Source: Qipengyuania seohaensis
Lineage (GTDB): Bacteria; Pseudomonadota; Alphaproteobacteria; Sphingomonadales; Sphingomonadaceae
Direction of reading: 5' to 3'
DNA: 64,000 nucleotides
Assembly (NCBI RefSeq): GCF_002795865.1
Contig: NZ_CP024920.1
Span: 1,399,001 to 1,463,000 of the forward strand
Position 1 is the stretch's first letter, and every line of letters begins with the position of its first letter. The position numbers and the translations under genes are program-made. The notes beneath the pieces were generated by a model. The model was given only the letters and a program-made list of their open reading frames with translations, did no database searches and was not told the DNA's origin. Shown here piece by piece: positions 1 to 64,000 of this stretch.

Positions 1-176
1 GGTTTATCGCGCGACTTTCTACGCGGCTATTGCTTGATTAACCTTTGCAGCCATAACCCATACTCACGAGATGCCGGGGGGTTCCGGCGGTTTTGAAAAA
101 AACGATCCGAAAGGCACGGGACGCCTCAGGATCGCAAGCAAAGATGCCGATCAGGTATCGACAGGACGGGTTAGCA

Positions 177-866
177 ATGATTTCCAAGCGCAGCACGATT
201 GCCGTGACGATGCTTGCCGCAGGCATGAGCATCGCAGCCGCTCCGGCGCACGCGGAAACCAACGCAGCAGCTGCTGCGGTCGGTGCCATCGACGTATCGA
301 AGGTTACCTCCGACAGCGCCGGCGAAGCGGACGAGCAGTTCACCGAACTCTTCGCTCGCTGGGAAGCGCCGAACCAGCTTTCGCTCATCACGGCCGGCCC
401 GCAGGTTGCCATCCCTTCGCGCATGCCGCTCGAAGACGCCAAACTGACGAGTGACTATGGCATGCGCACCCACCCGGTGCTGCGTCGCCGCATGGGTCAC
501 AAGGGTGTCGATCTCGCCGCACCGACCGGTACGCCGATCTACGCGACGGCAGACGGCGTGGTTTCCAAGGCGGAACGGTTCTCCAGCTACGGCAAGTTCG
601 TCAGCATCGAGCACGGCGCCCGCATCCAGACGCGTTACGCGCACATGTCCGCAATCGCCGTGACCGACGGCGCCCGCGTCAAGAAGGGCGACCTGATCGG
701 CTATGTCGGCTCGACCGGTCGCTCCACCGGCCCGCACCTTCACTATGAAGTCCGCATCGACGGCGAGGCGGTCAACCCGGTTCCCTACATGGTCGAATCT
801 TCCGCCCAGCGCGCTTTCGCCCTCGCAATCGGCGAAGGCGGCCAAGGCGGTGGCGACGAGGACTGA
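177..866 (+). CDS. M23 (LytM-type) peptidoglycan endopeptidase, exported
   Basis: Probable zinc metallopeptidase of family M23, expected to cut peptide cross-links of peptidoglycan in the periplasm. The start at 177 is chosen because it begins with a clean signal peptide (Lys-Arg, hydrophobic stretch, cleavage after AHA near residue 26). A TTG 84 bp upstream would add an implausible basic N-terminus. The LytM core is complete: HPVLRRRMGHKGVDLAAP supplies the first metal ligands (H...D) and GPHLHYEV the HxH ligand. Nothing suggests degeneration. It stands alone, followed by a strong intrinsic terminator. The family also contains catalytically inactive amidase activators, but the intact ligands argue for an active enzyme. 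Specificity cannot be read from sequence. Confidence 0.9.
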   Translation: MISKRSTIAVTMLAAGMSIAAAPAHAETNAAAAAVGAIDVSKVTSDSAGEADEQFTELFARWEAPNQLSLITAGPQVAIPSRMPLEDAKLTSDYGMRTHPVLRRRMGHKGVDLAAPTGTPIYATADGVVSKAERFSSYGKFVSIEHGARIQTRYAHMSAIAVTDGARVKKGDLIGYVGSTGRSTGPHLHYEVRIDGEAVNPVPYMVESSAQRAFALAIGEGGQGGGDED

Positions 867-908
867 GATTTTTCGAAAGGCCACGAGCCCTTCGGGTCAG
901 CGGAATTA

Positions 909-936
909 GGCGTCGGAGCGATCCGGCGCCTTTTTT
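909..936 (+). terminator. Intrinsic terminator after the M23 gene
   Basis: A nine-pair stem (GGCGTCGGA with TCCGGCGCC, one G-U pair), a GCGA tetraloop and a run of six T. It lies 43 bases past the stop codon of the M23 peptidase and 90 bases before the acyl-CoA ligase. Confidence 0.88.
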
Positions 937-1024
937 CTTGCCCGAACGCAGCAGGTAGGTAGGTTTCTTTGAGCAACCGGACGAGTCCGCCAACAGGACC
1001 GACGGCAGTGAGAGAGAGAACCCT

Positions 1025-2572
1025 ATGCACCCCATCACCCACGCGCAGGCGCGCCCCGACCATCCCGCGATCATCATGGCCGGGAGCGGCGAGACAGTGA
1101 CCTACAGGGAGATGGACGCCTACGCCAACCGCTTCGCCCAGCTGCTGCGCGCGCGCGGCCTCAAGCGCGGCGACCACGTGGCGATACTGATGGAAAACAC
1201 CATCGATTACCTGCAACTGGTCTGGGGATCGCAGCGTGCGGGCACGATGATGGTGCCGATCTCGACGCGCCTGACCGCTCCGGAAATTTGCTACATCCTC
1301 AAGGACGCAGGTGCGAAGCTGCTGATCACCTCGCGCTATTTCGACAATGTGATGGCCGACATCCGCGCCGACTGTCCGGACATCGAAATCCTCGCAAAGG
1401 ACGGAGAGGGCGAGGAGAACCTTGCGACTGCGCTGGCGAAATATCCCGCCGAACCGATCGAGGACCAGGCTCCGGGTCAGTACATGCTCTATTCCAGCGG
1501 CACGACCGGAAGGCCCAAGGGTATCCGCCCAGCGCCGCCTGCCGATGATGATATCCTCGCAGTGAACCCGCTCGTCGGCCTTGCCGTGATGGGTGTCGGC
1601 TGGCCGGCGGATGGCAGCATGATCTACCTTTCGCCCGCCCCGCTCTATCACGCGGCACCACTCGGCTGGTGCACCACCGCGCATCGGCTCGGGGCAACGA
1701 TTGTCGTGATGGAGAAATTCGACCCCGAGACCGCTCTCGAAGCGATCGAGAAATACCGCGTGACCGACAGCCAGTGGGTGCCGACCCATTTCGTTCGAAT
1801 GCTGAAGCTCGATCCCGAAGTGCGCACGCGCTACGATCTCTCCACCCACACCCGCGCGATCCATGCGGCGGCTCCGTGCCCCGTGCCGGTCAAGCGCGAA
1901 ATGATCGAATGGTGGGGTCCCATCGTCATCGAATATTATGCCGGATCGGAAGGCATCGGCATGACGCTCGTGAAGAGCGAGGACTGGCTCACGCACCCCG
2001 GCACGGTCGGCAAGCCGATTCACGGGCAGCTGCATGTCTGCGGACCCGATGGAGAGGAAGTGCCTGCGGGGACCGACGGCCTGCTCTATTTCGAAAACGA
2101 GAACATTCCGACCTATCACAACGACCCGGAAAAGACTGCCGACGCCATGCATCCCAAAGGCTGGATGACGTTGGGCGATATCGGTCATGTGGACGAGGAC
2201 GGGTTCCTCTTCCTGACCGACCGCAAGAGCCACATGATCATTTCGGGCGGCGTCAACATCTACCCGCAGGAGATCGAGAACCTGCTCGTCACGCATGACA
2301 AGGTCATGGATGCCGCCGTGATCGGTGCGCCCTGCCCAGATTTCGGCGAAAAGGTCGTTGCCGTCGTCCAGCCCATCGACATGGGCGAGGCGGGCGAAAC
2401 GCTGGAAGCGGAACTGCGCGATTTCCTCGCCCCGCAGCTTGCCAAGATCAAGATGCCCAAGCTGTTCGACTTCCGCGAGCAATTGCCGCGCGAGGCCAAT
2501 GGCAAGCTGTACAAGCGCGAATTGCGTGACGAATACACGAAGAAGGCGGAGATAGAAGCGGAGCAGGCATGA
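1025..2572 (+). CDS. AMP-forming acyl-CoA synthetase
   Basis: ANL-superfamily ligase of 515 aa, expected to activate a carboxylic acid through an acyl-adenylate to its CoA thioester. Visible motifs: the phosphate-binding YSSGTTGRPKG at about residues 156-166, YYAGSEG for the adenine pocket, the LTDRKSHMIISGGVNIYP hinge region, and the C-terminal PREANGKLYKRELR carrying the catalytic lysine. Length is normal. The stop overlaps the ATG of the following P450 by four bases, so the two are translationally coupled and likely act on one substrate. That is compatible with degradation of a sterol, terpene or branched fatty acid side chain, but the substrate is inference. The sequence after the P-loop (GIRPAPPADDD) is slightly unusual for the family. 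Confidence 0.9.
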   Translation: MHPITHAQARPDHPAIIMAGSGETVTYREMDAYANRFAQLLRARGLKRGDHVAILMENTIDYLQLVWGSQRAGTMMVPISTRLTAPEICYILKDAGAKLLITSRYFDNVMADIRADCPDIEILAKDGEGEENLATALAKYPAEPIEDQAPGQYMLYSSGTTGRPKGIRPAPPADDDILAVNPLVGLAVMGVGWPADGSMIYLSPAPLYHAAPLGWCTTAHRLGATIVVMEKFDPETALEAIEKYRVTDSQWVPTHFVRMLKLDPEVRTRYDLSTHTRAIHAAAPCPVPVKREMIEWWGPIVIEYYAGSEGIGMTLVKSEDWLTHPGTVGKPIHGQLHVCGPDGEEVPAGTDGLLYFENENIPTYHNDPEKTADAMHPKGWMTLGDIGHVDEDGFLFLTDRKSHMIISGGVNIYPQEIENLLVTHDKVMDAAVIGAPCPDFGEKVVAVVQPIDMGEAGETLEAELRDFLAPQLAKIKMPKLFDFREQLPREANGKLYKRELRDEYTKKAEIEAEQA

Positions 2573-3870
2573 TGGCGAGCGCAGCGAAACCCCGGCTCGA
2601 TGCGGAGACTGCCTATGAGGTCATCTCTCCGGAAAGCTACGCCGGATGGGATCCGCTGCTCGACACGTTCGACCGGCTGCGGGAAGAAAGCCCGGTCGCC
2701 TGGGTCGAGGACCCCGAAGGCCGTCACCCGCCTTTCTGGCTGGTCAGCCGCTACGACGACGTGATGCGCGTCTCGAAGGACAACGCGACTTTCCTCAACA
2801 ATCCGCAGACGGTCGTGTTCAGCCTCACCGAAGGGATCGAGTTCGCCAAGAACCTTACCGGCGGCAGCCCTCACATGGTCGCCAGCCTCGTCACTTTCGA
2901 CGCGCCGATCCACATGAAGTACCGCAAGCTCACGCAGGAATGGTTCATGCCCAAGAACCTGCGCACGCTGGAGGACGAAACCCGCGAGCTGGCGCACAAG
3001 ACGGTGGACCGGTTGATCGACGCAGGGCCGCAGGCAGACTTCTGCAAGCTCGTCTCGCAGCCCTATCCGCTTCACGTCGTCATGCAGATCCTCGGCGTGC
3101 CGGAAGAGGACGAGCCGCGCATGCTGATGCTCACGCAGCAAATGTTCGGCGGGCAGGACGAGGACCTCAACCAGTCCGGCATGAAGGATCTACCGCCCGA
3201 AGCGATCACCCAGCTGGTCGCCGGCGCGGTGAAGGATTTCGAGACCTACTTCGCAGGTCTCACGGCGGAAAAGCGCGCCAATCCGACAGACGACGTTGCG
3301 AGCGCCATCGCCAACGCCACGGTCGACGGGGAACCGCTGAACGACCGGGACATGATGGGCTATTACATCATCGTCGCCGCCGCCGGCCACGACACCACCA
3401 GCGCCAGCACGGCAGGCGCGATGCTGGCGCTGGCGCAGGACCCCGAACAGTGGGCGAAGGTGAAGGCCGACCGCTCGCTCCTTCCCGGCATTGTCGAAGA
3501 GGCGATCCGTTGGACCAGCCCAGTTCAGCACTTCATGCGCACGGCGGCCGAGGACACCGAGCTTGGCAGCCAACAAATCGCCAAGGGCGACTGGCTGATG
3601 ATCAATTACGTCGCCGCCAATCACGATCCGGCGCAGTTCGAAAATCCTCGCAAGTTCGATGCCAGCCGCAGCCCCAACCGGCACCTCGCCTTCGGAGCCG
3701 GGGCGCACCAGTGCCTCGGCCTCCACCTCGCACGGCTGGAAATGCGCATCCTGTTCGAAACGCTGCTCGACCGGATCGAGAGTGTGGAACTGGCCGGAGA
3801 ACCGAAGCGCGCGAAATCGACCTTTGTCGGAGGGCTGAAGACCTTACCGCTTCGCATTACACCGGCCTGA
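2569..3870 (+). CDS. Cytochrome P450 coupled to acyl-CoA ligase
   Basis: Soluble bacterial P450 of 433 aa. The I-helix oxygen-activation motif reads AAAGHDTTSAS, the K-helix ExxR is EEAIR, and the heme loop AFGAGAHQCLG places the thiolate at about Cys382. There is no membrane anchor, so it is a cytoplasmic monooxygenase needing ferredoxin and ferredoxin reductase. No ferredoxin gene is adjacent; a ferredoxin-reductase-like flavoprotein lies about 21 kb downstream. The ATG overlaps the stop of the acyl-CoA synthetase (ATGA), implying joint expression and a shared substrate. The subfamily and substrate are not assigned. Confidence 0.92.
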   Translation: MMASAAKPRLDAETAYEVISPESYAGWDPLLDTFDRLREESPVAWVEDPEGRHPPFWLVSRYDDVMRVSKDNATFLNNPQTVVFSLTEGIEFAKNLTGGSPHMVASLVTFDAPIHMKYRKLTQEWFMPKNLRTLEDETRELAHKTVDRLIDAGPQADFCKLVSQPYPLHVVMQILGVPEEDEPRMLMLTQQMFGGQDEDLNQSGMKDLPPEAITQLVAGAVKDFETYFAGLTAEKRANPTDDVASAIANATVDGEPLNDRDMMGYYIIVAAAGHDTTSASTAGAMLALAQDPEQWAKVKADRSLLPGIVEEAIRWTSPVQHFMRTAAEDTELGSQQIAKGDWLMINYVAANHDPAQFENPRKFDASRSPNRHLAFGAGAHQCLGLHLARLEMRILFETLLDRIESVELAGEPKRAKSTFVGGLKTLPLRITPA

Positions 3871-3926
3871 AGTCGAAAATCCATGAATCCAAGTCAAACC
3901 CCCGCAATTGTGGGGAAAATCGAACT

Positions 3927-3965
3927 CGGTTCATCGCATATTTCTACGGTTCACCGCACATTTCT
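3927..3965 (+). promoter_or_regulatory. Tandem 20-bp-spaced direct repeat upstream of yqiJK
   Basis: Two 19-bp copies, CGGTTCATCGCATATTTCT at 3927 and CGGTTCACCGCACATTTCT at 3947, differ at two positions and lie exactly 20 bp (two helical turns) apart. They lie about 90 bp before the yqiJ start. The phasing is what a regulator dimer binding one face of the helix would need. The factor is unknown. Confidence 0.5.
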
Positions 3966-4057
3966 GCTAGGTGAATGACATGGATACAACAGTAGGGGGA
4001 TCCACTTTCGGCTAATGCCGGAGGCGGTACTTTCTGCGCATGGGAAAGGGGGAAATC

Positions 4058-4693
4058 ATGACATTGCTGGAGCCGCACAACATGCCGTTTGCGGCCGCGC
4101 TCGTCATCATGCTGATCCTCGCGGTCGTCCAGTTGATCGGGATTGCCGATTTCGGCGATGCAGATGTGGACCTGGACGCGGATGCCGACGGGATGCCGGA
4201 TGCGGGAATGCTCGACGGGCTGCTCACGCTGCTCGGCATCGGGCGCGTGCCGCTGACGATATGGATCATGCTGTTCCTGGGCGCGTTCGCCATCATCGGT
4301 CTTTCGGTCCAGGCGCTCGCCGATGATCTCATTGGCGGCCCGTTCTACAGCTGGCTCGCCGCGCTGATCGCAGGCGGGGCCGCGCTGCCGGTGACGGGCC
4401 TTATTGCCCGCCCGCTGGGCCGCCTGATGCCGCAGGACCATACGACAGCGGTAAGCATCGAAAGCCTTGTCGGCCGCCGTGCGAAAATCACGGATGGCGT
4501 GGCCCGGGCAGGTTCGCCCGCCCGCGCCCGGGTCAAGGATGTCCACGGCCAGGCGCATTACGTCATGGTCGAACCGCATGAGGCAGCATCCGAAATCCAC
4601 GCCGGCGACGAGGCTCTCCTCGTCCGCCGCGAGGGCAATACATTCTTTGCGACCGCGCTCGCCGAGCGTCGCCTGTCGCCAACAGTCAACTAA
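4058..4693 (+). CDS. yqiJ: YqiJ-like (NfeD/OB-fold) membrane protein
   Basis: Inner-membrane partner of the flotillin encoded next. Transmembrane segments are visible near residues 9-30, 65-85 and 95-125, followed by a soluble C-terminal domain of OB-fold/NfeD type. An acidic loop rich in Asp (DADVDLDADADG) follows the first helix. The start at 4058 is chosen for the AAAGGGGGAAATC Shine-Dalgarno just ahead; an ATG 18 bp upstream is in frame but lies before that site. The yqiK gene follows 12 bp downstream. In this family the NfeD-type protein and flotillin assemble in membrane microdomains, and the precise job is not settled. Confidence 0.8.
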   Translation: MTLLEPHNMPFAAALVIMLILAVVQLIGIADFGDADVDLDADADGMPDAGMLDGLLTLLGIGRVPLTIWIMLFLGAFAIIGLSVQALADDLIGGPFYSWLAALIAGGAALPVTGLIARPLGRLMPQDHTTAVSIESLVGRRAKITDGVARAGSPARARVKDVHGQAHYVMVEPHEAASEIHAGDEALLVRREGNTFFATALAERRLSPTVN

Positions 4694-4705
4694 GAAGGAG
4701 GAGCA

Positions 4706-6466
4706 ATGGACAGTCTACTTGAAACGGGAATTATCGGCATGGCGGTCATCGCCATCGTGGTGGTCTCATTTTTCGCATTCCTGCTGAGGATGTACCGCAG
4801 AGCCTCGAAGGAGATTGCCTTCGTGCGGACCGGCGTGGGCGGCGAAAAGGTCGTAATGAACGGGGGCGCTCTGGTGCTGCCGGTCTTGCACGAAACCATG
4901 CCCGTCAACATGAACACGCTGGTACTTTCGGTCATTCGCCGCGATGGCGAGGCGCTGATTACGCTCGACCGGCTGCGGATCGACGTGAAGGCGGAATTCT
5001 ACGTCCGCGTGAAGCCCGATGCCGATGCGATCGCCATGGCCGCGCAAACGCTGGGCCAGCGCACGATGCAGCCGGAAATGCTCAAGGACCTCGTCGAAGG
5101 CAAGTTCGTCGACGCGCTGCGCAGTGTTGCTGCCGGCATGACCATGAACGAGCTGCACGAACAGCGTGCCGACTTCGTACAGAAGGTGCAGCAAGTGTCG
5201 TCGAACGACCTCGCGATGAACGGCCTGGAGCTGGAATCGGTCTCGTTGACCGGTCTCGACCAGACCAGCATCGAGCATTTCAACGCCAACAACGCCTTCG
5301 ACGCCGAAGGCCTGACCAAGCTGACCGAGCAGATCGAGGCGCGCAAGAAACTGCGCAACGACATCGAGCAGGACACGCGCGTGCAGATGGAAACGAAAAA
5401 CCTGGAAGCTGACACCCGCAGCTTCGAGATCAGCCGTGACAACGAATATGCCCGGCTGCAGCAGGAACGCGAGGTGGAAATCCGCCGCGCCGCCCAGGCT
5501 TCGGAAATCGCCCGCGAACAGGCAGAGCGGCAACGCGAGGCCGATGCTGCCCGGATCGAGGCGAAGAAGCAGGTCGACGCGCAGCAGATCGAGGCCGACC
5601 GTCTCGTCGAAGAGGCGCGGATCGACCAGCAGCGTGCACTCGAAATCGCGCGCCAGGAGCAGCAGATCGCAGTCCAGAACAAGAGCCGCGAAGAAAGCCA
5701 AGCCAAGGCGGAGGCCGACGAAGCCCGCGCCAAAGCCGTCGCTGCCGAAGAGCAGGTCGCAACGAGCCGTGAAAGCGAGATCGCCGAAAGGCAGAAGAAG
5801 ATCGAGCTGATCGAGGCATCGAAGCAGGCCGAGCGCGAAGCTATCAGCGTTCGCGTCGAAGCAGAGGCCGAAAAGGACGCTGCATCGAACCGCGCCGAAG
5901 CGCTGCGCCTCGAAGCGCAGGGTGAAGCCGAGGCCGAGAAGCTGCGTGCAGAAGCTGCGCGTGTCCGCTTCGAAGTCGAGGCAGCCGGTCAGAAGGCGAT
6001 CAACGAGGCGGCGAATATCCTGTCGTCCGACCAGATCAGCCTGCAGACGAAGATGGCCCTGCTCAAGGTCCTGCCGGAACTGGTCAAGGAAAGCGCCAAG
6101 CCGATGGAAGCGATCGAGAGCATCAAGATCGTGCAGGTCGACGGGCTCACCAATGGCGGCGGCAAGTCGTCGGGCGGTGCAGCCGGTGTCGGCGGCGGTT
6201 CGGGTAATCTCGCGACCGATGCGGTCAGCGCAGCGCTGGCCTACCGCGCTCAGGCTCCGGTGCTCGACGGGCTGATGAAGGAACTGGGCCTCGACGGCTC
6301 CAGCCTCAACAGCCTGGTCAAGGGCCCGGCCGAGCAGACCGGCGGCTTTGAAGTGGAAGACGCGCCCAAGCCTGCCAAGGAAGATGCCCCCAAGGCACTT
6401 CCCGCCAATGGCAAGGGTGCGGAGAAGAGCAAGGATGGCGGCGAAAGCCCCAAGGCCGACGCCTGA
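4706..6466 (+). CDS. yqiK: Flotillin family protein YqiK
   Basis: Flotillin/SPFH protein of 586 aa. An N-terminal membrane helix (about residues 8-28) is followed by the SPFH domain (about 40-200). A very long Ala/Glu/Gln/Arg-rich coiled coil (about 220-440) comes next, and the tail is glycine-rich then Lys/Pro-rich. Flotillins oligomerise through the coiled coil and organise membrane microdomains. The start has a strong site (AAGGAGGAGCA before ATG). It forms a two-gene operon with yqiJ and is followed by an intrinsic terminator. The low-complexity C-terminus (GGGKSSGGAAGVGGGSG) fits the flexible flotillin tail. Confidence 0.92.
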   Translation: MDSLLETGIIGMAVIAIVVVSFFAFLLRMYRRASKEIAFVRTGVGGEKVVMNGGALVLPVLHETMPVNMNTLVLSVIRRDGEALITLDRLRIDVKAEFYVRVKPDADAIAMAAQTLGQRTMQPEMLKDLVEGKFVDALRSVAAGMTMNELHEQRADFVQKVQQVSSNDLAMNGLELESVSLTGLDQTSIEHFNANNAFDAEGLTKLTEQIEARKKLRNDIEQDTRVQMETKNLEADTRSFEISRDNEYARLQQEREVEIRRAAQASEIAREQAERQREADAARIEAKKQVDAQQIEADRLVEEARIDQQRALEIARQEQQIAVQNKSREESQAKAEADEARAKAVAAEEQVATSRESEIAERQKKIELIEASKQAEREAISVRVEAEAEKDAASNRAEALRLEAQGEAEAEKLRAEAARVRFEVEAAGQKAINEAANILSSDQISLQTKMALLKVLPELVKESAKPMEAIESIKIVQVDGLTNGGGKSSGGAAGVGGGSGNLATDAVSAALAYRAQAPVLDGLMKELGLDGSSLNSLVKGPAEQTGGFEVEDAPKPAKEDAPKALPANGKGAEKSKDGGESPKADA

Positions 6467-6490
6467 TCCGCTCTTTCATCGAATGGGAAA

Positions 6491-6516
6491 GGGGGCGCTT
6501 CGAAGTCCCCTTTTTT
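6491..6516 (+). terminator. Intrinsic terminator after yqiK
   Basis: GGGG and CCCC arms enclose an inner CTTCGAAG palindrome, then six T. It lies 24 bases past the yqiK stop and before agmatine deiminase. Confidence 0.8.
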
Positions 6517-6553
6517 ATTGCGCGGGGCAATCACCTGCGCCTAACCGCCCCTC

Positions 6554-7558
6554 ATGACGACTACGCCCCAATGGATGATGCCGCCCGAGTGGGCTCCTCA
6601 GGACTGGCTGTGGATCGGCTTTCCGCACGATGCCGACGAATGGCCCGAAGTCTTGCCAAAGGCGCAGGAGCAGATCGCGGCTTTCGCCAACGCCGTGGCC
6701 GACAGCGGGCAGGAAGTCCGCTTACTGGTGCGCGACGATGCGAACGAGGCGCGTGCAAGGCAACTGGTTGGCGGAAACGTCACGCTCGAACGACGTCACT
6801 ATGGCGATGTCTGGCTGCGCGACACCGGTCCGCTGGTCGTTTGCGACCGCGGAGGCCAGCGGGCTGCCCGCCGCTTCGGCTTCAACGGCTGGGGCGGGAA
6901 GTACCTGATGGACGGCGACCAGACTGTCGGCGCTGAGCTGGCCGAAGACGAAGGCTTGCCACTGCAAGCCGCAGACTGGATCCTCGAGGGCGGCGCGGTC
7001 GACGGCGACGGGACCGGGCTGGTTGCGACGACAGAGCAATGCTTGCTCAATCCCAATCGCAATCCGCAGTTGTCACGTGATGAGATCGAACAGCGGCTCG
7101 AACGCGATCTCGGCTTTAACCGCGTGCTGTGGCTAGGCGACGGGTTGATCAACGATCATACCGATGGCCATGTCGACAATCTCGCCCGCTTTGTGGCGCC
7201 CAACACGCTCGTAATCCCGCGGGCCACGGGGAGCGCCGATCCCAACGCGGAAATCTACGCCGATGCGCGGCGCCGTGCAGAAGAGGCGAGCGTGTCGGTG
7301 GTCGAGATTCCTTCGCCCGGCCTCGTGACCAGCGGCGACCATGTCGAACCGGCAAGCTACGTCAACTTCGCTATTACCAGCCATATGGTCGTCGTGCCGA
7401 ATTTCGGCAGCCCCTATGACGAGGAAGGCGTGGCTGCGATCGGCGCGCTGTTCCCGGATCGCGCGACCATCGGCCTGCCGGGCGATGCGGTGCTTGCGGG
7501 CGGCGGCGGGTTCCACTGCGCCAGCCAGCAAATGCCCTCTGCCGGATGGAAGCCTTAA
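6554..7558 (+). CDS. aguA: Agmatine deiminase
   Basis: Peptidyl-arginine-deiminase-fold enzyme of 334 aa that hydrolyses agmatine to N-carbamoylputrescine and ammonia in putrescine synthesis. Recognisable motifs: WLRDTGPL near residue 90, the FNGWGGKY segment, LEGGAVDGDG, the HxD element HTDGHVDN, and the C-terminal nucleophile in GGGGFHCASQQMP. Length is slightly below the 350-370 typical of the family. No aguB amidohydrolase is next to it, so the following step must be encoded elsewhere. It is monocistronic, placed between a terminator and oppositely oriented permease genes. Confidence 0.9.
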   Translation: MTTTPQWMMPPEWAPQDWLWIGFPHDADEWPEVLPKAQEQIAAFANAVADSGQEVRLLVRDDANEARARQLVGGNVTLERRHYGDVWLRDTGPLVVCDRGGQRAARRFGFNGWGGKYLMDGDQTVGAELAEDEGLPLQAADWILEGGAVDGDGTGLVATTEQCLLNPNRNPQLSRDEIEQRLERDLGFNRVLWLGDGLINDHTDGHVDNLARFVAPNTLVIPRATGSADPNAEIYADARRRAEEASVSVVEIPSPGLVTSGDHVEPASYVNFAITSHMVVVPNFGSPYDEEGVAAIGALFPDRATIGLPGDAVLAGGGGFHCASQQMPSAGWKP

Positions 7559-7592
7559 CGCTTCGTTAGGGTTTGGTCGCGAGAATGGCGGC

Positions 7593-7721
7593 ATGGCAAA
7601 GGCTATCGCTCTAGCTCGCACCCACGCCCCGGCATTCCCGCTGGCAGAGGCTGCGCGCGCGCTTATCGTAAGCGGATGCGGCTTTGCCCTGGTCCTCGCC
7701 GGACCGGCGCTACCCTTCTAA
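7593..7721 (+). CDS. Possible 42-aa small protein, uncertain
   Basis: A short frame beginning MAKAIALARTHAPAFPLAEA, with a hydrophobic second half (ALIVSGCGFALVLAGPALPF). It lies 34 bp past aguA and its end overlaps the 3' end of the convergent permease gene by 12 bp. No clear ribosome-binding site is present. It could be a small membrane peptide or chance. Confidence 0.15.
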   Translation: MAKAIALARTHAPAFPLAEAARALIVSGCGFALVLAGPALPF

Positions 7722-8450
7722 CAGTTTCCAGACCGCACCGGCTGCCGCGCCGCCCAGCACGAGGGCGACACTCACCTGCCATTGGCGCGATGTGACGCGC
7801 CCGAACGCTGCGTGGCCCATCAGGTCTCCGACAAGCACCGCAGGGAACAGCAGCAGGGCGAGCAGGACCTCGCGCATTCCCCCGACGCCGAGCGCGATGA
7901 ACAGCGCCGAGGAAAGAGGGGTGAGTACGAGGAAGATCGCCATCATCGAAGCGCGCGCCTCGCGCGGGGGCAATCGGCCGCGCAGGTAGAAGGGCGCCAT
8001 GCCCGGTCCCGGCATTCCGGCGAAGCCCCCGAAGAAACCCGTGAAGAAGCCCGACAGGCCCATGGCAGGCTTGCGCGGCATGGCGCTCTTGCCGAGCGGC
8101 ACCACCACCAGCACGAAGGCGCCAAGCGAGACGAGCGCAATCAGGAGCCGCGCCCAGTCCGCGCTCAGCGTGACGAGCGCCCACAGCCCCAGCGGCATGC
8201 ACGCAAGGGCAAGCGCGGTGATCGGGATGGCCGAACGGTCGGCTTCGCGCCGGATGCGGCCGATGTCGGTCAGGCCGATCAGAAACAGCGAGATATTGCC
8301 CACCAGCACCGCTTCCCTGGGTGCGATAGTCAGAGCGAGGACCGGGACGATCACGACCGACAGGCCGAACCCAGCCAGCCCGCGGACAAACCCGGCAGCA
8401 AGCGCGGTCAGCAGCGCAATACCGATCGCTTCGAGTGGCAGGCCGAGCAT
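7710..8450 (-). CDS. TauE/SafE (TSUP) family permease, copy 1
   Basis: Polytopic membrane protein of 246 aa with about eight hydrophobic segments in two repeats. It carries the family signature glycine-rich turns GFVRGLAGFG and GFFGGFAGMPGP. TSUP proteins export or import small sulfur-containing or organic anions. It begins directly after the stop of a second TSUP gene (no intervening base), so the two are cotranscribed. They share the same architecture (MPGPG-PFY turn, C-terminal GG[A]A-AVWK) and look like an old tandem duplication. The two could form a heterodimer. The substrate is unknown. Confidence 0.85.
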   Translation of the reverse strand: MLGLPLEAIGIALLTALAAGFVRGLAGFGLSVVIVPVLALTIAPREAVLVGNISLFLIGLTDIGRIRREADRSAIPITALALACMPLGLWALVTLSADWARLLIALVSLGAFVLVVVPLGKSAMPRKPAMGLSGFFTGFFGGFAGMPGPGMAPFYLRGRLPPREARASMMAIFLVLTPLSSALFIALGVGGMREVLLALLLFPAVLVGDLMGHAAFGRVTSRQWQVSVALVLGGAAAGAVWKLLEG

Positions 8451-9194
8451 CTAGGAGAACGCCTTCCACAAGGCAGCAAGTGCGGCTCCGCCCAGCACAA
8501 GACCGACGCAGATGCGCCAGGTCCGATCCTCGATCCTGCCGGACGCCTTGTTGCCCAGCCAATTGCCCGCCAGCACAGCCGGGAACAGCAGCACCGCGAA
8601 CAGGAGCAGCGACCAGTCGAGCACGCCGATGGCTGCCCCGCTGATCAGGCCCGTGCTCGATGCGCAGGTGAAGATCAACAGCATCGATGCCTTGGCGGTC
8701 TCTCGCGGAATGTCGCGCCCGACATAATAGGGCACGACCGGCGGGCCGGGCATGCCTGCATATCCGGTCATCAGCCCGCTCAAAATACCGACCCCGCCGG
8801 TTGTCGCGAGATGGTGGTCGAGCGCACCGCGACGCGGCAACAGGATGGCCACGAAGGCCGACAGCGCGATAAAGGCGATCACAACGCGCGCTATGGCGGG
8901 CGAGGTGATGCTCAGCAGGTACAGGCCAACAGGCGTCGTCACCGCGACCAACGCAATGATTATCCAAGCCGATTTCTCGGCGCTACGCAGCAGCCGCCGG
9001 ATCTCGGACATGCCGATGAAGACCGAGAGGAAATTGGTTAGCAGCACCGCATCGACGGGCGACAAAGCTAGCGCCAGCACGGGCACGATGAGAATCGCCA
9101 TCCCAAAACCCGTCAACCCGCGCACGAAGGCAGAGCCGAACGCGGCGAGCAGCGCGGCGGCGACTTGCAGGATCGAGTATTCGAGACCCATCAT
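8451..9194 (-). CDS. TauE/SafE (TSUP) family permease, copy 2
   Basis: Second TSUP permease, about 247 aa, with the paired motifs AFVRGLTGFG and GLMTGYAGMPGPP. The start is set at the ATG (9194) overlapping the stop of the upstream phosphoesterase in an ATGATGA arrangement. A longer upstream frame exists but reads charged, arginine-rich nonsense. It is the middle gene of an apparent thrS - phosphoesterase - TSUP - TSUP run. Function is anion transport by family; no direct substrate evidence. Confidence 0.85.
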   Translation of the reverse strand: MMGLEYSILQVAAALLAAFGSAFVRGLTGFGMAILIVPVLALALSPVDAVLLTNFLSVFIGMSEIRRLLRSAEKSAWIIIALVAVTTPVGLYLLSITSPAIARVVIAFIALSAFVAILLPRRGALDHHLATTGGVGILSGLMTGYAGMPGPPVVPYYVGRDIPRETAKASMLLIFTCASSTGLISGAAIGVLDWSLLLFAVLLFPAVLAGNWLGNKASGRIEDRTWRICVGLVLGGAALAALWKAFS

Positions 9195-10027
9195 CGGGGC
9201 GGCCCCAGCGTGACCAGGCACACATCGGGCGGCGCGCCATAGCGCAGCGGCAAGATGCTGGTGCCAAGTCCCGCACCGACGAAGACCGTCTGCTCGCCGT
9301 CGCGTATCATGCCGCAGGCGAAGCGATCGCCATAGCGCGACATGGTCGAAACCGGCCCGATGAACGGCAGGCTGATCTGCCCGCAATGTGTGTGACCGGC
9401 GAAGACCGCAGAAACGGCGCGGGGAAGGTCGGGCACGATGTCGGGTGTATGGCTGACCACCACTGCCGGACCTTCGCCCAGCGCACCGAGCGCGGCAAAG
9501 GTCGCTGGCACATCGTCATGGCCGGTGTAGTCGTCATCGACCGCGCCGATGAGCAGCGGTCCGCGTCTCACCGCCTCGTTTCTCAAAACCGTGATACCGT
9601 GCCCTTCGAGCGCGGTGATCATCGCATCCAGATCGACCCAGTGGTCGTGATTGCCTGGGGCAACCACCATGCCGTAGCGCGCCTCGAAAGCGGCAAAAGG
9701 CGCAGCGACCTCCTCTTCGGTATAGAGCTTCGTCGCGGTGCGTTTCTCGCTGATGAGGTCACCTGCGACAAGGATAAGGTCGGGCGACAGCGCGTTCAGC
9801 TGCCGCGCAATGCGCTCCACACGAGAAGGCGGCATGTCGGGACCGGCCACGTGCACATCCGACAGGGCGAGGACCTTGAGCGGCGCTTCGCCCTCGGGCC
9901 AGCCGTTCACCGGCACGTAGGCCTCTCGCACGATCGGGTCTGCGCGCGCGTTGGAATAGCCAAGCGCCAGGACGAGCAGGCCGGCCAGCACGGCGACCAG
10001 CGCCGCAAGTCCCAATCGCCGGAGCAC
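9191..10027 (-). CDS. Membrane-anchored metallophosphoesterase (YkuE/YaeI type)
   Basis: Calcineurin-like phosphoesterase of 278 aa with an N-terminal signal anchor (residues about 5-25), so the catalytic domain should face the periplasm. Dimetal motifs are all present: LSDVHV, AGDLIS, GNHDHW, VVSHTPD and GHTHCGQ. The closest characterised relatives act on lipid-linked phosphates or UDP-diacylglucosamine. A GTG start at 10027 lies six bases after the thrS stop, and the 3' end overlaps the following permease. Expression may therefore be tied to thrS. The substrate is unassigned. Confidence 0.87.
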   Translation of the reverse strand: MLRRLGLAALVAVLAGLLVLALGYSNARADPIVREAYVPVNGWPEGEAPLKVLALSDVHVAGPDMPPSRVERIARQLNALSPDLILVAGDLISEKRTATKLYTEEEVAAPFAAFEARYGMVVAPGNHDHWVDLDAMITALEGHGITVLRNEAVRRGPLLIGAVDDDYTGHDDVPATFAALGALGEGPAVVVSHTPDIVPDLPRAVSAVFAGHTHCGQISLPFIGPVSTMSRYGDRFACGMIRDGEQTVFVGAGLGTSILPLRYGAPPDVCLVTLGPPR

Positions 10028-10033
10028 GAAAGA

Positions 10034-12046
10034 CTAGTCCCGCAAATCCGGCGGCGTCGCTTCGGCCTTGAGCATCGCGATCGCTTCCTCCAGCGGCATC
10101 ACCTTCTGGTGCTGCTGGCCCAATGTGCGGACGGCGACGGTGCCTTCCTCGGCCTCGCGGTTGCCGACCACCAGCAGGTGCGGGACCTTGGCGTGGCTGT
10201 GTTCGCGCACCTTGTAGTTGATCTTCTCGTTGCGAAGATCGCTTTCCACGCGAATGCCTGCGGCTTCCAGCTTCGCGACCGCTTCCTTCGCGTAATCGTC
10301 CGCATCCGACACGATGGTCGCAACCACCGCCTGCGTCGGGGCGAGCCACACGGGCATGCGGCCAGCATAATGCTCGATCAATATGCCGATAAAGCGTTCG
10401 TAACTGCCGAAAATCGCGCGGTGCAGCATGACCGGGCGGTGCTTCTCGCCATCCTCGCCGACATAGCTTGCATCGAGCCGTTCGGGCAGCACGCGGTCGC
10501 CTTGGATCGTGCCGACCTGCCAGGTGCGGCCGATGGCATCGGTCAAATGCCATTCGAGCTTCGGCGCGTAGAAGGCGCCTTCACCGGGAAGTTCCTCCCA
10601 GCCGAATTCCTCGCTCATCATGCCCGCCTCTTCGACGGCGTCGCGCAATTCCTGTTCGGCAATGTCCCAGTCCGCATCGCTGCCGAGCCGCTTTTCGGGG
10701 CGCAGCGCGAGCTTGATGGAGAAGGTGAAGCCGAAGTCCTTGTAGACGCTTTCGGCGAGCTTGCAGAAGGCGCGCACCTCTTCGACCACTTGATCTTCGG
10801 TGCAGAAGATATGCGCATCGTCCTGCGTGAACTGGCGCACGCGCATCAACCCGTGGAGCGCGCCGTGCGGTTCATTGCGGTGGCAGCAACCCATCTCGCC
10901 AAGGCGAATCGGCAGTTCGCGATAGGAGGTGATGCCCTGCTTGAAGACCAGCACGTGCGCCGGGCAGTTCATCGGCTTGATCGCCATCCAGTCGGCGTCC
11001 TTGGCGACGCTGGGGTGCGCACCCGCCCCGCTGTCGTCCACCTCCGGCACCATGTCGTGCACGGCGAACATGTTCTCCGCATATTTGCCCCAGTGTCCGG
11101 ACTGCTCCCACTGGCGCACGTCCATCAGCTGCGGCGTCTTGATTTCCCGGTAGCCGGCACCATCCATCTTGCGGCGCATGTAAGCTTCCAGCTCACGCCA
11201 GATCATGTAGCCGTTCGGGTGCCAGAAGACGCTGCCATGCGCTTCTTCCTGCAGGTGGAAAAGGTCCATCTCGCGGCCCAGCTTGCGGTGGTCGCGCTTG
11301 GCCGCTTCTTCCAGCCGCGTGAGGTGGGCATTGAGCTGCTTCTTGTTGAGCCAGCCCGTACCGTAGATGCGCGTCAGTTGCGGATTGTTCTGGTCGCCGC
11401 GCCAATACGCACCGGCAACGCGCGTCAGCTTGAACGCCTGCGGATCGAGCTTGCCCGTGCTGGGAAGGTGCGGACCCCGGCACATGTCGAGCCAGTCCTC
11501 ACCCGACCAGTAAACCGTCAGCTCCTCGTTCTCGGGAAGCTCCTTGGCCCATTCGGCCTTGAAGACTTCGCCTTCCGCTTCCCACTTGTCGATCAGCTGC
11601 TGGCGGCTCCACACTTCGCGGCGGAGCGGCTTGTCGGCCCTGATGATGCGGCGCATCTCCTCCTCGATCGCGGGGAGGTCGTCCATCGAGAACGGCTCGC
11701 GCGTGTCGGGCGCTTTCACATCGTAATAGAAGCCATCGTCCGTCGCCGGACCGAAGGTGATCTGCGTGCCCGGGAAGAGCGACTGCACCGCCTCTGCAAG
11801 GACGTGCGCGAAGTCGTGGCGCGCCAGTTCCAGCGCGTCTTCCTCGTCGCGGCTCGTGACCAGCGCCAGTTCCGCATCGCCTTCGAAGGGGCGGTTGATG
11901 TCGCGCAGCTCTCCGTCGACACGCGCGGCAATGGCGGCCTTGGCAAGGCCCGGACCGATCGCGGCGGCGACATCGGCAGGGGTGCTGCCGGGTTCCATTT
12001 CGCGTACCGAACCATCGGGCAGGCTGATCTTGAGCAGTTCCGTCAT
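10034..12046 (-). CDS. thrS: Threonyl-tRNA synthetase
   Basis: Full-length 670-aa class II synthetase that charges tRNA-Thr. N-terminal TGS domain (about 1-62, ISLPDGSVREMEPG), editing domain (HDFAHVLAEA), then the catalytic core. The core has the zinc-site MNCPAHVLVFK, motif 2 RVRQFTQDDAHIFC and motif 3 HRAIFGSYERFIGILIEHYAG. The anticodon-binding domain follows (APTQAVVATIVSDADDYA). The 155 bases between it and the upstream leader ORF hold an attenuator-like element, so expression is probably set by charged tRNA-Thr. No E. coli-style operator mimicking tRNA-Thr was evident. Confidence 0.97.
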   Translation of the reverse strand: MTELLKISLPDGSVREMEPGSTPADVAAAIGPGLAKAAIAARVDGELRDINRPFEGDAELALVTSRDEEDALELARHDFAHVLAEAVQSLFPGTQITFGPATDDGFYYDVKAPDTREPFSMDDLPAIEEEMRRIIRADKPLRREVWSRQQLIDKWEAEGEVFKAEWAKELPENEELTVYWSGEDWLDMCRGPHLPSTGKLDPQAFKLTRVAGAYWRGDQNNPQLTRIYGTGWLNKKQLNAHLTRLEEAAKRDHRKLGREMDLFHLQEEAHGSVFWHPNGYMIWRELEAYMRRKMDGAGYREIKTPQLMDVRQWEQSGHWGKYAENMFAVHDMVPEVDDSGAGAHPSVAKDADWMAIKPMNCPAHVLVFKQGITSYRELPIRLGEMGCCHRNEPHGALHGLMRVRQFTQDDAHIFCTEDQVVEEVRAFCKLAESVYKDFGFTFSIKLALRPEKRLGSDADWDIAEQELRDAVEEAGMMSEEFGWEELPGEGAFYAPKLEWHLTDAIGRTWQVGTIQGDRVLPERLDASYVGEDGEKHRPVMLHRAIFGSYERFIGILIEHYAGRMPVWLAPTQAVVATIVSDADDYAKEAVAKLEAAGIRVESDLRNEKINYKVREHSHAKVPHLLVVGNREAEEGTVAVRTLGQQHQKVMPLEEAIAMLKAEATPPDLRD

Positions 12047-12171
12047 TCTATCCGTCCGTTATCCCGGCGCGGCCTTCCGTGACCCGCCTCGGTATGTCGA
12101 GGCCCATGGCACAGCTAGGCGCGCGCTTGAAGCGGCGTTTGTGAGAAATTCGATTTCGGGAGGAAACGCCT

Positions 12172-12236
12172 GCCACCCGAAACCGGGTGGCGGTGCGTCG
12201 CTTAAGCCGCGCGCATCCGCCCCCGGAAGGCCGGGG
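12172..12236 (-). promoter_or_regulatory. Attenuator structures between threonine leader and thrS
   Basis: Reading the minus strand, hairpin 1 (12221-12236: CCCCGG, loop CCTT, CCGGGG) sits in the leader ORF right after the Thr codons. Hairpin 3:4 (12172-12191: GCCACCCG, loop GTTT, CGGGTGGC) follows the leader stop. The 3' arm region CCGGGGGCGG can instead pair with CCGCCACCCGG, ten pairs with one bulged A. This would open the second hairpin when a ribosome stalls on Thr codons. The weak point is that the second hairpin is followed by AGGCGTTTCC, not a proper U-tract. It may act through Rho, or the structure may be coincidental. Confidence 0.65.
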
Positions 12237-12255
12237 TGGTGGTAGTAGTCGTCAT
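12202..12255 (-). CDS. Threonine leader peptide upstream of thrS
   Basis: A 17-codon ORF encoding MTTTTTTPAFRGRMRAA, with six consecutive Thr codons using ACG, ACT and ACC. It ends 155 bases before the thrS ATG on the same strand. The make-up and position are those of a ribosome-mediated transcription-attenuation leader: low charged tRNA-Thr would stall a ribosome in the Thr run and switch the downstream RNA fold. No strong Shine-Dalgarno precedes it. The overlapping longer frame starting at 12262 is out of phase and not favoured. Confidence 0.75.
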   Translation of the reverse strand: MTTTTTTPAFRGRMRAA

Positions 12256-12275
12256 GATGCACGCTTGCGACATGC

Positions 12276-13970
12276 TCACCCGAATATGACGTCGCAGTCC
12301 GAAGTGCAAGGCTCCGTCAGTTCGCGCGCGTCGAGCACGGCGGTTACGCGGTGCGGGGGATTGATCGCGTCATTGCGGCTGCGCACGTCGTGCATGAAAT
12401 GGTAGTCGCAATGGACGGCTCCCGGCGTAAGCTCGATTGCCATGTAGCCGCGCTTGGAAGCGTTCATCCATTTCAGTTCCGGATTGCGGGCAATGAGCGC
12501 ACCTGCGACGGCTTCGGGCGGGAGCTGCGGCAAATATCCCTCCAGCCCCGGCGAGGTGACCGAGTGCCCGCCGAATTCGACCCCGACCTTCGCGCCTTCG
12601 TGCGCAAGGTCGAAGGCCCAGGCATTGTGCGTGTCTCCGGCAAGGCTGATGAGGTTGGCATCGGCAGCCAGCGCCGCTTCGAACAGTCGCGCACGGGCGG
12701 CGGGATAGCCATCCCACGCGTCCATGTTGAGCGGCAATTCCGCCCGACTCGCCAGCGCGCCTGCAACGACGCGTTCGCGAATGTAGCCTGGTGTGTTGTC
12801 CGGCAGCGTGTCGGTGATCGAGGTGGCCGAGGCGAGCTTGCCCATGAGGACCTGTTGCACCAGCACCTGCCACTTCGTGCCACTGGCTTTCGAGCGCTTG
12901 AGGCCATCGGCAAGCCATGCTTGCTGCTGCATGCCCAGCACTTCGCGCGACGGGTCGAGATAGTCGCCGTCGCGGAAGGCTTCGAGCCTTGCGATAGCCT
13001 CTTCGGGAGGCAAATTGCTGCGCAGCAATGTGTTGTAATCGAACTGTTTCGAGCGTGCGGAGAGGCGGGTCTCGAGGCGGAACAATGTTGCAAGATCGCC
13101 GACCTGGTATTCGGCCCAGGGCTCGTCGGAAACGGGCATCCATTCGCGATAGGCTTTCATCGCCGCGGCCTTGCGCACCGACCAGAGGCCTTCGGTTTCC
13201 GGCTGGTGGTTTTGCGCGCCGCCTTCCCAGCTGTCGTTGCTGCTCTCGTGGTCGTCCCAGCCGGCGATCATCGGGTAGAGCTGGTGGACGCGGCGAAGGT
13301 CCGGGTCGCTGCGGTATTGCGCATAACGCGCGCGGTAATCGGCGAGCGCTATCGTCTCGGATTGCGGGTCGAGCGGGGCGCGGCCTAGGATCGTCTCCCG
13401 CTCGCCCGGATAGGTGCCCTGCGGGTATTCGTAGAGATAGTCGCCCAGATGCAGGACGCAGTCGAACTGGTTGGTTTCTGCGGCGTGGGCATAGGCGTTG
13501 AACCAGCCGAAGCCGATGTTGGAACAGGAAAAGACCGCCATCTTCCAGCGCGCGGTCGGCCCTTCGGGCAAGGTTCGGGTGCGGCCGATGTCGGAATAGC
13601 TGCCATCGGGCGCGATGAACCTGAAATAGTACCACCGCCCCGGCTCCAGGTTGTCTGCCCACGGTTTGACGCAGCCGTCATTAGCCGGGCTCGCAGTGAC
13701 TTCTCCCGCAGCATAGGGAGCCGCAAAGGACGCGGTCTCGCTGATCTCCCACAGGAGACGCGTTTCCCGGTCGGCAGAATACCGGGTCCACAACAATACG
13801 CGGGACGGGCCGGGCTCGCCGCTCGCCACACCATGGGTAAAGCCTCGCAGACCGCCGGACGCAGAGAGCGGCGCGGCGGCAAGACCCGCGCCAAGTAGGC
13901 CGCCCTTCAGCAGTTTCCGGCGATCCAGCGGAAGGATCGACGCGGGCACGGGCGGTTCTGTCTTGATCAT
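12276..13970 (-). CDS. PhoD-like alkaline phosphatase, Tat-exported
   Basis: Alkaline phosphatase D family protein of 564 aa, a metallophosphatase of the periplasm or cell surface. The start at 13970 follows a GAGAGAGGA site and opens with a twin-arginine signal (DRRKLLKGGLLGAGLAA, about residues 16-32), consistent with folded, metal-loaded export. Core features: FTHGVASGEPGPSRVLLWTR at the mature N-terminus, FSCSNIG with the conserved Cys, LHLGDYLYEY, WDDHESSNDSW and LAGDTHNAW. These are the metal ligands of PhoD. Length fits the family. Upstream in-frame ATG codons give a cysteine-rich extension that does not look like a signal and is rejected. Confidence 0.88.
   Translation of the reverse strand: MIKTEPPVPASILPLDRRKLLKGGLLGAGLAAAPLSASGGLRGFTHGVASGEPGPSRVLLWTRYSADRETRLLWEISETASFAAPYAAGEVTASPANDGCVKPWADNLEPGRWYYFRFIAPDGSYSDIGRTRTLPEGPTARWKMAVFSCSNIGFGWFNAYAHAAETNQFDCVLHLGDYLYEYPQGTYPGERETILGRAPLDPQSETIALADYRARYAQYRSDPDLRRVHQLYPMIAGWDDHESSNDSWEGGAQNHQPETEGLWSVRKAAAMKAYREWMPVSDEPWAEYQVGDLATLFRLETRLSARSKQFDYNTLLRSNLPPEEAIARLEAFRDGDYLDPSREVLGMQQQAWLADGLKRSKASGTKWQVLVQQVLMGKLASATSITDTLPDNTPGYIRERVVAGALASRAELPLNMDAWDGYPAARARLFEAALAADANLISLAGDTHNAWAFDLAHEGAKVGVEFGGHSVTSPGLEGYLPQLPPEAVAGALIARNPELKWMNASKRGYMAIELTPGAVHCDYHFMHDVRSRNDAINPPHRVTAVLDARELTEPCTSDCDVIFG
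12281..12309 (-). promoter_or_regulatory. Candidate promoter for the thr leader-thrS transcript
   Basis: TTGCAC, 17 bases, then TATTCG on the minus strand, ending about 25 bases before the leader ATG. It lies over the last codons of the phosphatase gene. The spacing is ideal and the -10 is imperfect. Confidence 0.4.
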
Positions 13971-14131
13971 CGAATGTCCTCTCTCTCCACCTTCCATGAC
14001 TGCGCCGAATGGCATGCAGATGACAAGCAGAAAGACGCGATGGAACTGAAGGTGCGCGCCTTGTAAAGGATGCTTGACAAAAGTCCGGCATGATGGCAAG
14101 TCTGCTTTACATTGAGAAAAGGATACTTGTC

Positions 14132-14317
14132 ATGAAATCGCTTCTTGCTCCCCTCTTGCTGGCTTCGGCCATGCTTGGCGCAGCCTTGCTGGGAAGTGCA
14201 GGGCTGATTGCGAAAGAGATCGCGCAAACACTCCCCTTCCTGGTACTCGCCGTTTCCTCGCCGGCCTGGTTGCGCGGCGATCGATCCTGCAACCTCTTGA
14301 AGGGAGCGTCGCGATGA
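14132..14317 (+). CDS. Small hydrophobic protein, first gene of a membrane/Xre operon
   Basis: A 61-aa protein starting MKSLLAPLLLASAMLGAALL, with one or two hydrophobic segments and a basic tail. An AAGGA site lies about 9 bases ahead of the ATG, and a TTGACA box lies near 14073. Its stop overlaps the ATG of the next membrane protein (ATGA), supporting real translation. I do not recognise the family. Confidence 0.55.
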   Translation: MKSLLAPLLLASAMLGAALLGSAGLIAKEIAQTLPFLVLAVSSPAWLRGDRSCNLLKGASR

Positions 14318-14892
14318 CTGCTGAAACGCACAGGAAGGGGCGCCCCGGCCTGTGGGTCGGCCTGTTTTTCGCCAGCGCCGGCGTCATCATCGCGCTGCGA
14401 CTTACCGAAGCCATCGAAGAGCCGGTGGGTTTCATCCTCCTCGCACTGTCGATGGGCCTGATGATTCCGTTCAACAAGGCCATGAAAAACAGCTCCTGCA
14501 CCTACAGCGCGGCCATGGACGTCTACAACCGGCGCATGATGGTGTGCAGTATAGGCTATATCCTGGGCCTCGGGATCGCGATCGTCTTATGGCGAAACTA
14601 CGAGCTGGCGGACTGGACGGTGTTCGCACTCACCCTGCTGCCGATATTGCCGACCTTCGGGATGATCTGGGCCATGGCGCGATACTTGACCGAAGAGACC
14701 GACGAATACCTGCGCCACAGATCGATGATGGCGTCGCTCGCCGCGCTCGCGTTCGTGCTGGCTTTGGGCATTTTCTGGGGCTTCCTCGAAATGTTCGAGC
14801 TTGTACCGCATATCTGGGCCTGGTGGGTCCTGCCCGCATGGGCCATCGGGCTTGCCGGAGCGCAGCTGTGGCAGAAGGCAAGAAGCGCATGA
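14314..14892 (+). CDS. Polytopic membrane protein of unknown function
   Basis: A 192-aa protein with about six transmembrane segments in three hairpins (around residues 13-30, 37-52, 75-93, 100-120, 137-155 and 165-182). A short polar loop contains ETDEYLRHRSMM. Both ends overlap neighbours by four bases: a 61-aa hydrophobic protein before and a small Xre regulator after. Membrane proteins paired with a YozG-like Xre regulator are common and usually uncharacterised. No enzymatic motif is seen. Confidence 0.7.
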   Translation: MTAETHRKGRPGLWVGLFFASAGVIIALRLTEAIEEPVGFILLALSMGLMIPFNKAMKNSSCTYSAAMDVYNRRMMVCSIGYILGLGIAIVLWRNYELADWTVFALTLLPILPTFGMIWAMARYLTEETDEYLRHRSMMASLAALAFVLALGIFWGFLEMFELVPHIWAWWVLPAWAIGLAGAQLWQKARSA

Positions 14893-15080
14893 AGAACCGG
14901 CTCAAGGTGCTGCGCGCCGAGCGCGATTGGAGCCAGCAGGACCTCGCCGATCGCCTCGAAGTGAGCCGCCAGTCGGTCAACGCCATCGAAACGGGCAGAT
15001 ACGATCCCTCGCTCCCGCTGGCATTCAAGATAGCCGATGTATTCGGGACACAAATCGAAGATATATTCCAGCGCGACTGA
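14889..15080 (+). CDS. Small Xre-family helix-turn-helix regulator
   Basis: A 63-aa protein that is essentially one HTH domain: KNRLKVLRAERDWSQQDLADRLEVSRQSVNAIE, then ETGRYDPSLPLAFKIADVF. It is compact like YozG-type regulators found behind small membrane proteins. The ATG overlaps the stop of the membrane-protein gene, so it probably autoregulates this three-gene unit. The DNA target is unknown. Confidence 0.85.
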   Translation: MKNRLKVLRAERDWSQQDLADRLEVSRQSVNAIETGRYDPSLPLAFKIADVFGTQIEDIFQRD

Positions 15081-15173
15081 CCGTTTTCCTTGACTTGCGA
15101 CGCCCTGCTTTGAACAACCGGGCCCGGACGGGTATCCAATTACGATTTTTACAAGCGGGGGGTCGCTCACAAT

Positions 15174-16259
15174 ATGGAACAAGCACCGATCGAGGCGGAA
15201 AGCGCCTTCGGTTTCGACGGCAATTGGCAGGACTTCGCGAAGATCGCGTTCCCGAACCTGTTGCTGACTATCGTTACGCTCGGGATTTACCGGTTCTGGG
15301 CCACCACGCGCGAACGGCAGTACCTGTGGGCGCATAGCCGCTTCGTCGACGAACGGCTCGAGTGGACCGGCACAGGCAAGGAGCTGTTCGTCGGCTTTCT
15401 GCTCGTATTCGTGCTTTTCATCCTTCCGCTCTCACTGTTCAGCTTCGTCCAGCAGGGCCTGATCGCCCGCGGCTACGAAGCGGTGGCGATGGCACTGACC
15501 TTCGCGATCTTCTTCGGATTCTTCTACCTTACCGGCGTCGCGAGATTCCGCGCGCTGCGGTATCGCCTGTCGCGCACGCGCTGGCGCGGCATCCGCGGGG
15601 GCAGCAACCACCAGGGCTTCCGTTACGGCTTGTCCTACATGTGGAAGACGATCGTCGGCTACATCCCCCTCGGCCTGCTCGTGCCCTGGTCGATGACCAG
15701 CCTGTGGAACGAGCGCATGCGCAAGATGAGCTTCGGCCCGCACGAGTTCGACGCCCACGCCGACAGCTCCAACGTCTTCGCGCGCTACCTTCTCTTTTAT
15801 CTTGCCCCGATCATCTTCTTCATCGGCGGGATCGCTGCAGGCGCCATGGGCATGATCGCCGGACAAAGCCTGGGCGGCGACGAGGGCGCCGGCATCGGCA
15901 TGGTCGGCGCGGTGGTATTCCTGGTCCTGTTCTTCTATCTCGGCCTTGGCCTGATCGCCGTGGCATTCTTCGCGAAATTCTATCGCGAAGTCGTCGGCAG
16001 CACGACGTGGGGCAACCTCAATTTCAGCTTCGAGGCGTCCACCATGGACTGGGTCAAGCTGCTGATCGTGGATGCGCTGCTGGTGGTCTTCACCCTGGGC
16101 ATCGGCTTCATCTTCCTCAGCTATCGCCACTGGAAGTTTTTCATGGTCCACCTCGAGGCCAACGGGGAAATCCTGCTCGACGATCTCACCCAGTCTACCA
16201 CGTCCACCGCCAAGCATGGTGAGGGCCTGCTAGACGCATTCGACATCGGCGCGATCTGA
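15174..16259 (+). CDS. DUF898 (YjgN-like) membrane protein
   Basis: A 361-aa polytopic protein of the DUF898 family. The typical opening FGFDGNWQDFAKIAFPNLLLTIVTLGIYRFW is followed by a repeated pattern ending in GIGFIFLSYRHWKFFMVHLEANGE. About seven hydrophobic segments are visible. Function is unknown for the family. The next gene, an M48 peptidase, starts one base after its stop. This DUF898-M48 pairing suggests a shared role in membrane-protein or envelope handling, which is inference. Confidence 0.85.
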   Translation: MEQAPIEAESAFGFDGNWQDFAKIAFPNLLLTIVTLGIYRFWATTRERQYLWAHSRFVDERLEWTGTGKELFVGFLLVFVLFILPLSLFSFVQQGLIARGYEAVAMALTFAIFFGFFYLTGVARFRALRYRLSRTRWRGIRGGSNHQGFRYGLSYMWKTIVGYIPLGLLVPWSMTSLWNERMRKMSFGPHEFDAHADSSNVFARYLLFYLAPIIFFIGGIAAGAMGMIAGQSLGGDEGAGIGMVGAVVFLVLFFYLGLGLIAVAFFAKFYREVVGSTTWGNLNFSFEASTMDWVKLLIVDALLVVFTLGIGFIFLSYRHWKFFMVHLEANGEILLDDLTQSTTSTAKHGEGLLDAFDIGAI

Positions 16260-16260
16260 C

Positions 16261-17334
16261 ATGACCGACGCCTCCTTTCGCACTCCGGCACAATGGTATG
16301 ACGGCCACAACGCCGTTCGCCACGAGGGCGAAGCTATCTGGAGCGAGGAGGAAACGCTGCTCCTCGCAGGCGCGACCGGCACGATGGAAGTCCCCTTCGC
16401 CGATCTTGAATGGGGCGAAAACCGTGGCGGCGAGAATGTCTACCGTCGCCGGAGCCAACCCGACTTCCGGCTCATGGTGCCGGAGGATTTGCCCCCCGGT
16501 CTCGCATCGCGACTGCCTGCAAGGGCGACCTACGGGGCGTGGGTCGACAATCTCGGCCTGCCCAAGGCGGTCGCCCTGTTCGCGATCGTCAGCGCCGCTG
16601 CCGTAACTCTGTTCATGACCGCTCCCGAATGGCTAGGCCCGCGCGTTCCCGAAAGCTGGGAGCGGCAGATGGGCGACGCAATGATCGGCGACTTCGGCGG
16701 ACGTCTGTGCAGCACGCGGGAAGGCGACGCAGCCATGGCGAAACTGCTCGATGCAGTCGATCCGGAACGTGAGCAGGTCCGGGCGAATGTGGCGAACATC
16801 GACATGGTCAACGCGGTCGCATTGCCCGGGGGGCGGGTGCTGCTGTTCGATGGACTGGTGCAGGACGCGGAGACACCCGAGGAGCTCGCCGGCGTGCTCG
16901 GCCACGAAGTCGGGCACGTGCGCGAACGCCACGTCATGACCGCGCTGCTGCGGCAGTTCGGCCTGTCCATCCTCCTTGCGGGTGCGGACAGCGGCTTTGG
17001 AGACACGCTCTTCGGGGTGGCGCAGATGGGCTATTCGCGTGACGCGGAGCGCGAGGCAGACGCCTATTCGAGGGCACGCATGGCCGAAAGCAATGTCTCC
17101 CCGCTCGGCGCGGCGAAATTCTTCGAACGGCTCGGCGGCGATAGCGAGGAAGGCGACACCAACGGCATTACCGGATGGATCGCCAGCCACCCTGCTCCGG
17201 GCGAAAGGGCAAGAGCCTATCGCGAGGCAGCGAAGGGCAAGACATTCGCGCCTGTGCTTACCCCTGCAGAGTTCAAAGCCATCAAGTCGATGTGCGAACA
17301 GGATCCCGACGTCGAGGAGTTCGAATTCTTCTAG
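16261..17334 (+). CDS. M48 family metallopeptidase with one membrane helix
   Basis: Zinc peptidase of 357 aa. A short N-terminal domain (about 1-90) is followed by a transmembrane helix (about 102-120) and then the peptidase core with HEVGH at residues 215-219. The glutamate ligand lies in SRDAEREADAYS. The C-terminal WIASHPAPGERA segment is typical of M48. Orientation puts the catalytic domain in the periplasm. It is nearly abutting the DUF898 gene and likely cotranscribed. M48 members include HtpX, BepA and LoiP. The N-terminal domain differs from those, so the substrate stays open. Confidence 0.88.
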   Translation: MTDASFRTPAQWYDGHNAVRHEGEAIWSEEETLLLAGATGTMEVPFADLEWGENRGGENVYRRRSQPDFRLMVPEDLPPGLASRLPARATYGAWVDNLGLPKAVALFAIVSAAAVTLFMTAPEWLGPRVPESWERQMGDAMIGDFGGRLCSTREGDAAMAKLLDAVDPEREQVRANVANIDMVNAVALPGGRVLLFDGLVQDAETPEELAGVLGHEVGHVRERHVMTALLRQFGLSILLAGADSGFGDTLFGVAQMGYSRDAEREADAYSRARMAESNVSPLGAAKFFERLGGDSEEGDTNGITGWIASHPAPGERARAYREAAKGKTFAPVLTPAEFKAIKSMCEQDPDVEEFEFF

Positions 17335-17373
17335 GCTTGCAATGCCGCGCGCGCGGGGCGACATCGTCACGCC

Positions 17374-18123
17374 ATGAACGATATCCAGTTCCATGCTATG
17401 CCGGACGGGCGCAAGATCGCGTTCCGTCATACGCCGGGTAACGGCCCTACCCTGGTCTTCCTGCCGGGTTATATGTCGGACATGGACGGCGGAAAGGCGA
17501 CCGCGCTCTTCGATTGGGCCCAGGCACACGGACGCGGCTGCCTTCTCCTCGACTACTCGGGCTGCGGCCGCAGCGAGGGCGAATTCGCCGACGGGACGCT
17601 GTCCAAGTGGCGCGACGAGGTGGTCGCCCTGATCGACGCCCATGTGCAAGATCGCTTCGTAATAATCGGATCATCCATGGGCGGCTGGCTCATGCTTCTT
17701 GTCGGCCTTGCGCTCAAGGATCGGCTGGCCGGAGTGGTGGGCATCGCTTCTGCACCCGATTTCACCGACTGGGGCAGGAGCGCTGCCGAGAAAGCAAGGC
17801 TCGACGCCGGCGAAACCGTCTATGACGAAAACCCATACGGCCCCGAACCGACACCGATGCATGCGGGATTCTGGCAGGATGGGCAGGCACAACGCCAACT
17901 GGATGCGGCAATCGCGATCGATGCGCCTGTACGCCTGCTTCACGGTCAGCGCGATGCCGACGTGCCGTGGCAGATCAGCAGCCGGCTTGCCGAAGCGCTG
18001 CGTTCGGACAAGGTTCAAGTCACCTATATAAAGGACGGCGACCACCGCCTTTCGCGACCGCAGGATATCGCCCTGCTGCTTCGCACGATCGGCGGACTGC
18101 TCGACGATCTGGATACCGAATGA
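17374..18123 (+). CDS. Alpha/beta hydrolase
   Basis: Serine hydrolase of 249 aa. The nucleophile elbow GSSMGGW gives Ser101, the oxyanion region is FLPGYMSDMDG, the acid is in HGQRDADVPW and the catalytic His is in DGDHRLSRP. It resembles cytosolic peptidase- or palmitoyl-thioesterase-type hydrolases of alphaproteobacteria. Its stop overlaps the start of the TPR gene (ATGA), so the pair is coupled. The substrate cannot be inferred. Confidence 0.88.
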   Translation: MNDIQFHAMPDGRKIAFRHTPGNGPTLVFLPGYMSDMDGGKATALFDWAQAHGRGCLLLDYSGCGRSEGEFADGTLSKWRDEVVALIDAHVQDRFVIIGSSMGGWLMLLVGLALKDRLAGVVGIASAPDFTDWGRSAAEKARLDAGETVYDENPYGPEPTPMHAGFWQDGQAQRQLDAAIAIDAPVRLLHGQRDADVPWQISSRLAEALRSDKVQVTYIKDGDHRLSRPQDIALLLRTIGGLLDDLDTE

Positions 18124-18956
18124 CTTTAACCCTCGCGCCCCTCGCACTTCTCTTCATGCAGGTCGGACCCAATCCGTCAGCGGGCGCGATGCCCGGCATA
18201 CCCGACGAACTGGCAGATCGTCCGCCGCGCGTCGAGAACACGGAGCCGCAGGTTCAGCCTCGCCTTGCGACCTGTTTGCGCCAGGCGGCGAATACGCCCG
18301 ATGCAGCTCTCGATTACGCCCAGGGCTGGCGGGAGGAGGCTTCGACCGATCTCGAAATGGCGCAATCGGCGCATTGCCTCGGTCTCGCGCTCGTCCAGCT
18401 CGATCGCATGAGCGAAGCTCGCGAGATCTTCGAGCTGGCCAGCGCGGAGGCCCCGGCCGACAATCTGGCTTATTCCGCCCGGCTGAACGCGATGGCAGGC
18501 AATGCGGCACTGGCGGCAGGCGACATGGAAGATGCTCTTGTCCTGCTCGACCGCGCAGGAGGCCAGGCGCTGGCCGCCCCCGACGGAGCGCTCGCTGCCG
18601 ACCTTCGCGTCGACCTCGCCCGTGTGCTGGTGCGAATGGGGCGCCAGGAAGACGCTGCAGAGGCGCTGTCCGAAGCCCGCGAGGCAGATGGGGACGATGC
18701 GCAGGCCTGGCTGCTTTCGGCCACCCTTTCACGCCGCCTTTCCCGTCTCGGTGAAGCGCAGCAGCAGATCGAACGGGCTGCGCTCCTTTCGCCACGCGAC
18801 CCGCAGGTCGGCCTGGAGGCTGGAGTCATAGCCGCGCTGTCTGGTCGCGAAGAATCTGCACGAAAAAGCTTCCAGTCCGTGCTCGATGTGGCCCCGGATA
18901 GCTCGCAGGCCGATCAGGCGCGCGAATATCTGGCGCAGATCGCACCGGCAGAATGA
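18120..18956 (+). CDS. Exported tetratricopeptide-repeat protein
   Basis: A 278-aa protein. The start is set at the ATG overlapping the preceding stop because it yields a short hydrophobic leader (LTLAPLALLFM). From about residue 80 onward there are helical pairs with TPR spacing (Ala/Leu/Gly pattern such as ALVRMGRQEDAAEALSEARE and FQSVLDVAPDSSQADQAREY). It has one Cys pair (CLRQ and HCLG). TPRs scaffold protein complexes. It sits between a hydrolase and a luciferase-like oxidoreductase, both coupled by four-base overlaps. Confidence 0.75.
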   Translation: MTLTLAPLALLFMQVGPNPSAGAMPGIPDELADRPPRVENTEPQVQPRLATCLRQAANTPDAALDYAQGWREEASTDLEMAQSAHCLGLALVQLDRMSEAREIFELASAEAPADNLAYSARLNAMAGNAALAAGDMEDALVLLDRAGGQALAAPDGALAADLRVDLARVLVRMGRQEDAAEALSEAREADGDDAQAWLLSATLSRRLSRLGEAQQQIERAALLSPRDPQVGLEAGVIAALSGREESARKSFQSVLDVAPDSSQADQAREYLAQIAPAE

Positions 18957-19927
18957 TCGCTTACTCGGTTCTCGATCTCGTCCCGGTTCGTGAGGGCGGA
19001 ACCCTTTCGGAAGCCTTCGAAGCGGCGGCCATGCTGGCGCAGTCCGCAGAACGGCTTGGCTGCACCCGCTACTGGGTGGCCGAGCATCATGCCATGGAAG
19101 GCATCGCCGGTGGTGCCACATCCGTCGTACTAGCCCACATCGGGAATGCGACGAGCACGATCCGGATCGGCTCCGGCGGCATCATGCTTCCCAACCACAC
19201 GCCATTCCAGATTGCCGAGCAATTCGGCACGCTCGACGCGTTGTTTCCCGGGCGGATCGACCTGGGGCTTGGACGCGCGCCGGGGGCTGGCCCGGAACTT
19301 CAGCGCGCCTTGCGCAAGGACCTGAACCGCGCAGCAGAGATGTTTCCGCAAGATGTGGTGGAATTGCAGGCGTTGATGCGCGGGGACACGACCATCCATC
19401 CGACACCCGGGCTCGGTGCGAGGCCCGACTTCTGGATGCTCGGCTCGAGCCTGTTCGGAGCCCAGCTGGCAGCCAGGCTCGGCCTGCCGTACGCTTTTGC
19501 GAGCCATTTCGCGCCGGACCATCTCGACTCCGCGCTCGAAATCTACCGCCGCGATTTTCAGCCTTCGGACCAGCTCGACGCACCCTACGTGATGGCTGCA
19601 ATGAACCTGTTCTGCGCCGAGACCGAAGAGAAGGCCGAGACGCTTTCGACTTCGCAATTGCAGGCGTTCGTCGCGTTGCGGACCGGGGCGCCCGCCAAGT
19701 TGCAGCCGCCGGTGGCAGGCTATCGCGACAGCCTGCCCGCGCCTGCGCAGGCGATGCTGGCCCATATAGGGCAGGCCAGCGCCGTCGGAACGCCCGACCA
19801 ATGCGCGGCAAAAGTCCGGGAGTTCATCGCACGCACCGATGCGGACGAAATAATCTTCGCCGGCCCGACATTCGATCCGCAGGAACGCGTGAGTTCCCTT
19901 TCCCGCGCGCTTTCGGCGCTCGCCTGA
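18953..19927 (+). CDS. Luciferase-like (LLM) flavin-dependent oxidoreductase
   Basis: A 324-aa flavin-dependent monooxygenase-like protein of the MsnO8 type. Motifs: RYWVAEHHAMEGIAG near the N-terminus, IGSGGIMLPNHTPFQIAEQFGTLDALFPGRIDLGLGRAPG in the barrel, and VGTPDQCAAKVREF near the C-terminus. It requires reduced FMN supplied by a separate reductase. It is last in the four-base-overlapping hydrolase-TPR-LLM run. The substrate is unknown. Confidence 0.9.
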   Translation: MIAYSVLDLVPVREGGTLSEAFEAAAMLAQSAERLGCTRYWVAEHHAMEGIAGGATSVVLAHIGNATSTIRIGSGGIMLPNHTPFQIAEQFGTLDALFPGRIDLGLGRAPGAGPELQRALRKDLNRAAEMFPQDVVELQALMRGDTTIHPTPGLGARPDFWMLGSSLFGAQLAARLGLPYAFASHFAPDHLDSALEIYRRDFQPSDQLDAPYVMAAMNLFCAETEEKAETLSTSQLQAFVALRTGAPAKLQPPVAGYRDSLPAPAQAMLAHIGQASAVGTPDQCAAKVREFIARTDADEIIFAGPTFDPQERVSSLSRALSALA

Positions 19928-20101
19928 CAAGCTCGTCCCGACGCTACGGAACCTTGATGCGCATACGATTGCGGCTTTTCCTTTTTGCCAGCCTTGCGAG
20001 GCTGCGACAACGGGCCTAATCGCGAGCCAGCGCGTCGCTTGAGACGACTCGGAAATTACACGGCCGCGAAAGTATCGTACGCCGCAAACGAGAGGCCTTC
20101 C

Positions 20102-23100
20102 ATGGGTTCCAAAGCCGCCAAGGCAAGCCAGAGCATGTCCCCCCACGCCAAGGCCATCGCGCAGCACATGCGCGAATCCCTGCTTCCCGGTGACACTCCA
20201 ATCGATGACGAGCACCTGTCAGAGGCGGCTGCCTTCCTGGCCGAGACCGCCGAGAAGCGCGCTGCAGGCGAACCCGCCATAGCGATCCAGTCGATCAGCG
20301 ACGACCGCCGCTACACGCGCATTGCGATCATCAACGACGACATGCCGTTCCTGGTCGATTCCACTGCCGCAGCCATTGCGGCCATGGGTATTGCCATCGA
20401 CCGCCTTATCCACCCTGTCGTACCTGTCGAACGTGGTGCCGATGGCGCGCTCGGCAAAGTAATCGATGGCGAACCGGACGACGCGTTCTGGGAATCGATG
20501 ATCTACCTCGAAGCGCCGCGCGTCGACGCCAAGCGCAGGCAGTCGATCGAGGACACCCTGCTGGAAACGCTCGCCGACGTGCGGTCTGCCGTATGCGACT
20601 GGCCCAAACTGCAGGAAGCGATGGCCGGCGACGTCGAAAGGGTCGAGAGCGACGAAGGCGCGGCCCTGCTGGAATGGTTGAATTCCGGAATGCTGACGCA
20701 GCTGGGTCATGTCGTGCGCAAGCGCGATGGCTCCCAGGAAAACGAGCTGGGCATTTGCCGCACGTCCTCACGGCAGTTGCTGGTCGATGCAAGTTACGAA
20801 CGCGCTTTCGCCTGGTTCGAGAGCAAGGAAAAATCCCGCACCCCGCTTATCATCAAGGCGAACCACATGGCGCGGGTCCACCGCCGGGTGCCGCTCGACC
20901 TGTTTATCGTTCCGATCCGCGAGGGAAAGAAGGTCGCGGCATTGTCGGTCCACGCCGGCGTCTGGACAAGTGCCGCAATCGCATCGCCGCCTCGTAGCGT
21001 CCCGATCCTGCGCGAACGGCTCGACGCGATCCGCAGCGAATTGAATTTCGATGACACCGGCCACGCGGGCAAGGCGCTGGTTCATGCGCTTACGGCATTG
21101 CCGCACGATCTGGTGATCGGCTTCTCGGAAGAAGATACAGCGCGAATTGCCACCACCGTGATGAGCCTGGTCGACCGGCCTCGCCCGCGCCTGGCCCTGG
21201 TCGAAGCGCCCCTTGCTCGTCATCTCTTTGCGTTCGTCTGGATGCCGCGCGACATGCTCGCGACGCAGGTACGCCTGCAAATCCTCGCCCTGCTCGAAGA
21301 AGGCGCGAAGGCGCGGCTGCTGGATTGGAGCCTTGAGGTCGAAGGCGGCAACCTCGCGATGCTGCGCTTCGTCCTCGATATCCGCGATGGCGCCCAGAAG
21401 CCCGACGAAGCGGCTCTCGAAAAGCAGCTCCAGACCCTGCTCCGCGGCTGGAGCGAAGCGGTCGAGAACGAATTGCTCGCTTTCGAGGAAAAAGGGCGTG
21501 CAGCGGCCCTGGCCCTGCGCTTTGCAGAAGCTTTCCCGACCGCCTATCGCGCGCGCTTCGGCCCCCGCGAAGCGGCAGAGGATATCGCCCGCCTGCGCGC
21601 GCTCGGCCATCACGCCGATGACGAGGACGAGGCACCCCACCGCGGCGCGCGCCTGTATCTGTGCGAGCGCGATGACGAGCGATGCTTGCGCCTGAAACTC
21701 TACCAGGCAGAGGGCAGCCTGCCGCTATCCGATGCCGTCCCCGCATTGGAGAACTTCGGTTTCCATGTGCGCTCGGAAATGCCTACGGTCCTCGAAGAAG
21801 GACGCCTCGGAACGATCCACGATTTCGCACTGCAGCTTGCGCCCGGTCTCGATGCCGACGAGTTGATCGAGCGGGCTGAAGGTATCGAGGATGCGATCGG
21901 CGCCGTCCTCAATGAGCAGGCCGAAAACGACGTCTTCAACCGCCTCGTGGTCGAAGCCGCGCTGGACACCCACCAGACCGAATGGCTGCGCGCCTTCTAT
22001 CGCTACCTGCGGCAGATCGGGATGGGATTCACGATCTACACAGTCGTCGATGCGCTTGCGAAATCGGCAGATATCACGCGCGCCCTTATCGACCTGTTCA
22101 GTGCCCGGCACGACCCGGACTTCGACGGCGATCGCGAGAGCGCGAGCAAGGAGGCCAGCGAAACGATCCGGCGCTCGTTGACCCGGGTCAAGGCGATCAA
22201 CGACGACCGCTTGCTGCGGCTTTACAAGTCCTTGATCGACGCCATCCTGCGCACCAACGTCTTCGCGCCGGCAGCAAACGAGGCTCTGGCATTCAAGATC
22301 GACAGTTCGATGGTCCCGGGCCTTCCCAAGCCCGTGCCATGGCGTGAAATCTTCGTCTATTCGCGCCGCGTCGAGGGTATCCACCTGCGCTCCGGGCCGG
22401 TCGCGCGCGGCGGCCTGCGCTGGTCCGACCGCCGGGACGACTTCCGCACGGAAATCCTCGGCCTCATGAAGGCGCAGCGGGTAAAGAACGCCGTGATCGT
22501 TCCGGCAGGCGCGAAGGGAGGGTTCTATCCCAAGCAGCTGCCCGACCCGACCGTCGACCGCGATGCCTGGGCCGCCGAAGGCAAGGCCAGCTACGAAGTC
22601 TTCATCCGCAGCCTCTTGTCGGTCACCGACAATATCATCGACGACAAGGTCGTGCATCCACAGGATGTCGTGATCACCGATGGCGAAGATCCCTATTTCG
22701 TCGTTGCCGCCGACAAAGGCACGGCCAGTTTCTCCGACGTCGCCAACGCGATCGCGGAAAGCCGTGATTTCTGGCTCGACGATGCTTTCGCAAGCGGCGG
22801 CTCCAAGGGGTATGACCACAAGGCCATGGGCATCACGGCCAAAGGCGGTTGGGTCAGCGTCCAGCGCCATTTCCTCGAAATGGGCATCGACGTGCAGACC
22901 GACTCCATCGAGGTCGTCGGATGCGGCGATATGTCCGGCGACGTCTTCGGGAACGGCATGCTTTTGTCCAAGGCCACAAAGCTGGTCGCGGCCTTCGATC
23001 ACCGCCACATCTTCCTCGATCCCAATCCCGATCCGGCCAAGAGCTGGAAGGAGAGGAAGCGCCTCTTTGAAATGACCCGGTCGAGCTGGGCGGATTATGA

Positions 23101-24799
23101 CGAAGACCTGATCTCGCGTGGCGGCGGTGTTTATCCGCGCGATGCAAAGACCATCAAATTGTCGAAGACGATGCAGGGCGTGCTCGGCATCGAACAGGAG
23201 GAGATCGAGCCCGAAGCGCTGATCTCGGCGATCCTCAAGGCGCCGGTCGACCTGATCTGGTTCGGCGGCATCGGTACCTACATCAAGGCGAGCAGCGAAA
23301 ATAACGTCCAGGTCGGAGATCCCGCAAACGACGCCCTGCGCGTCGACGGGAAGGAACTGCGCGCAAAGGTCATCGGCGAAGGCGCCAACCTTGGCACGAC
23401 GCAGGCTGGACGCATCGAATATTCGCTCGGCGGCGGACGCTGCAACACCGACTTCATCGACAACTCGGCTGGCGTCGACTGCTCGGATAACGAGGTGAAT
23501 ATCAAGATCGCCCTCGCTGCTGCAAAGCGCGCAGGTCGATTGTCCGAGCCCAAGCGCGTAGAATTGCTGGAAGCGATGACCGACGAGGTCTCGGAACTCG
23601 TTCTCGAGGACAACCGCTTGCAGGCACTGGCCTTGTCGATTGCCGAAACCGGCGGCGCGCGGGCCATGGCATCCCAGATGCACCTAATCGAGACGCTTGA
23701 AGATGGCGGCAATCTCGATCGAAGGACCGAAGGCCTGGCCGACAACCAGACGCTCCAACGCCGAGCGGCCGATGGAACGGGGCTCACCCGCCCCGAACTG
23801 GCAGTGCTGCTGTCTTCGGCCAAGCTGGTCCTCCAGGACGCCATCCAGAACAGCGACTTGCCGGACGATCCGATCCTGCATGACCTGCTCATGCGCAGCT
23901 TCCCGGAACCGATGCGCGGCAAATTCCGCAAGCAAATCGAAAACCATCGCCTGCGCCGCGAGATCATCGCCACCAAGCTTGCCAATGCGATGGTCAACCG
24001 CATCGGGATCATCCATCCCTTCGAACTGGCCGAAGAGGAAGGCGTCGAACTTTCCGAAGTCGCCGGAGCATTCGTGGCGGTTGCTCACCTGTTCGACTTG
24101 CGGACCATCTGGAGCGAACTGGACAGCGCGAAGATCGAAGAATCCGCTCGACTGCTCCTGTTCGATCGCCTCGCAGCGGCCGTCGGTAACCTGATGTCGG
24201 ACGTCTTGCGGACCGCAGCTGGGCGTGTACGCCCGGCAGAGATGGTCGAAGAGCTCGGCGAGAATGTCGCCCTGCTCGTCAAGTCGACCGATCAGTTGCT
24301 CGGTTCGCAGATCAAGAACCAGTCCCGCGACCTGCACGACACCTTTACCGACGCAGGTGCCAGCGATGCGATCGCTTCGCGCATCACGCACATCTTCAAT
24401 CTCGACGGTTCGGTCGGTCTTGCCAAGCTGGCAGCCGATACCGGTCTCGACCCGGAACCGCTGACGCTCGGCTTCACGGACATCGGCGCAAACCTGGGCA
24501 TCGACTGGGCTCAGGGCACTGCTGCGCTCATGAACCCGTCGGACGTATGGGAACGCCTGCTGGTGTCCGGTATCGCCCGCGATTTCCAGCAGATGCGCCT
24601 CGATTTGTTGCGTCGCCTGTCGCGTCGCAAGGATGCGAAGGAAGACATGCGCGGTGTGGTCAACGCCTGGGCTGCAGACCACCAGTCGGCGATGCGGCAG
24701 TTCCGATCCATGATCGAGCGAGCGCAGTCGCAAACCCCGGTTGCCCCGGCGATGCTGGCGCAGATTGCCAGCATGGCACGCAACCTCCTGGCGCGGTGA
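20102..24799 (+). CDS. NAD-specific glutamate dehydrogenase, large class
   Basis: A 1565-aa member of the 180-kDa-class NAD-dependent glutamate dehydrogenases, which oxidise glutamate to 2-oxoglutarate and ammonia. The start at 20102 is preceded by GAGAGG; the longer frame is arginine-rich noise. The N-terminal regulatory half contains ACT-like segments (IAIINDDMPFLVDSTAAA). The catalytic core is visible in GGLRWSDRRDDFRTEILGLMKAQRVKNAVIVPAGAKGG. A nucleotide-binding part follows (VIGEGANLGTTQAGRIEYSLGGGRCNTDFIDNSAGVDCSDNEVN is the known hallmark region). It is the largest gene here and monocistronic. Confidence 0.95.
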   Translation: MGSKAAKASQSMSPHAKAIAQHMRESLLPGDTPIDDEHLSEAAAFLAETAEKRAAGEPAIAIQSISDDRRYTRIAIINDDMPFLVDSTAAAIAAMGIAIDRLIHPVVPVERGADGALGKVIDGEPDDAFWESMIYLEAPRVDAKRRQSIEDTLLETLADVRSAVCDWPKLQEAMAGDVERVESDEGAALLEWLNSGMLTQLGHVVRKRDGSQENELGICRTSSRQLLVDASYERAFAWFESKEKSRTPLIIKANHMARVHRRVPLDLFIVPIREGKKVAALSVHAGVWTSAAIASPPRSVPILRERLDAIRSELNFDDTGHAGKALVHALTALPHDLVIGFSEEDTARIATTVMSLVDRPRPRLALVEAPLARHLFAFVWMPRDMLATQVRLQILALLEEGAKARLLDWSLEVEGGNLAMLRFVLDIRDGAQKPDEAALEKQLQTLLRGWSEAVENELLAFEEKGRAAALALRFAEAFPTAYRARFGPREAAEDIARLRALGHHADDEDEAPHRGARLYLCERDDERCLRLKLYQAEGSLPLSDAVPALENFGFHVRSEMPTVLEEGRLGTIHDFALQLAPGLDADELIERAEGIEDAIGAVLNEQAENDVFNRLVVEAALDTHQTEWLRAFYRYLRQIGMGFTIYTVVDALAKSADITRALIDLFSARHDPDFDGDRESASKEASETIRRSLTRVKAINDDRLLRLYKSLIDAILRTNVFAPAANEALAFKIDSSMVPGLPKPVPWREIFVYSRRVEGIHLRSGPVARGGLRWSDRRDDFRTEILGLMKAQRVKNAVIVPAGAKGGFYPKQLPDPTVDRDAWAAEGKASYEVFIRSLLSVTDNIIDDKVVHPQDVVITDGEDPYFVVAADKGTASFSDVANAIAESRDFWLDDAFASGGSKGYDHKAMGITAKGGWVSVQRHFLEMGIDVQTDSIEVVGCGDMSGDVFGNGMLLSKATKLVAAFDHRHIFLDPNPDPAKSWKERKRLFEMTRSSWADYDEDLISRGGGVYPRDAKTIKLSKTMQGVLGIEQEEIEPEALISAILKAPVDLIWFGGIGTYIKASSENNVQVGDPANDALRVDGKELRAKVIGEGANLGTTQAGRIEYSLGGGRCNTDFIDNSAGVDCSDNEVNIKIALAAAKRAGRLSEPKRVELLEAMTDEVSELVLEDNRLQALALSIAETGGARAMASQMHLIETLEDGGNLDRRTEGLADNQTLQRRAADGTGLTRPELAVLLSSAKLVLQDAIQNSDLPDDPILHDLLMRSFPEPMRGKFRKQIENHRLRREIIATKLANAMVNRIGIIHPFELAEEEGVELSEVAGAFVAVAHLFDLRTIWSELDSAKIEESARLLLFDRLAAAVGNLMSDVLRTAAGRVRPAEMVEELGENVALLVKSTDQLLGSQIKNQSRDLHDTFTDAGASDAIASRITHIFNLDGSVGLAKLAADTGLDPEPLTLGFTDIGANLGIDWAQGTAALMNPSDVWERLLVSGIARDFQQMRLDLLRRLSRRKDAKEDMRGVVNAWAADHQSAMRQFRSMIERAQSQTPVAPAMLAQIASMARNLLAR

Positions 24800-24852
24800 T
24801 CGCACGCACGAATGCTTGACCGCGTTCGAGTTTAGCGCCAGCCCTGCGCGTC

Positions 24853-26079
24853 ATGGAGCATTACGACGTCGTCATCGTGGGTTCGGGCCATGGCGGAGCG
24901 CAGGCCGCTATCGCACTTCGCCAGGCCGGGCATGAGGATACGATCCTCATGGTCAGCCGCGACCGCAACCCGCCCTACGAGCGCCCGCCGCTGTCGAAAG
25001 ACTATCTCGCCGGGGAAAAGCCGTTCGAGAAGATCCTCATCCGGCCGGAACAGTTCTGGGCCGATCGCAACGTGACATTACGCCTCGGTGCGAATGCGAA
25101 CGAGATCGATCCTCGTTCGCACACCATCTCTTTGTCGGACGATACAAAGGTCACCTATCGCAAGCTTATCTGGGCTGGCGGGGGCGATGCGCGTCGCCTG
25201 TCATGCCCGGGCGCCGATCTGGCAGGCGTGCACACCATCCGCGGTCGCCGTGACACCGATGCGCTGAAATCCGAGCTCGAAGGCGGCCCAAAGCGGGCGG
25301 TAATCGTCGGCGCTGGATACATCGGCCTCGAAGCTGCCGCCGTACTCCGCAAGCTCGGGTGCGATGTCGCAGTCATCGAGATGCAGGACCGCGTGCTCGC
25401 TCGTGTGGCCGGGGCAGAACTATCTGGCTTTTATGCCGCCGAACATCGCGCCCATGGCGTCGATCTGCGGCTTGAGACCGGCGTCGAGCGCATCGAGGGT
25501 GTTGACGGGCGAGTAACCGGCGTGGCCTTGACTACAGGAGAGACCCTCCCTTGCGACATCGTCATTGCTGGCATCGGGATCGTGCCTTCGGTCGGCCCGC
25601 TGATCGCGGCAGGTGCGGCGGGAAGCAACGGCGTCGACGTCGATACATATTGCCGTACATCGCTCGACGACATTTACGCCATCGGCGACTGCGCGGCTCA
25701 TCCCAACCCCTATGCCGACAATGCGGTGATCAGGCTGGAGTCGGTGCAGAATGCCAACGACATGGCGACCGTCGCGGCAAGGGCGATCATGGGCGACAAG
25801 CAGGATTACGATGCCGTTCCCTGGTTCTGGTCGAACCAGTACGACTTGCGATTGCAGACGGTGGGCATTTCCACCGGGCACGATGCCTGCGTCTTGCGGG
25901 GTGACCCGGCCGACCGGAAGTTCGCGATGATCTACCTCAAGGAAGGCTGCGTCATCGCGCTCGATTGCGTCAACAATACACGCGATTATGCGCAAGGCCG
26001 CAAACTTGTCGAAGCGCGATCGGAGATCGACCCCGACCTGCTGGCCGACACGCAAGTCCCGCTCAAGGAGATGCGCTGA
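24853..26079 (+). CDS. FAD-dependent ferredoxin-reductase-like oxidoreductase
   Basis: A 408-aa flavoprotein with two Rossmann folds: FAD site VVIVGSGHGGAQAAIALRQAG at the N-terminus, NAD(P)H site RAVIVGAGYIGLEAAAVLRKLG near residue 150, and the FAD-contacting YAIGDCAAHPNPY. The C-terminal reductase domain (WFWSNQYDLRLQTVG) is typical of rubredoxin or ferredoxin reductases serving oxygenases and P450s. It could reduce a ferredoxin for either P450 in the window, but no ferredoxin gene is adjacent. The last 17 bases overlap the convergent queG gene. Confidence 0.9.
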   Translation: MEHYDVVIVGSGHGGAQAAIALRQAGHEDTILMVSRDRNPPYERPPLSKDYLAGEKPFEKILIRPEQFWADRNVTLRLGANANEIDPRSHTISLSDDTKVTYRKLIWAGGGDARRLSCPGADLAGVHTIRGRRDTDALKSELEGGPKRAVIVGAGYIGLEAAAVLRKLGCDVAVIEMQDRVLARVAGAELSGFYAAEHRAHGVDLRLETGVERIEGVDGRVTGVALTTGETLPCDIVIAGIGIVPSVGPLIAAGAAGSNGVDVDTYCRTSLDDIYAIGDCAAHPNPYADNAVIRLESVQNANDMATVAARAIMGDKQDYDAVPWFWSNQYDLRLQTVGISTGHDACVLRGDPADRKFAMIYLKEGCVIALDCVNNTRDYAQGRKLVEARSEIDPDLLADTQVPLKEMR

Positions 26080-27124
26080 GCCGCGCGGCCGCCCAGTCGG
26101 CCGCATCACTCACCACCGGATCCGGATCGGCGCGCAGGCCCTCCACCAGCGAAATCAGTGCCGGATTGCCGCTGTTCCCGGCAGCGTAAAGGCAATTGCG
26201 CACGAAGCGGTCACGCCCGATCCGCTTGATCGGCGAACCGGAAAAGAACTGGCGGAACCCTGCATCATCGAACTGGAGGAAATTTGCTAGGTCGGGAGCC
26301 AGCAATTCCTCGCGCGGCGCCAGTTTGAGGTGCCGGTGCGCCGTGTCTGCAAACTTGTTCCAGGGGCACACAGCGAGGCAATCGTCGCAGCCGTAGATGC
26401 GGTTGCCCAACCCTTCGCGGAACTCTTCGGCGATGGGCCCCTTGTGCTCGATCGTCAGGTAGGAAATGCACCGGCGCGCATCGAGCCGATAGGGCGACGG
26501 GAAAGCATCGGTGGGGCAGGCATCCTGACAGGCGCGACATGACCCGCATCGATCCTTGGACGGTACATCCGGTTCGAAAGCGAGGGTCGAGTAGATAGCG
26601 CCGAGGAACAACCAGCTTCCGTTGTCACGGCTTACCAGATTGGTGTGCTTGCCCTGCCAGCCGATCCCGGCCGCCTCTCCCAGCGGTTTTTCCATCACTG
26701 GTGCGGTATCGACGAAGACCTTGAGTTCGCTTTCCGGCGCCCGCGCGATCAGCCAGCGTGCGAGCGCCTTGAGCGCCTTCTTCACCACATCGTGATAGTC
26801 ACGCCCTTGGGCGTAGACTGAAATTCGCGCTTTCTCGCCATCACCTTCGAGCGCTAGGGGATCCACATCCGGGGCATAGCTCATGCCAAGCGCGATAACG
26901 CTGCGCGCTTCGGGCCACAGGCCTTGCGGAGAGGCCCGCTGGCCCTTTCGCGCCTCCATCCACTCCATCGACCCGTGCCTGCCCTCGCCCAGCCACTGCT
27001 CGAGCCTGGCGCTTCGTTTGGGGTTCTCGCCTGCCGAAGTAAAGCCGCAGGCGGCGAAGCCGAGCGATCTCGCTTCTGCGCGCAGGGCGTCCTGGATAGC
27101 CTTCAAAGAGGTGTCCTTAACCAA
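26063..27124 (-). CDS. queG: Epoxyqueuosine reductase
   Basis: A 353-aa iron-sulfur, cobalamin-dependent enzyme for the last step of queuosine formation in tRNA wobble position 34. It has two 4Fe-4S motifs, CGSCRACQDACPTDAF and the Cys set in GCDDCLAVCPWNKF. The N-terminal domain (GFTSAG, ALGMSYAP, DTAPVMEKPLGEAAGIGWQGKHTNLV) binds the cofactor. The C-terminal helical repeat (KRIGRDRFVRNCLYAAGNSGNP) helps bind tRNA. Length is right. It diverges from the ABC transporter genes and overlaps the flavoprotein gene tail to tail. Confidence 0.94.
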   Translation of the reverse strand: MVKDTSLKAIQDALRAEARSLGFAACGFTSAGENPKRSARLEQWLGEGRHGSMEWMEARKGQRASPQGLWPEARSVIALGMSYAPDVDPLALEGDGEKARISVYAQGRDYHDVVKKALKALARWLIARAPESELKVFVDTAPVMEKPLGEAAGIGWQGKHTNLVSRDNGSWLFLGAIYSTLAFEPDVPSKDRCGSCRACQDACPTDAFPSPYRLDARRCISYLTIEHKGPIAEEFREGLGNRIYGCDDCLAVCPWNKFADTAHRHLKLAPREELLAPDLANFLQFDDAGFRQFFSGSPIKRIGRDRFVRNCLYAAGNSGNPALISLVEGLRADPDPVVSDAADWAAARLSASP

Positions 27125-27168
27125 ACTTGCTGTTGCTCCCGTTCACTCGGCGCGGTTAACGCTTGTGC

Positions 27169-28167
27169 ATGCTTACCGAGCCAAACGCCATGCCGCGACC
27201 CCTGACCGACACGTCGCCCCCACTTGCCATCGAAGCGAGAGGACTGGTGAAGCGGTTCGACGATACGCTTGCGGTGGACGGAGTTGACATCAGCGTTCCT
27301 GAAGGCGCGATCTACGGCATTCTCGGCCCCAATGGCGCGGGCAAGACCACCACTCTGAGGATGCTACTCGGCATCATTGATCCCGACGAAGGTGTGCGCC
27401 GCATCTTCGGCCATGAGCGGCCTCACGAGATCGCACGGCTGATCGGCTATCTACCGGAAGAGCGAGGCCTTTACCCGGCCATGAAGTGCGACGAGGCTAT
27501 CGGCTTTCTCGGTGCCTTGCGCGGGCTCCCTGTCGAAGAAGGCAAACGACGCGGACGAGAGATGATGGAGGCGCACGGCCTCGGCCACGCGATCGACCGC
27601 CAGATTCGCCAGCTGTCGAAGGGCATGGCGCAGACCGTCCAATTGCTCGGAAGCCTGGTCCACAAGCCGAAACTGGTAGTGCTCGATGAACCATTTAGCG
27701 GTCTCGACGCAATCAACCAAGGCAAGCTCGAAGGCATGATCCGCGAACTCGCAGAAGATGGAACGACCGTTATCTTTTCCACCCATGTCATCCATCATGC
27801 GGAAAGGCTCTGCGACGACGTAGCCATTATCGCAGGCGGCAAGGTACCCTACGCCGGGTCGGTCGACGCGGCACGCGATCGCATTCCCGCGCAAGTCCGC
27901 CTCGAAACAGCCAATGGAGACGGGGAGTGGCGCACCGCGCTTCCCGCCGATGCCCGCCACGATGCGAAGTCCCACGGCGGTCACTTCTGGTATTTCCCCG
28001 TGCCGGAAAGCGGAATCGAGGCATTGCTCAAGCGGCTCATCGAAGGAGGCGCTGGCATACTTTCGCTTTCGATAGAGCGTGCCGGACTTCACGATGCATT
28101 CGTGGAGATCGCCGGTGAGGCGGCTGCGCGAGCGCTCGATGAAGACGCGGCAGGAGACCTGGCATGA
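27169..28167 (+). CDS. ABC transporter ATP-binding protein (NatA-like)
   Basis: ATPase of an ABC-2 type exporter. Walker A GPNGAGKTTTL, signature LSKGMAQTVQL, Walker B KLVVLDEPFSGLD and switch His in IFSTHVIHHAE are intact. A C-terminal extension of about 80 residues resembles the DUF4162 domain seen in NatA-type ATPases. ATG 27169 is taken as start; a later ATG at 27190 is equally possible because neither has a clear site. The stop overlaps the permease start (ATGA). By family this may export Na+, a drug or a lipid; the sequence does not decide. Confidence 0.9.
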   Translation: MLTEPNAMPRPLTDTSPPLAIEARGLVKRFDDTLAVDGVDISVPEGAIYGILGPNGAGKTTTLRMLLGIIDPDEGVRRIFGHERPHEIARLIGYLPEERGLYPAMKCDEAIGFLGALRGLPVEEGKRRGREMMEAHGLGHAIDRQIRQLSKGMAQTVQLLGSLVHKPKLVVLDEPFSGLDAINQGKLEGMIRELAEDGTTVIFSTHVIHHAERLCDDVAIIAGGKVPYAGSVDAARDRIPAQVRLETANGDGEWRTALPADARHDAKSHGGHFWYFPVPESGIEALLKRLIEGGAGILSLSIERAGLHDAFVEIAGEAAARALDEDAAGDLA

Positions 28168-29384
28168 AGGATAATGCAAGCAGACTGCCGCTTTGGCGCG
28201 CAGCCTTCGTCGTGGCGCGGCGGGATTTCAGGGCGATCCTCTTCTCCAAGGCGTTTCTCTTCTTCCTCCTCGGCCCGATCTTCTTCGGAGCGATCAGCGC
28301 GACCGCAGGCGCGCTTGGTGCAAAGGCGGCGGAGAGTTCCGATCCCCCAAAGCTTGCGGTAGCCCTTTCCGATACTGAAAATGCCGCTTTCGCACGGGCG
28401 CACGAACATCTCGCACAGGCCGTGGGTCTTCCGTCGATCGTCACGCTGCGAGACAGCGACGAGAGGGACGCGACCGCGTTGCTTGCCGACAAATCGGACA
28501 ATTTCGGTGCCGTCCTCACCGGATCACTTCAAGAGCCGCAACTGACAGGAACGGAAGAGCGGATTGCAAGGTGGCAGGGAGAAGTCGCACTGCTTTCCGC
28601 GCAGGCGCTTGGCGGTCCCGGTGCGGAATTGCCGGAAGTGAACCTCTCGCCAACGCAAACCAGCGTCGCGACAATCCGTAGCGCCCAGACGGCGACCGCC
28701 ACTGGCGCGATCACGCTCCTGTTCCTTCTAACGATGCTTCTGGCCGGTATGGTCCTTTCCAACCTCGTCGAGGAGAAGGCCAACAAGATCATCGAAATTC
28801 TCGCCGCTGCCATTCCGATGGAAGCGGTTTTTTATGGCAAGCTTTTCGCCATGCTTGCGGTCAGCTTCGTCGGCATCGCGGTTTGGGGCGGCATTGCGCT
28901 GCTGGTCCTGACCCTCGGCAGCGCCGCGCTCGGCCCGATACCGGAGCCGGCCGTTGGCTGGCCGCTGTTCGTGCTTCTTTTCGTGACCTATTTCGCCACG
29001 GCCTACCTGCTGATCGGATCCATTTTTCTCACTATCGGATCGATGGCGCCGACGGTGCGCGATGTGCAGACGCTGTCCATGCCGGCAACGATCCTGCAAC
29101 TCGCCGTATTCTTTTTGGCGACCTATTCGCTCAGCGATCCGGGATCCGCGGCGGAGATATTCGCGGTGCTTTTCCCGGTATCGTCGCCTTATGCGATGGT
29201 TGCCCGCGCTGCACAGTCGCCCGTTCTCTGGACTCATGCCGCAGCGCTTGCCTGGCAGCTGCTGTGGGTCGCGATCTTCGTGAAGACGGGTTCCGGCTTG
29301 TTCCGCAAGCTGGTCATGAAATCGGGCACCGGTGGCGGCAAGGCGAAGTCGCGCTTTTCCCTTCGCAGGGCCGCGCGCCCGTAA
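28164..29384 (+). CDS. ABC-2 type transporter permease (NatB-like)
   Basis: A 406-aa permease partner of the preceding ATPase. One transmembrane helix is near residues 25-45, followed by a large extracytoplasmic domain (about 50-180). About five helices follow (AITLLFLLTMLLAGMVLSNL onward), including EEKANKIIEILAAAIP, the motif that contacts the ATPase. The architecture matches NatB/ABC-2. The C-terminus is basic. It forms a two-gene operon through the ATGA overlap. Confidence 0.9.
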   Translation: MKDNASRLPLWRAAFVVARRDFRAILFSKAFLFFLLGPIFFGAISATAGALGAKAAESSDPPKLAVALSDTENAAFARAHEHLAQAVGLPSIVTLRDSDERDATALLADKSDNFGAVLTGSLQEPQLTGTEERIARWQGEVALLSAQALGGPGAELPEVNLSPTQTSVATIRSAQTATATGAITLLFLLTMLLAGMVLSNLVEEKANKIIEILAAAIPMEAVFYGKLFAMLAVSFVGIAVWGGIALLVLTLGSAALGPIPEPAVGWPLFVLLFVTYFATAYLLIGSIFLTIGSMAPTVRDVQTLSMPATILQLAVFFLATYSLSDPGSAAEIFAVLFPVSSPYAMVARAAQSPVLWTHAAALAWQLLWVAIFVKTGSGLFRKLVMKSGTGGGKAKSRFSLRRAARP

Positions 29385-29448
29385 TTGCGTCGCATTGATG
29401 CAATCTTGCGGAAGGGGAGCGATTTAGGTTCCGTTTTGCAACGCACTA

Positions 29449-29463
29449 TTGACACATATGTCA
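29449..29463 (+). promoter_or_regulatory. Palindrome overlapping a -35 box ahead of CYP153-like gene
   Basis: TTGACA at 29449-29454 is embedded in TGACACATATGTCA (29450-29463), a five-base inverted repeat around CATA. It lies 72 bases before the P450 ATG. The geometry suits a TetR-like repressor covering the -35 element. No good -10 follows (AGGATG at 17-base spacing). Confidence 0.35.
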
Positions 29464-29534
29464 GTTAGTTCAGGATGCACCGCAGAGGATAACGGCAGAG
29501 ACTCGCGAAAGAGTCCGCCAAAACGGAGAGAGAT

Positions 29535-30872
29535 ATGGCTACCATCGCCCCGCAGCGACCCGAGGTCCGTTCGAGCCCCACCGCCTACGAAGCGCTGACC
29601 AAGCACTTCGCGGAGCATCCCGAACAGCGGCTCCAGCACACGCACAAGTGGGACGTCAGCCGGAGCGATATCTATTACGAGAATACCTGGCAGCCGATCT
29701 TCAAGGAGATGCGCGAAGCAGGGCCTTTACACTACATCGAGGATAGCCCTTTCGGCCCCTACTGGGCAGTCGTGCAGCACAAGGCGATCCAGCACATCGA
29801 AGCCCTGCCCGAGATCTTCTCTTCGAGCTGGGAATATGGCGGCATTACGATCCTCAACCGGCTGACGGAAGAAGAGCTGGCCGAGACCGGCGTCGACCGG
29901 CGCGAACTGCCGATGTTCATTGCCATGGACCGGCCGCAGCACACGGGCCAGCGGCGCACCGTCGCCCCCAAGTTCACGCCGAGCGGCATGGCGGAGATGG
30001 AAGGCGAGATCCGCCAGCGGACTGGCGAGCTGCTCGATTCACTACCGCGGGGCGAGGTTTTCGATTGGGTCGACAAGGTGTCGATCGAACTGACCACCGG
30101 CATGCTCGCCATTCTCTTCGGGTTTCCCTGGGAAGACCGGCGCCTGCTGACCTTCTGGTCGGACTGGTCGGGCGATACCGAACTCGCCAGTGTGCGTGAG
30201 CTCGACGAAATGCGCTGGAGCTTCCTCCATGAGATGGGAGCCTACTTCCAGTCGCTGTGGGTCGAACGCACGATGGACAAGGAGCCCGGCGACGACCTTA
30301 TCTCGATGATGATCCACTCCGAAGCGATGAACCAGATGCGGCCCGAGGAATTCATGGGCAATCTGGTGCTGCTGATCGTGGGCGGTAACGACACGACCCG
30401 CAATTCGATGAGCGGGATCATCTACCAGCTCGACAAGAACCCCGACCAGCGCAAGAAGTTCGAACAGAATCCCGACCTCATCCCCAACGCCGTGCAGGAA
30501 ATCCTGCGCATGCAGACCCCGCTCGCGCATATGCGCCGCACCTGCACCGAAGACACCGAGGTCTTCGGCAAGCAGATCAAGAAGGGTGACAAGGTGGTGC
30601 TGTGGTATCTGAGCGCCAACCGCGATGAGCAGGTATTCGAGAACCCCGATAAGCTGGATATCGAGCGCGAAAACGCGCGTCGCCACATTGCTTTCGGATA
30701 CGGGATCCATCGCTGCGTCGGCGCCCGCCTTGCCGAGCTGCAGTTGCGCATTTTGCTAGAAGAATTGCACAAGCGGCGCATGCGCGTTCACGTGGCCGGC
30801 GATATCGAGCGTGTACGGGCGAATTTCGTTCATGGTTTCCGCAAGCTCGAGGTCGAGATCACCGAGTTTTGA
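29535..30872 (+). CDS. Cytochrome P450, CYP153-like alkane/fatty acid hydroxylase
   Basis: A 445-aa soluble P450. The heme loop AFGYGIHRCVG puts the thiolate at about Cys394, the I-helix is VGGNDTTRNS and ExxR is EILR. Several stretches are characteristic of the CYP153 family as I know it: FGPYWAVVQHKAI, MFIAMDRPQHTGQRRTVAPKF, and FDWVDKVSIELTTGMLAILFGFPWEDRR. CYP153 enzymes hydroxylate terminal carbons of alkanes and fatty acids and are frequent in Erythrobacter relatives. They need ferredoxin and reductase, neither adjacent. It has a GGAGAGAG site before the ATG. Substrate assignment is by family resemblance only. Confidence 0.88.
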   Translation: MATIAPQRPEVRSSPTAYEALTKHFAEHPEQRLQHTHKWDVSRSDIYYENTWQPIFKEMREAGPLHYIEDSPFGPYWAVVQHKAIQHIEALPEIFSSSWEYGGITILNRLTEEELAETGVDRRELPMFIAMDRPQHTGQRRTVAPKFTPSGMAEMEGEIRQRTGELLDSLPRGEVFDWVDKVSIELTTGMLAILFGFPWEDRRLLTFWSDWSGDTELASVRELDEMRWSFLHEMGAYFQSLWVERTMDKEPGDDLISMMIHSEAMNQMRPEEFMGNLVLLIVGGNDTTRNSMSGIIYQLDKNPDQRKKFEQNPDLIPNAVQEILRMQTPLAHMRRTCTEDTEVFGKQIKKGDKVVLWYLSANRDEQVFENPDKLDIERENARRHIAFGYGIHRCVGARLAELQLRILLEELHKRRMRVHVAGDIERVRANFVHGFRKLEVEITEF

Positions 30873-30950
30873 CGACCCGGCGCTGTATCGCGGCGTAACC
30901 TTTTGGCTGTTTCAAGCGTAAGTTCAGGTGCGCAAGCCTACCATGCGCGC

Positions 30951-31463
30951 ATGAAACGGAACGACGCCATGAACAATCAACCTTCGCGCCGCGGCTTTCT
31001 GGGATGGATCGGAGCCTCGGCGAGCTTTGCGACCCTTGCGGCCTGCGGGTCCGGCCGGGCCGAGGCAAAGAGCTTCCCTGTCTCGTTGAGCGAGGCGCAG
31101 TGGCGCAGCAAGCTGACGAAGAGCGAATTCTACGTTCTGCGGCAGCAAGGTACGGAGCGGCCCTATTCATCGCCGCTCAATGAGGAAAAGCGCGCTGGCA
31201 CCTTCGTGTGCGCAGGCTGTGGCAACGCGCTCTACGGTTCGAAAACCAAATATGATTCAGGAACGGGCTGGCCGAGTTTCTGGGCGCCGGTCGATAAGGG
31301 TGCGGTCGGCACAAGCCGCGATTTCAAGCTCGGATACCCGCGAACCGAAGTGCACTGCGCCGATTGCGGGGGCCATCTTGGACATATTTTCAGCGACGGT
31401 CCGCGTCCTACCGGCAAGCGCCACTGCATCAATGGCGTGGCGATGGATTTTCGACCGGCTTAG
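30951..31463 (+). CDS. msrB: Peptide-methionine (R)-S-oxide reductase, exported
   Basis: Repairs R-methionine sulfoxide in proteins. The MsrB domain is complete: zinc Cys pairs CAGC and CADC, the substrate pocket SGTGWPSFW, and the catalytic Cys in RHCINGVAMDF. It carries an N-terminal twin-arginine leader (SRRGFLGWIGASASF), followed by LAACGSG, which also reads as a lipobox. The mature enzyme should therefore sit in the periplasm, maybe lipid-anchored. Starts at 30951 and 30969 are both possible. It ends three bases before the convergent gene. An exported msrA occurs at 56.2 kb. Confidence 0.92.
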   Translation: MKRNDAMNNQPSRRGFLGWIGASASFATLAACGSGRAEAKSFPVSLSEAQWRSKLTKSEFYVLRQQGTERPYSSPLNEEKRAGTFVCAGCGNALYGSKTKYDSGTGWPSFWAPVDKGAVGTSRDFKLGYPRTEVHCADCGGHLGHIFSDGPRPTGKRHCINGVAMDFRPA

Positions 31464-31466
31464 CTT

Positions 31467-33263
31467 TCAGGGCTGCTTGCGGACACGCCAGACCTTGAGC
31501 GCCTCCGGACCGTCCAGATCGACAGGCTCCAGCCACTCCGGCGGGGCTCCGCTCAACAAGCCCGCAACGAGACTTTCTTCACCCCCCAGGCTCGCCAGCA
31601 AGTGCGGCTCGGCAATGTCGGTGCATACCACGACGTAGTCTGCCTGGCGCCGCTCGACGATCGCGCGGGCTTCCTCCGGGGAAGAGGTCAGCCCCGCTAT
31701 GACATCGCGCATGGCCAAGTTCGCCCGATGATGTCCGGTTGCCACGACGGCATGCGGCGTGTTGAGCAGGATGAATGGCCCCACGTCGAGCGGCGAAAAA
31801 ATTATAGACCGAGGCAAAGCCGCGAGCCCGCTGGTGCTTCGGCCCAGATCGCATGTGGACGCGCGTAGTTGCATCTCGGCCCATGCCGCTTCGCGGGGGT
31901 TGGCGGCGCTGTGGCTTCGCAAGACTTCCAAACCCAAGGTTATCGGCCCACCTGGCAAAAGCACCAGATAAGCCAAGAGGGGGGCCATTGCCCTCATGAA
32001 AAACCATCGGCCGTCACGAACAAGCGCCACCGCCCGACTGGCAAGCCACCCGCTGGGAACGGCAGCAATGACGGCAAAAAAGTAGAGCGAGCGGAAGGTC
32101 GCAATCGTCGAAAGCGCTGCCACCACCAAGAGGAGCATGTGCTCCTGCCACCACCGGCGCTGCCAGTCACGCCTTCGAAGGATAAGCAACGTACAGGCAA
32201 ACAGCGCAATGACCATTTGTGCGATTGCGACAAGGTATTCACCCGGCGCTTGTCGCCAGATCGGCATTCCCTCCATTACATTGGCGTACCAATAGTCGCG
32301 CACCATTGGGTCCAGCACGCCGAATGGGGCAGTAAAGCACTGTGGTCCCGAGAGGGCGATGAAACCAAGGCCCAGCGCCCCCACGAAAGCAAACAGGATT
32401 GCCAGCATGACCAACGGCAATTTTGGCAGCGCCGCGATGGCTCCTGTCCCCAACGCCGCGATCACGAAGAAGCCGATGTGCGGCAATGAAATAGTGTCGC
32501 AGAATGAAGAAGCGGCGGGAATGCCCCGCGTCGCAGCGAAAGCGATGACGATGGTCAGGGCCAGAGCCTGCATATAAGCCGCCAGCCATATCCGTTGGCG
32601 ATAGTCCCTCGCCCACCGCAGCGCCAATACCGCGCCGAATCCCGCCACCATCGGGAGAACCTCGAGCGATATGACGACGCCGAGAGCCATTGCGATACCT
32701 GCAGTGGCACCGCCACGAACCGCGGACCGCCAGGATATAGCCCATAGAGCTGTCGCTACACTGAGGATTTGCCAGGAGTGATGATCGATCCTCAGCGGCT
32801 GCATCTGGATCATGAAAGCCGACCAGAGGACAAGGATGATCGCAGCGAAGATGGCTTCCGTCCGGCCGAATAACCTCCACGCGATGCGCGAGACGATCAT
32901 CAGGATCGCAAGGAGTATCAGAGGGGGCAGCACGAGCGCGACGATCCATTCGGCCATTGCGGTCCCGACCAGCGGCTCCAGCAACAGGATCGACAAGGCG
33001 AGGGGGATGTCGACAAGCCGCGACCAGTGCATCGCGACACCGTCAGGAGGATTTATCCGGTACTGATGGAGGTCGAACCAGCCTTGGCCCCCAAGAAGAT
33101 CCCGCACCTGGACCAGGCGCAGCACGTCGTCGGGACCGGGGAACCGGCGCTCGACGATATAGGGAAATGCCAAGGCGCTGAGTAATCCGATACCGAAAAC
33201 CCATACAATGAGCACCCCGATTACCGGATGCCTGTCGGAACGCAGACGCCGGTCATCTTTCAT
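31467..33263 (-). CDS. Polytopic GT-C-like membrane protein
   Basis: A 598-aa membrane protein with about twelve hydrophobic segments and a C-terminal soluble domain (about 460-598). After the first helix the periplasmic loop reads PGPDDVLRLVQVRDLL with a paired Asp, like the acidic metal site of GT-C glycosyltransferases. RIDHHSWQ follows in a later loop. It starts inside the last codons of a GtrA gene (four-base overlap), consistent with transfer of a sugar from a polyprenyl carrier that the GtrA protein helps flip. The enzyme activity is inference. Confidence 0.65.
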   Translation of the reverse strand: MKDDRRLRSDRHPVIGVLIVWVFGIGLLSALAFPYIVERRFPGPDDVLRLVQVRDLLGGQGWFDLHQYRINPPDGVAMHWSRLVDIPLALSILLLEPLVGTAMAEWIVALVLPPLILLAILMIVSRIAWRLFGRTEAIFAAIILVLWSAFMIQMQPLRIDHHSWQILSVATALWAISWRSAVRGGATAGIAMALGVVISLEVLPMVAGFGAVLALRWARDYRQRIWLAAYMQALALTIVIAFAATRGIPAASSFCDTISLPHIGFFVIAALGTGAIAALPKLPLVMLAILFAFVGALGLGFIALSGPQCFTAPFGVLDPMVRDYWYANVMEGMPIWRQAPGEYLVAIAQMVIALFACTLLILRRRDWQRRWWQEHMLLLVVAALSTIATFRSLYFFAVIAAVPSGWLASRAVALVRDGRWFFMRAMAPLLAYLVLLPGGPITLGLEVLRSHSAANPREAAWAEMQLRASTCDLGRSTSGLAALPRSIIFSPLDVGPFILLNTPHAVVATGHHRANLAMRDVIAGLTSSPEEARAIVERRQADYVVVCTDIAEPHLLASLGGEESLVAGLLSGAPPEWLEPVDLDGPEALKVWRVRKQP

Positions 33264-33691
33264 CGGATGGTCGTCCGCCCGAACACGATAGTCTTGCGCA
33301 GGAGGTAGGTTACCGCAAAACTGAGGAGTATCGCCGCGACCTTGGCTACTCGCGGATCGATCCCACCGCGATCCCCTGCCCAGACCATCACGGTCGTCAG
33401 GGCAAGCCCGATTAGGGCCGAGCCAACGAATAGGGCTTTCTGGCGGCCGCGTCCCTTACCTTTACCCGCGACGGTGTCGTGGAAGACGGTCCTGCTCGAC
33501 AAAATCCAGTGGACGACGATGCCGAGAGAATAGCCGGCGGCAGCCGCCAGCGGAGATGCCATGCCGATTGCTAGCAGGACAAGGAAGGAACCCATGTCGA
33601 CTGCAAGTGCGCCGATGCTCGCCAATCCATAGCGAACCAAGCGGACATCCCGCAGCCTTGCCAGCATTCCTATCAAGCTTTGGCCCCCCAT
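33260..33691 (-). CDS. GtrA-like membrane protein, copy 1
   Basis: A 143-aa protein with four transmembrane helices of the GtrA family: VRYGLASIGALAVDMGSF at the N-terminus and YLLRKTIVFGR at the end, where the family usually has a basic R..FVF motif. GtrA proteins are thought to move polyprenyl-linked sugars across the membrane. The ATG at 33691 is preferred; the longer frame begins with TTG. Its stop overlaps the GT-C-like gene. A second GtrA homolog lies about 100 bases upstream. Confidence 0.8.
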   Translation of the reverse strand: MGGQSLIGMLARLRDVRLVRYGLASIGALAVDMGSFLVLLAIGMASPLAAAAGYSLGIVVHWILSSRTVFHDTVAGKGKGRGRQKALFVGSALIGLALTTVMVWAGDRGGIDPRVAKVAAILLSFAVTYLLRKTIVFGRTTIR

Positions 33692-33793
33692 CGCGAGCGA
33701 CACCCCGCCGTCCGCAGCACGCCTCTTTCGCAAATCATGGTAAATAAAACGCAAAATCGGCCCGGGCGCCAGCCATTTACCTTTTCGCCGTGT

Positions 33794-34201
33794 TCATCCG
33801 GGTCGAAATACGAACACCAATCTCAAGGTCCAGACGGCCAGAAAGCTTACTCCCATTGCCACCAGCTTGCCGATGCGCGGATCGACATCGGCTTGGCCGG
33901 CGAACCAGACAATGCCTGCCGTAATTGCAAGCCCGGCGAAGGCCGACATCAGAAACAGGAGTTGCTGCGTGCCCCGCGCCAGGCCCTTGCTCGCGAGACG
34001 GTCCGCAAACACGAAGCGGCTCGAAACCAGCCAATGGACGGCCACCCCCATGATGTAACTCGATACGGCGGCAAACACCGGTGCAATCCCCTGCCTGTAT
34101 AGGAGAAGAAAGCCGCCAAGATCGATTATCGTGCCGGCGAAGCTCGCCACCATGTACCGGGCGAGCCGCCACCGGAAAATGCGCTTTAGGAACTCGGTCA
34201 A
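33794..34201 (-). CDS. GtrA-like membrane protein, copy 2
   Basis: A 135-aa four-helix GtrA family protein (RYMVASFAGTIIDLGGFLLLY ... WTLRLVFVF). The start is a TTG eight bases after the stop of the flavoprotein gene. It is uncertain, because no clear ribosome-binding site is present. It resembles copy 1 in length and layout (VHWILSSRTVF versus VHWLVSSRFVF), so the two are likely paralogs that handle different carriers or pair up. Confidence 0.75.
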   Translation of the reverse strand: MTEFLKRIFRWRLARYMVASFAGTIIDLGGFLLLYRQGIAPVFAAVSSYIMGVAVHWLVSSRFVFADRLASKGLARGTQQLLFLMSAFAGLAITAGIVWFAGQADVDPRIGKLVAMGVSFLAVWTLRLVFVFRPG

Positions 34202-34208
34202 CGGGTCG

Positions 34209-35771
34209 TCAGGCGGATTTCTTCACGCGCTCGGGGACATCGCGGACCGATGAGAGTGCGGCGGCCTGATCGGCGCTTAGTGCGCGGTTCGGCAGGGATT
34301 TTTCAGCGCCCTCGTCGCCCGCCTCGTGATATTCCGCATCCTCGTTCACACACCAGGTGTCGTAAATCCGCTCGCCCGCCAGGATGTTCTCGACCGTGAG
34401 CATGGCCGTCATCATCGCGTGGTCCTGGTTGTTGTAACGGTGCATCCCGTTGCGCCCGACGAGATGGAGGGTCGGATGCCTGGCTTCCAGTTCCGCGCGC
34501 ATTGCGTCGACATTGGCCGCGTAATCCTCGTCATAGACAGGATAGGCCTTCTCCTGTCGCACGACAGCTCCGCTCTTCACCTTGCGACGATCGACGAGCC
34601 CGAGAACTTCCATTTCATCGGTAGCAAGAGCAATGAGATCGGCGTCATTCATCGACCAGAGACCATCGCCTTCGAAGCAGAAATACTCCAGCCCAACGCA
34701 CGCCATATCGGGATCGGGGATCATCTCCGGAGACCAGCTGCGGAAGTTCTGGACGCGCCCGACCTGCACCTTGCTGTCATGGATATAAATCCAGTTGTCA
34801 GGGAAGAGGTCTTCACCTTCCACCATCAGAGCGACGGTAAGGAAGTCGCGGTATTTGAGGTCGTTTGCCTGGATCGTGCTTTCCGGCAGGGGATGGAGAC
34901 GCTTTGCAAGCTGGCGCATCGGGGCGGAACTGATTGCATGGTCGGCTTCGATGACGACATCGCCTCCCTCGCCGCGCGCACTCATGCGCCAACCTCCATT
35001 GCCGTCGGCGGCAAGCTGAGACAACTCATGCCCCATGAAAAGGTGGCCGTGGCCGCTCGCCAGAACCTTGTCGCGTGCAGCTTCCCACATCATCCCGGGA
35101 CCGAGGCGCGGGTACCGGAACGTTTCCAGCAGCGTCTTGGTCGCCATACCGTCATTGGGCCTCTTGTTGAGGCCCAGACTGCGTTTGAGGCCATCGATCA
35201 CTGCGCTCCATAGCGATAGGCCCTTGATGCGCTGCGCAGCCCAGTCCGCGCTCATTTCGTCGCAGGGCATCCCCCAGACCTTCTCGGTGTAGGTTTTGAA
35301 AAAGATCGAATAGAGGCGCTTGCCGAACTGATTGGTTGTCCAGTCCTCGAAGCTTTTAACCCGCTTGATAGGGAAGAGCTTGTAGCGAAGGTAAGAGACC
35401 ATGCAGGCTGTCGATCGCAGGATGCCCAGGTTCGAAAGAGCCTCGAAGGCCCGCAGCGGATAGCTGTAGAACTTGCCCTCGTAATAGATCCGGCTCATGC
35501 GGGGGCGCTGGATGAAATCGTCCTCTCCGAGAATCTCGTTCCACATGTCGACGACTTGCGAACTCTTCGAGAAGAACCGGTGTCCGCCGATGTCGAAGCG
35601 GTACCCATCATGCTTCACGGTCCGGCTGATGCCGCCGACGTAGGTCGGGTCTTTCTCGACGATTGCGACGGACTTGCCCTGCTTGGTCAGCAAATAGGCA
35701 GCCGTCAGACCGGCAGGTCCGGCACCGATGATCGCAACATCGACTTTGAGCGGCGAATTGACACTATCCAT
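34209..35771 (-). CDS. UDP-galactopyranose-mutase-like FAD oxidoreductase
   Basis: A 520-aa flavoprotein. The dinucleotide-binding VDVAIIGAGPAGLTAAYLL is followed by GGISRTVKHDGYRFDIGGHRFFSKS, a pattern shared by UDP-galactopyranose mutase and related sugar-nucleotide flavoenzymes. The C-terminal PTLHLVGRNGMHRYNNQDHAMMTAMLTVENI closes the FAD site. ATG 35771 is preferred for its GGGGG site; 35786 is an in-frame alternative. It leads a run with two GtrA proteins and a GT-C-like enzyme, pointing to synthesis and export of an envelope glycan. The true substrate is not determined. Confidence 0.75.
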   Translation of the reverse strand: MDSVNSPLKVDVAIIGAGPAGLTAAYLLTKQGKSVAIVEKDPTYVGGISRTVKHDGYRFDIGGHRFFSKSSQVVDMWNEILGEDDFIQRPRMSRIYYEGKFYSYPLRAFEALSNLGILRSTACMVSYLRYKLFPIKRVKSFEDWTTNQFGKRLYSIFFKTYTEKVWGMPCDEMSADWAAQRIKGLSLWSAVIDGLKRSLGLNKRPNDGMATKTLLETFRYPRLGPGMMWEAARDKVLASGHGHLFMGHELSQLAADGNGGWRMSARGEGGDVVIEADHAISSAPMRQLAKRLHPLPESTIQANDLKYRDFLTVALMVEGEDLFPDNWIYIHDSKVQVGRVQNFRSWSPEMIPDPDMACVGLEYFCFEGDGLWSMNDADLIALATDEMEVLGLVDRRKVKSGAVVRQEKAYPVYDEDYAANVDAMRAELEARHPTLHLVGRNGMHRYNNQDHAMMTAMLTVENILAGERIYDTWCVNEDAEYHEAGDEGAEKSLPNRALSADQAAALSSVRDVPERVKKSA

Positions 35772-35870
35772 TGAAACCCCCGGCATCTCTATAGCCGGAA
35801 GTGAAGGAAAATGGTTAGCTATTCGTTAAAATCGTTCTGGATCGCAGGTGTAGTGCGCGATCGAGGCTGG

Positions 35871-36500
35871 CTATTGTGGCTCCAGCATCGACGGGCATTG
35901 GACCGCTGCCGCCATCAGAGCGAATTCCCGTAGGGAGAAGGTGTTCTCGAACACGAGGCCATAGTTCGAATCCCTGCGCCAGCGCACTTTTGCCTGCGTT
36001 TCCGGAAAACCCGGTCCCTCTACCCTGACGGTCTGGTCGAGTGCGAAGACGCTGTCGCATTCGATGCGGGCGCCCTGCTGCGAGATGTTCAGGGTAACCG
36101 CGTTCGCTTTCTGCGTGAGGGTGGAGATCGTCAGGGGGATCATGATATTCAAACGCAATTGGCGCTTGGGATAATTCCATGTCTCGTGAACCAGGCGCTC
36201 CACGACAACTGGCCTGTCGAAGCGATAACTTCCCTCCAGACCGTTTGAACGCACCTGCTTGATCTCGAAGGATTCGCCGTTCTGAAGTTCGAGAGCGAGC
36301 GTAGGATCTGTCGGTAGATTGTGAAAAGCACGGATAGATATGCCGGTCGAAGAAACGTCCCGGACCACACACAGGAACTCCCCCTGTCCGCAGACGAGTT
36401 TTGCCGATCGGATCAGCGAAGTATAACGCGGCGCACCACGCTGTTCGCTATCGACATAGCCGCTTCCGGGTTCCGCCCCGAGGCCCGATGAATAATCCAT
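35871..36500 (-). CDS. Tandem PilZ-domain protein
   Basis: A 209-aa protein with two PilZ-type units. The first carries a c-di-GMP-style signature: APRYTSLIRSAKL with the arginines, then VRDVSSTGISIRAF. The second is KRQLRLNIMIPLTIS followed by LNISQQGARIECD, in which the [DN]xSxxG serine and glycine positions are kept. PilZ proteins bind cyclic di-GMP and control motility or exopolysaccharide; this one has no output domain. ATG 36500 is preferred over TTG 36518. It lies just outside the left end of the integrated element. Confidence 0.8.
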   Translation of the reverse strand: MDYSSGLGAEPGSGYVDSEQRGAPRYTSLIRSAKLVCGQGEFLCVVRDVSSTGISIRAFHNLPTDPTLALELQNGESFEIKQVRSNGLEGSYRFDRPVVVERLVHETWNYPKRQLRLNIMIPLTISTLTQKANAVTLNISQQGARIECDSVFALDQTVRVEGPGFPETQAKVRWRRDSNYGLVFENTFSLREFALMAAAVQCPSMLEPQ

Positions 36501-36663
36501 GCTCACAAATTCTCCCAAGAATCCGGCAGTCCCCTGTTAGCCGGAACGAGTCTTGGCATAGCGCCCCTTTGAGGCACTCTAGTAAGCAGCTAGGTATTAA
36601 CACCTGGATAAGGGCGGTTGCCCGGAGAGCAGTTGTAAGCAGGACGGCGCGATGGCCTGGTGG

Positions 36664-36719
36664 TGGTGCGGGTGGTGGGACTCGAACCCACACGCCCAGA
36701 GGACAGGGGATTTTAAGTC
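36664..36719 (-). repeat. Left attachment repeat (partial tRNA-Leu copy)
   Basis: A copy of the last 56 bases of the tRNA-Leu gene, from the anticodon loop to CCA. It differs from the intact gene at two positions. The sequence diverges abruptly inside the anticodon stem (GTCG CTCCG instead of GTCC CCGG), so it is not a functional tRNA. Confidence 0.9.
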
Positions 36720-36859
36720 GCTCCGCGTCTGATTACCGGCTTTTACCGGGTAATCCTCAACGCGTGAAAAAGCCCCTGAAAACGCGGCAGAAATGGGGTA
36801 AGTTAGGGACGGATTATTACCGGCTGCTACCTACACTTCTCGCTCATTCCCACATCTCG

Positions 36860-36877
36860 TTACCCCAAAATTACCCC
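36860..36877 (+). repeat. Candidate integrase arm site, left
   Basis: TTACCCCAAAATTACCCC recurs as TTACCCCGAAATTAC at 45000-45014 beside the right attachment copy. An inverted half copy (AAATGGGGTAA) is at 36791. Terminal repeats inside both ends suggest integrase arm-type binding sites. Confidence 0.5.
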
Positions 36878-36942
36878 GAGCCTACCCTGCCAATGGGGGG
36901 TGCGTTTCGCCACAAATTGCAACCAGTTGCAACGAGCGCGCA

Positions 36943-37431
36943 GTGACCGTTTTCGTCGTCGCTGACCTCCATCTGGGAGATGATCGCCTCTGCGCTAGGG
37001 CGCGCACGCAGTTCGCTACCCTGCGAGAGATGGAAGAGGTGATCGCCTACCGCTGGAATGCTGTCGTGCAGCCGAAAGACGTAATCTATGTGCTAGGCGA
37101 TGTCGGCCATCTTGGCAGCCTCGCGATCCTGCGGGAGCTTTCGGGCGAAAAGCACCTCGTGGCGGGGAACTGTGACCGTCTCGCCGGTCTTATCGCTTCT
37201 CACCTGTTCCGAAGCGTAACGGTCGCCAAGTGGTTACCCGGTGCATTGCTCACGCACATACCCGTGCATGCCAGCCAGCTTCGTGGAGCTACGATAAATG
37301 TTCATGGACATCTCCACTCGGCGCGGATTGACGATCCACGATACCGTTGCGTGTCGGTCGAGCAAACAGACTACTGGCCGATCCCACTGTCCAGCTTAAC
37401 GATGTCCGGATGGAGCACATCGCTTTTGTAG
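36943..37431 (+). CDS. Small metallophosphoesterase on the element
   Basis: A 162-aa calcineurin-like phosphoesterase starting with GTG. Metal motifs: VVADLHLGDD, YVLGDVGH, AGNCDR (usually GNHD; here His is Cys), LLTHIPVH and NVHGHLHSARI. The family includes small nucleases and phosphatases often found on phages and islands. The Cys in place of the GNHD His is unusual but occurs in related small phosphoesterases. It converges on the S8 protease gene with a 10-base gap and is the first gene inside the left end. Confidence 0.75.
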   Translation: MTVFVVADLHLGDDRLCARARTQFATLREMEEVIAYRWNAVVQPKDVIYVLGDVGHLGSLAILRELSGEKHLVAGNCDRLAGLIASHLFRSVTVAKWLPGALLTHIPVHASQLRGATINVHGHLHSARIDDPRYRCVSVEQTDYWPIPLSSLTMSGWSTSLL

Positions 37432-37441
37432 GCGAACTCCC

Positions 37442-39787
37442 TTAAACCTGAATTTCCAGCGGCAAAGTGAGGCTTTGATAAAGCTCGATTTCCGCACTGT
37501 GACGCAGCTGGACAGCGAGCGAGAACCGCTGCTTTTCTATATCCTTCGGTGCCCAACGACGACGACACCAAACAGCCACGTAGTACTTGCTGCCATACGA
37601 CGACATATCCCTTTGAGCGATAAAGGATGCACATTGCAGCGCGCCTTTCTCGCGAAGTTGCGGGCCTGGGAACGTGTCACAAACATAGCGTTTGGGAAGT
37701 TCGGGTGGATCGCCCTCTGCCTTTTCCCACCTGCGAAATTTATCGAAAACTTCCTGCTCATTCGTCCCACGCAATAGTCGCCAGCCCATGGTTACCCCGA
37801 GGTAATCTGCTCTCGTTCGACGCACAGGCGGATCGAATGCCAAGGAAACTCTAATCTCTCTCATTCCCTTCGTCGTCTGGAAGACTGGCGGAATGGGCAG
37901 CTCATAAACCGCAAACCGATCAAGCGGCAATTCGTCGTCCGTATGAAAGATTACACGGCTGTCATCGGATGCCAGTGCGTGATCGACATTGGCAATGCCG
38001 TGACCGCAGACCATCAACGGCGCAGACTTACTTGCCGGGCTTAGTAGATCGACAGTTGCGGGCGGCATTTCGCCAGTTAACGCGAGCATTGCCCGAAGGA
38101 AGTTCGCGGATGCGCCAGGGAATTGACTGAGGACCAGAGCCGCTTTGTGCGCGACAACAGGGGTTGAGAATGAAGTGCCCGATCGAGCGCGAAAAAGCTG
38201 CGTGACCGGCTCATGGTGAAACGTCCAAACCCCAGCCGCTGACTTCGAGCCACCATTAACTAACGACTTGGTAGGGCCGTCCCAAACCGCACTACCACCG
38301 TAATCCACTAGATCGGGTTTCACCATGCCCCTTATGCCCGGACCTGACCTCGTGAAAGGGCTCGGTTGATCTAGACCGCACACTGGCAGAACACCGACAA
38401 AGTCGGCATCCTCCTCTTCGAGCGCATTGCAGTGGGCAACAGAGCCAACAGTTAATGCCAGAGCGGCTGTGGCAGGATCAAGGAGGCGAGAGCCGGGTTC
38501 AAGCAAGTAGTTCGGATACTCGTCGATTATTTTTTCACCGAACGACACCGTCAGGTCGGTGCGATTGCCCGTAGAAATGACGAAGAGAATGTCCAGCTCT
38601 CGCGCAAGAAGATCAAGGGTTTCGGCCCATATTCCAGCCTTACCACCGTCGTATTCAAGCTTTGGATCACCAAGCGAAACGTTAAAAATCCGGCAGCCGT
38701 GCTCGTCATGCAGTCGCCTTATGGATTTCTCCATAATTTCTGGAACAGTGATCTCTTTCGGGAACTCCCCTCTCGCGTCCACTACTCGCGCACTCGCTAG
38801 CCAAAAAGGCGCGCTAAAATCTCCCGCCTCTTGTCGTGCAGAAACATCGCCATATGCGGCCATTGACGCGACCGATGTCCCATGCCCAGCCTCGTCGGCG
38901 TCCGACCATTGATCGTGGGAGGAGAATGTACCCTTCATGGCATAAGCTAGAAGTGGATGGCCGAAGTTTACGCCGCTATCAATCACGCCGATTGCAAGCG
39001 CGTTATCGGGTGGAGGTTCTCCCGCATCAATATCATCGGCGGTTACATCGCCAATATCACCAACTTGAAGATCGGGACGTGGCGGAAGTTCTACAGATGC
39101 TACCTCAGGCATTTCGAGGGCGGATTTGATGGCAGCACCATTCGCTTCCACCCTGCATAGAAGCAGGTGATCCCCCATGTATGTATTGAGAATTACTCCT
39201 CCATGAGCACCTAAACTCTTTTCAAGACGCATGACAAAAATTTCGGCCTGCATGTCGTCCGCTGGATGAAACAGTTCAACATCAACTAGGTAGGTTTGAT
39301 CATCAGCGAAATCAGCGGCTTGAAGTAAGCCCATCGCCTTAAGGCTATTCCCAATACGGTCATCCGCCTTCGCCGTGCCGATCGCTTCAATTGCCTCAAT
39401 AAGGCCAGCATAGCTCGGGTTCTTTTGACCAGGGGGTAAATCTCCTTGATACGCCTCAACTCGCCTACGGAACTCGTTCAACTCCTGATCTGTTGCGAAC
39501 AGCAAAAGCGTCTTATCGGCATCCTCGGAGAGGACAATGAGGCCCAAGCGCTCCCACTCGCCTTCGTCCACGTAGCCAGCAAGCTCAATTCTCAGGATCA
39601 GAGAAGGATCAACGCCCTCCGTGCTCGGCGCGCTCTTGTGATCCTCAAGGACTTGCTCGATTTGCCCTTCTATTCGCGGTCCATGCGTGCCGCGATCACG
39701 CTGCGGGTTGCCGCCGAACCCTTGGGGCTTGCGCCGTTCCATCTCGCCTTCGAGACGTTTAAGCGCGAGATGCGCATGCTCTGCCAT
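37442..39787 (-). CDS. Subtilisin-like serine protease (S8) of the element
   Basis: A 781-aa S8 family protease with an intact triad: Asp270 in GVIDSGV, His302 in GHGTSVAS and Ser539 in SGTSFSTP. Oxyanion Asn408 is in ISTGNRTD. No signal peptide is present, so it should act in the cytoplasm, unlike most subtilases. A 250-residue N-terminal region with no recognised fold precedes the catalytic domain, and about 200 residues follow. It lies 25 bases downstream of an AAA ATPase on the same strand. Pairings of cytosolic subtilases with AAA ATPases recur on bacterial islands and suggest ATP-gated proteolysis, possibly anti-phage. The role is inference. Confidence 0.85.
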   Translation of the reverse strand: MAEHAHLALKRLEGEMERRKPQGFGGNPQRDRGTHGPRIEGQIEQVLEDHKSAPSTEGVDPSLILRIELAGYVDEGEWERLGLIVLSEDADKTLLLFATDQELNEFRRRVEAYQGDLPPGQKNPSYAGLIEAIEAIGTAKADDRIGNSLKAMGLLQAADFADDQTYLVDVELFHPADDMQAEIFVMRLEKSLGAHGGVILNTYMGDHLLLCRVEANGAAIKSALEMPEVASVELPPRPDLQVGDIGDVTADDIDAGEPPPDNALAIGVIDSGVNFGHPLLAYAMKGTFSSHDQWSDADEAGHGTSVASMAAYGDVSARQEAGDFSAPFWLASARVVDARGEFPKEITVPEIMEKSIRRLHDEHGCRIFNVSLGDPKLEYDGGKAGIWAETLDLLARELDILFVISTGNRTDLTVSFGEKIIDEYPNYLLEPGSRLLDPATAALALTVGSVAHCNALEEEDADFVGVLPVCGLDQPSPFTRSGPGIRGMVKPDLVDYGGSAVWDGPTKSLVNGGSKSAAGVWTFHHEPVTQLFRARSGTSFSTPVVAHKAALVLSQFPGASANFLRAMLALTGEMPPATVDLLSPASKSAPLMVCGHGIANVDHALASDDSRVIFHTDDELPLDRFAVYELPIPPVFQTTKGMREIRVSLAFDPPVRRTRADYLGVTMGWRLLRGTNEQEVFDKFRRWEKAEGDPPELPKRYVCDTFPGPQLREKGALQCASFIAQRDMSSYGSKYYVAVWCRRRWAPKDIEKQRFSLAVQLRHSAEIELYQSLTLPLEIQV

Positions 39788-39812
39788 TTTCGACGACCCC
39801 CGAAGCCCTCAA

Positions 39813-40841
39813 TCAATCTAAAATCGTATTCTCTATTCTAGAGCGTCGGGACTCGTGCTCGAGAGCGGCCACGAATGCCTGTTCTGAAATAGACGATTCA
39901 CGAGCAAGAATAGAGGTTCGAATGGCACTCAAGCAAGTGCGTTCCACTTGCGCGTACGACATTCCTTCAAACCGTTCGGCAAATCTTGAGATATCAAAAT
40001 CAGCACGGAAATTTCTCGTCTTGATCTTGAGCAGCCTGCGTATTTGAGCTTTGCTTGGCTTCTCAAACACAACTACCTCATCAAAGCGACGCCAGATCGC
40101 TCTGTCCACATGCTCTTCCAAGTTCGTTGCTGCGATGAGAAGACTTCGACCCTCGAAGCGATCAATCATCATAAGCAAACTATTTACAACTCGCCTGATC
40201 TCGCTGTGCTCAGTTGCATCACTCCTGGCTCGTGCGATCGCGTCGAACTCATCCAAAAACAGGACCATGGACCTGCTTTTTGCCGCCTCAAAGAGTTTGC
40301 GGAGATTGCTGGCAGTTTGCCCCAGATGCGAAGCGATGATGGCATCAAGGCGTGCGACGACCAATGGCATGTGCAGTTCCGATGCCACGACCTCGGCACA
40401 CATCGACTTTCCACATCCTGGAGGCCCACAAAACAGCATCTTGGATCGCACGTTTAAGCCATGGCGCCTGATCTCATCGCCCCGACGAAACTCATTAGCT
40501 ACACCTAGAAGTGTATAGGCGCTGTCACGACTAAGGATGATATCGCTCGCGGGTCGCGACGGGTGAGTTACTTCAACTAGGTCACCAAATCCCTCGCGCG
40601 ACGCCAAAGTCTGAGAAAGTCGCCGCGACCGCGGTTTGGGCGTTGAGCCGGCCTTCAAATCTTCCTCAGCACCGGCCAGCATCGAGCCACTTCCAGCGGT
40701 AGGGGCCGAGGCGGCTTTAACAAAGTATTTGGCCTTGCGATCACTCACTACTTTCTTTCGGCTACGAGCCATGTCCTCGTTCTGATCTTCGATCCCACTC
40801 CCATCTGCGAACGTGAGCGGCAAGTCATCGAATTTTTCCAT
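39813..40841 (-). CDS. AAA ATPase paired with the S8 protease
   Basis: A 342-aa single-module AAA ATPase. Walker A GPPGCGKS at 139-146, Walker B VLFLDEFDA near 193-200, sensor-1 Asn240 in LLIAATN, and the second-region arginines WRRF are present. The N-terminal 90 residues are basic and low-complexity (ARSRKKVVSDRKAKYF), probably a recognition tail. The fold is of the Cdc48/FtsH/spastin class, so it likely forms a hexamer that remodels or feeds substrates. Cotranscription with the protease is inferred from the 25-base gap. It diverges from the serine recombinase. Confidence 0.85.
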   Translation of the reverse strand: MEKFDDLPLTFADGSGIEDQNEDMARSRKKVVSDRKAKYFVKAASAPTAGSGSMLAGAEEDLKAGSTPKPRSRRLSQTLASREGFGDLVEVTHPSRPASDIILSRDSAYTLLGVANEFRRGDEIRRHGLNVRSKMLFCGPPGCGKSMCAEVVASELHMPLVVARLDAIIASHLGQTASNLRKLFEAAKSRSMVLFLDEFDAIARARSDATEHSEIRRVVNSLLMMIDRFEGRSLLIAATNLEEHVDRAIWRRFDEVVVFEKPSKAQIRRLLKIKTRNFRADFDISRFAERFEGMSYAQVERTCLSAIRTSILARESSISEQAFVAALEHESRRSRIENTILD

Positions 40842-40932
40842 GCGCCTCCCCCGTGCGCTATCTGCGCAAGAAAGCCTAGACTAATCGTACGGATGTTGAA
40901 AGCATTCGACCAAGGTAGTTGGTGATGACCGT

Positions 40933-40960
40933 TGCATCAAAAATTGTAGGTTTTGATGCA
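40933..40960. promoter_or_regulatory. Crossover-like inverted repeat upstream of serine recombinase
   Basis: Perfect 10-base arms TGCATCAAAA and TTTTGATGCA flank ATTGTAGG. A further near-match half site (TTCTGATGCA) is at about 41007. The size and the ATCAAAA/TTTTGAT ends recall recombination sites of the Hin/Gin invertase family. It lies about 100 bases before the recombinase gene and could be its crossover site or an operator. Confidence 0.55.
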
Positions 40961-41058
40961 GCGCGATCGGGCACGCCCGCCTGCGTCGAAAGATACGGAT
41001 TGCTAATTCTGATGCAATTTCATAATGTTATGGTACCTTTTGAGGCATCGGAGACACT

Positions 41059-41646
41059 ATGAGCCGTATCGCATATTACCGGGTTTCCACTGGGGGGCAG
41101 AGCATCGAAGCCCAGCGCGAAGCGTTGGCGGGGCCGTTTGATCGCGAGTTCGCCGACGAGGGGGTAAGCGGTGCCAGCTTGGCAGCATCGCGCCCCGCAT
41201 TTTCCAAGCTTCTGTCGTACATCCGCGAGGGCGATACGCTGTGTGTTTACGCCCTTGATCGCCTTGGCCGCGACGCTCTGGACGTGCAGTCAACTGTGCG
41301 TCGCCTGCTTGAAGAAGGCATCACGCTCGACGTGCGTGGGCTGGGGCCTATCGGCAAAGGCGTAGGTGAACTTATTGTCGCAGTACTCGCCCAGATCGCA
41401 GACATGGAGCGGGATCGCATCCGGGAACGGTGTGAAGCAGGCCGCGCCGCTGCGCGAAAGTCGATCCGCGAGACGGGCAAGACCCATAGAGGCAAAGCAA
41501 GCCTTGGCAGACCTTTGGCCGCCGACCCTATTGAGGTTCGGCGCTGGCGCGCAGAAAATGGCGCGACGATCCGCGAAACGATGGCCCAATTTTCCATATC
41601 GAAGGCAACAGTGGATCGGTACTGCGCCACCTCGGCAGGTCGGTAA
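41059..41646 (+). CDS. Serine recombinase, DNA invertase/resolvase type
   Basis: A 195-aa small serine recombinase. The catalytic N-terminal domain opens YYRVSTGGQS with Ser10 as nucleophile. YALDRLGRDALD and the conserved arginines follow, then the long E helix IAVLAQIADMERDRIRERCEAG. The C-terminal helix-turn-helix is GATIRETMAQFSISKATVDRYCA. Its length and motifs match Pin/Hin-like invertases and Tn3 resolvases. A 10-base inverted repeat lies just upstream. It ends six bases from the convergent reverse transcriptase. Confidence 0.9.
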   Translation: MSRIAYYRVSTGGQSIEAQREALAGPFDREFADEGVSGASLAASRPAFSKLLSYIREGDTLCVYALDRLGRDALDVQSTVRRLLEEGITLDVRGLGPIGKGVGELIVAVLAQIADMERDRIRERCEAGRAAARKSIRETGKTHRGKASLGRPLAADPIEVRRWRAENGATIRETMAQFSISKATVDRYCATSAGR

Positions 41647-41652
41647 AAGGCG

Positions 41653-43059
41653 TTATGCCAGCAACGGCATCCCGCCATCCTCCGCCCGTGCCATGCAGGT
41701 CGGTTCTCGCTCACTGAATTGCGAACGCCGAGAAGCGATTAGGCGACGAACGGCCCGAACTGTTCTGCGAGCATCGGGACACCAACGCCAACGAGCCAAC
41801 TTCTTGTCCACTGCATGTTCGATGGCGTCGATCTCGTGGCCCCAGCAAAGCTGGAGGCGCGATGCGATTGATGCCTGCCATGCGTTCAAGACCTCCCAAG
41901 GCACTAGGGCGTCCGGTTTGTCCTCACGTCGAATGTACCAGACGCCGAGGAACTTGAATGGCTTGCTGACAGGCCAGGTCGTCACGGTCAGTTTGAAGGG
42001 GCCAGCGCCGTGGTCCGCGAATGCGGTACGGGCAAGCTCGACGACTTCCCTCACTCTATGTCGCGGAGCAAGCACCCCGACATTGTCAGACCATATGAAT
42101 GTCGGCAGTTCCTCGAAGACAACGGCGCTTCGGATCACTGCCGCCATCACCTGCTCTGCGATGAGGCTAGATAGTGCCGAGCCTTGCGGGATGCCCCGCT
42201 GGCCCCCCTCTCTGATTGCTTCTTGCGTGGCAAGAACGGTGGCCATTTCCCTTGGAGCATCCAACATCATTCGGCCCAAATGAACCTGATGCTGTATGAT
42301 TGCCGGGTCCAGGCCCAAGTGCCTCTCCAGCCAGCCCTGCGAGATGGAGCCATAGAAGTCTACCACATCAAGATGGATGAACTCCCAGTTCGCATCGCAA
42401 CGTTCGAGGGCCGTTAGGAGAGCTTCGCGGACCGCCGCTGGTCCACGACGGTTAGCATCACGCGCGAGCATGTACTGTGCGTCATGGAGGTCCGCAAAGG
42501 GTGAGAGAGCGGATCGGAGCATGATTTGGCGTGCTCGATCCACCCAATAAAACGAGGTGATGAGGCGCGTGCCTCTGTTGTTATCCTTCTTGATCAGGAA
42601 CTGGCGCGCTCGCGCGGGCCGGGTCAATCGGCCTACCTCTGGCAGTTTGTCAAAGACCGCCCTTAGCCGCTTCTGGCGTATAACTTCGCGCTCAACTTCT
42701 GACTGGCTTTGGCGCGTGCGCCATCGCTTCCGCGCTGCCATGAAGAGCGCATCAACCTGAACCTCAAGTCTGGCGAGGTGTTCTGCCCGCGCCCTTCGCG
42801 CGTTCTTGTAATGCTTGGCGTCGTGCAGCTTCTGGATTGCGGTAGATGAAGCTCTGGTGCGCAAGCGGCACCACCGCCGGAGGCCCCTTTCAGACGCCCT
42901 GCATAGGCGCGCTGCCGCGTTCGGGTTGCTGACGATCACTTGGAGAAGGGCGTGGAATGTGAGTTCCTCCCCATCTCGCGCTCTTGCAGAGCAATGCGGG
43001 CAAGCCGGTTGAATTATGCGAGCGCGAGATGATCCGCGAGTTGCAACGGGTTGCATCAT
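41653..43059 (-). CDS. Reverse transcriptase-like protein with W-S-D-N active site
   Basis: A 468-aa RT-like protein. Motif A is FIHLDVVDFYGSIS (Asp231), motif B is QRGIPQGSALSS (about 287-298), motif C is FIWSDNVG (Asp325, Asn326) and the motif after it is FKFLGVWY. The usual YxDD is thus W-S-D-N: the second catalytic Asp is replaced, read directly from codons GAC AAT. A CxxC pair (Cys20, Cys23) and a basic 130-residue N-terminal region precede the fingers. No intron domain X/HNH and no retron-type repeats are seen. Its ATG overlaps the stop of the HTH gene. Likely a UG/DRT/Abi-type RT; the class is unassigned. Confidence 0.85.
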   Translation of the reverse strand: MMQPVATRGSSRARIIQPACPHCSARARDGEELTFHALLQVIVSNPNAAARLCRASERGLRRWCRLRTRASSTAIQKLHDAKHYKNARRARAEHLARLEVQVDALFMAARKRWRTRQSQSEVEREVIRQKRLRAVFDKLPEVGRLTRPARARQFLIKKDNNRGTRLITSFYWVDRARQIMLRSALSPFADLHDAQYMLARDANRRGPAAVREALLTALERCDANWEFIHLDVVDFYGSISQGWLERHLGLDPAIIQHQVHLGRMMLDAPREMATVLATQEAIREGGQRGIPQGSALSSLIAEQVMAAVIRSAVVFEELPTFIWSDNVGVLAPRHRVREVVELARTAFADHGAGPFKLTVTTWPVSKPFKFLGVWYIRREDKPDALVPWEVLNAWQASIASRLQLCWGHEIDAIEHAVDKKLARWRWCPDARRTVRAVRRLIASRRSQFSEREPTCMARAEDGGMPLLA

Positions 43060-43274
43060 TGACCGCTGATCGTCTCGGCAATGTAAGCGTCGATGTCATC
43101 GCGCCGATAGAAGGCTCTCCCTCCGATCTTGAATGACTTCGGACCACGCCCCTGCGTGTGCCAATTCGCAAGTGTTTGTGGTGCAACCCCCAGATACCGC
43201 GCGGCATGGGAACGTGTCAGCCGCCCATCTGGGGTGATGATCATTTGTCGCTCTCTGACGCGCCGCTGCATCAT
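43056..43274 (-). CDS. Excisionase/AlpA-like helix-turn-helix protein
   Basis: A 72-aa MerR/AlpA-type winged HTH: LTRSHAARYLGVAPQTLANWHTQGRGPKSFKIGGRAFYRRDDIDAYIAE, read in pieces, with the classic basic wing and a trailing acidic helix. The start at 43274 is chosen because AAGGAG lies 7 bases ahead; the longer frame would begin without a site. Such proteins act as excisionases or activators of integrase. Its overlap (ATGATG/TGA) with the RT gene makes the RT translationally dependent on it, tying RT expression to element control. Confidence 0.8.
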   Translation of the reverse strand: MMQRRVRERQMIITPDGRLTRSHAARYLGVAPQTLANWHTQGRGPKSFKIGGRAFYRRDDIDAYIAETISGQ

Positions 43275-43375
43275 GGTTTTGGCTCCTTCTCCTGTGGGTG
43301 GCGGCGGGCCTCTAACGGGGGTTGACGGAGCCGTCAATACCTTTACTGCAATTCAAGTAAACATAGGAGCTTGTT

Positions 43376-43843
43376 ATGGCTAAGAGCACGATACCAAAGA
43401 GGGGAGGGGCGCGGCGTGGGCCTTTCTCGGGGAGCAAAACGACCTTCACAACGAAGATCACTGACAGCACGCTGGAGCGCCTTACCGCTTCTGCCAAAGC
43501 GTCGGAGATGTCGATCAGCCAGAAGGGTGAGGCCGCTCTTATTCGAGGCTTGGACTTGGAAGACGATTTTCGTCGGTACTTCGCGCCGAAGTTGCGCGCC
43601 TTCGAGGACGCGATGCTCCCCCTGATGCCTCCACATGACGGTACTGCCGATGTTGCGTTGTGGACGCGAACTGCGAGCACCTTGCTCAAGGGGATGGCGA
43701 ACGACCTTGATCAGGCCATCCACGATTTCGGCGCTTACATCGAGGGCATGTCGCCGACCGCCGAGGTCCAAGCTACTGGCGAAAAACCGGATACGAAGAA
43801 GCCTGCGAAGCGACGCACCTACAAGCGCAGCTTGGAAGTGTGA
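43376..43843 (+). CDS. Hypothetical protein with ribbon-helix-helix-like part
   Basis: A 155-aa protein. The segment TTFTTKITDSTLERLTASAK, then SEMSISQKGEAALIRGL, has the strand-helix-helix pattern of RHH DNA-binding proteins. The rest is helical and ends in a basic tail (TKKPAKRRTYKRSLEV). It diverges from the excisionase-RT pair and precedes the integrase by ten bases, so it may control integrase. No confident family. Confidence 0.6.
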   Translation: MAKSTIPKRGGARRGPFSGSKTTFTTKITDSTLERLTASAKASEMSISQKGEAALIRGLDLEDDFRRYFAPKLRAFEDAMLPLMPPHDGTADVALWTRTASTLLKGMANDLDQAIHDFGAYIEGMSPTAEVQATGEKPDTKKPAKRRTYKRSLEV

Positions 43844-43853
43844 GGCCTTCTGA

Positions 43854-44993
43854 ATGAAATTGCAGAAGATCACCCCGTCGCGACGCAGAGAACTCAAACC
43901 CGGAGAGTGCATTAGAGAGGGCGGCATCATCGTTACCAAGCTCGAAAACGGTGACGAGCGTTGGTCGCTAGAGTTCATGTACCTGGGCAAGCGCAAAAAG
44001 ACTTTGCTCGGTCGAAAAAGCGAGGGTTGGAACGGCACGAAAGCCGTCGAGGCGCGAGATCAGGCTAGGTCCGACATCCGGGAGGGACTAGACACCCAGC
44101 CGAAGGGCCGCAGAGTGCCGATGCAGCTTTCTGAACTGGCCTCATGGTATTTGGCCGAGATGGAAGCATCGGGCGGCAAAAATCTTCGACGCAAGAAGTT
44201 GCAGATCGAGCGCCGCCTCGTACCCCATCTCGGTGACCTCATCGTGGACGGGATCACAGAAGAGCATATCGGACGGTACAAGCAGGATCTGATTGAAAGC
44301 GGCTTAGCTCCCGCAACCGTGAACCGCGACCTTGCTACCTTGCGGCACGTTTGGAGTACAGCGGTCCGCAGGCGTAAGCTCAGACGAGCGCCTTGTGCCA
44401 TACCCAAACTCGTGGAGCCGGAAGGTCGAACCGTTGTACTCTCTGACGAACAATGTGACGCGCTGATCGAAGCCGCAAAGCGCGACAGTCACCCCTATCT
44501 TTGGCTCTTTGTCGAGTTCGGATTAAACACCGCTATGCGGTCAGCAGAGATAGTCTCGGCGCGCTTCGACCATATCGACTGGGACAATCGTCGCCTTTAC
44601 CTTCCGAGAGCGAAGGCCGGGGACCGGACCCAGCCGCTTACAAACTCGCTTGTCGAGATGCTACGCGCCGAGAGGGAAAGCCGACCCGACCCAGACGGGT
44701 GGATATTTCCGTCCTCTTTAACGGCAACAGGACACGTGAATGAGTTCAACGGTCCCTTCAAGCGCGCAGTAAAGGCGGCAGGGTTGCGCGCGGATTTGAT
44801 CACCCCTCATGTCATGCGGCACACCGCAGCAACAATGATGGTGGCTGCGGGAATGTCGCTTCCTGCTGTCCAGAGAGTGACGGGGCACAAGACCCTAACC
44901 ATGCTGATGCGCTACACTCATATCGCAGACCGCACTGTCGATGAGACAGTCTCCGCTCTCGATCGCTCGCTTAGATCGAGAAAGGCGGGCTAA
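43854..44993 (+). CDS. Tyrosine-recombinase integrase of the element
   Basis: A 379-aa phage-type integrase with the full catalytic set: Arg229 (NTAMRSAEI), His319-x-x-Arg322 (HVMRHTAA), His345 (VTGHKTLT) and the nucleophile Tyr354 (MRYTHI). The arm-binding N-terminus is about 1-85 and the SAM-like domain about 86-180. It ends 84 bases from the tRNA-Leu 3' end, the usual place for a tRNA-targeting integrase. The TTACCCC repeats at both ends are candidate arm sites. Confidence 0.93.
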   Translation: MKLQKITPSRRRELKPGECIREGGIIVTKLENGDERWSLEFMYLGKRKKTLLGRKSEGWNGTKAVEARDQARSDIREGLDTQPKGRRVPMQLSELASWYLAEMEASGGKNLRRKKLQIERRLVPHLGDLIVDGITEEHIGRYKQDLIESGLAPATVNRDLATLRHVWSTAVRRRKLRRAPCAIPKLVEPEGRTVVLSDEQCDALIEAAKRDSHPYLWLFVEFGLNTAMRSAEIVSARFDHIDWDNRRLYLPRAKAGDRTQPLTNSLVEMLRAERESRPDPDGWIFPSSLTATGHVNEFNGPFKRAVKAAGLRADLITPHVMRHTAATMMVAAGMSLPAVQRVTGHKTLTMLMRYTHIADRTVDETVSALDRSLRSRKAG

Positions 44994-44999
44994 CGTGGA

Positions 45000-45014
45000 T
45001 TACCCCGAAATTAC
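45000..45014 (+). repeat. Candidate integrase arm site, right
   Basis: TTACCCCGAAATTAC, a near-copy of the site at 36860, placed between the integrase stop and the attachment repeat. Confidence 0.5.
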
Positions 45015-45077
45015 ACCGCTGCCCCTATCGACGGAACCGAACACACCTATTGATACGCCAAAAATGGCGGAAAAGCT

Positions 45078-45133
45078 TGGTGCGGGTGGTGGGACTCGAA
45101 CCCACACGTCCAAAGGACAGGGGATTTTAAGTC
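45078..45133 (-). repeat. Right attachment repeat within tRNA-Leu
   Basis: The 3' half of the intact tRNA-Leu gene, matching 36664-36719 at 54 of 56 positions. It starts in the anticodon stem-loop and ends with CCA. Confidence 0.9.
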
Positions 45134-45162
45134 CCCGGCGTCTACCATTCCGCCACACCCGC
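45078..45162 (-). tRNA. tRNA-Leu (TAA anticodon)
   Basis: An 85-base class II tRNA with encoded CCA. Acceptor arms GCGGGTG and CACCCGC pair fully. The anticodon stem GGGGA/TCCCC carries loop CTTAAAA (anticodon TAA, reading UUA and UUG). A long variable arm (TGTCCTTTGGACG) and the T-loop TTCGAGT follow. It remains intact because the element restored its 3' half. Confidence 0.96.
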
Positions 45163-45229
45163 ACGTCTGGCGTGGGTGCCTAGAACGAAGCGTGGGCCCT
45201 CGCAATCGCGAAGGCGCAGCGAGCCCCGG

Positions 45230-45511
45230 TTAGTTCTTGTTGAGCTTTTCGCGGATGTCCTTGCCCGGCTTGAAATAGGGCACCCGCTTGGCGGGAACAT
45301 CGACCATTTCGCCGGTTCGAGGATTGCGTCCCTGCCGCGCTTGGCGTTCACGCGTCGAAAAAGCACCGAAGCCCCGCAACTCGACACGCCCGCCTTCGGA
45401 AAGGCGCTGCGCCAGCTCTTCGAAGAAGATATCTACCACCTGTTCGACCTCTTCTGGGCGCAGGTCCGGATTGTCGTCTGCCAGCGCGGCAAGCAGTTCG
45501 GATCGAATCAT
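45230..45511 (-). CDS. ihfB: Integration host factor beta subunit
   Basis: A 93-aa HU/IHF family protein. MIRSELLAALADDNPDLRPEEVEQVV opens the helical part, and ELRGFGAFSTRERQARQGRNPRTGE carries the IHF-type arm. The conserved NPRTG and the PYFKPGKDIREKLN end identify the beta subunit. IHF bends DNA and aids integrases and transcription. It lies just beyond the tRNA and is a core gene rather than element cargo. Confidence 0.93.
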   Translation of the reverse strand: MIRSELLAALADDNPDLRPEEVEQVVDIFFEELAQRLSEGGRVELRGFGAFSTRERQARQGRNPRTGEMVDVPAKRVPYFKPGKDIREKLNKN

Positions 45512-45668
45512 GTCTCAGGCTCCCTCAATCGCGTCCCCGCGCGATGTAATTTGTCATGTGCGCCCTCGCGTCATGCCTGACCCCTGCACAACACGGGAAA
45601 CCCTGCCAGAACCCTGATAAGATAGCAATTGTTAATACCCGCCCGTGGCTTAGCGGGACATCCGGCCG

Positions 45669-46010
45669 TCAGACGGCAGCCAATAACTCGTCCGGTTTCA
45701 GGCCGAGGCGTTTGATGCGCGCAGTGATTTCGGGCCACTCTTCCGAAAGGAAGGCCTCTTTCTCGCGCTTGCGCAGCGTTTCGGCGGCACCGCGTGCGAC
45801 ATACATACCCACACCGCGCTGCACCTCGACCAGCCCGTCTGCCTGGAACTGCTGATACGCCTTTGCGACCGTAAGTGGATTCGCGCCCTGTTCGGCAGCG
45901 AGAGCGCGGACGGAAGGCAGCATTTGCTCTTCCTGGTAACGCCCATCGATGATGGCAGCCGCGATCTGGTCACGCAGCTTGAGATATACGGGCTTGCTCT
46001 GGTTGCTCAT
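45669..46010 (-). CDS. GntR family regulator, YtrA type
   Basis: A 113-aa short GntR regulator: N-terminal winged helix KLRDQIAAAIIDGRYQEEQMLPSVRALAAEQGANPLTVAKAYQQFQADGLVE, read in pieces, and a 45-residue C-terminal helix pair instead of a ligand domain, as in YtrA. ATG 46010 is preferred, because it starts at the domain edge. It diverges from the peptide transporter and might regulate it or distant ABC genes. Confidence 0.88.
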   Translation of the reverse strand: MSNQSKPVYLKLRDQIAAAIIDGRYQEEQMLPSVRALAAEQGANPLTVAKAYQQFQADGLVEVQRGVGMYVARGAAETLRKREKEAFLSEEWPEITARIKRLGLKPDELLAAV

Positions 46011-46220
46011 GGCCGGTCCCCGGTTCGCGAATAGTGCTTCAGTGCCATAATACAGCGCGGCGCGCAAGGTTCCCGGGTTTCGCGCGTTCATGCCGCGGCA
46101 AGCTGGTAGCGTTTGTAACTAAGGCTTCACATGAGCGCAGATGGCGCTAGTGTGCGCGCTTCTTCGGGGAGGGGCCGGCGCAACTGCGCGTCCCTCAGGG
46201 ACAATAAGGATTTCACACTA

Positions 46221-47885
46221 ATGATCGAAGGTCTCTTCTTCACTTTCGACTCCATGTTCGAAATGTGGGCTTTCTGGATCGCCGTCATCGCATTGGCCGC
46301 GTTCCTCATCGGGGGCAGCGTGCTGATTACGCGCCCTCAGGCAGAAGTTCTGGGACACCCCAAGGGTCTGTTCCTGCTGTTCATGGCCGAGATGTGGGAA
46401 CGCTTTTCCTACTACGGCATGCGCGCCCTGCTGATCTTCTACCTCATCCAGCACTGGATGTTCGCGGAAGAAAAGGCCTACGTCATTTACGGTGCCTATA
46501 CCGCGCTGGTCTACATCGCCCCGGTTGTCGGCGGCTATCTTGCCGACCAGTATATCGGCCAGCGCAAGGCCGTGCTTTTCGGCGCAGTCCTGCTCACCTT
46601 CGGCCACTTCTTCATGGCCTTCGAAGGTTCGGGCGGACAGGCCGATCCGATGATCAACGTCTTCTGGCTGGCTCTGGCCCTCATCATCGTTGGCTCGGGC
46701 TTCCTCAAGGCAAACATCTCGGTCATTGTCGGTCAGCTCTATCCGCGCACCGACGTGCGCCGCGATCCGGCATACACCATCTTCTACATGGGCATTAACG
46801 TCGGTGCGGCGACCGCATCGATCATCTGCGGCTATCTCGGCCAGACCTATGGCTGGCAGTATGGCTTCGGTCTCGCCGGCATCGGCATGCTTATCGGCCT
46901 CGTTTTCTTCGTGCTCGGCAAGCCGCTCCTGCTTGGCCAAGGCGAACCCAAGGATCCGGCCAAGATCAAGGGCGGCAAGGAATTCGCCATCTATGGCGCA
47001 GGCCTTGCCATGGTCGCGCTGTGCTGGGCTGCCATCCAGTACCAGGAACTCGTCGGCACCGTGCTCGGTGTGTTCGGCGGCGGCTTGGTGGCCTACGTCC
47101 TGTTTACCGCAGTGACCAAGCTGGCACCCGAGGAACGTGATCGCATCTTCGCGGCAATGTTCCTCATCCTGACCTCGATCGTATTCTGGGCGCTGTTCGA
47201 GCAGGCAGGTTCCTCGCTCAACGTGTTCACCGATCGCCATGTCGATACGCAGGGCGTCAACGCGTCGATGTTCCAGTCGATCAATGCAATCTACATCGTG
47301 CTGCTCGCACCGTTCTTCGCGATGTTGTGGCAAGGTCTCGCTCGCAAGGGCGCGGAACCCAGCACACCGATGAAGTTCGGCCTCGCCGTGATCCAGGTCG
47401 GCCTTGGCTTCCTCGTCCTCGTCTGGGGCGCGGAAAGCGCCGGGATCAATGTCCCGACGCCGGTCATCTTCATCTTCCTCATCTACCTGCTGCACACCAC
47501 GGGCGAGCTCTGCCTGTCGCCGGTTGGCCTTTCGGCAATGAACCGCCTGAGCCCTGCCCATATGGCTTCGCTCATCATGGGCACCTGGTTCTTCGCTTCC
47601 GCCACCGGCAACTTTGCAGCCGGCCTTATCGCCGCTGCTACCGGCGGCGAAGGCGTGGGCGAAGAAGCCGGCAAGCAGGTCGTCCTCGACGTCTACTCGA
47701 CCGTCGGCTGGGTTGCTGTCGCGATCGGTGTCGGTGTCATGGTCGTCAGCCCGCTCATCAAGAAGCTGATGCACCTCGATTCGATCAAGGACGATGCCAT
47801 CGGCGACGATCTGGAAGGCCAGTCGGAATTCCCGGCCGAGCCGCAAGCTGCTGGCGTCCACCCGACGACCCGCAACGACGCTTGA
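46221..47885 (+). CDS. POT/PTR2-family proton-dependent peptide transporter
   Basis: A 554-aa major facilitator with 12-14 helices, importing di- and tripeptides with protons. The family signature EMWERFSYYGMRALLIFYL lies in the first helices (about 58-76), and GGYLADQYIGQRKAVLFGAVLL and the FYMGINVGAATASIICGYLGQTYGW signature follow. The start at 46221 is supported by AAGGA upstream. An intrinsic terminator follows. Erythrobacter relatives rely on amino acids and peptides, which fits with the amidohydrolase/peptidase neighbours. Confidence 0.92.
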   Translation: MIEGLFFTFDSMFEMWAFWIAVIALAAFLIGGSVLITRPQAEVLGHPKGLFLLFMAEMWERFSYYGMRALLIFYLIQHWMFAEEKAYVIYGAYTALVYIAPVVGGYLADQYIGQRKAVLFGAVLLTFGHFFMAFEGSGGQADPMINVFWLALALIIVGSGFLKANISVIVGQLYPRTDVRRDPAYTIFYMGINVGAATASIICGYLGQTYGWQYGFGLAGIGMLIGLVFFVLGKPLLLGQGEPKDPAKIKGGKEFAIYGAGLAMVALCWAAIQYQELVGTVLGVFGGGLVAYVLFTAVTKLAPEERDRIFAAMFLILTSIVFWALFEQAGSSLNVFTDRHVDTQGVNASMFQSINAIYIVLLAPFFAMLWQGLARKGAEPSTPMKFGLAVIQVGLGFLVLVWGAESAGINVPTPVIFIFLIYLLHTTGELCLSPVGLSAMNRLSPAHMASLIMGTWFFASATGNFAAGLIAAATGGEGVGEEAGKQVVLDVYSTVGWVAVAIGVGVMVVSPLIKKLMHLDSIKDDAIGDDLEGQSEFPAEPQAAGVHPTTRNDA

Positions 47886-47911
47886 TCGTCCACTTGCAAC
47901 ACTAACGAAAA

Positions 47912-47938
47912 GGGCGCGGCGCAATCCGCGCCCTTTTT
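47912..47938 (+). terminator. Intrinsic terminator after the peptide transporter
   Basis: GGGCGCGG, loop CGCAAT, CCGCGCCC, then five T. Eight perfect pairs, 27 bases past the transporter stop. Confidence 0.92.
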
Positions 47939-47976
47939 CTTTGCGCGCCATATTTGCAAATCCGAAGTCTCACGGC

Positions 47977-49359
47977 ATGAAGGCACCCATGAAAACAAAG
48001 CTCCAGACCATCGCCGCAGGCGCGCTTGGCATTGCGCTCGCCGCCTGTTCGACCACCGGAACAGCAGAAGCCGAAAGCGCCAGCGCGTCGCAGGCCACCA
48101 CCGACACACCATTTCCGTCGACGTACGCCCCCTACCCTGGCGCACCGACGGCGCTGGTCGGTGCGACGATCTACGACGGCAAGGGTGGCCGGATCGACAA
48201 CGGCACGGTGTTCTTCAGCGGCGGCAAGGTCGTCTCGATCGGCGGGCCGGATACGCCGGTCCCGGCCGACATCGCGGTGTTCGACGGAACGGGCAAGTTC
48301 GTGACGCCCGGGATTATCGACATTCACTCCCACCTCGGCGACTATCCGACGCCCAGCGTCGATGCGCATTCCGACGGGAACGAAGCGACCAGCCCGACCA
48401 CCCCCGAAGTCTGGGCAGAGCATTCCGTATGGCCGCAGGATCCGGGCTTTGCCCGCGCCCTGGCGAACGGCGGCGTCACCAGTCTCCAGGTCCTGCCCGG
48501 CTCGGCCAATCTCATGGGCGGACGCAGCGCAACGCTGAAGAATGTGCCATCGCGCACCGTGCAGGGCATGAAGTTCCCCGGCGCGCCCTACGGCTTCAAG
48601 ATGGCCTGCGGCGAGAACCCGAAGCGGGTCTATGGCAATCGTGGCCGGATGCCCTCGACCCGCATGGGCAATTTCGCGGTCAATCGCCAGACATGGCTCG
48701 ATGCGAAAGCATATGACGGCAAGAAACGCGATCTTGCGAAGGAAACGCTCAAAGGCGTTCTCGACGGTGAAATCCTCGTCCACAACCACTGCTATCGTGC
48801 CGACGAAATGGCACTCGTCATGGATATGGCCAAGGAGATGGGCTACAAGGTGAGCGCCTTCCACCACGCGGTCGAAGCGTACAAGATCGGCGATCTCCTT
48901 CGCGAAAACGACGTGTGCAGCGCGATTTGGGCCGACTGGTACGGCTTCAAGATGGAAGCCTATGACGGCATTCTCGAGAACGCGGCCTACCTCCAGCGCG
49001 AAGATGCCTGCGTTGTGATCCACTCCGATGATGCGAACGGCATCCAGCGCTTGAACCAGGAAGCGGCGAAAGCCCAGGCGGCAGGCGCCCGGGTGGGCAT
49101 CGATATCTCCGATGCGCAGGTAATCCGCTGGATCACCCTCAACCCGGCCAAGGCCATGGGCATCGACGCAATGACCGGCAGCCTCGAGCCGGGCAAAATG
49201 GCCGATGTTGTCCTGTGGAACGGGGATCCCCTCAGCGTCTATTCGCGGCCGGAAAAGGTCTGGGTGGACGGCGCTCTCCTGTTCGATGCAATGGACCGCA
49301 AGCGCCGGCCGGTGAGTGATTTCGAGCTTGGCCAGCCCGGTGAAGGAGACGTGAAATGA
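47977..49359 (+). CDS. Exported lipoprotein-like amidohydrolase
   Basis: A 460-aa amidohydrolase of the imidazolonepropionase-like group. Its N-terminus has a signal with lipobox LAAC (Cys24), so it is probably a lipoprotein. The metal site is intact: IDIHSHLG (His117, His119), HNHCY, FHHAVEAYK and IHSDDANG. The C-terminus MTGSLEPGKMADVVLWNGDPLS is the family's closing strand. Substrates in this group are peptides or N-acyl amino acids. It overlaps the next amidohydrolase by four bases. Confidence 0.88.
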   Translation: MKAPMKTKLQTIAAGALGIALAACSTTGTAEAESASASQATTDTPFPSTYAPYPGAPTALVGATIYDGKGGRIDNGTVFFSGGKVVSIGGPDTPVPADIAVFDGTGKFVTPGIIDIHSHLGDYPTPSVDAHSDGNEATSPTTPEVWAEHSVWPQDPGFARALANGGVTSLQVLPGSANLMGGRSATLKNVPSRTVQGMKFPGAPYGFKMACGENPKRVYGNRGRMPSTRMGNFAVNRQTWLDAKAYDGKKRDLAKETLKGVLDGEILVHNHCYRADEMALVMDMAKEMGYKVSAFHHAVEAYKIGDLLRENDVCSAIWADWYGFKMEAYDGILENAAYLQREDACVVIHSDDANGIQRLNQEAAKAQAAGARVGIDISDAQVIRWITLNPAKAMGIDAMTGSLEPGKMADVVLWNGDPLSVYSRPEKVWVDGALLFDAMDRKRRPVSDFELGQPGEGDVK

Positions 49360-50735
49360 AGCGCGCGCTGACATTCGCAGCGAGCTTCGCAACGCTCGCT
49401 TTCGCTCTTCCGGTGGGAGCACAGGACCTTACCATCACCGGCGTGACAGTTGCGACCGGTGACGGCTCCGAGCCGGTCGAGAATGGCGCTGTGATCCTGC
49501 AAGGCGGGAAGGTCGTTTACGCTGGGAGCGCCGAGAATATGCCTGCCGCGCCGCAGTCGACGACTATCGACGGGGAAGGTCGCTGGGTTACACCGGGTCT
49601 CTTCGCGACAGTCACCAACCTCGGGTTGTGGGACGTTGGGGCGGTTAGCGAATCCAACGATATTCGCGCTGGCAGCTCGCCCTTCAGCGCCGCACTCGAC
49701 GTGGCACCGGTGATCAACCCTGCGTCCCAGCACATCCTTATCCATCGCGCGGCCGGCATCACCCGCGCCGCCGTCGTCGGGTCGGCCAGCGGGTCGATCT
49801 TCGCAGGCCAGGGCGCCATCATCGATCTGGGCTCGGACGCGAATGCGGTTACAAAGCCGCGCGCATTCCAAGTGGTCGAGCTCGGAGAAGGAGGCGCACG
49901 CCTCTCGGGGGGAAGCCGGACCTCGGCACAAGCCCTGTTCCGCAATGCCTTGCTCGAAGCGGACGAGTTCGAACGCGGCGGCACGATCCGCAGCACAGGA
50001 GGTGGAGGTTCGTCGCAACAAGGTGACGACATCGGGATCGATAGCCGATTGGCGCGCACCTCGCGTGACCGCGCCTCGGACGTTCTCCTCACGCGTTTCG
50101 ATGCAGCAGCACTGGTGCCCGTCGCGCGCGGCGAACAACCGCTTTACGTCATGGTCGAACGCGCCGCCGATATCCGCAGCGCATTGGCCCTGAAGAAGGA
50201 ATTTCCGCGCCTCGACATGGTGCTGGTCGGCGCAAGCGAGGGGTGGCTCGTCTCGGCTGAGATCGCGGCATCCGGCGTTCCGGTGATCGCCGACGGGCTC
50301 GACGATCTGCCGCAAGGCTTCGATCAACTCGCCAGCACCCAGTCCAATATCGGCCGCATGGTGAAGGCGGGCGTGAAGGTCGCGATAAACGCTTCCGCGA
50401 TGGAGAACCCGCGCAATCTCAACCAATACGCGGGCAATCTCGTCGCCCTGACCCGTATCCCGGGTGCCGATGGACTTAGCTGGGGCCAGGCTTTTGCCGC
50501 CATAAGCTCCGTCCCTGCCGAAATCAGCGGAATGGGCGGCAAGGCCGGCGTTCTTGCACCGGGTGCCAACGGCGATCTGGTCGTCTGGGACGGCGACCCG
50601 CTGGAGGTCGGTTCTACACCTGTGCGGGTCTATATCGACGGGATCGAACAGCCGCTCGAAAATCATCAGAGCCGCCTGCGCGATCGATATCGCGAACTCG
50701 ATGAAAGCACCCTGCCGGAGGCCTACGACTGGTGA
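49356..50735 (+). CDS. Exported amidohydrolase-like protein lacking the HxH motif
   Basis: A 459-aa homolog of the preceding gene with a signal peptide ending ALPVGAQ. The beta-sandwich ends and the barrel pattern are kept, including LAPGANGDLVVWDGDPLEVGS. However, where the partner has TPGIIDIHSHLGDY this protein has TPGLFATVTNLGLWD: both metal-binding His residues are gone. It should be catalytically altered or dead and may serve as a structural partner of the active copy, a heterodimer idea that is inference. It is coupled to the FKBP gene through a GTGA overlap. Confidence 0.8.
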   Translation: MKRALTFAASFATLAFALPVGAQDLTITGVTVATGDGSEPVENGAVILQGGKVVYAGSAENMPAAPQSTTIDGEGRWVTPGLFATVTNLGLWDVGAVSESNDIRAGSSPFSAALDVAPVINPASQHILIHRAAGITRAAVVGSASGSIFAGQGAIIDLGSDANAVTKPRAFQVVELGEGGARLSGGSRTSAQALFRNALLEADEFERGGTIRSTGGGGSSQQGDDIGIDSRLARTSRDRASDVLLTRFDAAALVPVARGEQPLYVMVERAADIRSALALKKEFPRLDMVLVGASEGWLVSAEIAASGVPVIADGLDDLPQGFDQLASTQSNIGRMVKAGVKVAINASAMENPRNLNQYAGNLVALTRIPGADGLSWGQAFAAISSVPAEISGMGGKAGVLAPGANGDLVVWDGDPLEVGSTPVRVYIDGIEQPLENHQSRLRDRYRELDESTLPEAYDW

Positions 50736-51241
50736 GCATCCCCAAGGAAATGCGCGGCATGGTCTTTGCCGTGGCTGCCGCCTTCGCCGCAGTCGGAACA
50801 TACACGGCGGTCGCGCAGGACAGCCCGCCCGACCGTTCGCAGGACATCGCCTGGATGAATGCGCAGCAGGCCTATCTTGCCAAGCTCGCACCGGAAGATG
50901 GCTGGCGATACATGGATGGTGGTCTCTACTGGCGCTATCTCGAATTTGCGGGCAGCGGCGCCAAGCCGACCGTCGCCGACCGGGTCACCGTCCACTATGC
51001 GGGGATGTTCATCGACGGGGAAACCTTCGATTCCAGCTATGACCGGGGAGAGCCTGTCACCTTCCCCCTCGGGCGCCTTATCAAGGCATGGCAAATGGCC
51101 ATCCCCGAGATGCGCGTAGGCGATGCGATCGAGATCGCGGCCCCCGCCGACCTGGCCTATGGAGCCAAGGGCAAGGGCCCGATCCCCGGCGGCGCGACAC
51201 TCGTCTTCAAGGTCGAGTTGCTAGGCATCGAAAGCCAATGA
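50732..51241 (+). CDS. FKBP-type peptidyl-prolyl isomerase, exported
   Basis: A 169-aa isomerase with a signal peptide (GMVFAVAAAFAAVGTYTAVAQ) and a C-terminal FKBP domain: DRVTVHYAGMFIDGETFDSSYDRGEPVTFPLGRLIKAW, then MRVGDAIEIAAPADLAYG and GPIPGGATLVFKVELLGI. It helps fold exported proteins. Its GTG start overlaps the second amidohydrolase stop, so it may assist folding of that pair. Confidence 0.92.
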   Translation: MSIPKEMRGMVFAVAAAFAAVGTYTAVAQDSPPDRSQDIAWMNAQQAYLAKLAPEDGWRYMDGGLYWRYLEFAGSGAKPTVADRVTVHYAGMFIDGETFDSSYDRGEPVTFPLGRLIKAWQMAIPEMRVGDAIEIAAPADLAYGAKGKGPIPGGATLVFKVELLGIESQ

Positions 51242-51295
51242 TTGTCACATAGGTTTTTATTTGCTACCTACCTGGCTCCGGCTGGGGAGATAGCC

Positions 51296-51973
51296 ATGGA
51301 TACCGCTCTCGTTTCGCTTATCGCCGCATCGACCGCTTTCGTCGGCACGCATTTCGCATTGTCACACCCGTTGCGTGGCACGCTCGTGCGCTTGCTTGGT
51401 GTGGGCGGCTTCATGGCGCTCTACAGCCTGGTCGCTGCGGCGTGCATGGCCTGGATGTATTTCGCCTTCACCAGCGTTACTTCCGGTGGCTTGGGCGGTA
51501 GCGGCGAGATCGGCTGGGTGATCGCGACGGCACTAACCCTACCCGCGTTGGTCTTGTTTCTCGGTTCCCTCAGAGGCAATCCGGCCGCTCCGGCCCCGGG
51601 GGCGGAAAAGCTCGCCGAAAAAGACCCGAACGGGGTCTATCTCGTTACCCGTCATCCGATGATGTGGGGGTTTGCGCTCTGGGCTCTCAGCCACATCGTC
51701 CTGTGGTGGAGCTGGCGCACCAATATCGTCGCCTTGTCCATCTTCGTCCTGGCCCTCGTCGGCGCGAGGATGCAGGACCGCAAGAAGGAAATGCTGATGG
51801 GCGAGGCCTGGCAGCACTGGGAAGCAGGAACGAGCTACTGGCCGCGCTGGACCAAACTGTCGAAGGCTGGCGGGGGTCTGTGGCTTGCAGGGATCGCCGC
51901 ATGGCTGCTCATCAGCTGGAGCCACATTCACGCTGGCGGTATTCCAGCCGGGGTATGGCGCTGGACCGGTTGA
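51296..51973 (+). CDS. NnrU-like membrane protein
   Basis: A 225-aa polytopic protein with about six helices and the typical THFALSHPLRGTLVRLLG and VTRHPMMWGFALWALSHIVLWW motifs of the NnrU family, related to isoprenylcysteine methyltransferase-like folds. The start at 51296 follows GGGGAGATAGCC; a TTG frame 54 bases upstream is less likely. Some members are linked to nitric oxide reduction, but no denitrification genes are adjacent, so I do not assign that role. Confidence 0.82.
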   Translation: MDTALVSLIAASTAFVGTHFALSHPLRGTLVRLLGVGGFMALYSLVAAACMAWMYFAFTSVTSGGLGGSGEIGWVIATALTLPALVLFLGSLRGNPAAPAPGAEKLAEKDPNGVYLVTRHPMMWGFALWALSHIVLWWSWRTNIVALSIFVLALVGARMQDRKKEMLMGEAWQHWEAGTSYWPRWTKLSKAGGGLWLAGIAAWLLISWSHIHAGGIPAGVWRWTG

Positions 51974-51974
51974 C

Positions 51975-52772
51975 CTAGTCTCCGGTGAACTTCGGCGCAC
52001 GCTTTTCGATTAATGCTTCGACCCCCTCCATGTGATCGCGCGTCGAATGCATGAGCGCCTGCGCATTCGCCGCCATCTCGAGCGCCGCGTCGTACGTCGT
52101 TGATCGCCCCTGCCGCATCAGGTTCTTTGCCTGGCGAAGTGCATGCGGCGGCATGGCTGCGACCTTGGCGGCAAGCGCGTGTGTCTCATCCAGGAACGCG
52201 TCGTGGTCGACCACTCGGCTGACCAGCCCCCAGTCCTGCGCGGTGGCGGCGTCGATCACGTCGCCCGTGTAGAACAGCTCCGCCGCGCGCGCCTCGCCGA
52301 TGATACGCGGCAGGATCCACGTGCCGCCATCTCCGGGAATGATGCCGAGCTTGAGGAAGGTCACGCCGAACTTCGCCTTCTCGCTCGCGATCCGCATGTC
52401 GGCGAGGCAGGCGAGATCGCAGCCGAGACCGATGGCGGGCCCATTGACGGCTGCTATCAACGGTAGGCGTAGGGAGTACAGCGCGCGCAGGATCTTGTGG
52501 ATGTTGTTGCGATAGCCATCGGCAATCTCGGGAGCGGTGCCGCCGAAATTGCCGGTCTTCTCCTTCATTGCTTTGATGTCGCCGCCCGCGCTGGACGCCC
52601 GCCCCGCTCCGGTCAGGATCACGCACCGCACATCCATGTCGGAGTTGATCGCTTCGCAAGCGGCGGCGAAAGCATCGCCGTCACCAGCAGCCCCAAGCGG
52701 GTTCATGCTGTCCGGCCGGTTGAGCGTGAGCGTGGTGACGTGATCGGCGGTATCGATGGTGAGCAGGGTCAT
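51975..52772 (-). CDS. Enoyl-CoA hydratase/isomerase family protein
   Basis: A 265-aa crotonase-fold protein. The oxyanion motifs are ILTGAGRASSAGGDIKAM and AVNGPAIGLGCDLACLADMRIA. GIIPGDGGTWILPRIIGEARAAELFYTGD completes the core, with a Gly/Asp pair rather than the two glutamates of classical hydratases. It acts on acyl-CoA thioesters. It lies one base from the convergent NnrU gene and is downstream of an HxlR gene. Confidence 0.9.
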   Translation of the reverse strand: MTLLTIDTADHVTTLTLNRPDSMNPLGAAGDGDAFAAACEAINSDMDVRCVILTGAGRASSAGGDIKAMKEKTGNFGGTAPEIADGYRNNIHKILRALYSLRLPLIAAVNGPAIGLGCDLACLADMRIASEKAKFGVTFLKLGIIPGDGGTWILPRIIGEARAAELFYTGDVIDAATAQDWGLVSRVVDHDAFLDETHALAAKVAAMPPHALRQAKNLMRQGRSTTYDAALEMAANAQALMHSTRDHMEGVEALIEKRAPKFTGD

Positions 52773-52781
52773 AGTGGCATG

Positions 52782-53126
52782 CTAGAACGACTGGGCGTCG
52801 CGGTCGACTAGCCATTCATCTCCCCAATTGCGCATCGCTGCCATCACAGGCGCGAGAGCCCGACCTGCCTCGGTCAAACGATATTCGGCCCGGCGTCCGG
52901 TCGGCGGGTCTCGCTCGAGGACACCGTGTTCGATCATGGCCGACAGCCGCGAAGTGAGCGCGGCTCGATTGATGCCCGTATTCGGCAAGAACTCTTCGAA
53001 TCGCGTTGCACCGAGAAACGACTCGCGCAGAATTAGCAGGACCCAACGATCACCAAGGAGGCGAGAGGCACGCCCGATCGGACAGGGCGAGCGGGAAGGA
53101 CGAAAGCGGTTATGCAATTCATTCAC
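52782..53126 (-). CDS. HxlR family transcriptional regulator
   Basis: A 114-aa winged-helix regulator: CPIGRASRLLGDRWVLLILRESFLGATRFEEF opens the domain, and the N-terminal CPI cysteine is the redox-sensitive position of HxlR relatives. ALTSRLSAMIEHGVLER is the recognition helix. It diverges from a PaaI thioesterase, with two matching palindromes in between, one abutting its own start codon. It likely autoregulates and controls both sides, including the enoyl-CoA hydratase ten bases downstream of it. Confidence 0.92.
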   Translation of the reverse strand: MNELHNRFRPSRSPCPIGRASRLLGDRWVLLILRESFLGATRFEEFLPNTGINRAALTSRLSAMIEHGVLERDPPTGRRAEYRLTEAGRALAPVMAAMRNWGDEWLVDRDAQSF

Positions 53127-53143
53127 AGTCTGCTTTTTAGACT
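53127..53143. promoter_or_regulatory. Operator 1 in the HxlR/PaaI intergenic region
   Basis: AGTCTG-CTTTT-TAGACT, a 6-5-6 inverted repeat with one mismatch, adjoining the HxlR ATG. Confidence 0.6.
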
Positions 53144-53173
53144 TGACCTCACCGGAAGCAAGGTTGATCGGTA

Positions 53174-53190
53174 AGTCTGGAAATCAGACT
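53174..53190. promoter_or_regulatory. Operator 2 in the HxlR/PaaI intergenic region
   Basis: AGTCTG-GAAAT-CAGACT, a perfect 6-5-6 inverted repeat 14 bases before the thioesterase ATG. Its centre is 47 bases from operator 1. Confidence 0.65.
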
Positions 53191-53203
53191 ATAGGAGGAT
53201 TGC

Positions 53204-53662
53204 ATGGCGCGTCCGGGATTTGAAAACGAGGAGCAGGTGCTCGAATACATGAGGCGGATCGCGGTCGGCCGGTCCGGTTTCTCCAATTTCCTCCAGCTCC
53301 AACCGGTCCGCTGCTGGGACGGCGAGGCAGAGATTCTCATGGATATCCGGCCCGAGATGACCCAGCATCATGGTTATGCGCATGGTGCTATCGTCGGGCT
53401 TATGGCCGACAACGCCTGTGCGTGGGCGGCAAGCTCCGCGATTGGCGACGTTGTTACCGGCAACTACACGATCAATTTTCTCGCAGCCGCAACAGGGCAG
53501 CGCCTGCGCTCCAAGGGAAGCGTGGTCAAGGCCGGAAGACGCCAAGTCGTCGTTCGCGCCGATGTCTGGTCGGAAAGCGACGATGCCGACCCGGTGTTGG
53601 TAGCAATCGCTCAGGCCACTGTCGTACCTACCGGCATCGTGACATCGAAAGAAACGACCTAA
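53204..53662 (+). CDS. PaaI-like hotdog-fold thioesterase
   Basis: A 152-aa hotdog protein. The acidic active-site loop [23 protein letters not shown], with HG and the Asp, and [28 protein letters not shown] are PaaI features. It hydrolyses acyl- or aryl-acyl-CoA. A strong AGGAGG site precedes it. Expression is probably repressed by HxlR via the operators just upstream. Its end overlaps dxs tail to tail. Confidence 0.9.
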
Positions 53663-55581
53663 GCCCGTGCCTCTTCAACGCCCGCAGAGTTGTGCCGGAG
53701 CGCACTGAGCACGGTATCGACAATCTGTGGAGCGTTGAGGCCAGCCTCGTCATACTGCTTGGCCGGATCGTCATGGTCCTGGAAAATATCAGGCAGACGC
53801 ATTGTGCGAACCTTAAGGCCGGTGTCCGTCAGCCCTTCGTCCGAAGCGAAGGTCAGCACATGCGCGCCGAGGCCGCCTATTGCGCCTTCTTCGACCGTTA
53901 TTACGACTTCGTGGCTGCGCATCAGTTTTTCGATCAGCTCGGTGTCGAGCGGCTTGGCGAAACGCATGTCGGCAACCGTGGTCGAAAGGCCCTTGGCCTC
54001 CAGCTGGTCGGCAGCCTTCTTGGCCTCTTCAAGACGCGCGCCGAGCGAAAGGATTGCGACCTTCGTGCCTTCACGCACGATGCGCCCCTTGCCGATTTCC
54101 AGCTTCTGCAGCTGTTCGGGAATTTCGACGCCGGTGCCGCTACCACGCGGATAGCGGAAAGCTATCGGGCCCTCGTCATACTCTGCGGCCGTGTATGTCA
54201 TATGCGCCAGCTCCGCCTCATCGGCGGCGGCCATGACGACCATGTTGGGCAGCGTGGCGAGATAGGTAATGTCGAAGGAGCCGGCGTGGGTACAACCATC
54301 TGCGCCCACCAGTCCGGCGCGGTCGATAGCGAAGCGCACAGGAAGGTTCTGGATCGCCACGTCATGCACGACCTGGTCATACGCACGCTGGAGGAAGGTA
54401 GAGTAGATCGCCGCGAAAGGACGCATGCCTTCCGCCGCGAGACCTGCCGCAAAAGTGACACCGTGCTGTTCAGCAATGCCGACATCGAAAGCCTTGTCGG
54501 GATGCGCCTTGGCGAATTTGTCGACACCCGTGCCGCTGGGCATGGCAGCGGTGATCGCGCAAATGCGCGGATCGCTATCGGCCAGCTTGGCCAGCGTTTC
54601 CCCGAAGACGTTCTGGTATGCGGGCGGACCGCCGGAAGACTTCTTCTGCTCGCCGGTCACGACATCGAACTTGGCGACGCCGTGGTATTTGTCGGCGCTG
54701 TTCTCGGCAGGCGCGTAGCCCTTGCCCTTTTGGGTTACGACATGGATCAGGACAGGGCCCTGCTCACTATCGCGCACATTCTCGAGCACCGGGATCAAGT
54801 GGTCGAGATTGTGACCGTCGATCGGTCCTACGTAATAGAAGCCGAGTTCTTCGAACATCGTCCCGCCGGTCACCATGCCGCGAGCATATTCTTCCGCCTT
54901 TTCGAGCCCACCCCACACACGGCGGCCCATCTTGCGGGCGATCTTGGAAGCCATCGAGCGGAGGCCGAGATATTCGCTGCTCGACACCATGCGTGCGAGA
55001 TAGGCGGACAGGCCACCCACCGGCGGTGCGATCGACATGTCGTTGTCGTTGAGGATAACCACCAGGCGGTTGCCTGCCTGCTCGGCGTTGTTCATCGCTT
55101 CATAGGCCATGCCGGCGCTCATCGCGCCGTCACCGATTACCGCGATGCCGCGACCGTCACGGCCCTGCATCTTGTTGGCCATGGCGAAGCCAAGTGCCGC
55201 ACTGATCGAGGTCGAGGAGTGCGCCGCGCCGAACGGGTCGTATTCGCTTTCCGCGCGCTTGGTGAAGCCCGAAAGGCCGCCGCCCTGACGCAGGGTGCGA
55301 ATCCTGTCGCGCCGACCGGTCAGGATCTTGTGCGGGTAACACTGATGACCCACGTCCCAGACTAGCTTGTCGGTCGGGGTATCGAAAACGTAATGGATCG
55401 CAGCCGTGAGTTCGACCACGCCGAGGCCGGAGCCGAGATGTCCCCCTGTCGTGCCCACGGCATCGATCATTTCTGCGCGCAGCTCGTCTGAAAGCTGGCG
55501 AAGCTGGGACTTTTCAAGTTTGCGGAGATCGGCCGGAGTATCGACCATATCCAGCAGCGGCGTATCGGGGCGCGTCGTCAT
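53659..55581 (-). CDS. dxs: 1-Deoxy-D-xylulose-5-phosphate synthase
   Basis: A 640-aa transketolase-like enzyme of the MEP isoprenoid pathway that joins pyruvate and glyceraldehyde 3-phosphate. The thiamine site [19 protein letters not shown], with the trailing NDNDMSI, is intact, as is the pyrimidine-domain GDRGTFGA-type region ([19 protein letters not shown]). The start at 55581 follows AAGG; nine codons upstream an in-frame ATG has no site. This supplies precursors for carotenoids and quinones. Confidence 0.96.
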
Positions 55582-55662
55582 AGCGAGTGCCTTACACCGC
55601 GTTTTCACAACTGTCGATGAACGGCTTGTCGCAAGCCATGCACGGCTGGGCGGCGGTAGCGC

Positions 55663-56130
55663 TCAGGCCCCGCACTCGTCGCAGAGGCCGCGCAGCTCGA
55701 CGACCGGTCGCACGTCGATGAAACCTGCATCCTTGCCTGCGTCGCGAAGCGCCCCGGTCACCCGGTCATCGTCGATGTGGAGGGCCTTGCCGCAATCGTC
55801 GCAGATCAGGAAAATGCAGTCGTGCCGGCAACCCGGATGGGTGTTCACGAGGTAAGCGTTGGCGCTCTCGATCCGGTTGGCGAGGTTGTTACGCACGAAC
55901 AGGTCGAGGATGCGATACACGCTGTTGGGTGCTACCCGCTTGCCCCGCGCGGCCGAGAGGTTATCGGCGATGTCATAGGCACTCGCCGGTTTTTCGTGGC
56001 GGCTGAGTTCCTCGAACACCGACTGCCGCATACCCGTCCACTGCTCGCCCGCATCGGTGAGCGTGTGGCGGGCGGCGTCGATCAAGGCTTCGCCGGAATG
56101 TTCTTTGTGAGAATGTGCGTGCTGGGCCAT
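55663..56130 (-). CDS. Fur family metal regulator, Zur-like
   Basis: A 155-aa Fur family repressor. Winged helix TGMRQSVFEELSRHEKPASAYDIADNLSA and the recognition part NSVYRILDLFVRNNLANRI, then a dimer domain with zinc Cys pairs CDDCG and CDECG. The HPGCRHDCIFLICDDCG stretch lacks the HHDH core of Fur, and the His-rich N-terminus (HAHSHKEH) suggests zinc sensing. It likely represses zinc uptake genes elsewhere. It lies 36 bases from msrA with the same orientation. Confidence 0.87.
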   Translation of the reverse strand: MAQHAHSHKEHSGEALIDAARHTLTDAGEQWTGMRQSVFEELSRHEKPASAYDIADNLSAARGKRVAPNSVYRILDLFVRNNLANRIESANAYLVNTHPGCRHDCIFLICDDCGKALHIDDDRVTGALRDAGKDAGFIDVRPVVELRGLCDECGA

Positions 56131-56166
56131 GGGCAAGAGGTAAGCTCCCACCCGCCAAGGTGCAAG

Positions 56167-56847
56167 CTAGTTGCGCCTGAACTCTGCGCGGTAAAGCGAG
56201 GGGTAGAGCCTCTTCAGCGCGGATACCTTGGGCGCATCCCACCGCATGATATAAGGGTGGCGCGGGTTCTTGGCCGCGAAATCCTGATGATATGTTTCTG
56301 CGGCATAGAAGGTCTTGGCAGGCTCGATCGTGGTGACGATCGGCCGCGACCAGAGACCGCTTTTCTTCAGCTTGGCGAGATAGGCCGAGGCAACTGCGCG
56401 TTGCTCTGCCGAAAGGGGGACGAGTTCCGCATTGTAATGCGCGCCGCGATCCGGACCTTGGCCGTCCTTGAGCGTCGGGTCGGCGATGACCGAGAAGAAG
56501 ATCCGCAGCAGCTCGTCGTAGCGCACCACACGCGGGTCGTAGGTGACCTTGACCGCTTCGACATGATCGGTGACGCCGGACGATACCAGCTTGTAATCCG
56601 CCTGGCGCCTGGTGCCGCCGTGATAGCCCGACACCGCGCTTGTCACGCCCTTGGTGTGGCTGAAGACCGCTTCCACGCCCCAGAAACATCCGCCTGCGAA
56701 GATCGCGGTTTTCAAACCCGCACCCTCTTTCGCGACACGGGAGGCAGCGGGAGCTTCGACCACGCGTTCGGCAGCGAAGGCCGGTTGCTGGCACGCGCTC
56801 GCCCCGAAGAGGGCGGCTGCAGCAAAGAGGGCGCCGAATTTGCGCAT
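56167..56847 (-). CDS. msrA: Peptide-methionine (S)-S-oxide reductase, exported
   Basis: A 226-aa MsrA with signal peptide and possible lipobox GASAC (Cys19). The catalytic Cys lies in GGCFWGVEAVF, followed by SGYHGG and DHVEAVKVTYDP. The C-terminal YAAETYHQDF is typical of the family. It repairs S-methionine sulfoxide in envelope proteins, complementing the exported msrB at 31 kb. Its ATG overlaps the stop of a 39-aa membrane ORF, so translation is coupled. Confidence 0.94.
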   Translation of the reverse strand: MRKFGALFAAAALFGASACQQPAFAAERVVEAPAASRVAKEGAGLKTAIFAGGCFWGVEAVFSHTKGVTSAVSGYHGGTRRQADYKLVSSGVTDHVEAVKVTYDPRVVRYDELLRIFFSVIADPTLKDGQGPDRGAHYNAELVPLSAEQRAVASAYLAKLKKSGLWSRPIVTTIEPAKTFYAAETYHQDFAAKNPRHPYIMRWDAPKVSALKRLYPSLYRAEFRRN

Positions 56848-56966
56848 CAGAACAGCGCCGGAATAGCGGCGAGCAGCGCTTCTCCATTCGAAGCGGCGAT
56901 GACAAGCGCACCGGCAATAAAGCCGATGCCGAAATTGCGATAGAGGTCTGAAGAAAACAGGTTCAT
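56847..56966 (-). CDS. 39-aa membrane peptide coupled to msrA
   Basis: A short ORF, MNLFSSDLYRNFGIGFIAGA continuing LVIAASNGEALLAAIPALF. It holds one hydrophobic segment with a small-residue pattern. The stop overlaps the msrA ATG by four bases (ATGA), which is the pattern of real coupled genes in this window. I do not recognise the family. The evidence for translation is the coupling and sensible hydrophobic composition; only a weak AAAGAC site lies upstream. Confidence 0.6.
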   Translation of the reverse strand: MNLFSSDLYRNFGIGFIAGALVIAASNGEALLAAIPALF

Positions 56967-57067
56967 GCGATGTCTTTCGGTGTGCCAGGCCATCTGGTTA
57001 CAGGCACACCGATTTCAACACAGTTAATGCGATGGTTGTAATTCGTTCAGGCGATCAGGCGCCAGGC

Positions 57068-58645
57068 TCAGTGTCGGAAGTGGCGCATCCCGGTGAAGAC
57101 CATTGCAAGTCCCTTTTCGTCGGCGGCTGCGATGACCTCGTCGTCGCGGATCGACCCACCGGGCTGGATGATCGCCGTGGCGCCCGCTTCCGCCGCGGCC
57201 AGCAGTCCGTCAGCGAAGGGGAAGAAGGCGTCCGATGCAACAGCGCTTCCGACCGTGCGCGGCTGGGCCCATTCGTATTTTTCTGCGGCCTCCGCAGCTT
57301 TCATCGCGGCAATGCGCGAGGAATCCCGACGGTTCATCTGACCCGCACCGATACCGGCCGTGGCGCCGTCCTTGGCATAGACGATGGCATTGGATTTGAC
57401 GTGCCGCGCGACGGTCCAGGCGAAGAAACAGTCCTTCAATTCCTGCTCCGTAGGCGCGCGCTGGGTCACGACTTTCAGATCGGCTTCGCTGATCGCACCG
57501 TTGTCGCGGGTCTGGACCAGGAGGCCGCCGGTGATCGGCTTGACCATCAGTCCGCCGCGCCGCGGATCGGGCAAATCGCCGGTTACGAGCAGGCGAAGGT
57601 TCTTCTTCTTCGAAAAAGCCTCGCGCGCCTCGTCGCTGACGGAAGGCGCAATGACGACCTCGGTGAATATCTCGCAAATTGCCGTAGCCGTTTCTCCGTC
57701 GAGCTCGGTATTGACCGCAACGATGCCGCCGAAGGCCGACACACTGTCGCAGGCAAGCGCATCTTGCCACGCCTCGATCAGGGTCGATGCCTGCGCTACT
57801 CCGCAAGGGTTGGCGTGCTTGACGATGACGACCGCCGGGTCGCCGCCAGCGAATTCCGCGCAAAGTTCGAGCGCGGCGTCGGCGTCGTTATAGTTGTTGT
57901 AGCTGAGTTCCTTGCCCTGCAGCTGCTCGGCCTGGGCGATGCCTTTCGCATGCGGTCCGACGGGGGTGTACAGCGCCGCCTTCTGGTGCGGATTTTCGCC
58001 ATATCGCAATTCGACCGGGGCCTTGCCGTTGACGGCCAGCATGCCGGGGAAGGTTTCTCCCTGGTCGGCGAAGGCGAACCACTGGCTGATCATGCTGTCG
58101 TAAGCTGCAGTCGCGGCGAAGGCCTTGGCGGCGCATTTCCGGCGGAATTCGAGCGAGGTACTGCCACCTTGTTCAAGCTCGCCGATCAGCGTTGCGTAGT
58201 CGGCGGGATCGGTGACGATCGTCACATACTGGTGGTTCTTGGCGGCGCTGCGCACCATCGACGGACCACCGATATCGATGTTCTCGATGATCTCGTCACG
58301 CTCCGCTCCTTTGGCCACGGTGGCTTCGAAGGGATAGAGATTGACCACGACAAGATCGATCGCGCCGAAAGCGTGCTCTTCCATAGCAGCGGCGTGTTCT
58401 GGGTTGTCCCGCACGGCGAGCAGGCCGCCATGGACCATGGGATGCAGAGTCTTGACCCGGCCATCCATCATTTCCGGAAAGCCGGTAAGGTCGGAGACGT
58501 CCCTCACGTCGAGGCCCGCTTCGCGCAGAGCGCGCGCCGTGCCGCCGGTCGAAACCAGTTCCACGCCCTTGCCAGCCAGCGCAGTGCCCAGTTCCACCAA
58601 TCCGCTCTTGTCGGACACCGACAGCAGTGCCCGCTTGATTGCCAC
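57068..58645 (-). CDS. purH: AICAR transformylase / IMP cyclohydrolase
   Basis: A 525-aa bifunctional purine enzyme catalysing the last two steps to IMP. The IMP cyclohydrolase domain ([43 protein letters not shown]-like stretch [15 protein letters not shown]) is followed by the transformylase with [14 protein letters not shown] and KHANPCGVA. The C-terminal [33 protein letters not shown] ends the domain. The GTG at 58645 is chosen as start since it matches the usual length; no ATG lies nearby. It follows the heparinase-like gene with a 14-base gap. Confidence 0.95.
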
Positions 58646-58659
58646 GTCAGCCAAGTAAA

Positions 58660-60522
58660 TTACCCCATTCGTTTGAGCAGCCAAGGGAAGCGTCCCCCGC
58701 TGCGGGCGGTCAGCCCTTCGACTACGATCTGCTTCGTTGCATGCGGACGTCCGTGGCCATCGACCCAGAGCGAATCCTCGACGCTGCAACCGGCCTCGCC
58801 GCTATCGCCACCGAGGCGGAATTGCCAGTAGCTTGCATCGGGCATGACGAGGTGCACGCCGCGCCCGTCCTCTGTCGGCTTGGCCTCTATTCCGCGCCCG
58901 AGATGGAAGCGCATGGCATAGCCGATCTTGCCGCGCTTGCCCTTGCGTCCCGACGGTTCGAGAACATCTTCGCCGCGCAACTCCTCGCCTCCGTCCGACA
59001 GGATCAGGATGCGGCGATGAACTAGCCCGAAGCGCGCTGCGTAGCCATTGTGTGCAGCCTCCAGCTTGGTGCCAGACTTCTTCCCCTGCGAAAGGGTTTC
59101 ACGGGTGAAGTCGACCTCTTCGACTCCTTTGCCGATCTGGCCATGCAATAGAATGGCAGTCGAATTCGCATCGTCCAGAACCATGGTCGAATGCGCCGAG
59201 GTGCCGCGCAATCCCTGTTCTATCCGCGCCGGGACCAAGGCGCCCGCAAGCGCCGCCCCGCCGCAATTGACGATGATCCGCTGCGGCCCGTGCGAAAATT
59301 CGAACGCCAGCGTCGACGCGCAGGCATGGCGCGCATGGCGAGGCTTTGGCGGCGGGGCGGCGTCCAATACAAGCACCGCCTCCTTGGCCTTCACCCTTTG
59401 GAAGCCCCACTGACCGGCTTCTGCCAGAGGGCGGGTCCGAACCCCGCTCGCCGCAACAAGGGCTTCCAGATCACTCTCGCTCAAGGCCGCCCCGCCCTGC
59501 CAACTGCCGAGGCCGCGATCGCCCATGCGGACGCCGAGCAAGGCGGGAACGAGCAGCGCAAGCATCGTGTCGAGGGCTGCCGGCGCTTCTTCGCCGACGG
59601 CAGCATAGCAGGCGCGGACTTCGACAAGCAGGGCGATTGCATCGGCCTGAGCCGAAGGACAGCGCGACAAGACACCACCATCGTCGCTGACCATCTCACC
59701 CAGGGTGCGCAAGAGGCCCGCTTCCGCGTAGAGTTTCCGCGCCTTGCCATCGGGCAGGAGCAGGCCTGCAGCGAGCATTCCCGACCACCCGGACGCCTGC
59801 GCCAGGCGGTCGTCTTCGCGTGTCACATTGCGATCTAGCCAGCGAGCCGTTGCCTCAATCGCTTCGAGGAACCTGGGTTTGAGCTTCTCACCCTCGCCGG
59901 TCAGCACGATGGGCGCATGGACCAGCCAGTTGAGCAGTCGCATGCCGGCAAGCTCGACAGTCCAGGCAGGGCCCTTTCCCGGCTGCGGGTTCGCCTTGAG
60001 CCAAGCAGCAAACATGTCGCCCGCCGTGCCAGCACATTGCGCACGCGGCGCGCTGGAAGCGAGATCGCGCATCCAAGTGAAGCCGTGAACTGCGCGGACG
60101 AATGGCGGCGTCATCTTCGAAGGCGAGCGATAATCAACCTTCGCGAGCGGATGCTTCAGGCCGCCGGCAAAAAACTGACCGGCGCGCAGGGCGACGCCGG
60201 CAGTCCGGTTTCCTGCGAGCGGGCTATCGACGGTCCCGAGAAGTCGGGGCTTTGCAGGCTTGCGCAGGGGAGAGGACAGGATCTGCCCGGGGACCCCAAG
60301 CTTGAAAGCCAGTCGAAGCGCGGAATGGAGCGGCCCGCTTCGAGGCGGCTGGAAATCCGCGAGCACCAGGGCCCGCGAAGGTTCGATTTCCGTTTCCGGC
60401 TCGTGGGCAGGAGCTGCAGTGACGAACGGCTCGGGCGTATCGCCCAGAGGCAGTGCCACCTGCTCTTCGTCCGAAGCATCCTCGCGCGCGACGGTCAGCA
60501 GGTCGGCATGCCCTTCCATCAT
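58660..60522 (-). CDS. Heparinase II/III family protein
   Basis: A 620-aa protein with an alpha-helical domain (about 120-370, [39 protein letters not shown]) and a C-terminal beta domain ([48 protein letters not shown]). This is typical of heparinase II/III polysaccharide lyases. No signal peptide is evident, so it may be cytoplasmic; the N-terminal 70 residues are acidic and disordered. It overlaps rpe by four bases and precedes purH, a conserved-looking trio. The substrate is unknown; a glycan or exopolysaccharide is inference. Confidence 0.85.
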
Positions 60523-61181
60523 CCAAGCCCTTTCAGGGCCGCGATATTCGATGCGTATTTGTCCGGACCGCCCCTGAAGGTGGCAGAGCCTGCGACAAGC
60601 ACGTCAGCACCTGCATCGACGCAGAGCGGTGCGGTGTTGGGATCGACGCCGCCATCGACTTCGAGTCTGATGTCTTTGCCCAAGGCGTCGATCCGCTTGC
60701 GGATGGCTTCGATCTTGCGCAGCTGGGAATGGATGAAGCTCTGCCCGCCGAAACCGGGATTGACGCTCATCACCAGGACGAGGTCCACATCTTCGAGCAG
60801 GTAGTCGAGCGCTTCGACGCTCGTGCCCGGGTTGAGCACCACGCCGGCCTTCTTGCCCAGACCCTTGATGGCTTGCAGCGTGCGGTGGATATGCGGACCC
60901 GCTTCGGGATGGACCGTGATGATGTCCGCGCCTGCTTCGGCAAATGCCTCCAAGTACGGATCGATCGGTGCGATCATCAGATGGACGTCGAAGGGCTTGT
61001 CGGAATGAGGGCGCAATGCCTTCACGACGGCCGGACCGATAGTGATATTCGGGACATAATGTCCGTCCATCACGTCGATATGGATCCAGTCGGCACCGGC
61101 TTCGTCGACCGCACGGACTTCCTCGCCCAGCCGGGCAAAATCGGCGGACAGGATAGATGGGGAAATCAACGGGGCAGTCAT
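60519..61181 (-). CDS. rpe: Ribulose-phosphate 3-epimerase
   Basis: A 220-aa TIM-barrel enzyme of the pentose phosphate pathway that interconverts ribulose 5-phosphate and xylulose 5-phosphate. Metal-ligand motifs [54 protein letters not shown] and LEVDGGV are intact. It is the first gene of rpe - heparinase - purH. Confidence 0.96.
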
Positions 61182-61314
61182 GGGCGCTTTCCGGCGGTTC
61201 GCGATGAGCCTGCCTCTCGCCTACGCGCGCGAGCCACCTTCTCACAAGCCGCAGCCAGACGCTTTTCCACGGTGCGGGGTGGAACGGGCGCACTTTCCCG
61301 ATTAGGTCCAGGGC

Positions 61315-61584
61315 ATGGCAGCGATCCGCAAGCTCACCGAGAATTTCATCGCTACAGAAGTCGGGGACGAGACCCTACTCATCGATCTCGACGGCGGCGA
61401 AATGTTTTCACTGAGCGGCACTGCCCGCGCAATCTGGGACGCGATCGACGGAAAACGCGGCGTGCCAGCAATTGCAGCGGCCCTCGCGCCCTTATTCGAT
61501 GAAACGGTAGAGGTGATCGAACGCGATGCGATCGCATTGGTAGCGGCCCTGGCCAAGGCAGGGTTTGTGGAAGAACTCAATTGA
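61315..61584 (+). CDS. PqqD-like RiPP recognition protein
   Basis: An 89-aa PqqD family protein (LTENFIATEVGDETLLIDLDGGEMFSLSGTARAIWDAI, then ALAPLFDETVEVIERDAIALVAALAKAGFVEEL). It has the three-strand, three-helix RRE layout that binds leader peptides. In lasso loci this is the B1 protein. It begins a cluster with a small peptide gene, an asparagine-synthetase-like cyclase and an ABC transporter. Confidence 0.87.
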   Translation: MAAIRKLTENFIATEVGDETLLIDLDGGEMFSLSGTARAIWDAIDGKRGVPAIAAALAPLFDETVEVIERDAIALVAALAKAGFVEELN

Positions 61585-61644
61585 AAACGGGCTTTTGACG
61601 CTTGGCGATGGGATGGTATGTTCGATCTCGAAAGGCCTACCAGC

Positions 61645-61779
61645 ATGACTCAGAAGAATGACGACAAGACCGGCAAGGCCCAGTGGCGCCGACCTGAATT
61701 GATTCGCCTTGGCACGATCCGCGATATCGCCGGTCCTCCCGTTCCCATTGCCCAGGCTGCCGGAAACAAGCGTTCCTGA
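61645..61779 (+). CDS. Lasso-like RiPP precursor peptide
   Basis: A 44-aa peptide, MTQKNDDKTGKAQW then RRPELIRLGTIRDIA as leader and GPPVPIAQAAGNKRS as presumed core. The leader resembles lasso leaders: an aromatic residue three before Pro (W..P), PELIRLG and IRDIA, versus YxxP...LG.. in canonical ones. The putative core starts with Gly but has no Asp or Glu at positions 7-9 (they are Ala, Gln, Ala). No Thr occurs at the penultimate leader position. An in-frame ATG 27 bases upstream is a possible alternative start. An AAAGG lies ahead of the chosen ATG. Confidence 0.75.
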   Translation: MTQKNDDKTGKAQWRRPELIRLGTIRDIAGPPVPIAQAAGNKRS

Positions 61780-61800
61780 AGGCTACGCCGGACGATCGAG

Positions 61801-63690
61801 ATGATCGCGGGAATCGTTGATTGGTCCGGGGCGCAACCGCGTCACGCCCGTCCCGTATTGGATGCGGTTTCCCTCTACGAGAGCGGCAGGACAAATTCCC
61901 TTCGCGCAGAAGGCCTGCTTTTCGCGTCGTCCAGCCGGGACTCGATCGGCGGCGCGCATGACATCGACACCGCGTTTACCGGATGGATCGACAATGCGGC
62001 AGAATTGGCGCTTCGGTTCGCAGCTAATGCTGCCAATCCCGCCGCGCTATATTCTGCTGCACTGGCCGAATTGGGCGAAGGGGCCGATGAGGCAATAATC
62101 GGGTGCTACGCGGCAATTTCACGCCTGCCCGATGGCACTGTGTACTTGGGACGCTCGCCTTGGAGCGCGCCGCCGCTTTATTATCACGCCACATCGGAAC
62201 GTTGCGTGGCATCGCCCTTGCTGCGCGCGGTGTTCGCCGCAGACGCTCCGCGAGAACCCGACTACGAAAGGATTGTCGACGAGCTCGCCTATGATTGGCG
62301 CTCGGGGGAGGAAGATGCTTGGTACCGGGGCATCCGGATGGTGCCGCTGGGCGCCGCCGTGCGTGTCGAGGGAAGTGAGCATCGCACCCGCCGCTGGTAT
62401 TCGCCACCAACGCCCGCACTCGACATGCCCTACGACGAAGATGCGTCTGTCGAGCGAGCGCGGGAACTGCTCGACGAAGCAGCGAGAAAGGCGCTCGAGT
62501 GGGCAGAAAGGCCCGCAATCACGCTTTCCGGAGGCCTGGATTCGCCCCTCGTCGCCACATCGCTTTTGGCAGAAATACCGCACGACAAAAGCCTGCCAGC
62601 CATTACATTCGTGCCGGATGCACGCTGGAATGGACACGCCCCCGAAGGGACGATGGGCGACGAAAGCGCGCTGGTCCGCGAATTGGTCGAGACAAACCCG
62701 CAAATCGATTGGCACCTTGCCGACAACGACATCGGCCCGCCCGATCGCCATGCCCGGGAAGTGTTCGCCGCATCCGAAGTTTTTGCTCCTGGATTGGCGA
62801 ATGTCGGGATGTACCACGGGGTTTACCGCAAGGCGCGCGAGCTGGGATGTGACAGCCTCCTGACGTCAGACATGGGCAATCCGACAATCAGCGACGATGG
62901 CCGCTATGCCTATTGCGAATATGCATCGCCCGGAAAATGGAAGCAGCTGATGCGCTTGCTGAAAAACCGCCCCGGCGACAGCCGTAGCCTGTGGCGCAAG
63001 TTCATCGCGCTCACCATCTTGCCGCGCCTCCCCCGATCTGTTCGGCGCGCGCTTCGATCCTTGGTCCATCCGCGCCGCGCGGACATGGTCGCCCTGCTCA
63101 CACCGCTGTCGAAGGCCGCGCGCGAGCAGCAAGCGGCCAGGGCCGGAGGGCGCGGCACAGGCTCGGCATGGAGCGACCTCACCTTCGACCGCAGCCGCAA
63201 GGACGCGGTGCAGCGTGAATTCCGCGATGCCGACGGCCTTGGCTTCGATGTCGACCTGGCTTTCGAGCAATTGTACGGCGTGCGCAAACGCGACGTTACA
63301 GCCTATCGCCCGCTGATCGAGTTCTGCCTCTCTCTCCCGGCTGAAGCTTTCGCATGGGACGGCGAGGAACGCAGACTGGCGCGCCTCATGGGCATCGGCA
63401 GGCTGACCGAAGCAATCCGCACCAATCGAAAACACGGGCTGCACAATGTCGACTGGCATGCGCGCATGACCGGCGAGCGGGAGGAGATGCGCCGCGTCCT
63501 CGATACAGCGCGCGGGCACCCGGTACTCGGTGAAATGCTGGACATCGACAGGCTGCTGGGCCTCATCGACGATTGGCCGGACCGCCCCGGCCATGATGTC
63601 GACGAAGATTGGCCCCGAATGCTCGCCTTGCCGCGCGCGATGTTGCTGGCGCGTTTTGTGGGGCATGTCGAGAATCGCAACGACCTGTGA
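61801..63690 (+). CDS. Asparagine-synthetase-like lasso cyclase
   Basis: A 629-aa member of the AsnB superfamily. The C-terminal synthetase domain has the ATP pyrophosphatase loop SGGLDS (243-248) and DMGNPTISDDG. The N-terminal glutaminase-like domain lacks Cys2 (it starts MIAGIVD), so it does not use glutamine ammonia. This matches lasso cyclases (C protein) that adenylate a side-chain acid for macrolactam formation. It sits 21 bases after the precursor gene. The precursor's missing acid raises the question of what this enzyme activates. Confidence 0.82.
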   Translation: MIAGIVDWSGAQPRHARPVLDAVSLYESGRTNSLRAEGLLFASSSRDSIGGAHDIDTAFTGWIDNAAELALRFAANAANPAALYSAALAELGEGADEAIIGCYAAISRLPDGTVYLGRSPWSAPPLYYHATSERCVASPLLRAVFAADAPREPDYERIVDELAYDWRSGEEDAWYRGIRMVPLGAAVRVEGSEHRTRRWYSPPTPALDMPYDEDASVERARELLDEAARKALEWAERPAITLSGGLDSPLVATSLLAEIPHDKSLPAITFVPDARWNGHAPEGTMGDESALVRELVETNPQIDWHLADNDIGPPDRHAREVFAASEVFAPGLANVGMYHGVYRKARELGCDSLLTSDMGNPTISDDGRYAYCEYASPGKWKQLMRLLKNRPGDSRSLWRKFIALTILPRLPRSVRRALRSLVHPRRADMVALLTPLSKAAREQQAARAGGRGTGSAWSDLTFDRSRKDAVQREFRDADGLGFDVDLAFEQLYGVRKRDVTAYRPLIEFCLSLPAEAFAWDGEERRLARLMGIGRLTEAIRTNRKHGLHNVDWHARMTGEREEMRRVLDTARGHPVLGEMLDIDRLLGLIDDWPDRPGHDVDEDWPRMLALPRAMLLARFVGHVENRNDL

Positions 63691-63736
63691 ACGAAGGTTT
63701 TGACCTTCGCTCCTGCAGGCGGATAGAGCTTCCAGG

Positions 63737-64000
63737 ATGACATTGCGTCAGGCCCTGGGCGAATTAGCGCAACCCGAGATGCACGGGGGCACCGTCAGGC
63801 TGCTGCTCGCATCGCTGGTCGCCGCCGCATCGGAAGGTGTCGGTTTCGTCTTGCTCGTCCCGCTCCTTTCTTCGCTCGAGCCGGAAGCTATGCAGGGTGC
63901 GATGCCGCCTTTCGCAGCTGGCCTCGAGCTTCCGGTCCTGCTGGCGTTTTTCGTTGTGCTGATCGCAGTACGCGCCGCAGCGGAAGTCTGGCGCGCGATC
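63737..64000 (+). CDS. ABC transporter, membrane part, partial at window edge
   Basis: The first 88 residues of a protein running off the right end. MTLRQALGELAQPEMHGG is followed by two hydrophobic helices (RLLLASLVAAASEGVGFVLL, LPVLLAFFVVLIAVRAA) typical of type-I ABC exporters with fused ATPase. In lasso clusters this is the D-type exporter that removes the product. The ATPase domain, and any B2 leader peptidase, would lie beyond 64000. Confidence 0.72.
   Translation, partial: MTLRQALGELAQPEMHGGTVRLLLASLVAAASEGVGFVLLVPLLSSLEPEAMQGAMPPFAAGLELPVLLAFFVVLIAVRAAAEVWRAI

Follow-up and report, generated by a model that had tools for sequence, protein, structure and literature searches.

Among described systems, the split B1/B2 lasso pathways come closest to the locus reported here, with which they share an RRE, an asparagine-synthetase (AS)-like cyclase and an ABC exporter, and probably a B2-type peptidase, for which the candidate here is encoded elsewhere in the genome. 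Further shared traits are a leader of the W/Y-x2-P-x-L type and position 8 as the key core position, together with Ile or Val at leader position -2, which PMC10368454 reports for some Sphingomonadales lasso pathways. The nitrilobacillin synthetase PesC, also an AS-like RiPP enzyme, adenylates a peptide amide in an ATP-dependent manner and provides a precedent for amide adenylation (PMC13060819). Metanodin, as described in PMC12670498, is a lasso peptide whose first residue is Asn and whose ring is closed by aspartate, and likewise departs from the usual ring-forming residues.

The window (the whole 64,000-nucleotide stretch of contig NZ_CP024920.1 of the marine bacterium Qipengyuania seohaensis that was analysed) ends in a real and intact locus, with an RRE, a precursor, a cyclase and an ABC exporter in one operon. 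All four elements, the exporter by its start, had the places and the strand given by the initial annotation:

61315..61584, forward strand: RRE (PqqD-like leader-binding protein, B1), 89 aa, by Pfam PF05402
61645..61779, forward strand: precursor gene, 44 aa, an open reading frame with the same start in its L038 and L039 homologues
61645..61731, forward strand: leader, 29 aa, with a pattern like W-x2-P-x-L-x3-G-x4-D-[IV]-A, by alignment of 36 precursors
61732..61776, forward strand: core GPPVPIAQAAGNKRS, without Asp or Glu, by translation, with the boundary set by homology
61753..61755, forward strand: codon of core Gln8, the ring-closing position in acid-type relatives
61801..63690, forward strand: cyclase (asparagine-synthetase-like, lasso C protein), 629 aa, by NF033535, PF00733 and the tree
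62527..62544, forward strand: PP-loop SGGLDS, cyclase residues 243-248, conserved in the cyclase alignment
63442..63444, forward strand: cyclase residue 548, His here and Gln in 33 rows outside the amide lineages
63737..64000, forward strand: ABC exporter, first 88 of 555 aa, by ABC_tran and ABC_membrane, continuing past the window

The RRE matched the Pfam PqqD model PF05402 (E 1.4e-15, 57.8 bits, cut-off 23.4) and lies beside the precursor, as in lasso pathways; among 36 clade loci taken with wide flanks, an RRE was found in 34, the exceptions being L042 and the truncated L072. The full exporter gene (L002:5737-7404, 555 aa; ABC_tran E 1.7e-30, ABC_membrane E 4.7e-11) ends 1,404 bases beyond the window and is followed on its 3' side by a gene for a DUF2141 protein. 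The operon was kept in two relatives, Qipengyuania nanhaisediminis and Q. intermedia (L038 and L039), with cyclase identities of 78-79% and dN/dS values of 0.08-0.16 for the genes compared, which are rough as dS mostly exceeded 1. This conservation and the low dN/dS indicate that the locus is more than a chance arrangement. Plasmids gave no match at 1e-20.

The precursor start was placed at the ATG at 61645, preceded by AAAGG, from which the homologues in both relatives align (dN/dS about 0.1); an alternative in-frame ATG at 61618 would give 53 aa. Its leader possessed the W-x2-P-x-L motif, as well as Ile(-2) if it is cut after Ala, and has one residue fewer than that of L174 in the stretch from W to A. 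The profile of the leader derives from 36 precursors initially picked by pattern, and for L168, whose leader is without the usual end, the register was set by eye. The leader/core boundary follows by homology from acid-type relatives, in which [IV]A at the leader end is followed by a core with Asp8 (GSIA then GNRHPPGD in L174; DAIA then GTAQVFGD in L077). The published Tyr(-17) spacing, which would make the residue Gln7 and leave Gly at -1, was set aside as L077, L174 and L169 share the leader end IA and Asp8.

The core lacks Asp and Glu at positions 7-9, where lasso cores carry one, as the initial annotation had pointed out, and also at every other position. Among the 55 precursors encoded beside cyclases of one clade, 48 had Gln at core position 8, in the register of Asp8 in acid-type relatives, four had Gln or Asn at position 9 and three had Glu8, so that an amide residue stood at 8 or 9 in 52. 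Apart from the last Ser (C-terminal in 54/55, mostly after Lys or Arg), no core residue was as conserved as Gln8, and no single residue exceeded 24/55 at any of positions 2-7 and 9-11; the stretch after Gln8 counted 4 to 16 residues. Cores without any acid represented 33 of the 55, and 38 had none at positions 7-9. Of the 55 cores, 14 had Asp beside Gln8 (11 Asp7 and 4 Asp9, one with both), and these could close the ring at Asp instead. Overall, the alignments suggest that in this clade an amide has taken the place of the ring-closing acid at the same register.

In the tree of 90 cyclases (a quick method without bootstrap, midpoint-rooted, leaving out the fragment L097 and L149 and L150, duplicates of L039 and L038), 55 formed one branch (SH-aLRT 99) comprising 47 Q8, 2 Q9, 2 N9, 3 E8 and one unread member. 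The three Glu8 members, L065 among them, were split over two branches, both surrounded by Gln8 members. L176 and L177 sat apart, within a mostly acid branch, and possessed Gln8 in A-RRE-B2-C operons in which no acid precursor was found by the pattern used. Core type was unread in 8 of the 90 rows; the 26 rows labelled acid were assigned by eye, using candidate precursors that in some cases lay several kb away from the cyclase or on the opposite strand.

The cyclase matched the lasso cyclase model NF033535 (E 1.3e-15; 57 bits, far below the cut-off of 525) and Asn_synthase PF00733 (E 3.4e-9), and, as in lasso pathways, is an AS-like enzyme with an intact PP-loop that groups with the cyclases of acid-type clusters; S243, G245, L246, D247 and S248 were kept in at least 84 of the 90 cyclases. 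No Pfam glutaminase domain matched at E up to 1 and there is no Cys at residue 2, which leaves no obvious ammonia source. Its best solved relatives by profile were a hydroxyamidotransferase (7YLZ, E 8.3e-35) and the beta-lactam synthetase 1JGT (E 9.4e-25), neither of which is known to be a RiPP enzyme.

Residue 548 differed with core type: it was Gln in all 33 sister and outgroup rows outside the amide lineages (26 acid-core, 7 unread), whereas of the 53 amide-core rows, 52 had another residue (H43, W4, T2, D2, P1), L056 being the one amide-core enzyme with Gln548. The two E8 members of the amide clade with data kept His548, and this enzyme type may therefore take an acid too. In a weak stretch (i-Evalue 1.5), residue 548 aligned to H447 of beta-lactam synthetase, four residues after the catalytic K443. 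As the aligned residue is also His in beta-lactam synthetase, which activates an acid, His alone is no proof of amide activation. Only about two independent acid-to-amide changes occurred on the tree, and the paired test, with three pairs on starred branches, cannot reach significance.

Residue 249 was less telling than 548, with S, T, G or A in the outgroup rows. An altered GGDE-like motif was rejected as the key difference, as the G-N-x3-S form (residues 359-364 here) is common to relatives outside the amide clade. A class-level search for amide-core cyclases beyond the family gave matches in 13 of 385 genomes, that of Q. seohaensis included. The two best other matches (L183 and L184) carried Gln in the 548 motif, and their flanks of 1.5 kb showed no precursor; a pattern scan covered the remaining 18 loci.

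A B2 peptidase, which the initial annotation proposed to look for past the end of the window, was not found in L002, whose 18 kb extend 12 kb beyond the window. A stand-alone gene for a PF13471 B2, a member of the transglutaminase-like superfamily, is located about 753 kb from the locus (G000:C1:707509-707949). Within the genus, its orthologue was present in 17/17 genomes with the cyclase and 0/13 without, although three of the latter matched B2 weakly (E 7e-7 to 1e-4) and were counted as lacking it. Five genomes (G016, G104, G120, G124 and G291) possessed a B2 orthologue without a near cyclase, with weak AS-like matches (E 1e-6 to 3e-19). The unlinked B2 is predicted to act on this precursor in trans.

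A lasso-type pathway very likely acts on this core, and Gln8 is probably the ring-closing residue. The explanation favoured here, although held at slightly less than even confidence, is that the Gln8 amide is activated and the ring closed there, an amidine being the favoured product. The RRE would bind the leader, the unlinked B2 would cut after Ala(-1), and the cyclase would fold the core and use ATP to adenylate the side-chain amide oxygen of Gln8, giving an AMP-imidate; attack by the freed Gly1 amine and departure of AMP would then yield an amidine ring between Gly1 and Gln8. The Lys/Arg-Ser tail may be threaded through this ring, and the exporter would remove the product. The choice of an amidine over a lactam as the ring bond is a tentative one. 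By computation, the amidine corresponds to a loss of 18.011 Da and a lactam formed with ammonia loss to 17.027 Da; the calculated masses are 1461.8052 for the linear core, 1444.7786 for the lactam and 1443.7946 for an amidine or a nitrile. The extension to the clade is slightly more tentative still, namely that in 54 clade loci of one GTDB family the PP-loop cyclase might make an amidine ring from Gln8 (perhaps from Asn9 in two members), a state reached at least twice, in the main clade and, from an Asp8 background, in L176/L177. The earlier interpretation was borne out in part: the conserved Gln at the register of the acid favours its option of a lasso-related peptide with different chemistry, and its option of a leader ending elsewhere found no support, the acid-type relatives having a matching layout of [IV]A and Asp8.

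The ring may instead be an ordinary lactam, the main alternative, with Gln8 deamidated to Glu (perhaps by B2) and then closed, or closed directly with ammonia loss, to give a Gly1-Glu8 lasso. Transglutaminases deamidate and transamidate glutamine, and the superfamily of B2 agrees with such a role; the occurrence of Glu8 at the same place in two branches among Gln8 members, with His548 kept in the two that have data, also fits a shared end product. However, an identical product would leave the 48 to 3 excess of Gln over Glu difficult to account for, because an extra step would be needed; residue 548 is changed in both amide lineages, and the scan of operon proteins revealed no deamidase. A lactam is held to be somewhat less likely than the favoured explanation.

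Ring formation at Gln8 might also not occur at all, if Gln8 becomes a nitrile, or if the C-terminal carboxylate is activated (for a head-to-tail ring or an amide) and Gln8 is merely modified or recognised; a non-cyclic product, raised by the initial annotation, may likewise be formed. AS-like RiPP enzymes make C-terminal amides and nitriles (PMC13060819), and the nearly invariant C-terminal Ser, usually with Lys or Arg before it, would suit a C-terminal reaction. The candidate precursors of acid-type relatives end in Ser as well, however, so that the terminal Ser shows no link with Gln8, and the variable length after Gln8, its register with the ring-closing Asp8 and the lack of a Pfam glutaminase match in the cyclase further argue against this explanation, which we regard as improbable. 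Least probable is a decayed or non-functional cluster, or one acting on an acid-bearing precursor elsewhere. Six of the 36 clade loci (L044, L045, L046, L048, L059 and L064) had no exporter beside the cyclase, and B2 lies outside the operon here, but the genes appear intact and seem to evolve under purifying selection (dN/dS about 0.1, intact motifs, no stops within the listed cyclase homologues) and the cyclase co-occurs with the unlinked B2. Neither the inactive cyclase nor the acid-bearing precursor that the initial annotation had named as grounds for refutation was found, a similarity search with the precursor giving no second copy in the genome.

If the amidine ring is correct, it would represent a new lasso ring-closing chemistry with a cationic knot, and the cyclase a possible amide-activating macrocyclase. 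Among the matches listed for open-licence papers, no report of Gln as a lasso ring residue and no precedent for amidine formation by a lasso cyclase were found. A large natural clade with the acid replaced would mean that the acid rule is not general, and mining rules requiring an acid would presumably miss such clusters. As residue 548 differs with the substrate, the switch is open to single-mutant tests.

Bottromycin-type macroamidine RiPPs are made by YcaO enzymes; that type needs a YcaO, and none was present among the operon proteins scanned here. In contrast to the split B1/B2 lasso pathways, Gln (or Asn) rather than Asp/Glu occupies the ring-closing place, B2 is unlinked in the clade of this locus, and cyclase residue 548 is changed. 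PesC, according to PMC13060819, acts on the C-terminus with ammonia from glutamine after hydroxylation by an MNIO; none of these traits was seen at this locus, which showed no Pfam glutaminase match in the cyclase and no MNIO among the operon proteins scanned. In metanodin the first residue has changed (PMC12670498), whereas here the acid itself is replaced.

The lasso-type genes and acid-less core described in the initial annotation were confirmed in the window (G000:C1:1399001-1463000, in a genome of 2.94 Mb), where the RRE, precursor, cyclase and exporter genes all lie on the forward strand. They are listed with a stand-alone leader peptidase (B2) gene found elsewhere on the same contig:

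61315-61584, + strand, RRE (PqqD family, E 1.4e-15)
61645-61779, + strand, precursor with core GPPVPIAQAAGNKRS
61801-63690, + strand, cyclase (Asn_synthase, E 3.4e-9)
63737 to 1,404 bases past the window end, + strand, ABC exporter (ABC_tran, E 1.7e-30)
G000:C1:707509-707949, stand-alone B2 (PF13471 match)

No Asp or Glu was found in the whole core, and the lack of the acid expected of the lasso class sets the window locus apart from ordinary members. The cyclase matched the lasso cyclase model NF033535 at E 1.3e-15, yet its score of 57 bits lies below the model's cut-off (525). The four genes are flanked on one side by a minus-strand gene, which from its sequence we take to resemble ribulose-phosphate 3-epimerase, and on the other by a DUF2141 gene. 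The named relatives Qipengyuania nanhaisediminis, Q. intermedia and Q. polymorpha possessed the same locus.

In the GTDB family, 50 of 298 genomes had a cyclase match (E 1e-20 or better); in the order the figure was 59 of 396 (1e-30; overlapping the family set) and in the class, with a clade relative as query, 13 of 385. Loci from these searches were compared together with family loci and additional loci of the order; precursors were identified by a pattern search, then with a profile of 36 leaders, built without any core residues, over all loci, after which a few were added by pattern. A maximum likelihood tree was built from 90 cyclase sequences by a quick method, with SH-aLRT as the sole support measure and the root at the midpoint. 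One of its branches (55 rows, support 99), the clade of the window cyclase, comprised cyclases beside cores with Gln8 (47), Gln9 (2), Asn9 (2) and Glu8 (3), and one unread. The neighbouring branch (support 88, 14 rows) comprised 11 acid rows, one unread and the pair L176/L177, whose cores have Gln8 versus Asp8 in their neighbours, and whose A-RRE-B2-C operons resemble that of the acid-type locus L169; no acid precursor was seen at either with the pattern used. Amide and acid cores require four changes on this tree. The window locus belongs to a branch of lasso-type pathways that is coherent in having amide cores.

Since acid-type relatives share the leader ending (L174, ..GSIA|GNRHPPGD; L077, ..DAIA|GTAQVFGD; L169, ..SAIA|AKNQPGND) with the window precursor (..RDIA|GPPVPIAQ), Gln8 occupies the place of Asp8, and cleavage probably follows the leader Ala. 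The window precursor has Ile at -2, a residue described at that position in part of the lasso precursors from Sphingomonadales (PMC10368454), and its W-to-A leader stretch is one residue shorter than that of L174. Among 55 clade precursors from 54 loci, position 8 was Gln in 48 and Glu in three (L065, L069, L170). The remaining four, each with a different residue at 8 (Pro, Asn, Ser or Thr), carried Gln9 (L048, L056) or Asn9 (L079, L164), so that an amide residue stood at one of these two positions in 52 of 55. Gly opens 43 of the cores and Ser closes 54; the top residue at positions 2-7 and 9-11 reached at most 24. Thirty-three cores were entirely free of Asp and Glu, and 38 lacked them at 7-9; Asp7 occurred in 11 and Asp9 in four (one with both), so an acid is available there.

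L079 and L164, of the same genus, lacked Gln8 as well as any acid at 7-9 in precursors just upstream of the cyclase; their shared Asn9 looks as if derived from Asp9, and column 548 of their cyclases is Thr. L049 carried a tandem precursor pair before a single cyclase, with cores GKPVPFRQAHNNRKS and GKPVPVLQDAGNRKS, one acid-free and the other with Asp9. Some amide-type cores (L056, L063, L163, L165) had two cysteines, which could form a disulfide. In L065 and L170, Pro would be the first core residue after Ala, and the real cleavage site may be shifted.

Within the cyclase, column 548 (window numbering; motif G-x-[Q/H]-x-x-D-W) was Gln in 33/33 sister and outgroup rows (26 labelled acid, seven without a precursor read), L176/L177 set aside, and was not Gln in 52 of 53 amide-core rows (H43, W4, T2, D2, P1; the exception is L056). 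L176/L177 had Asp, and His548 was kept in both Glu8 members with data. The column aligned with His447 of beta-lactam synthetase, four residues past Lys443, in a weak stretch of the profile alignment (i-Evalue 1.5); Lys443 is a catalytic residue of that enzyme. Residue 249, directly after the PP-loop, was Gln in 12/12 sister rows, Pro in 31/55 clade rows and in both L176 and L177, and S, T, G or A in the outgroup. These patterns have limits: the change from acid to amide arose independently about twice, the paired test cannot reach significance, and the Glu8 members just mentioned keep His548.

The B2 that the initial annotation proposed to look for beyond the window was not found in the 18 kb around the locus; the genome possessed two PF13471 genes above cut-off, both distant from it, one being the stand-alone B2 listed above. 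B2 lay between RRE and precursor in 13 of 36 clade loci with wide flanks, and L043 also had one, farther away. A B2-family match was present in 20 of 21 selected genomes (20 without B2 in the operon, and G146, without the cyclase and the only one lacking a match), in some of which it belongs to another lasso-like cluster. Stand-alone B2 orthologues adjoined an acyl-CoA dehydrogenase-like gene in 9/12 clade genomes checked. Within the genus, the orthologue occurred in 17/17 genomes with the cyclase (E 1.5e-44 or better) and, at that level, in 0/13 without it (three weak matches, 7.3e-7 to 9.9e-5); across the family, 17 of 298 genomes had it at E < 1e-22, 12 with the cyclase and five without. 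These distributions argue strongly that B2 would act in trans on this pathway, the co-occurrence evidence being tree-dependent. The same genome also harbours a second lasso-like cluster (L060, G000:C1:447000-459000; minus strand, 614-5731) encoding a B2, an AS-like protein with a glutaminase domain (GATase_7) and GGDE motif, and an ABC exporter, with a nucleotidyltransferase-like gene (by eye) on the opposite strand; no precursor or RRE was identified in this cluster.

Comparison of the window with its close relatives L038/L039 gave dN/dS ratios of 0.09-0.13 (precursor), 0.08-0.13 (RRE) and 0.13 (cyclase); the exporter, compared with L038 only, gave 0.16. Most dS values exceeded 1. No internal stops occurred in the cyclase homologues listed. 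In six loci (L044, L045, L046, L048, L059, L064) the exporter was not found beside the cyclase, which was followed by a DUF2141-like gene (by eye) at seemingly the same chromosomal site.

The PP-loop enzymes TilS and argininosuccinate synthetase are precedents for amide or ureido activation. Canonical lasso cyclases are described as adenylating the Asp/Glu side chain before attack by the N-terminal amine (PMC9266682), and for the AS-like PesC, conversion of a C-terminal amide to a nitrile via a proposed AMP-imidate is a precedent for amide adenylation (PMC13060819). By analogy, we tentatively favour a Gly1-Gln8 amidine ring: the cyclase would adenylate the Gln8 side-chain amide to an AMP-imidate, which the Gly1 amine would attack with loss of water. 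An ordinary lactam, from which ammonia leaves instead or for which Gln8 is deamidated first, seems nearly as probable; the Glu8 members nested inside the amide clade speak for it, but the excess of Gln over Glu at position 8, with the changed residue 548, suggests special handling of the amide.

In its mode of action the window locus appears to resemble a lasso pathway. Among the matches listed from the open-licence literature, neither an earlier description of the amide-core branch nor a report of Gln as lasso ring residue was found. Metanodin, whose described feature is an unusual residue 1, differs in that a suitable aspartate is present (PMC12670498), and the lasso cluster of Qipengyuania pacifica, described as comprising B2, an AS-like gene, an isopeptidase and a TonB receptor (PMC9318849), is by that description unlike the window locus in gene content.
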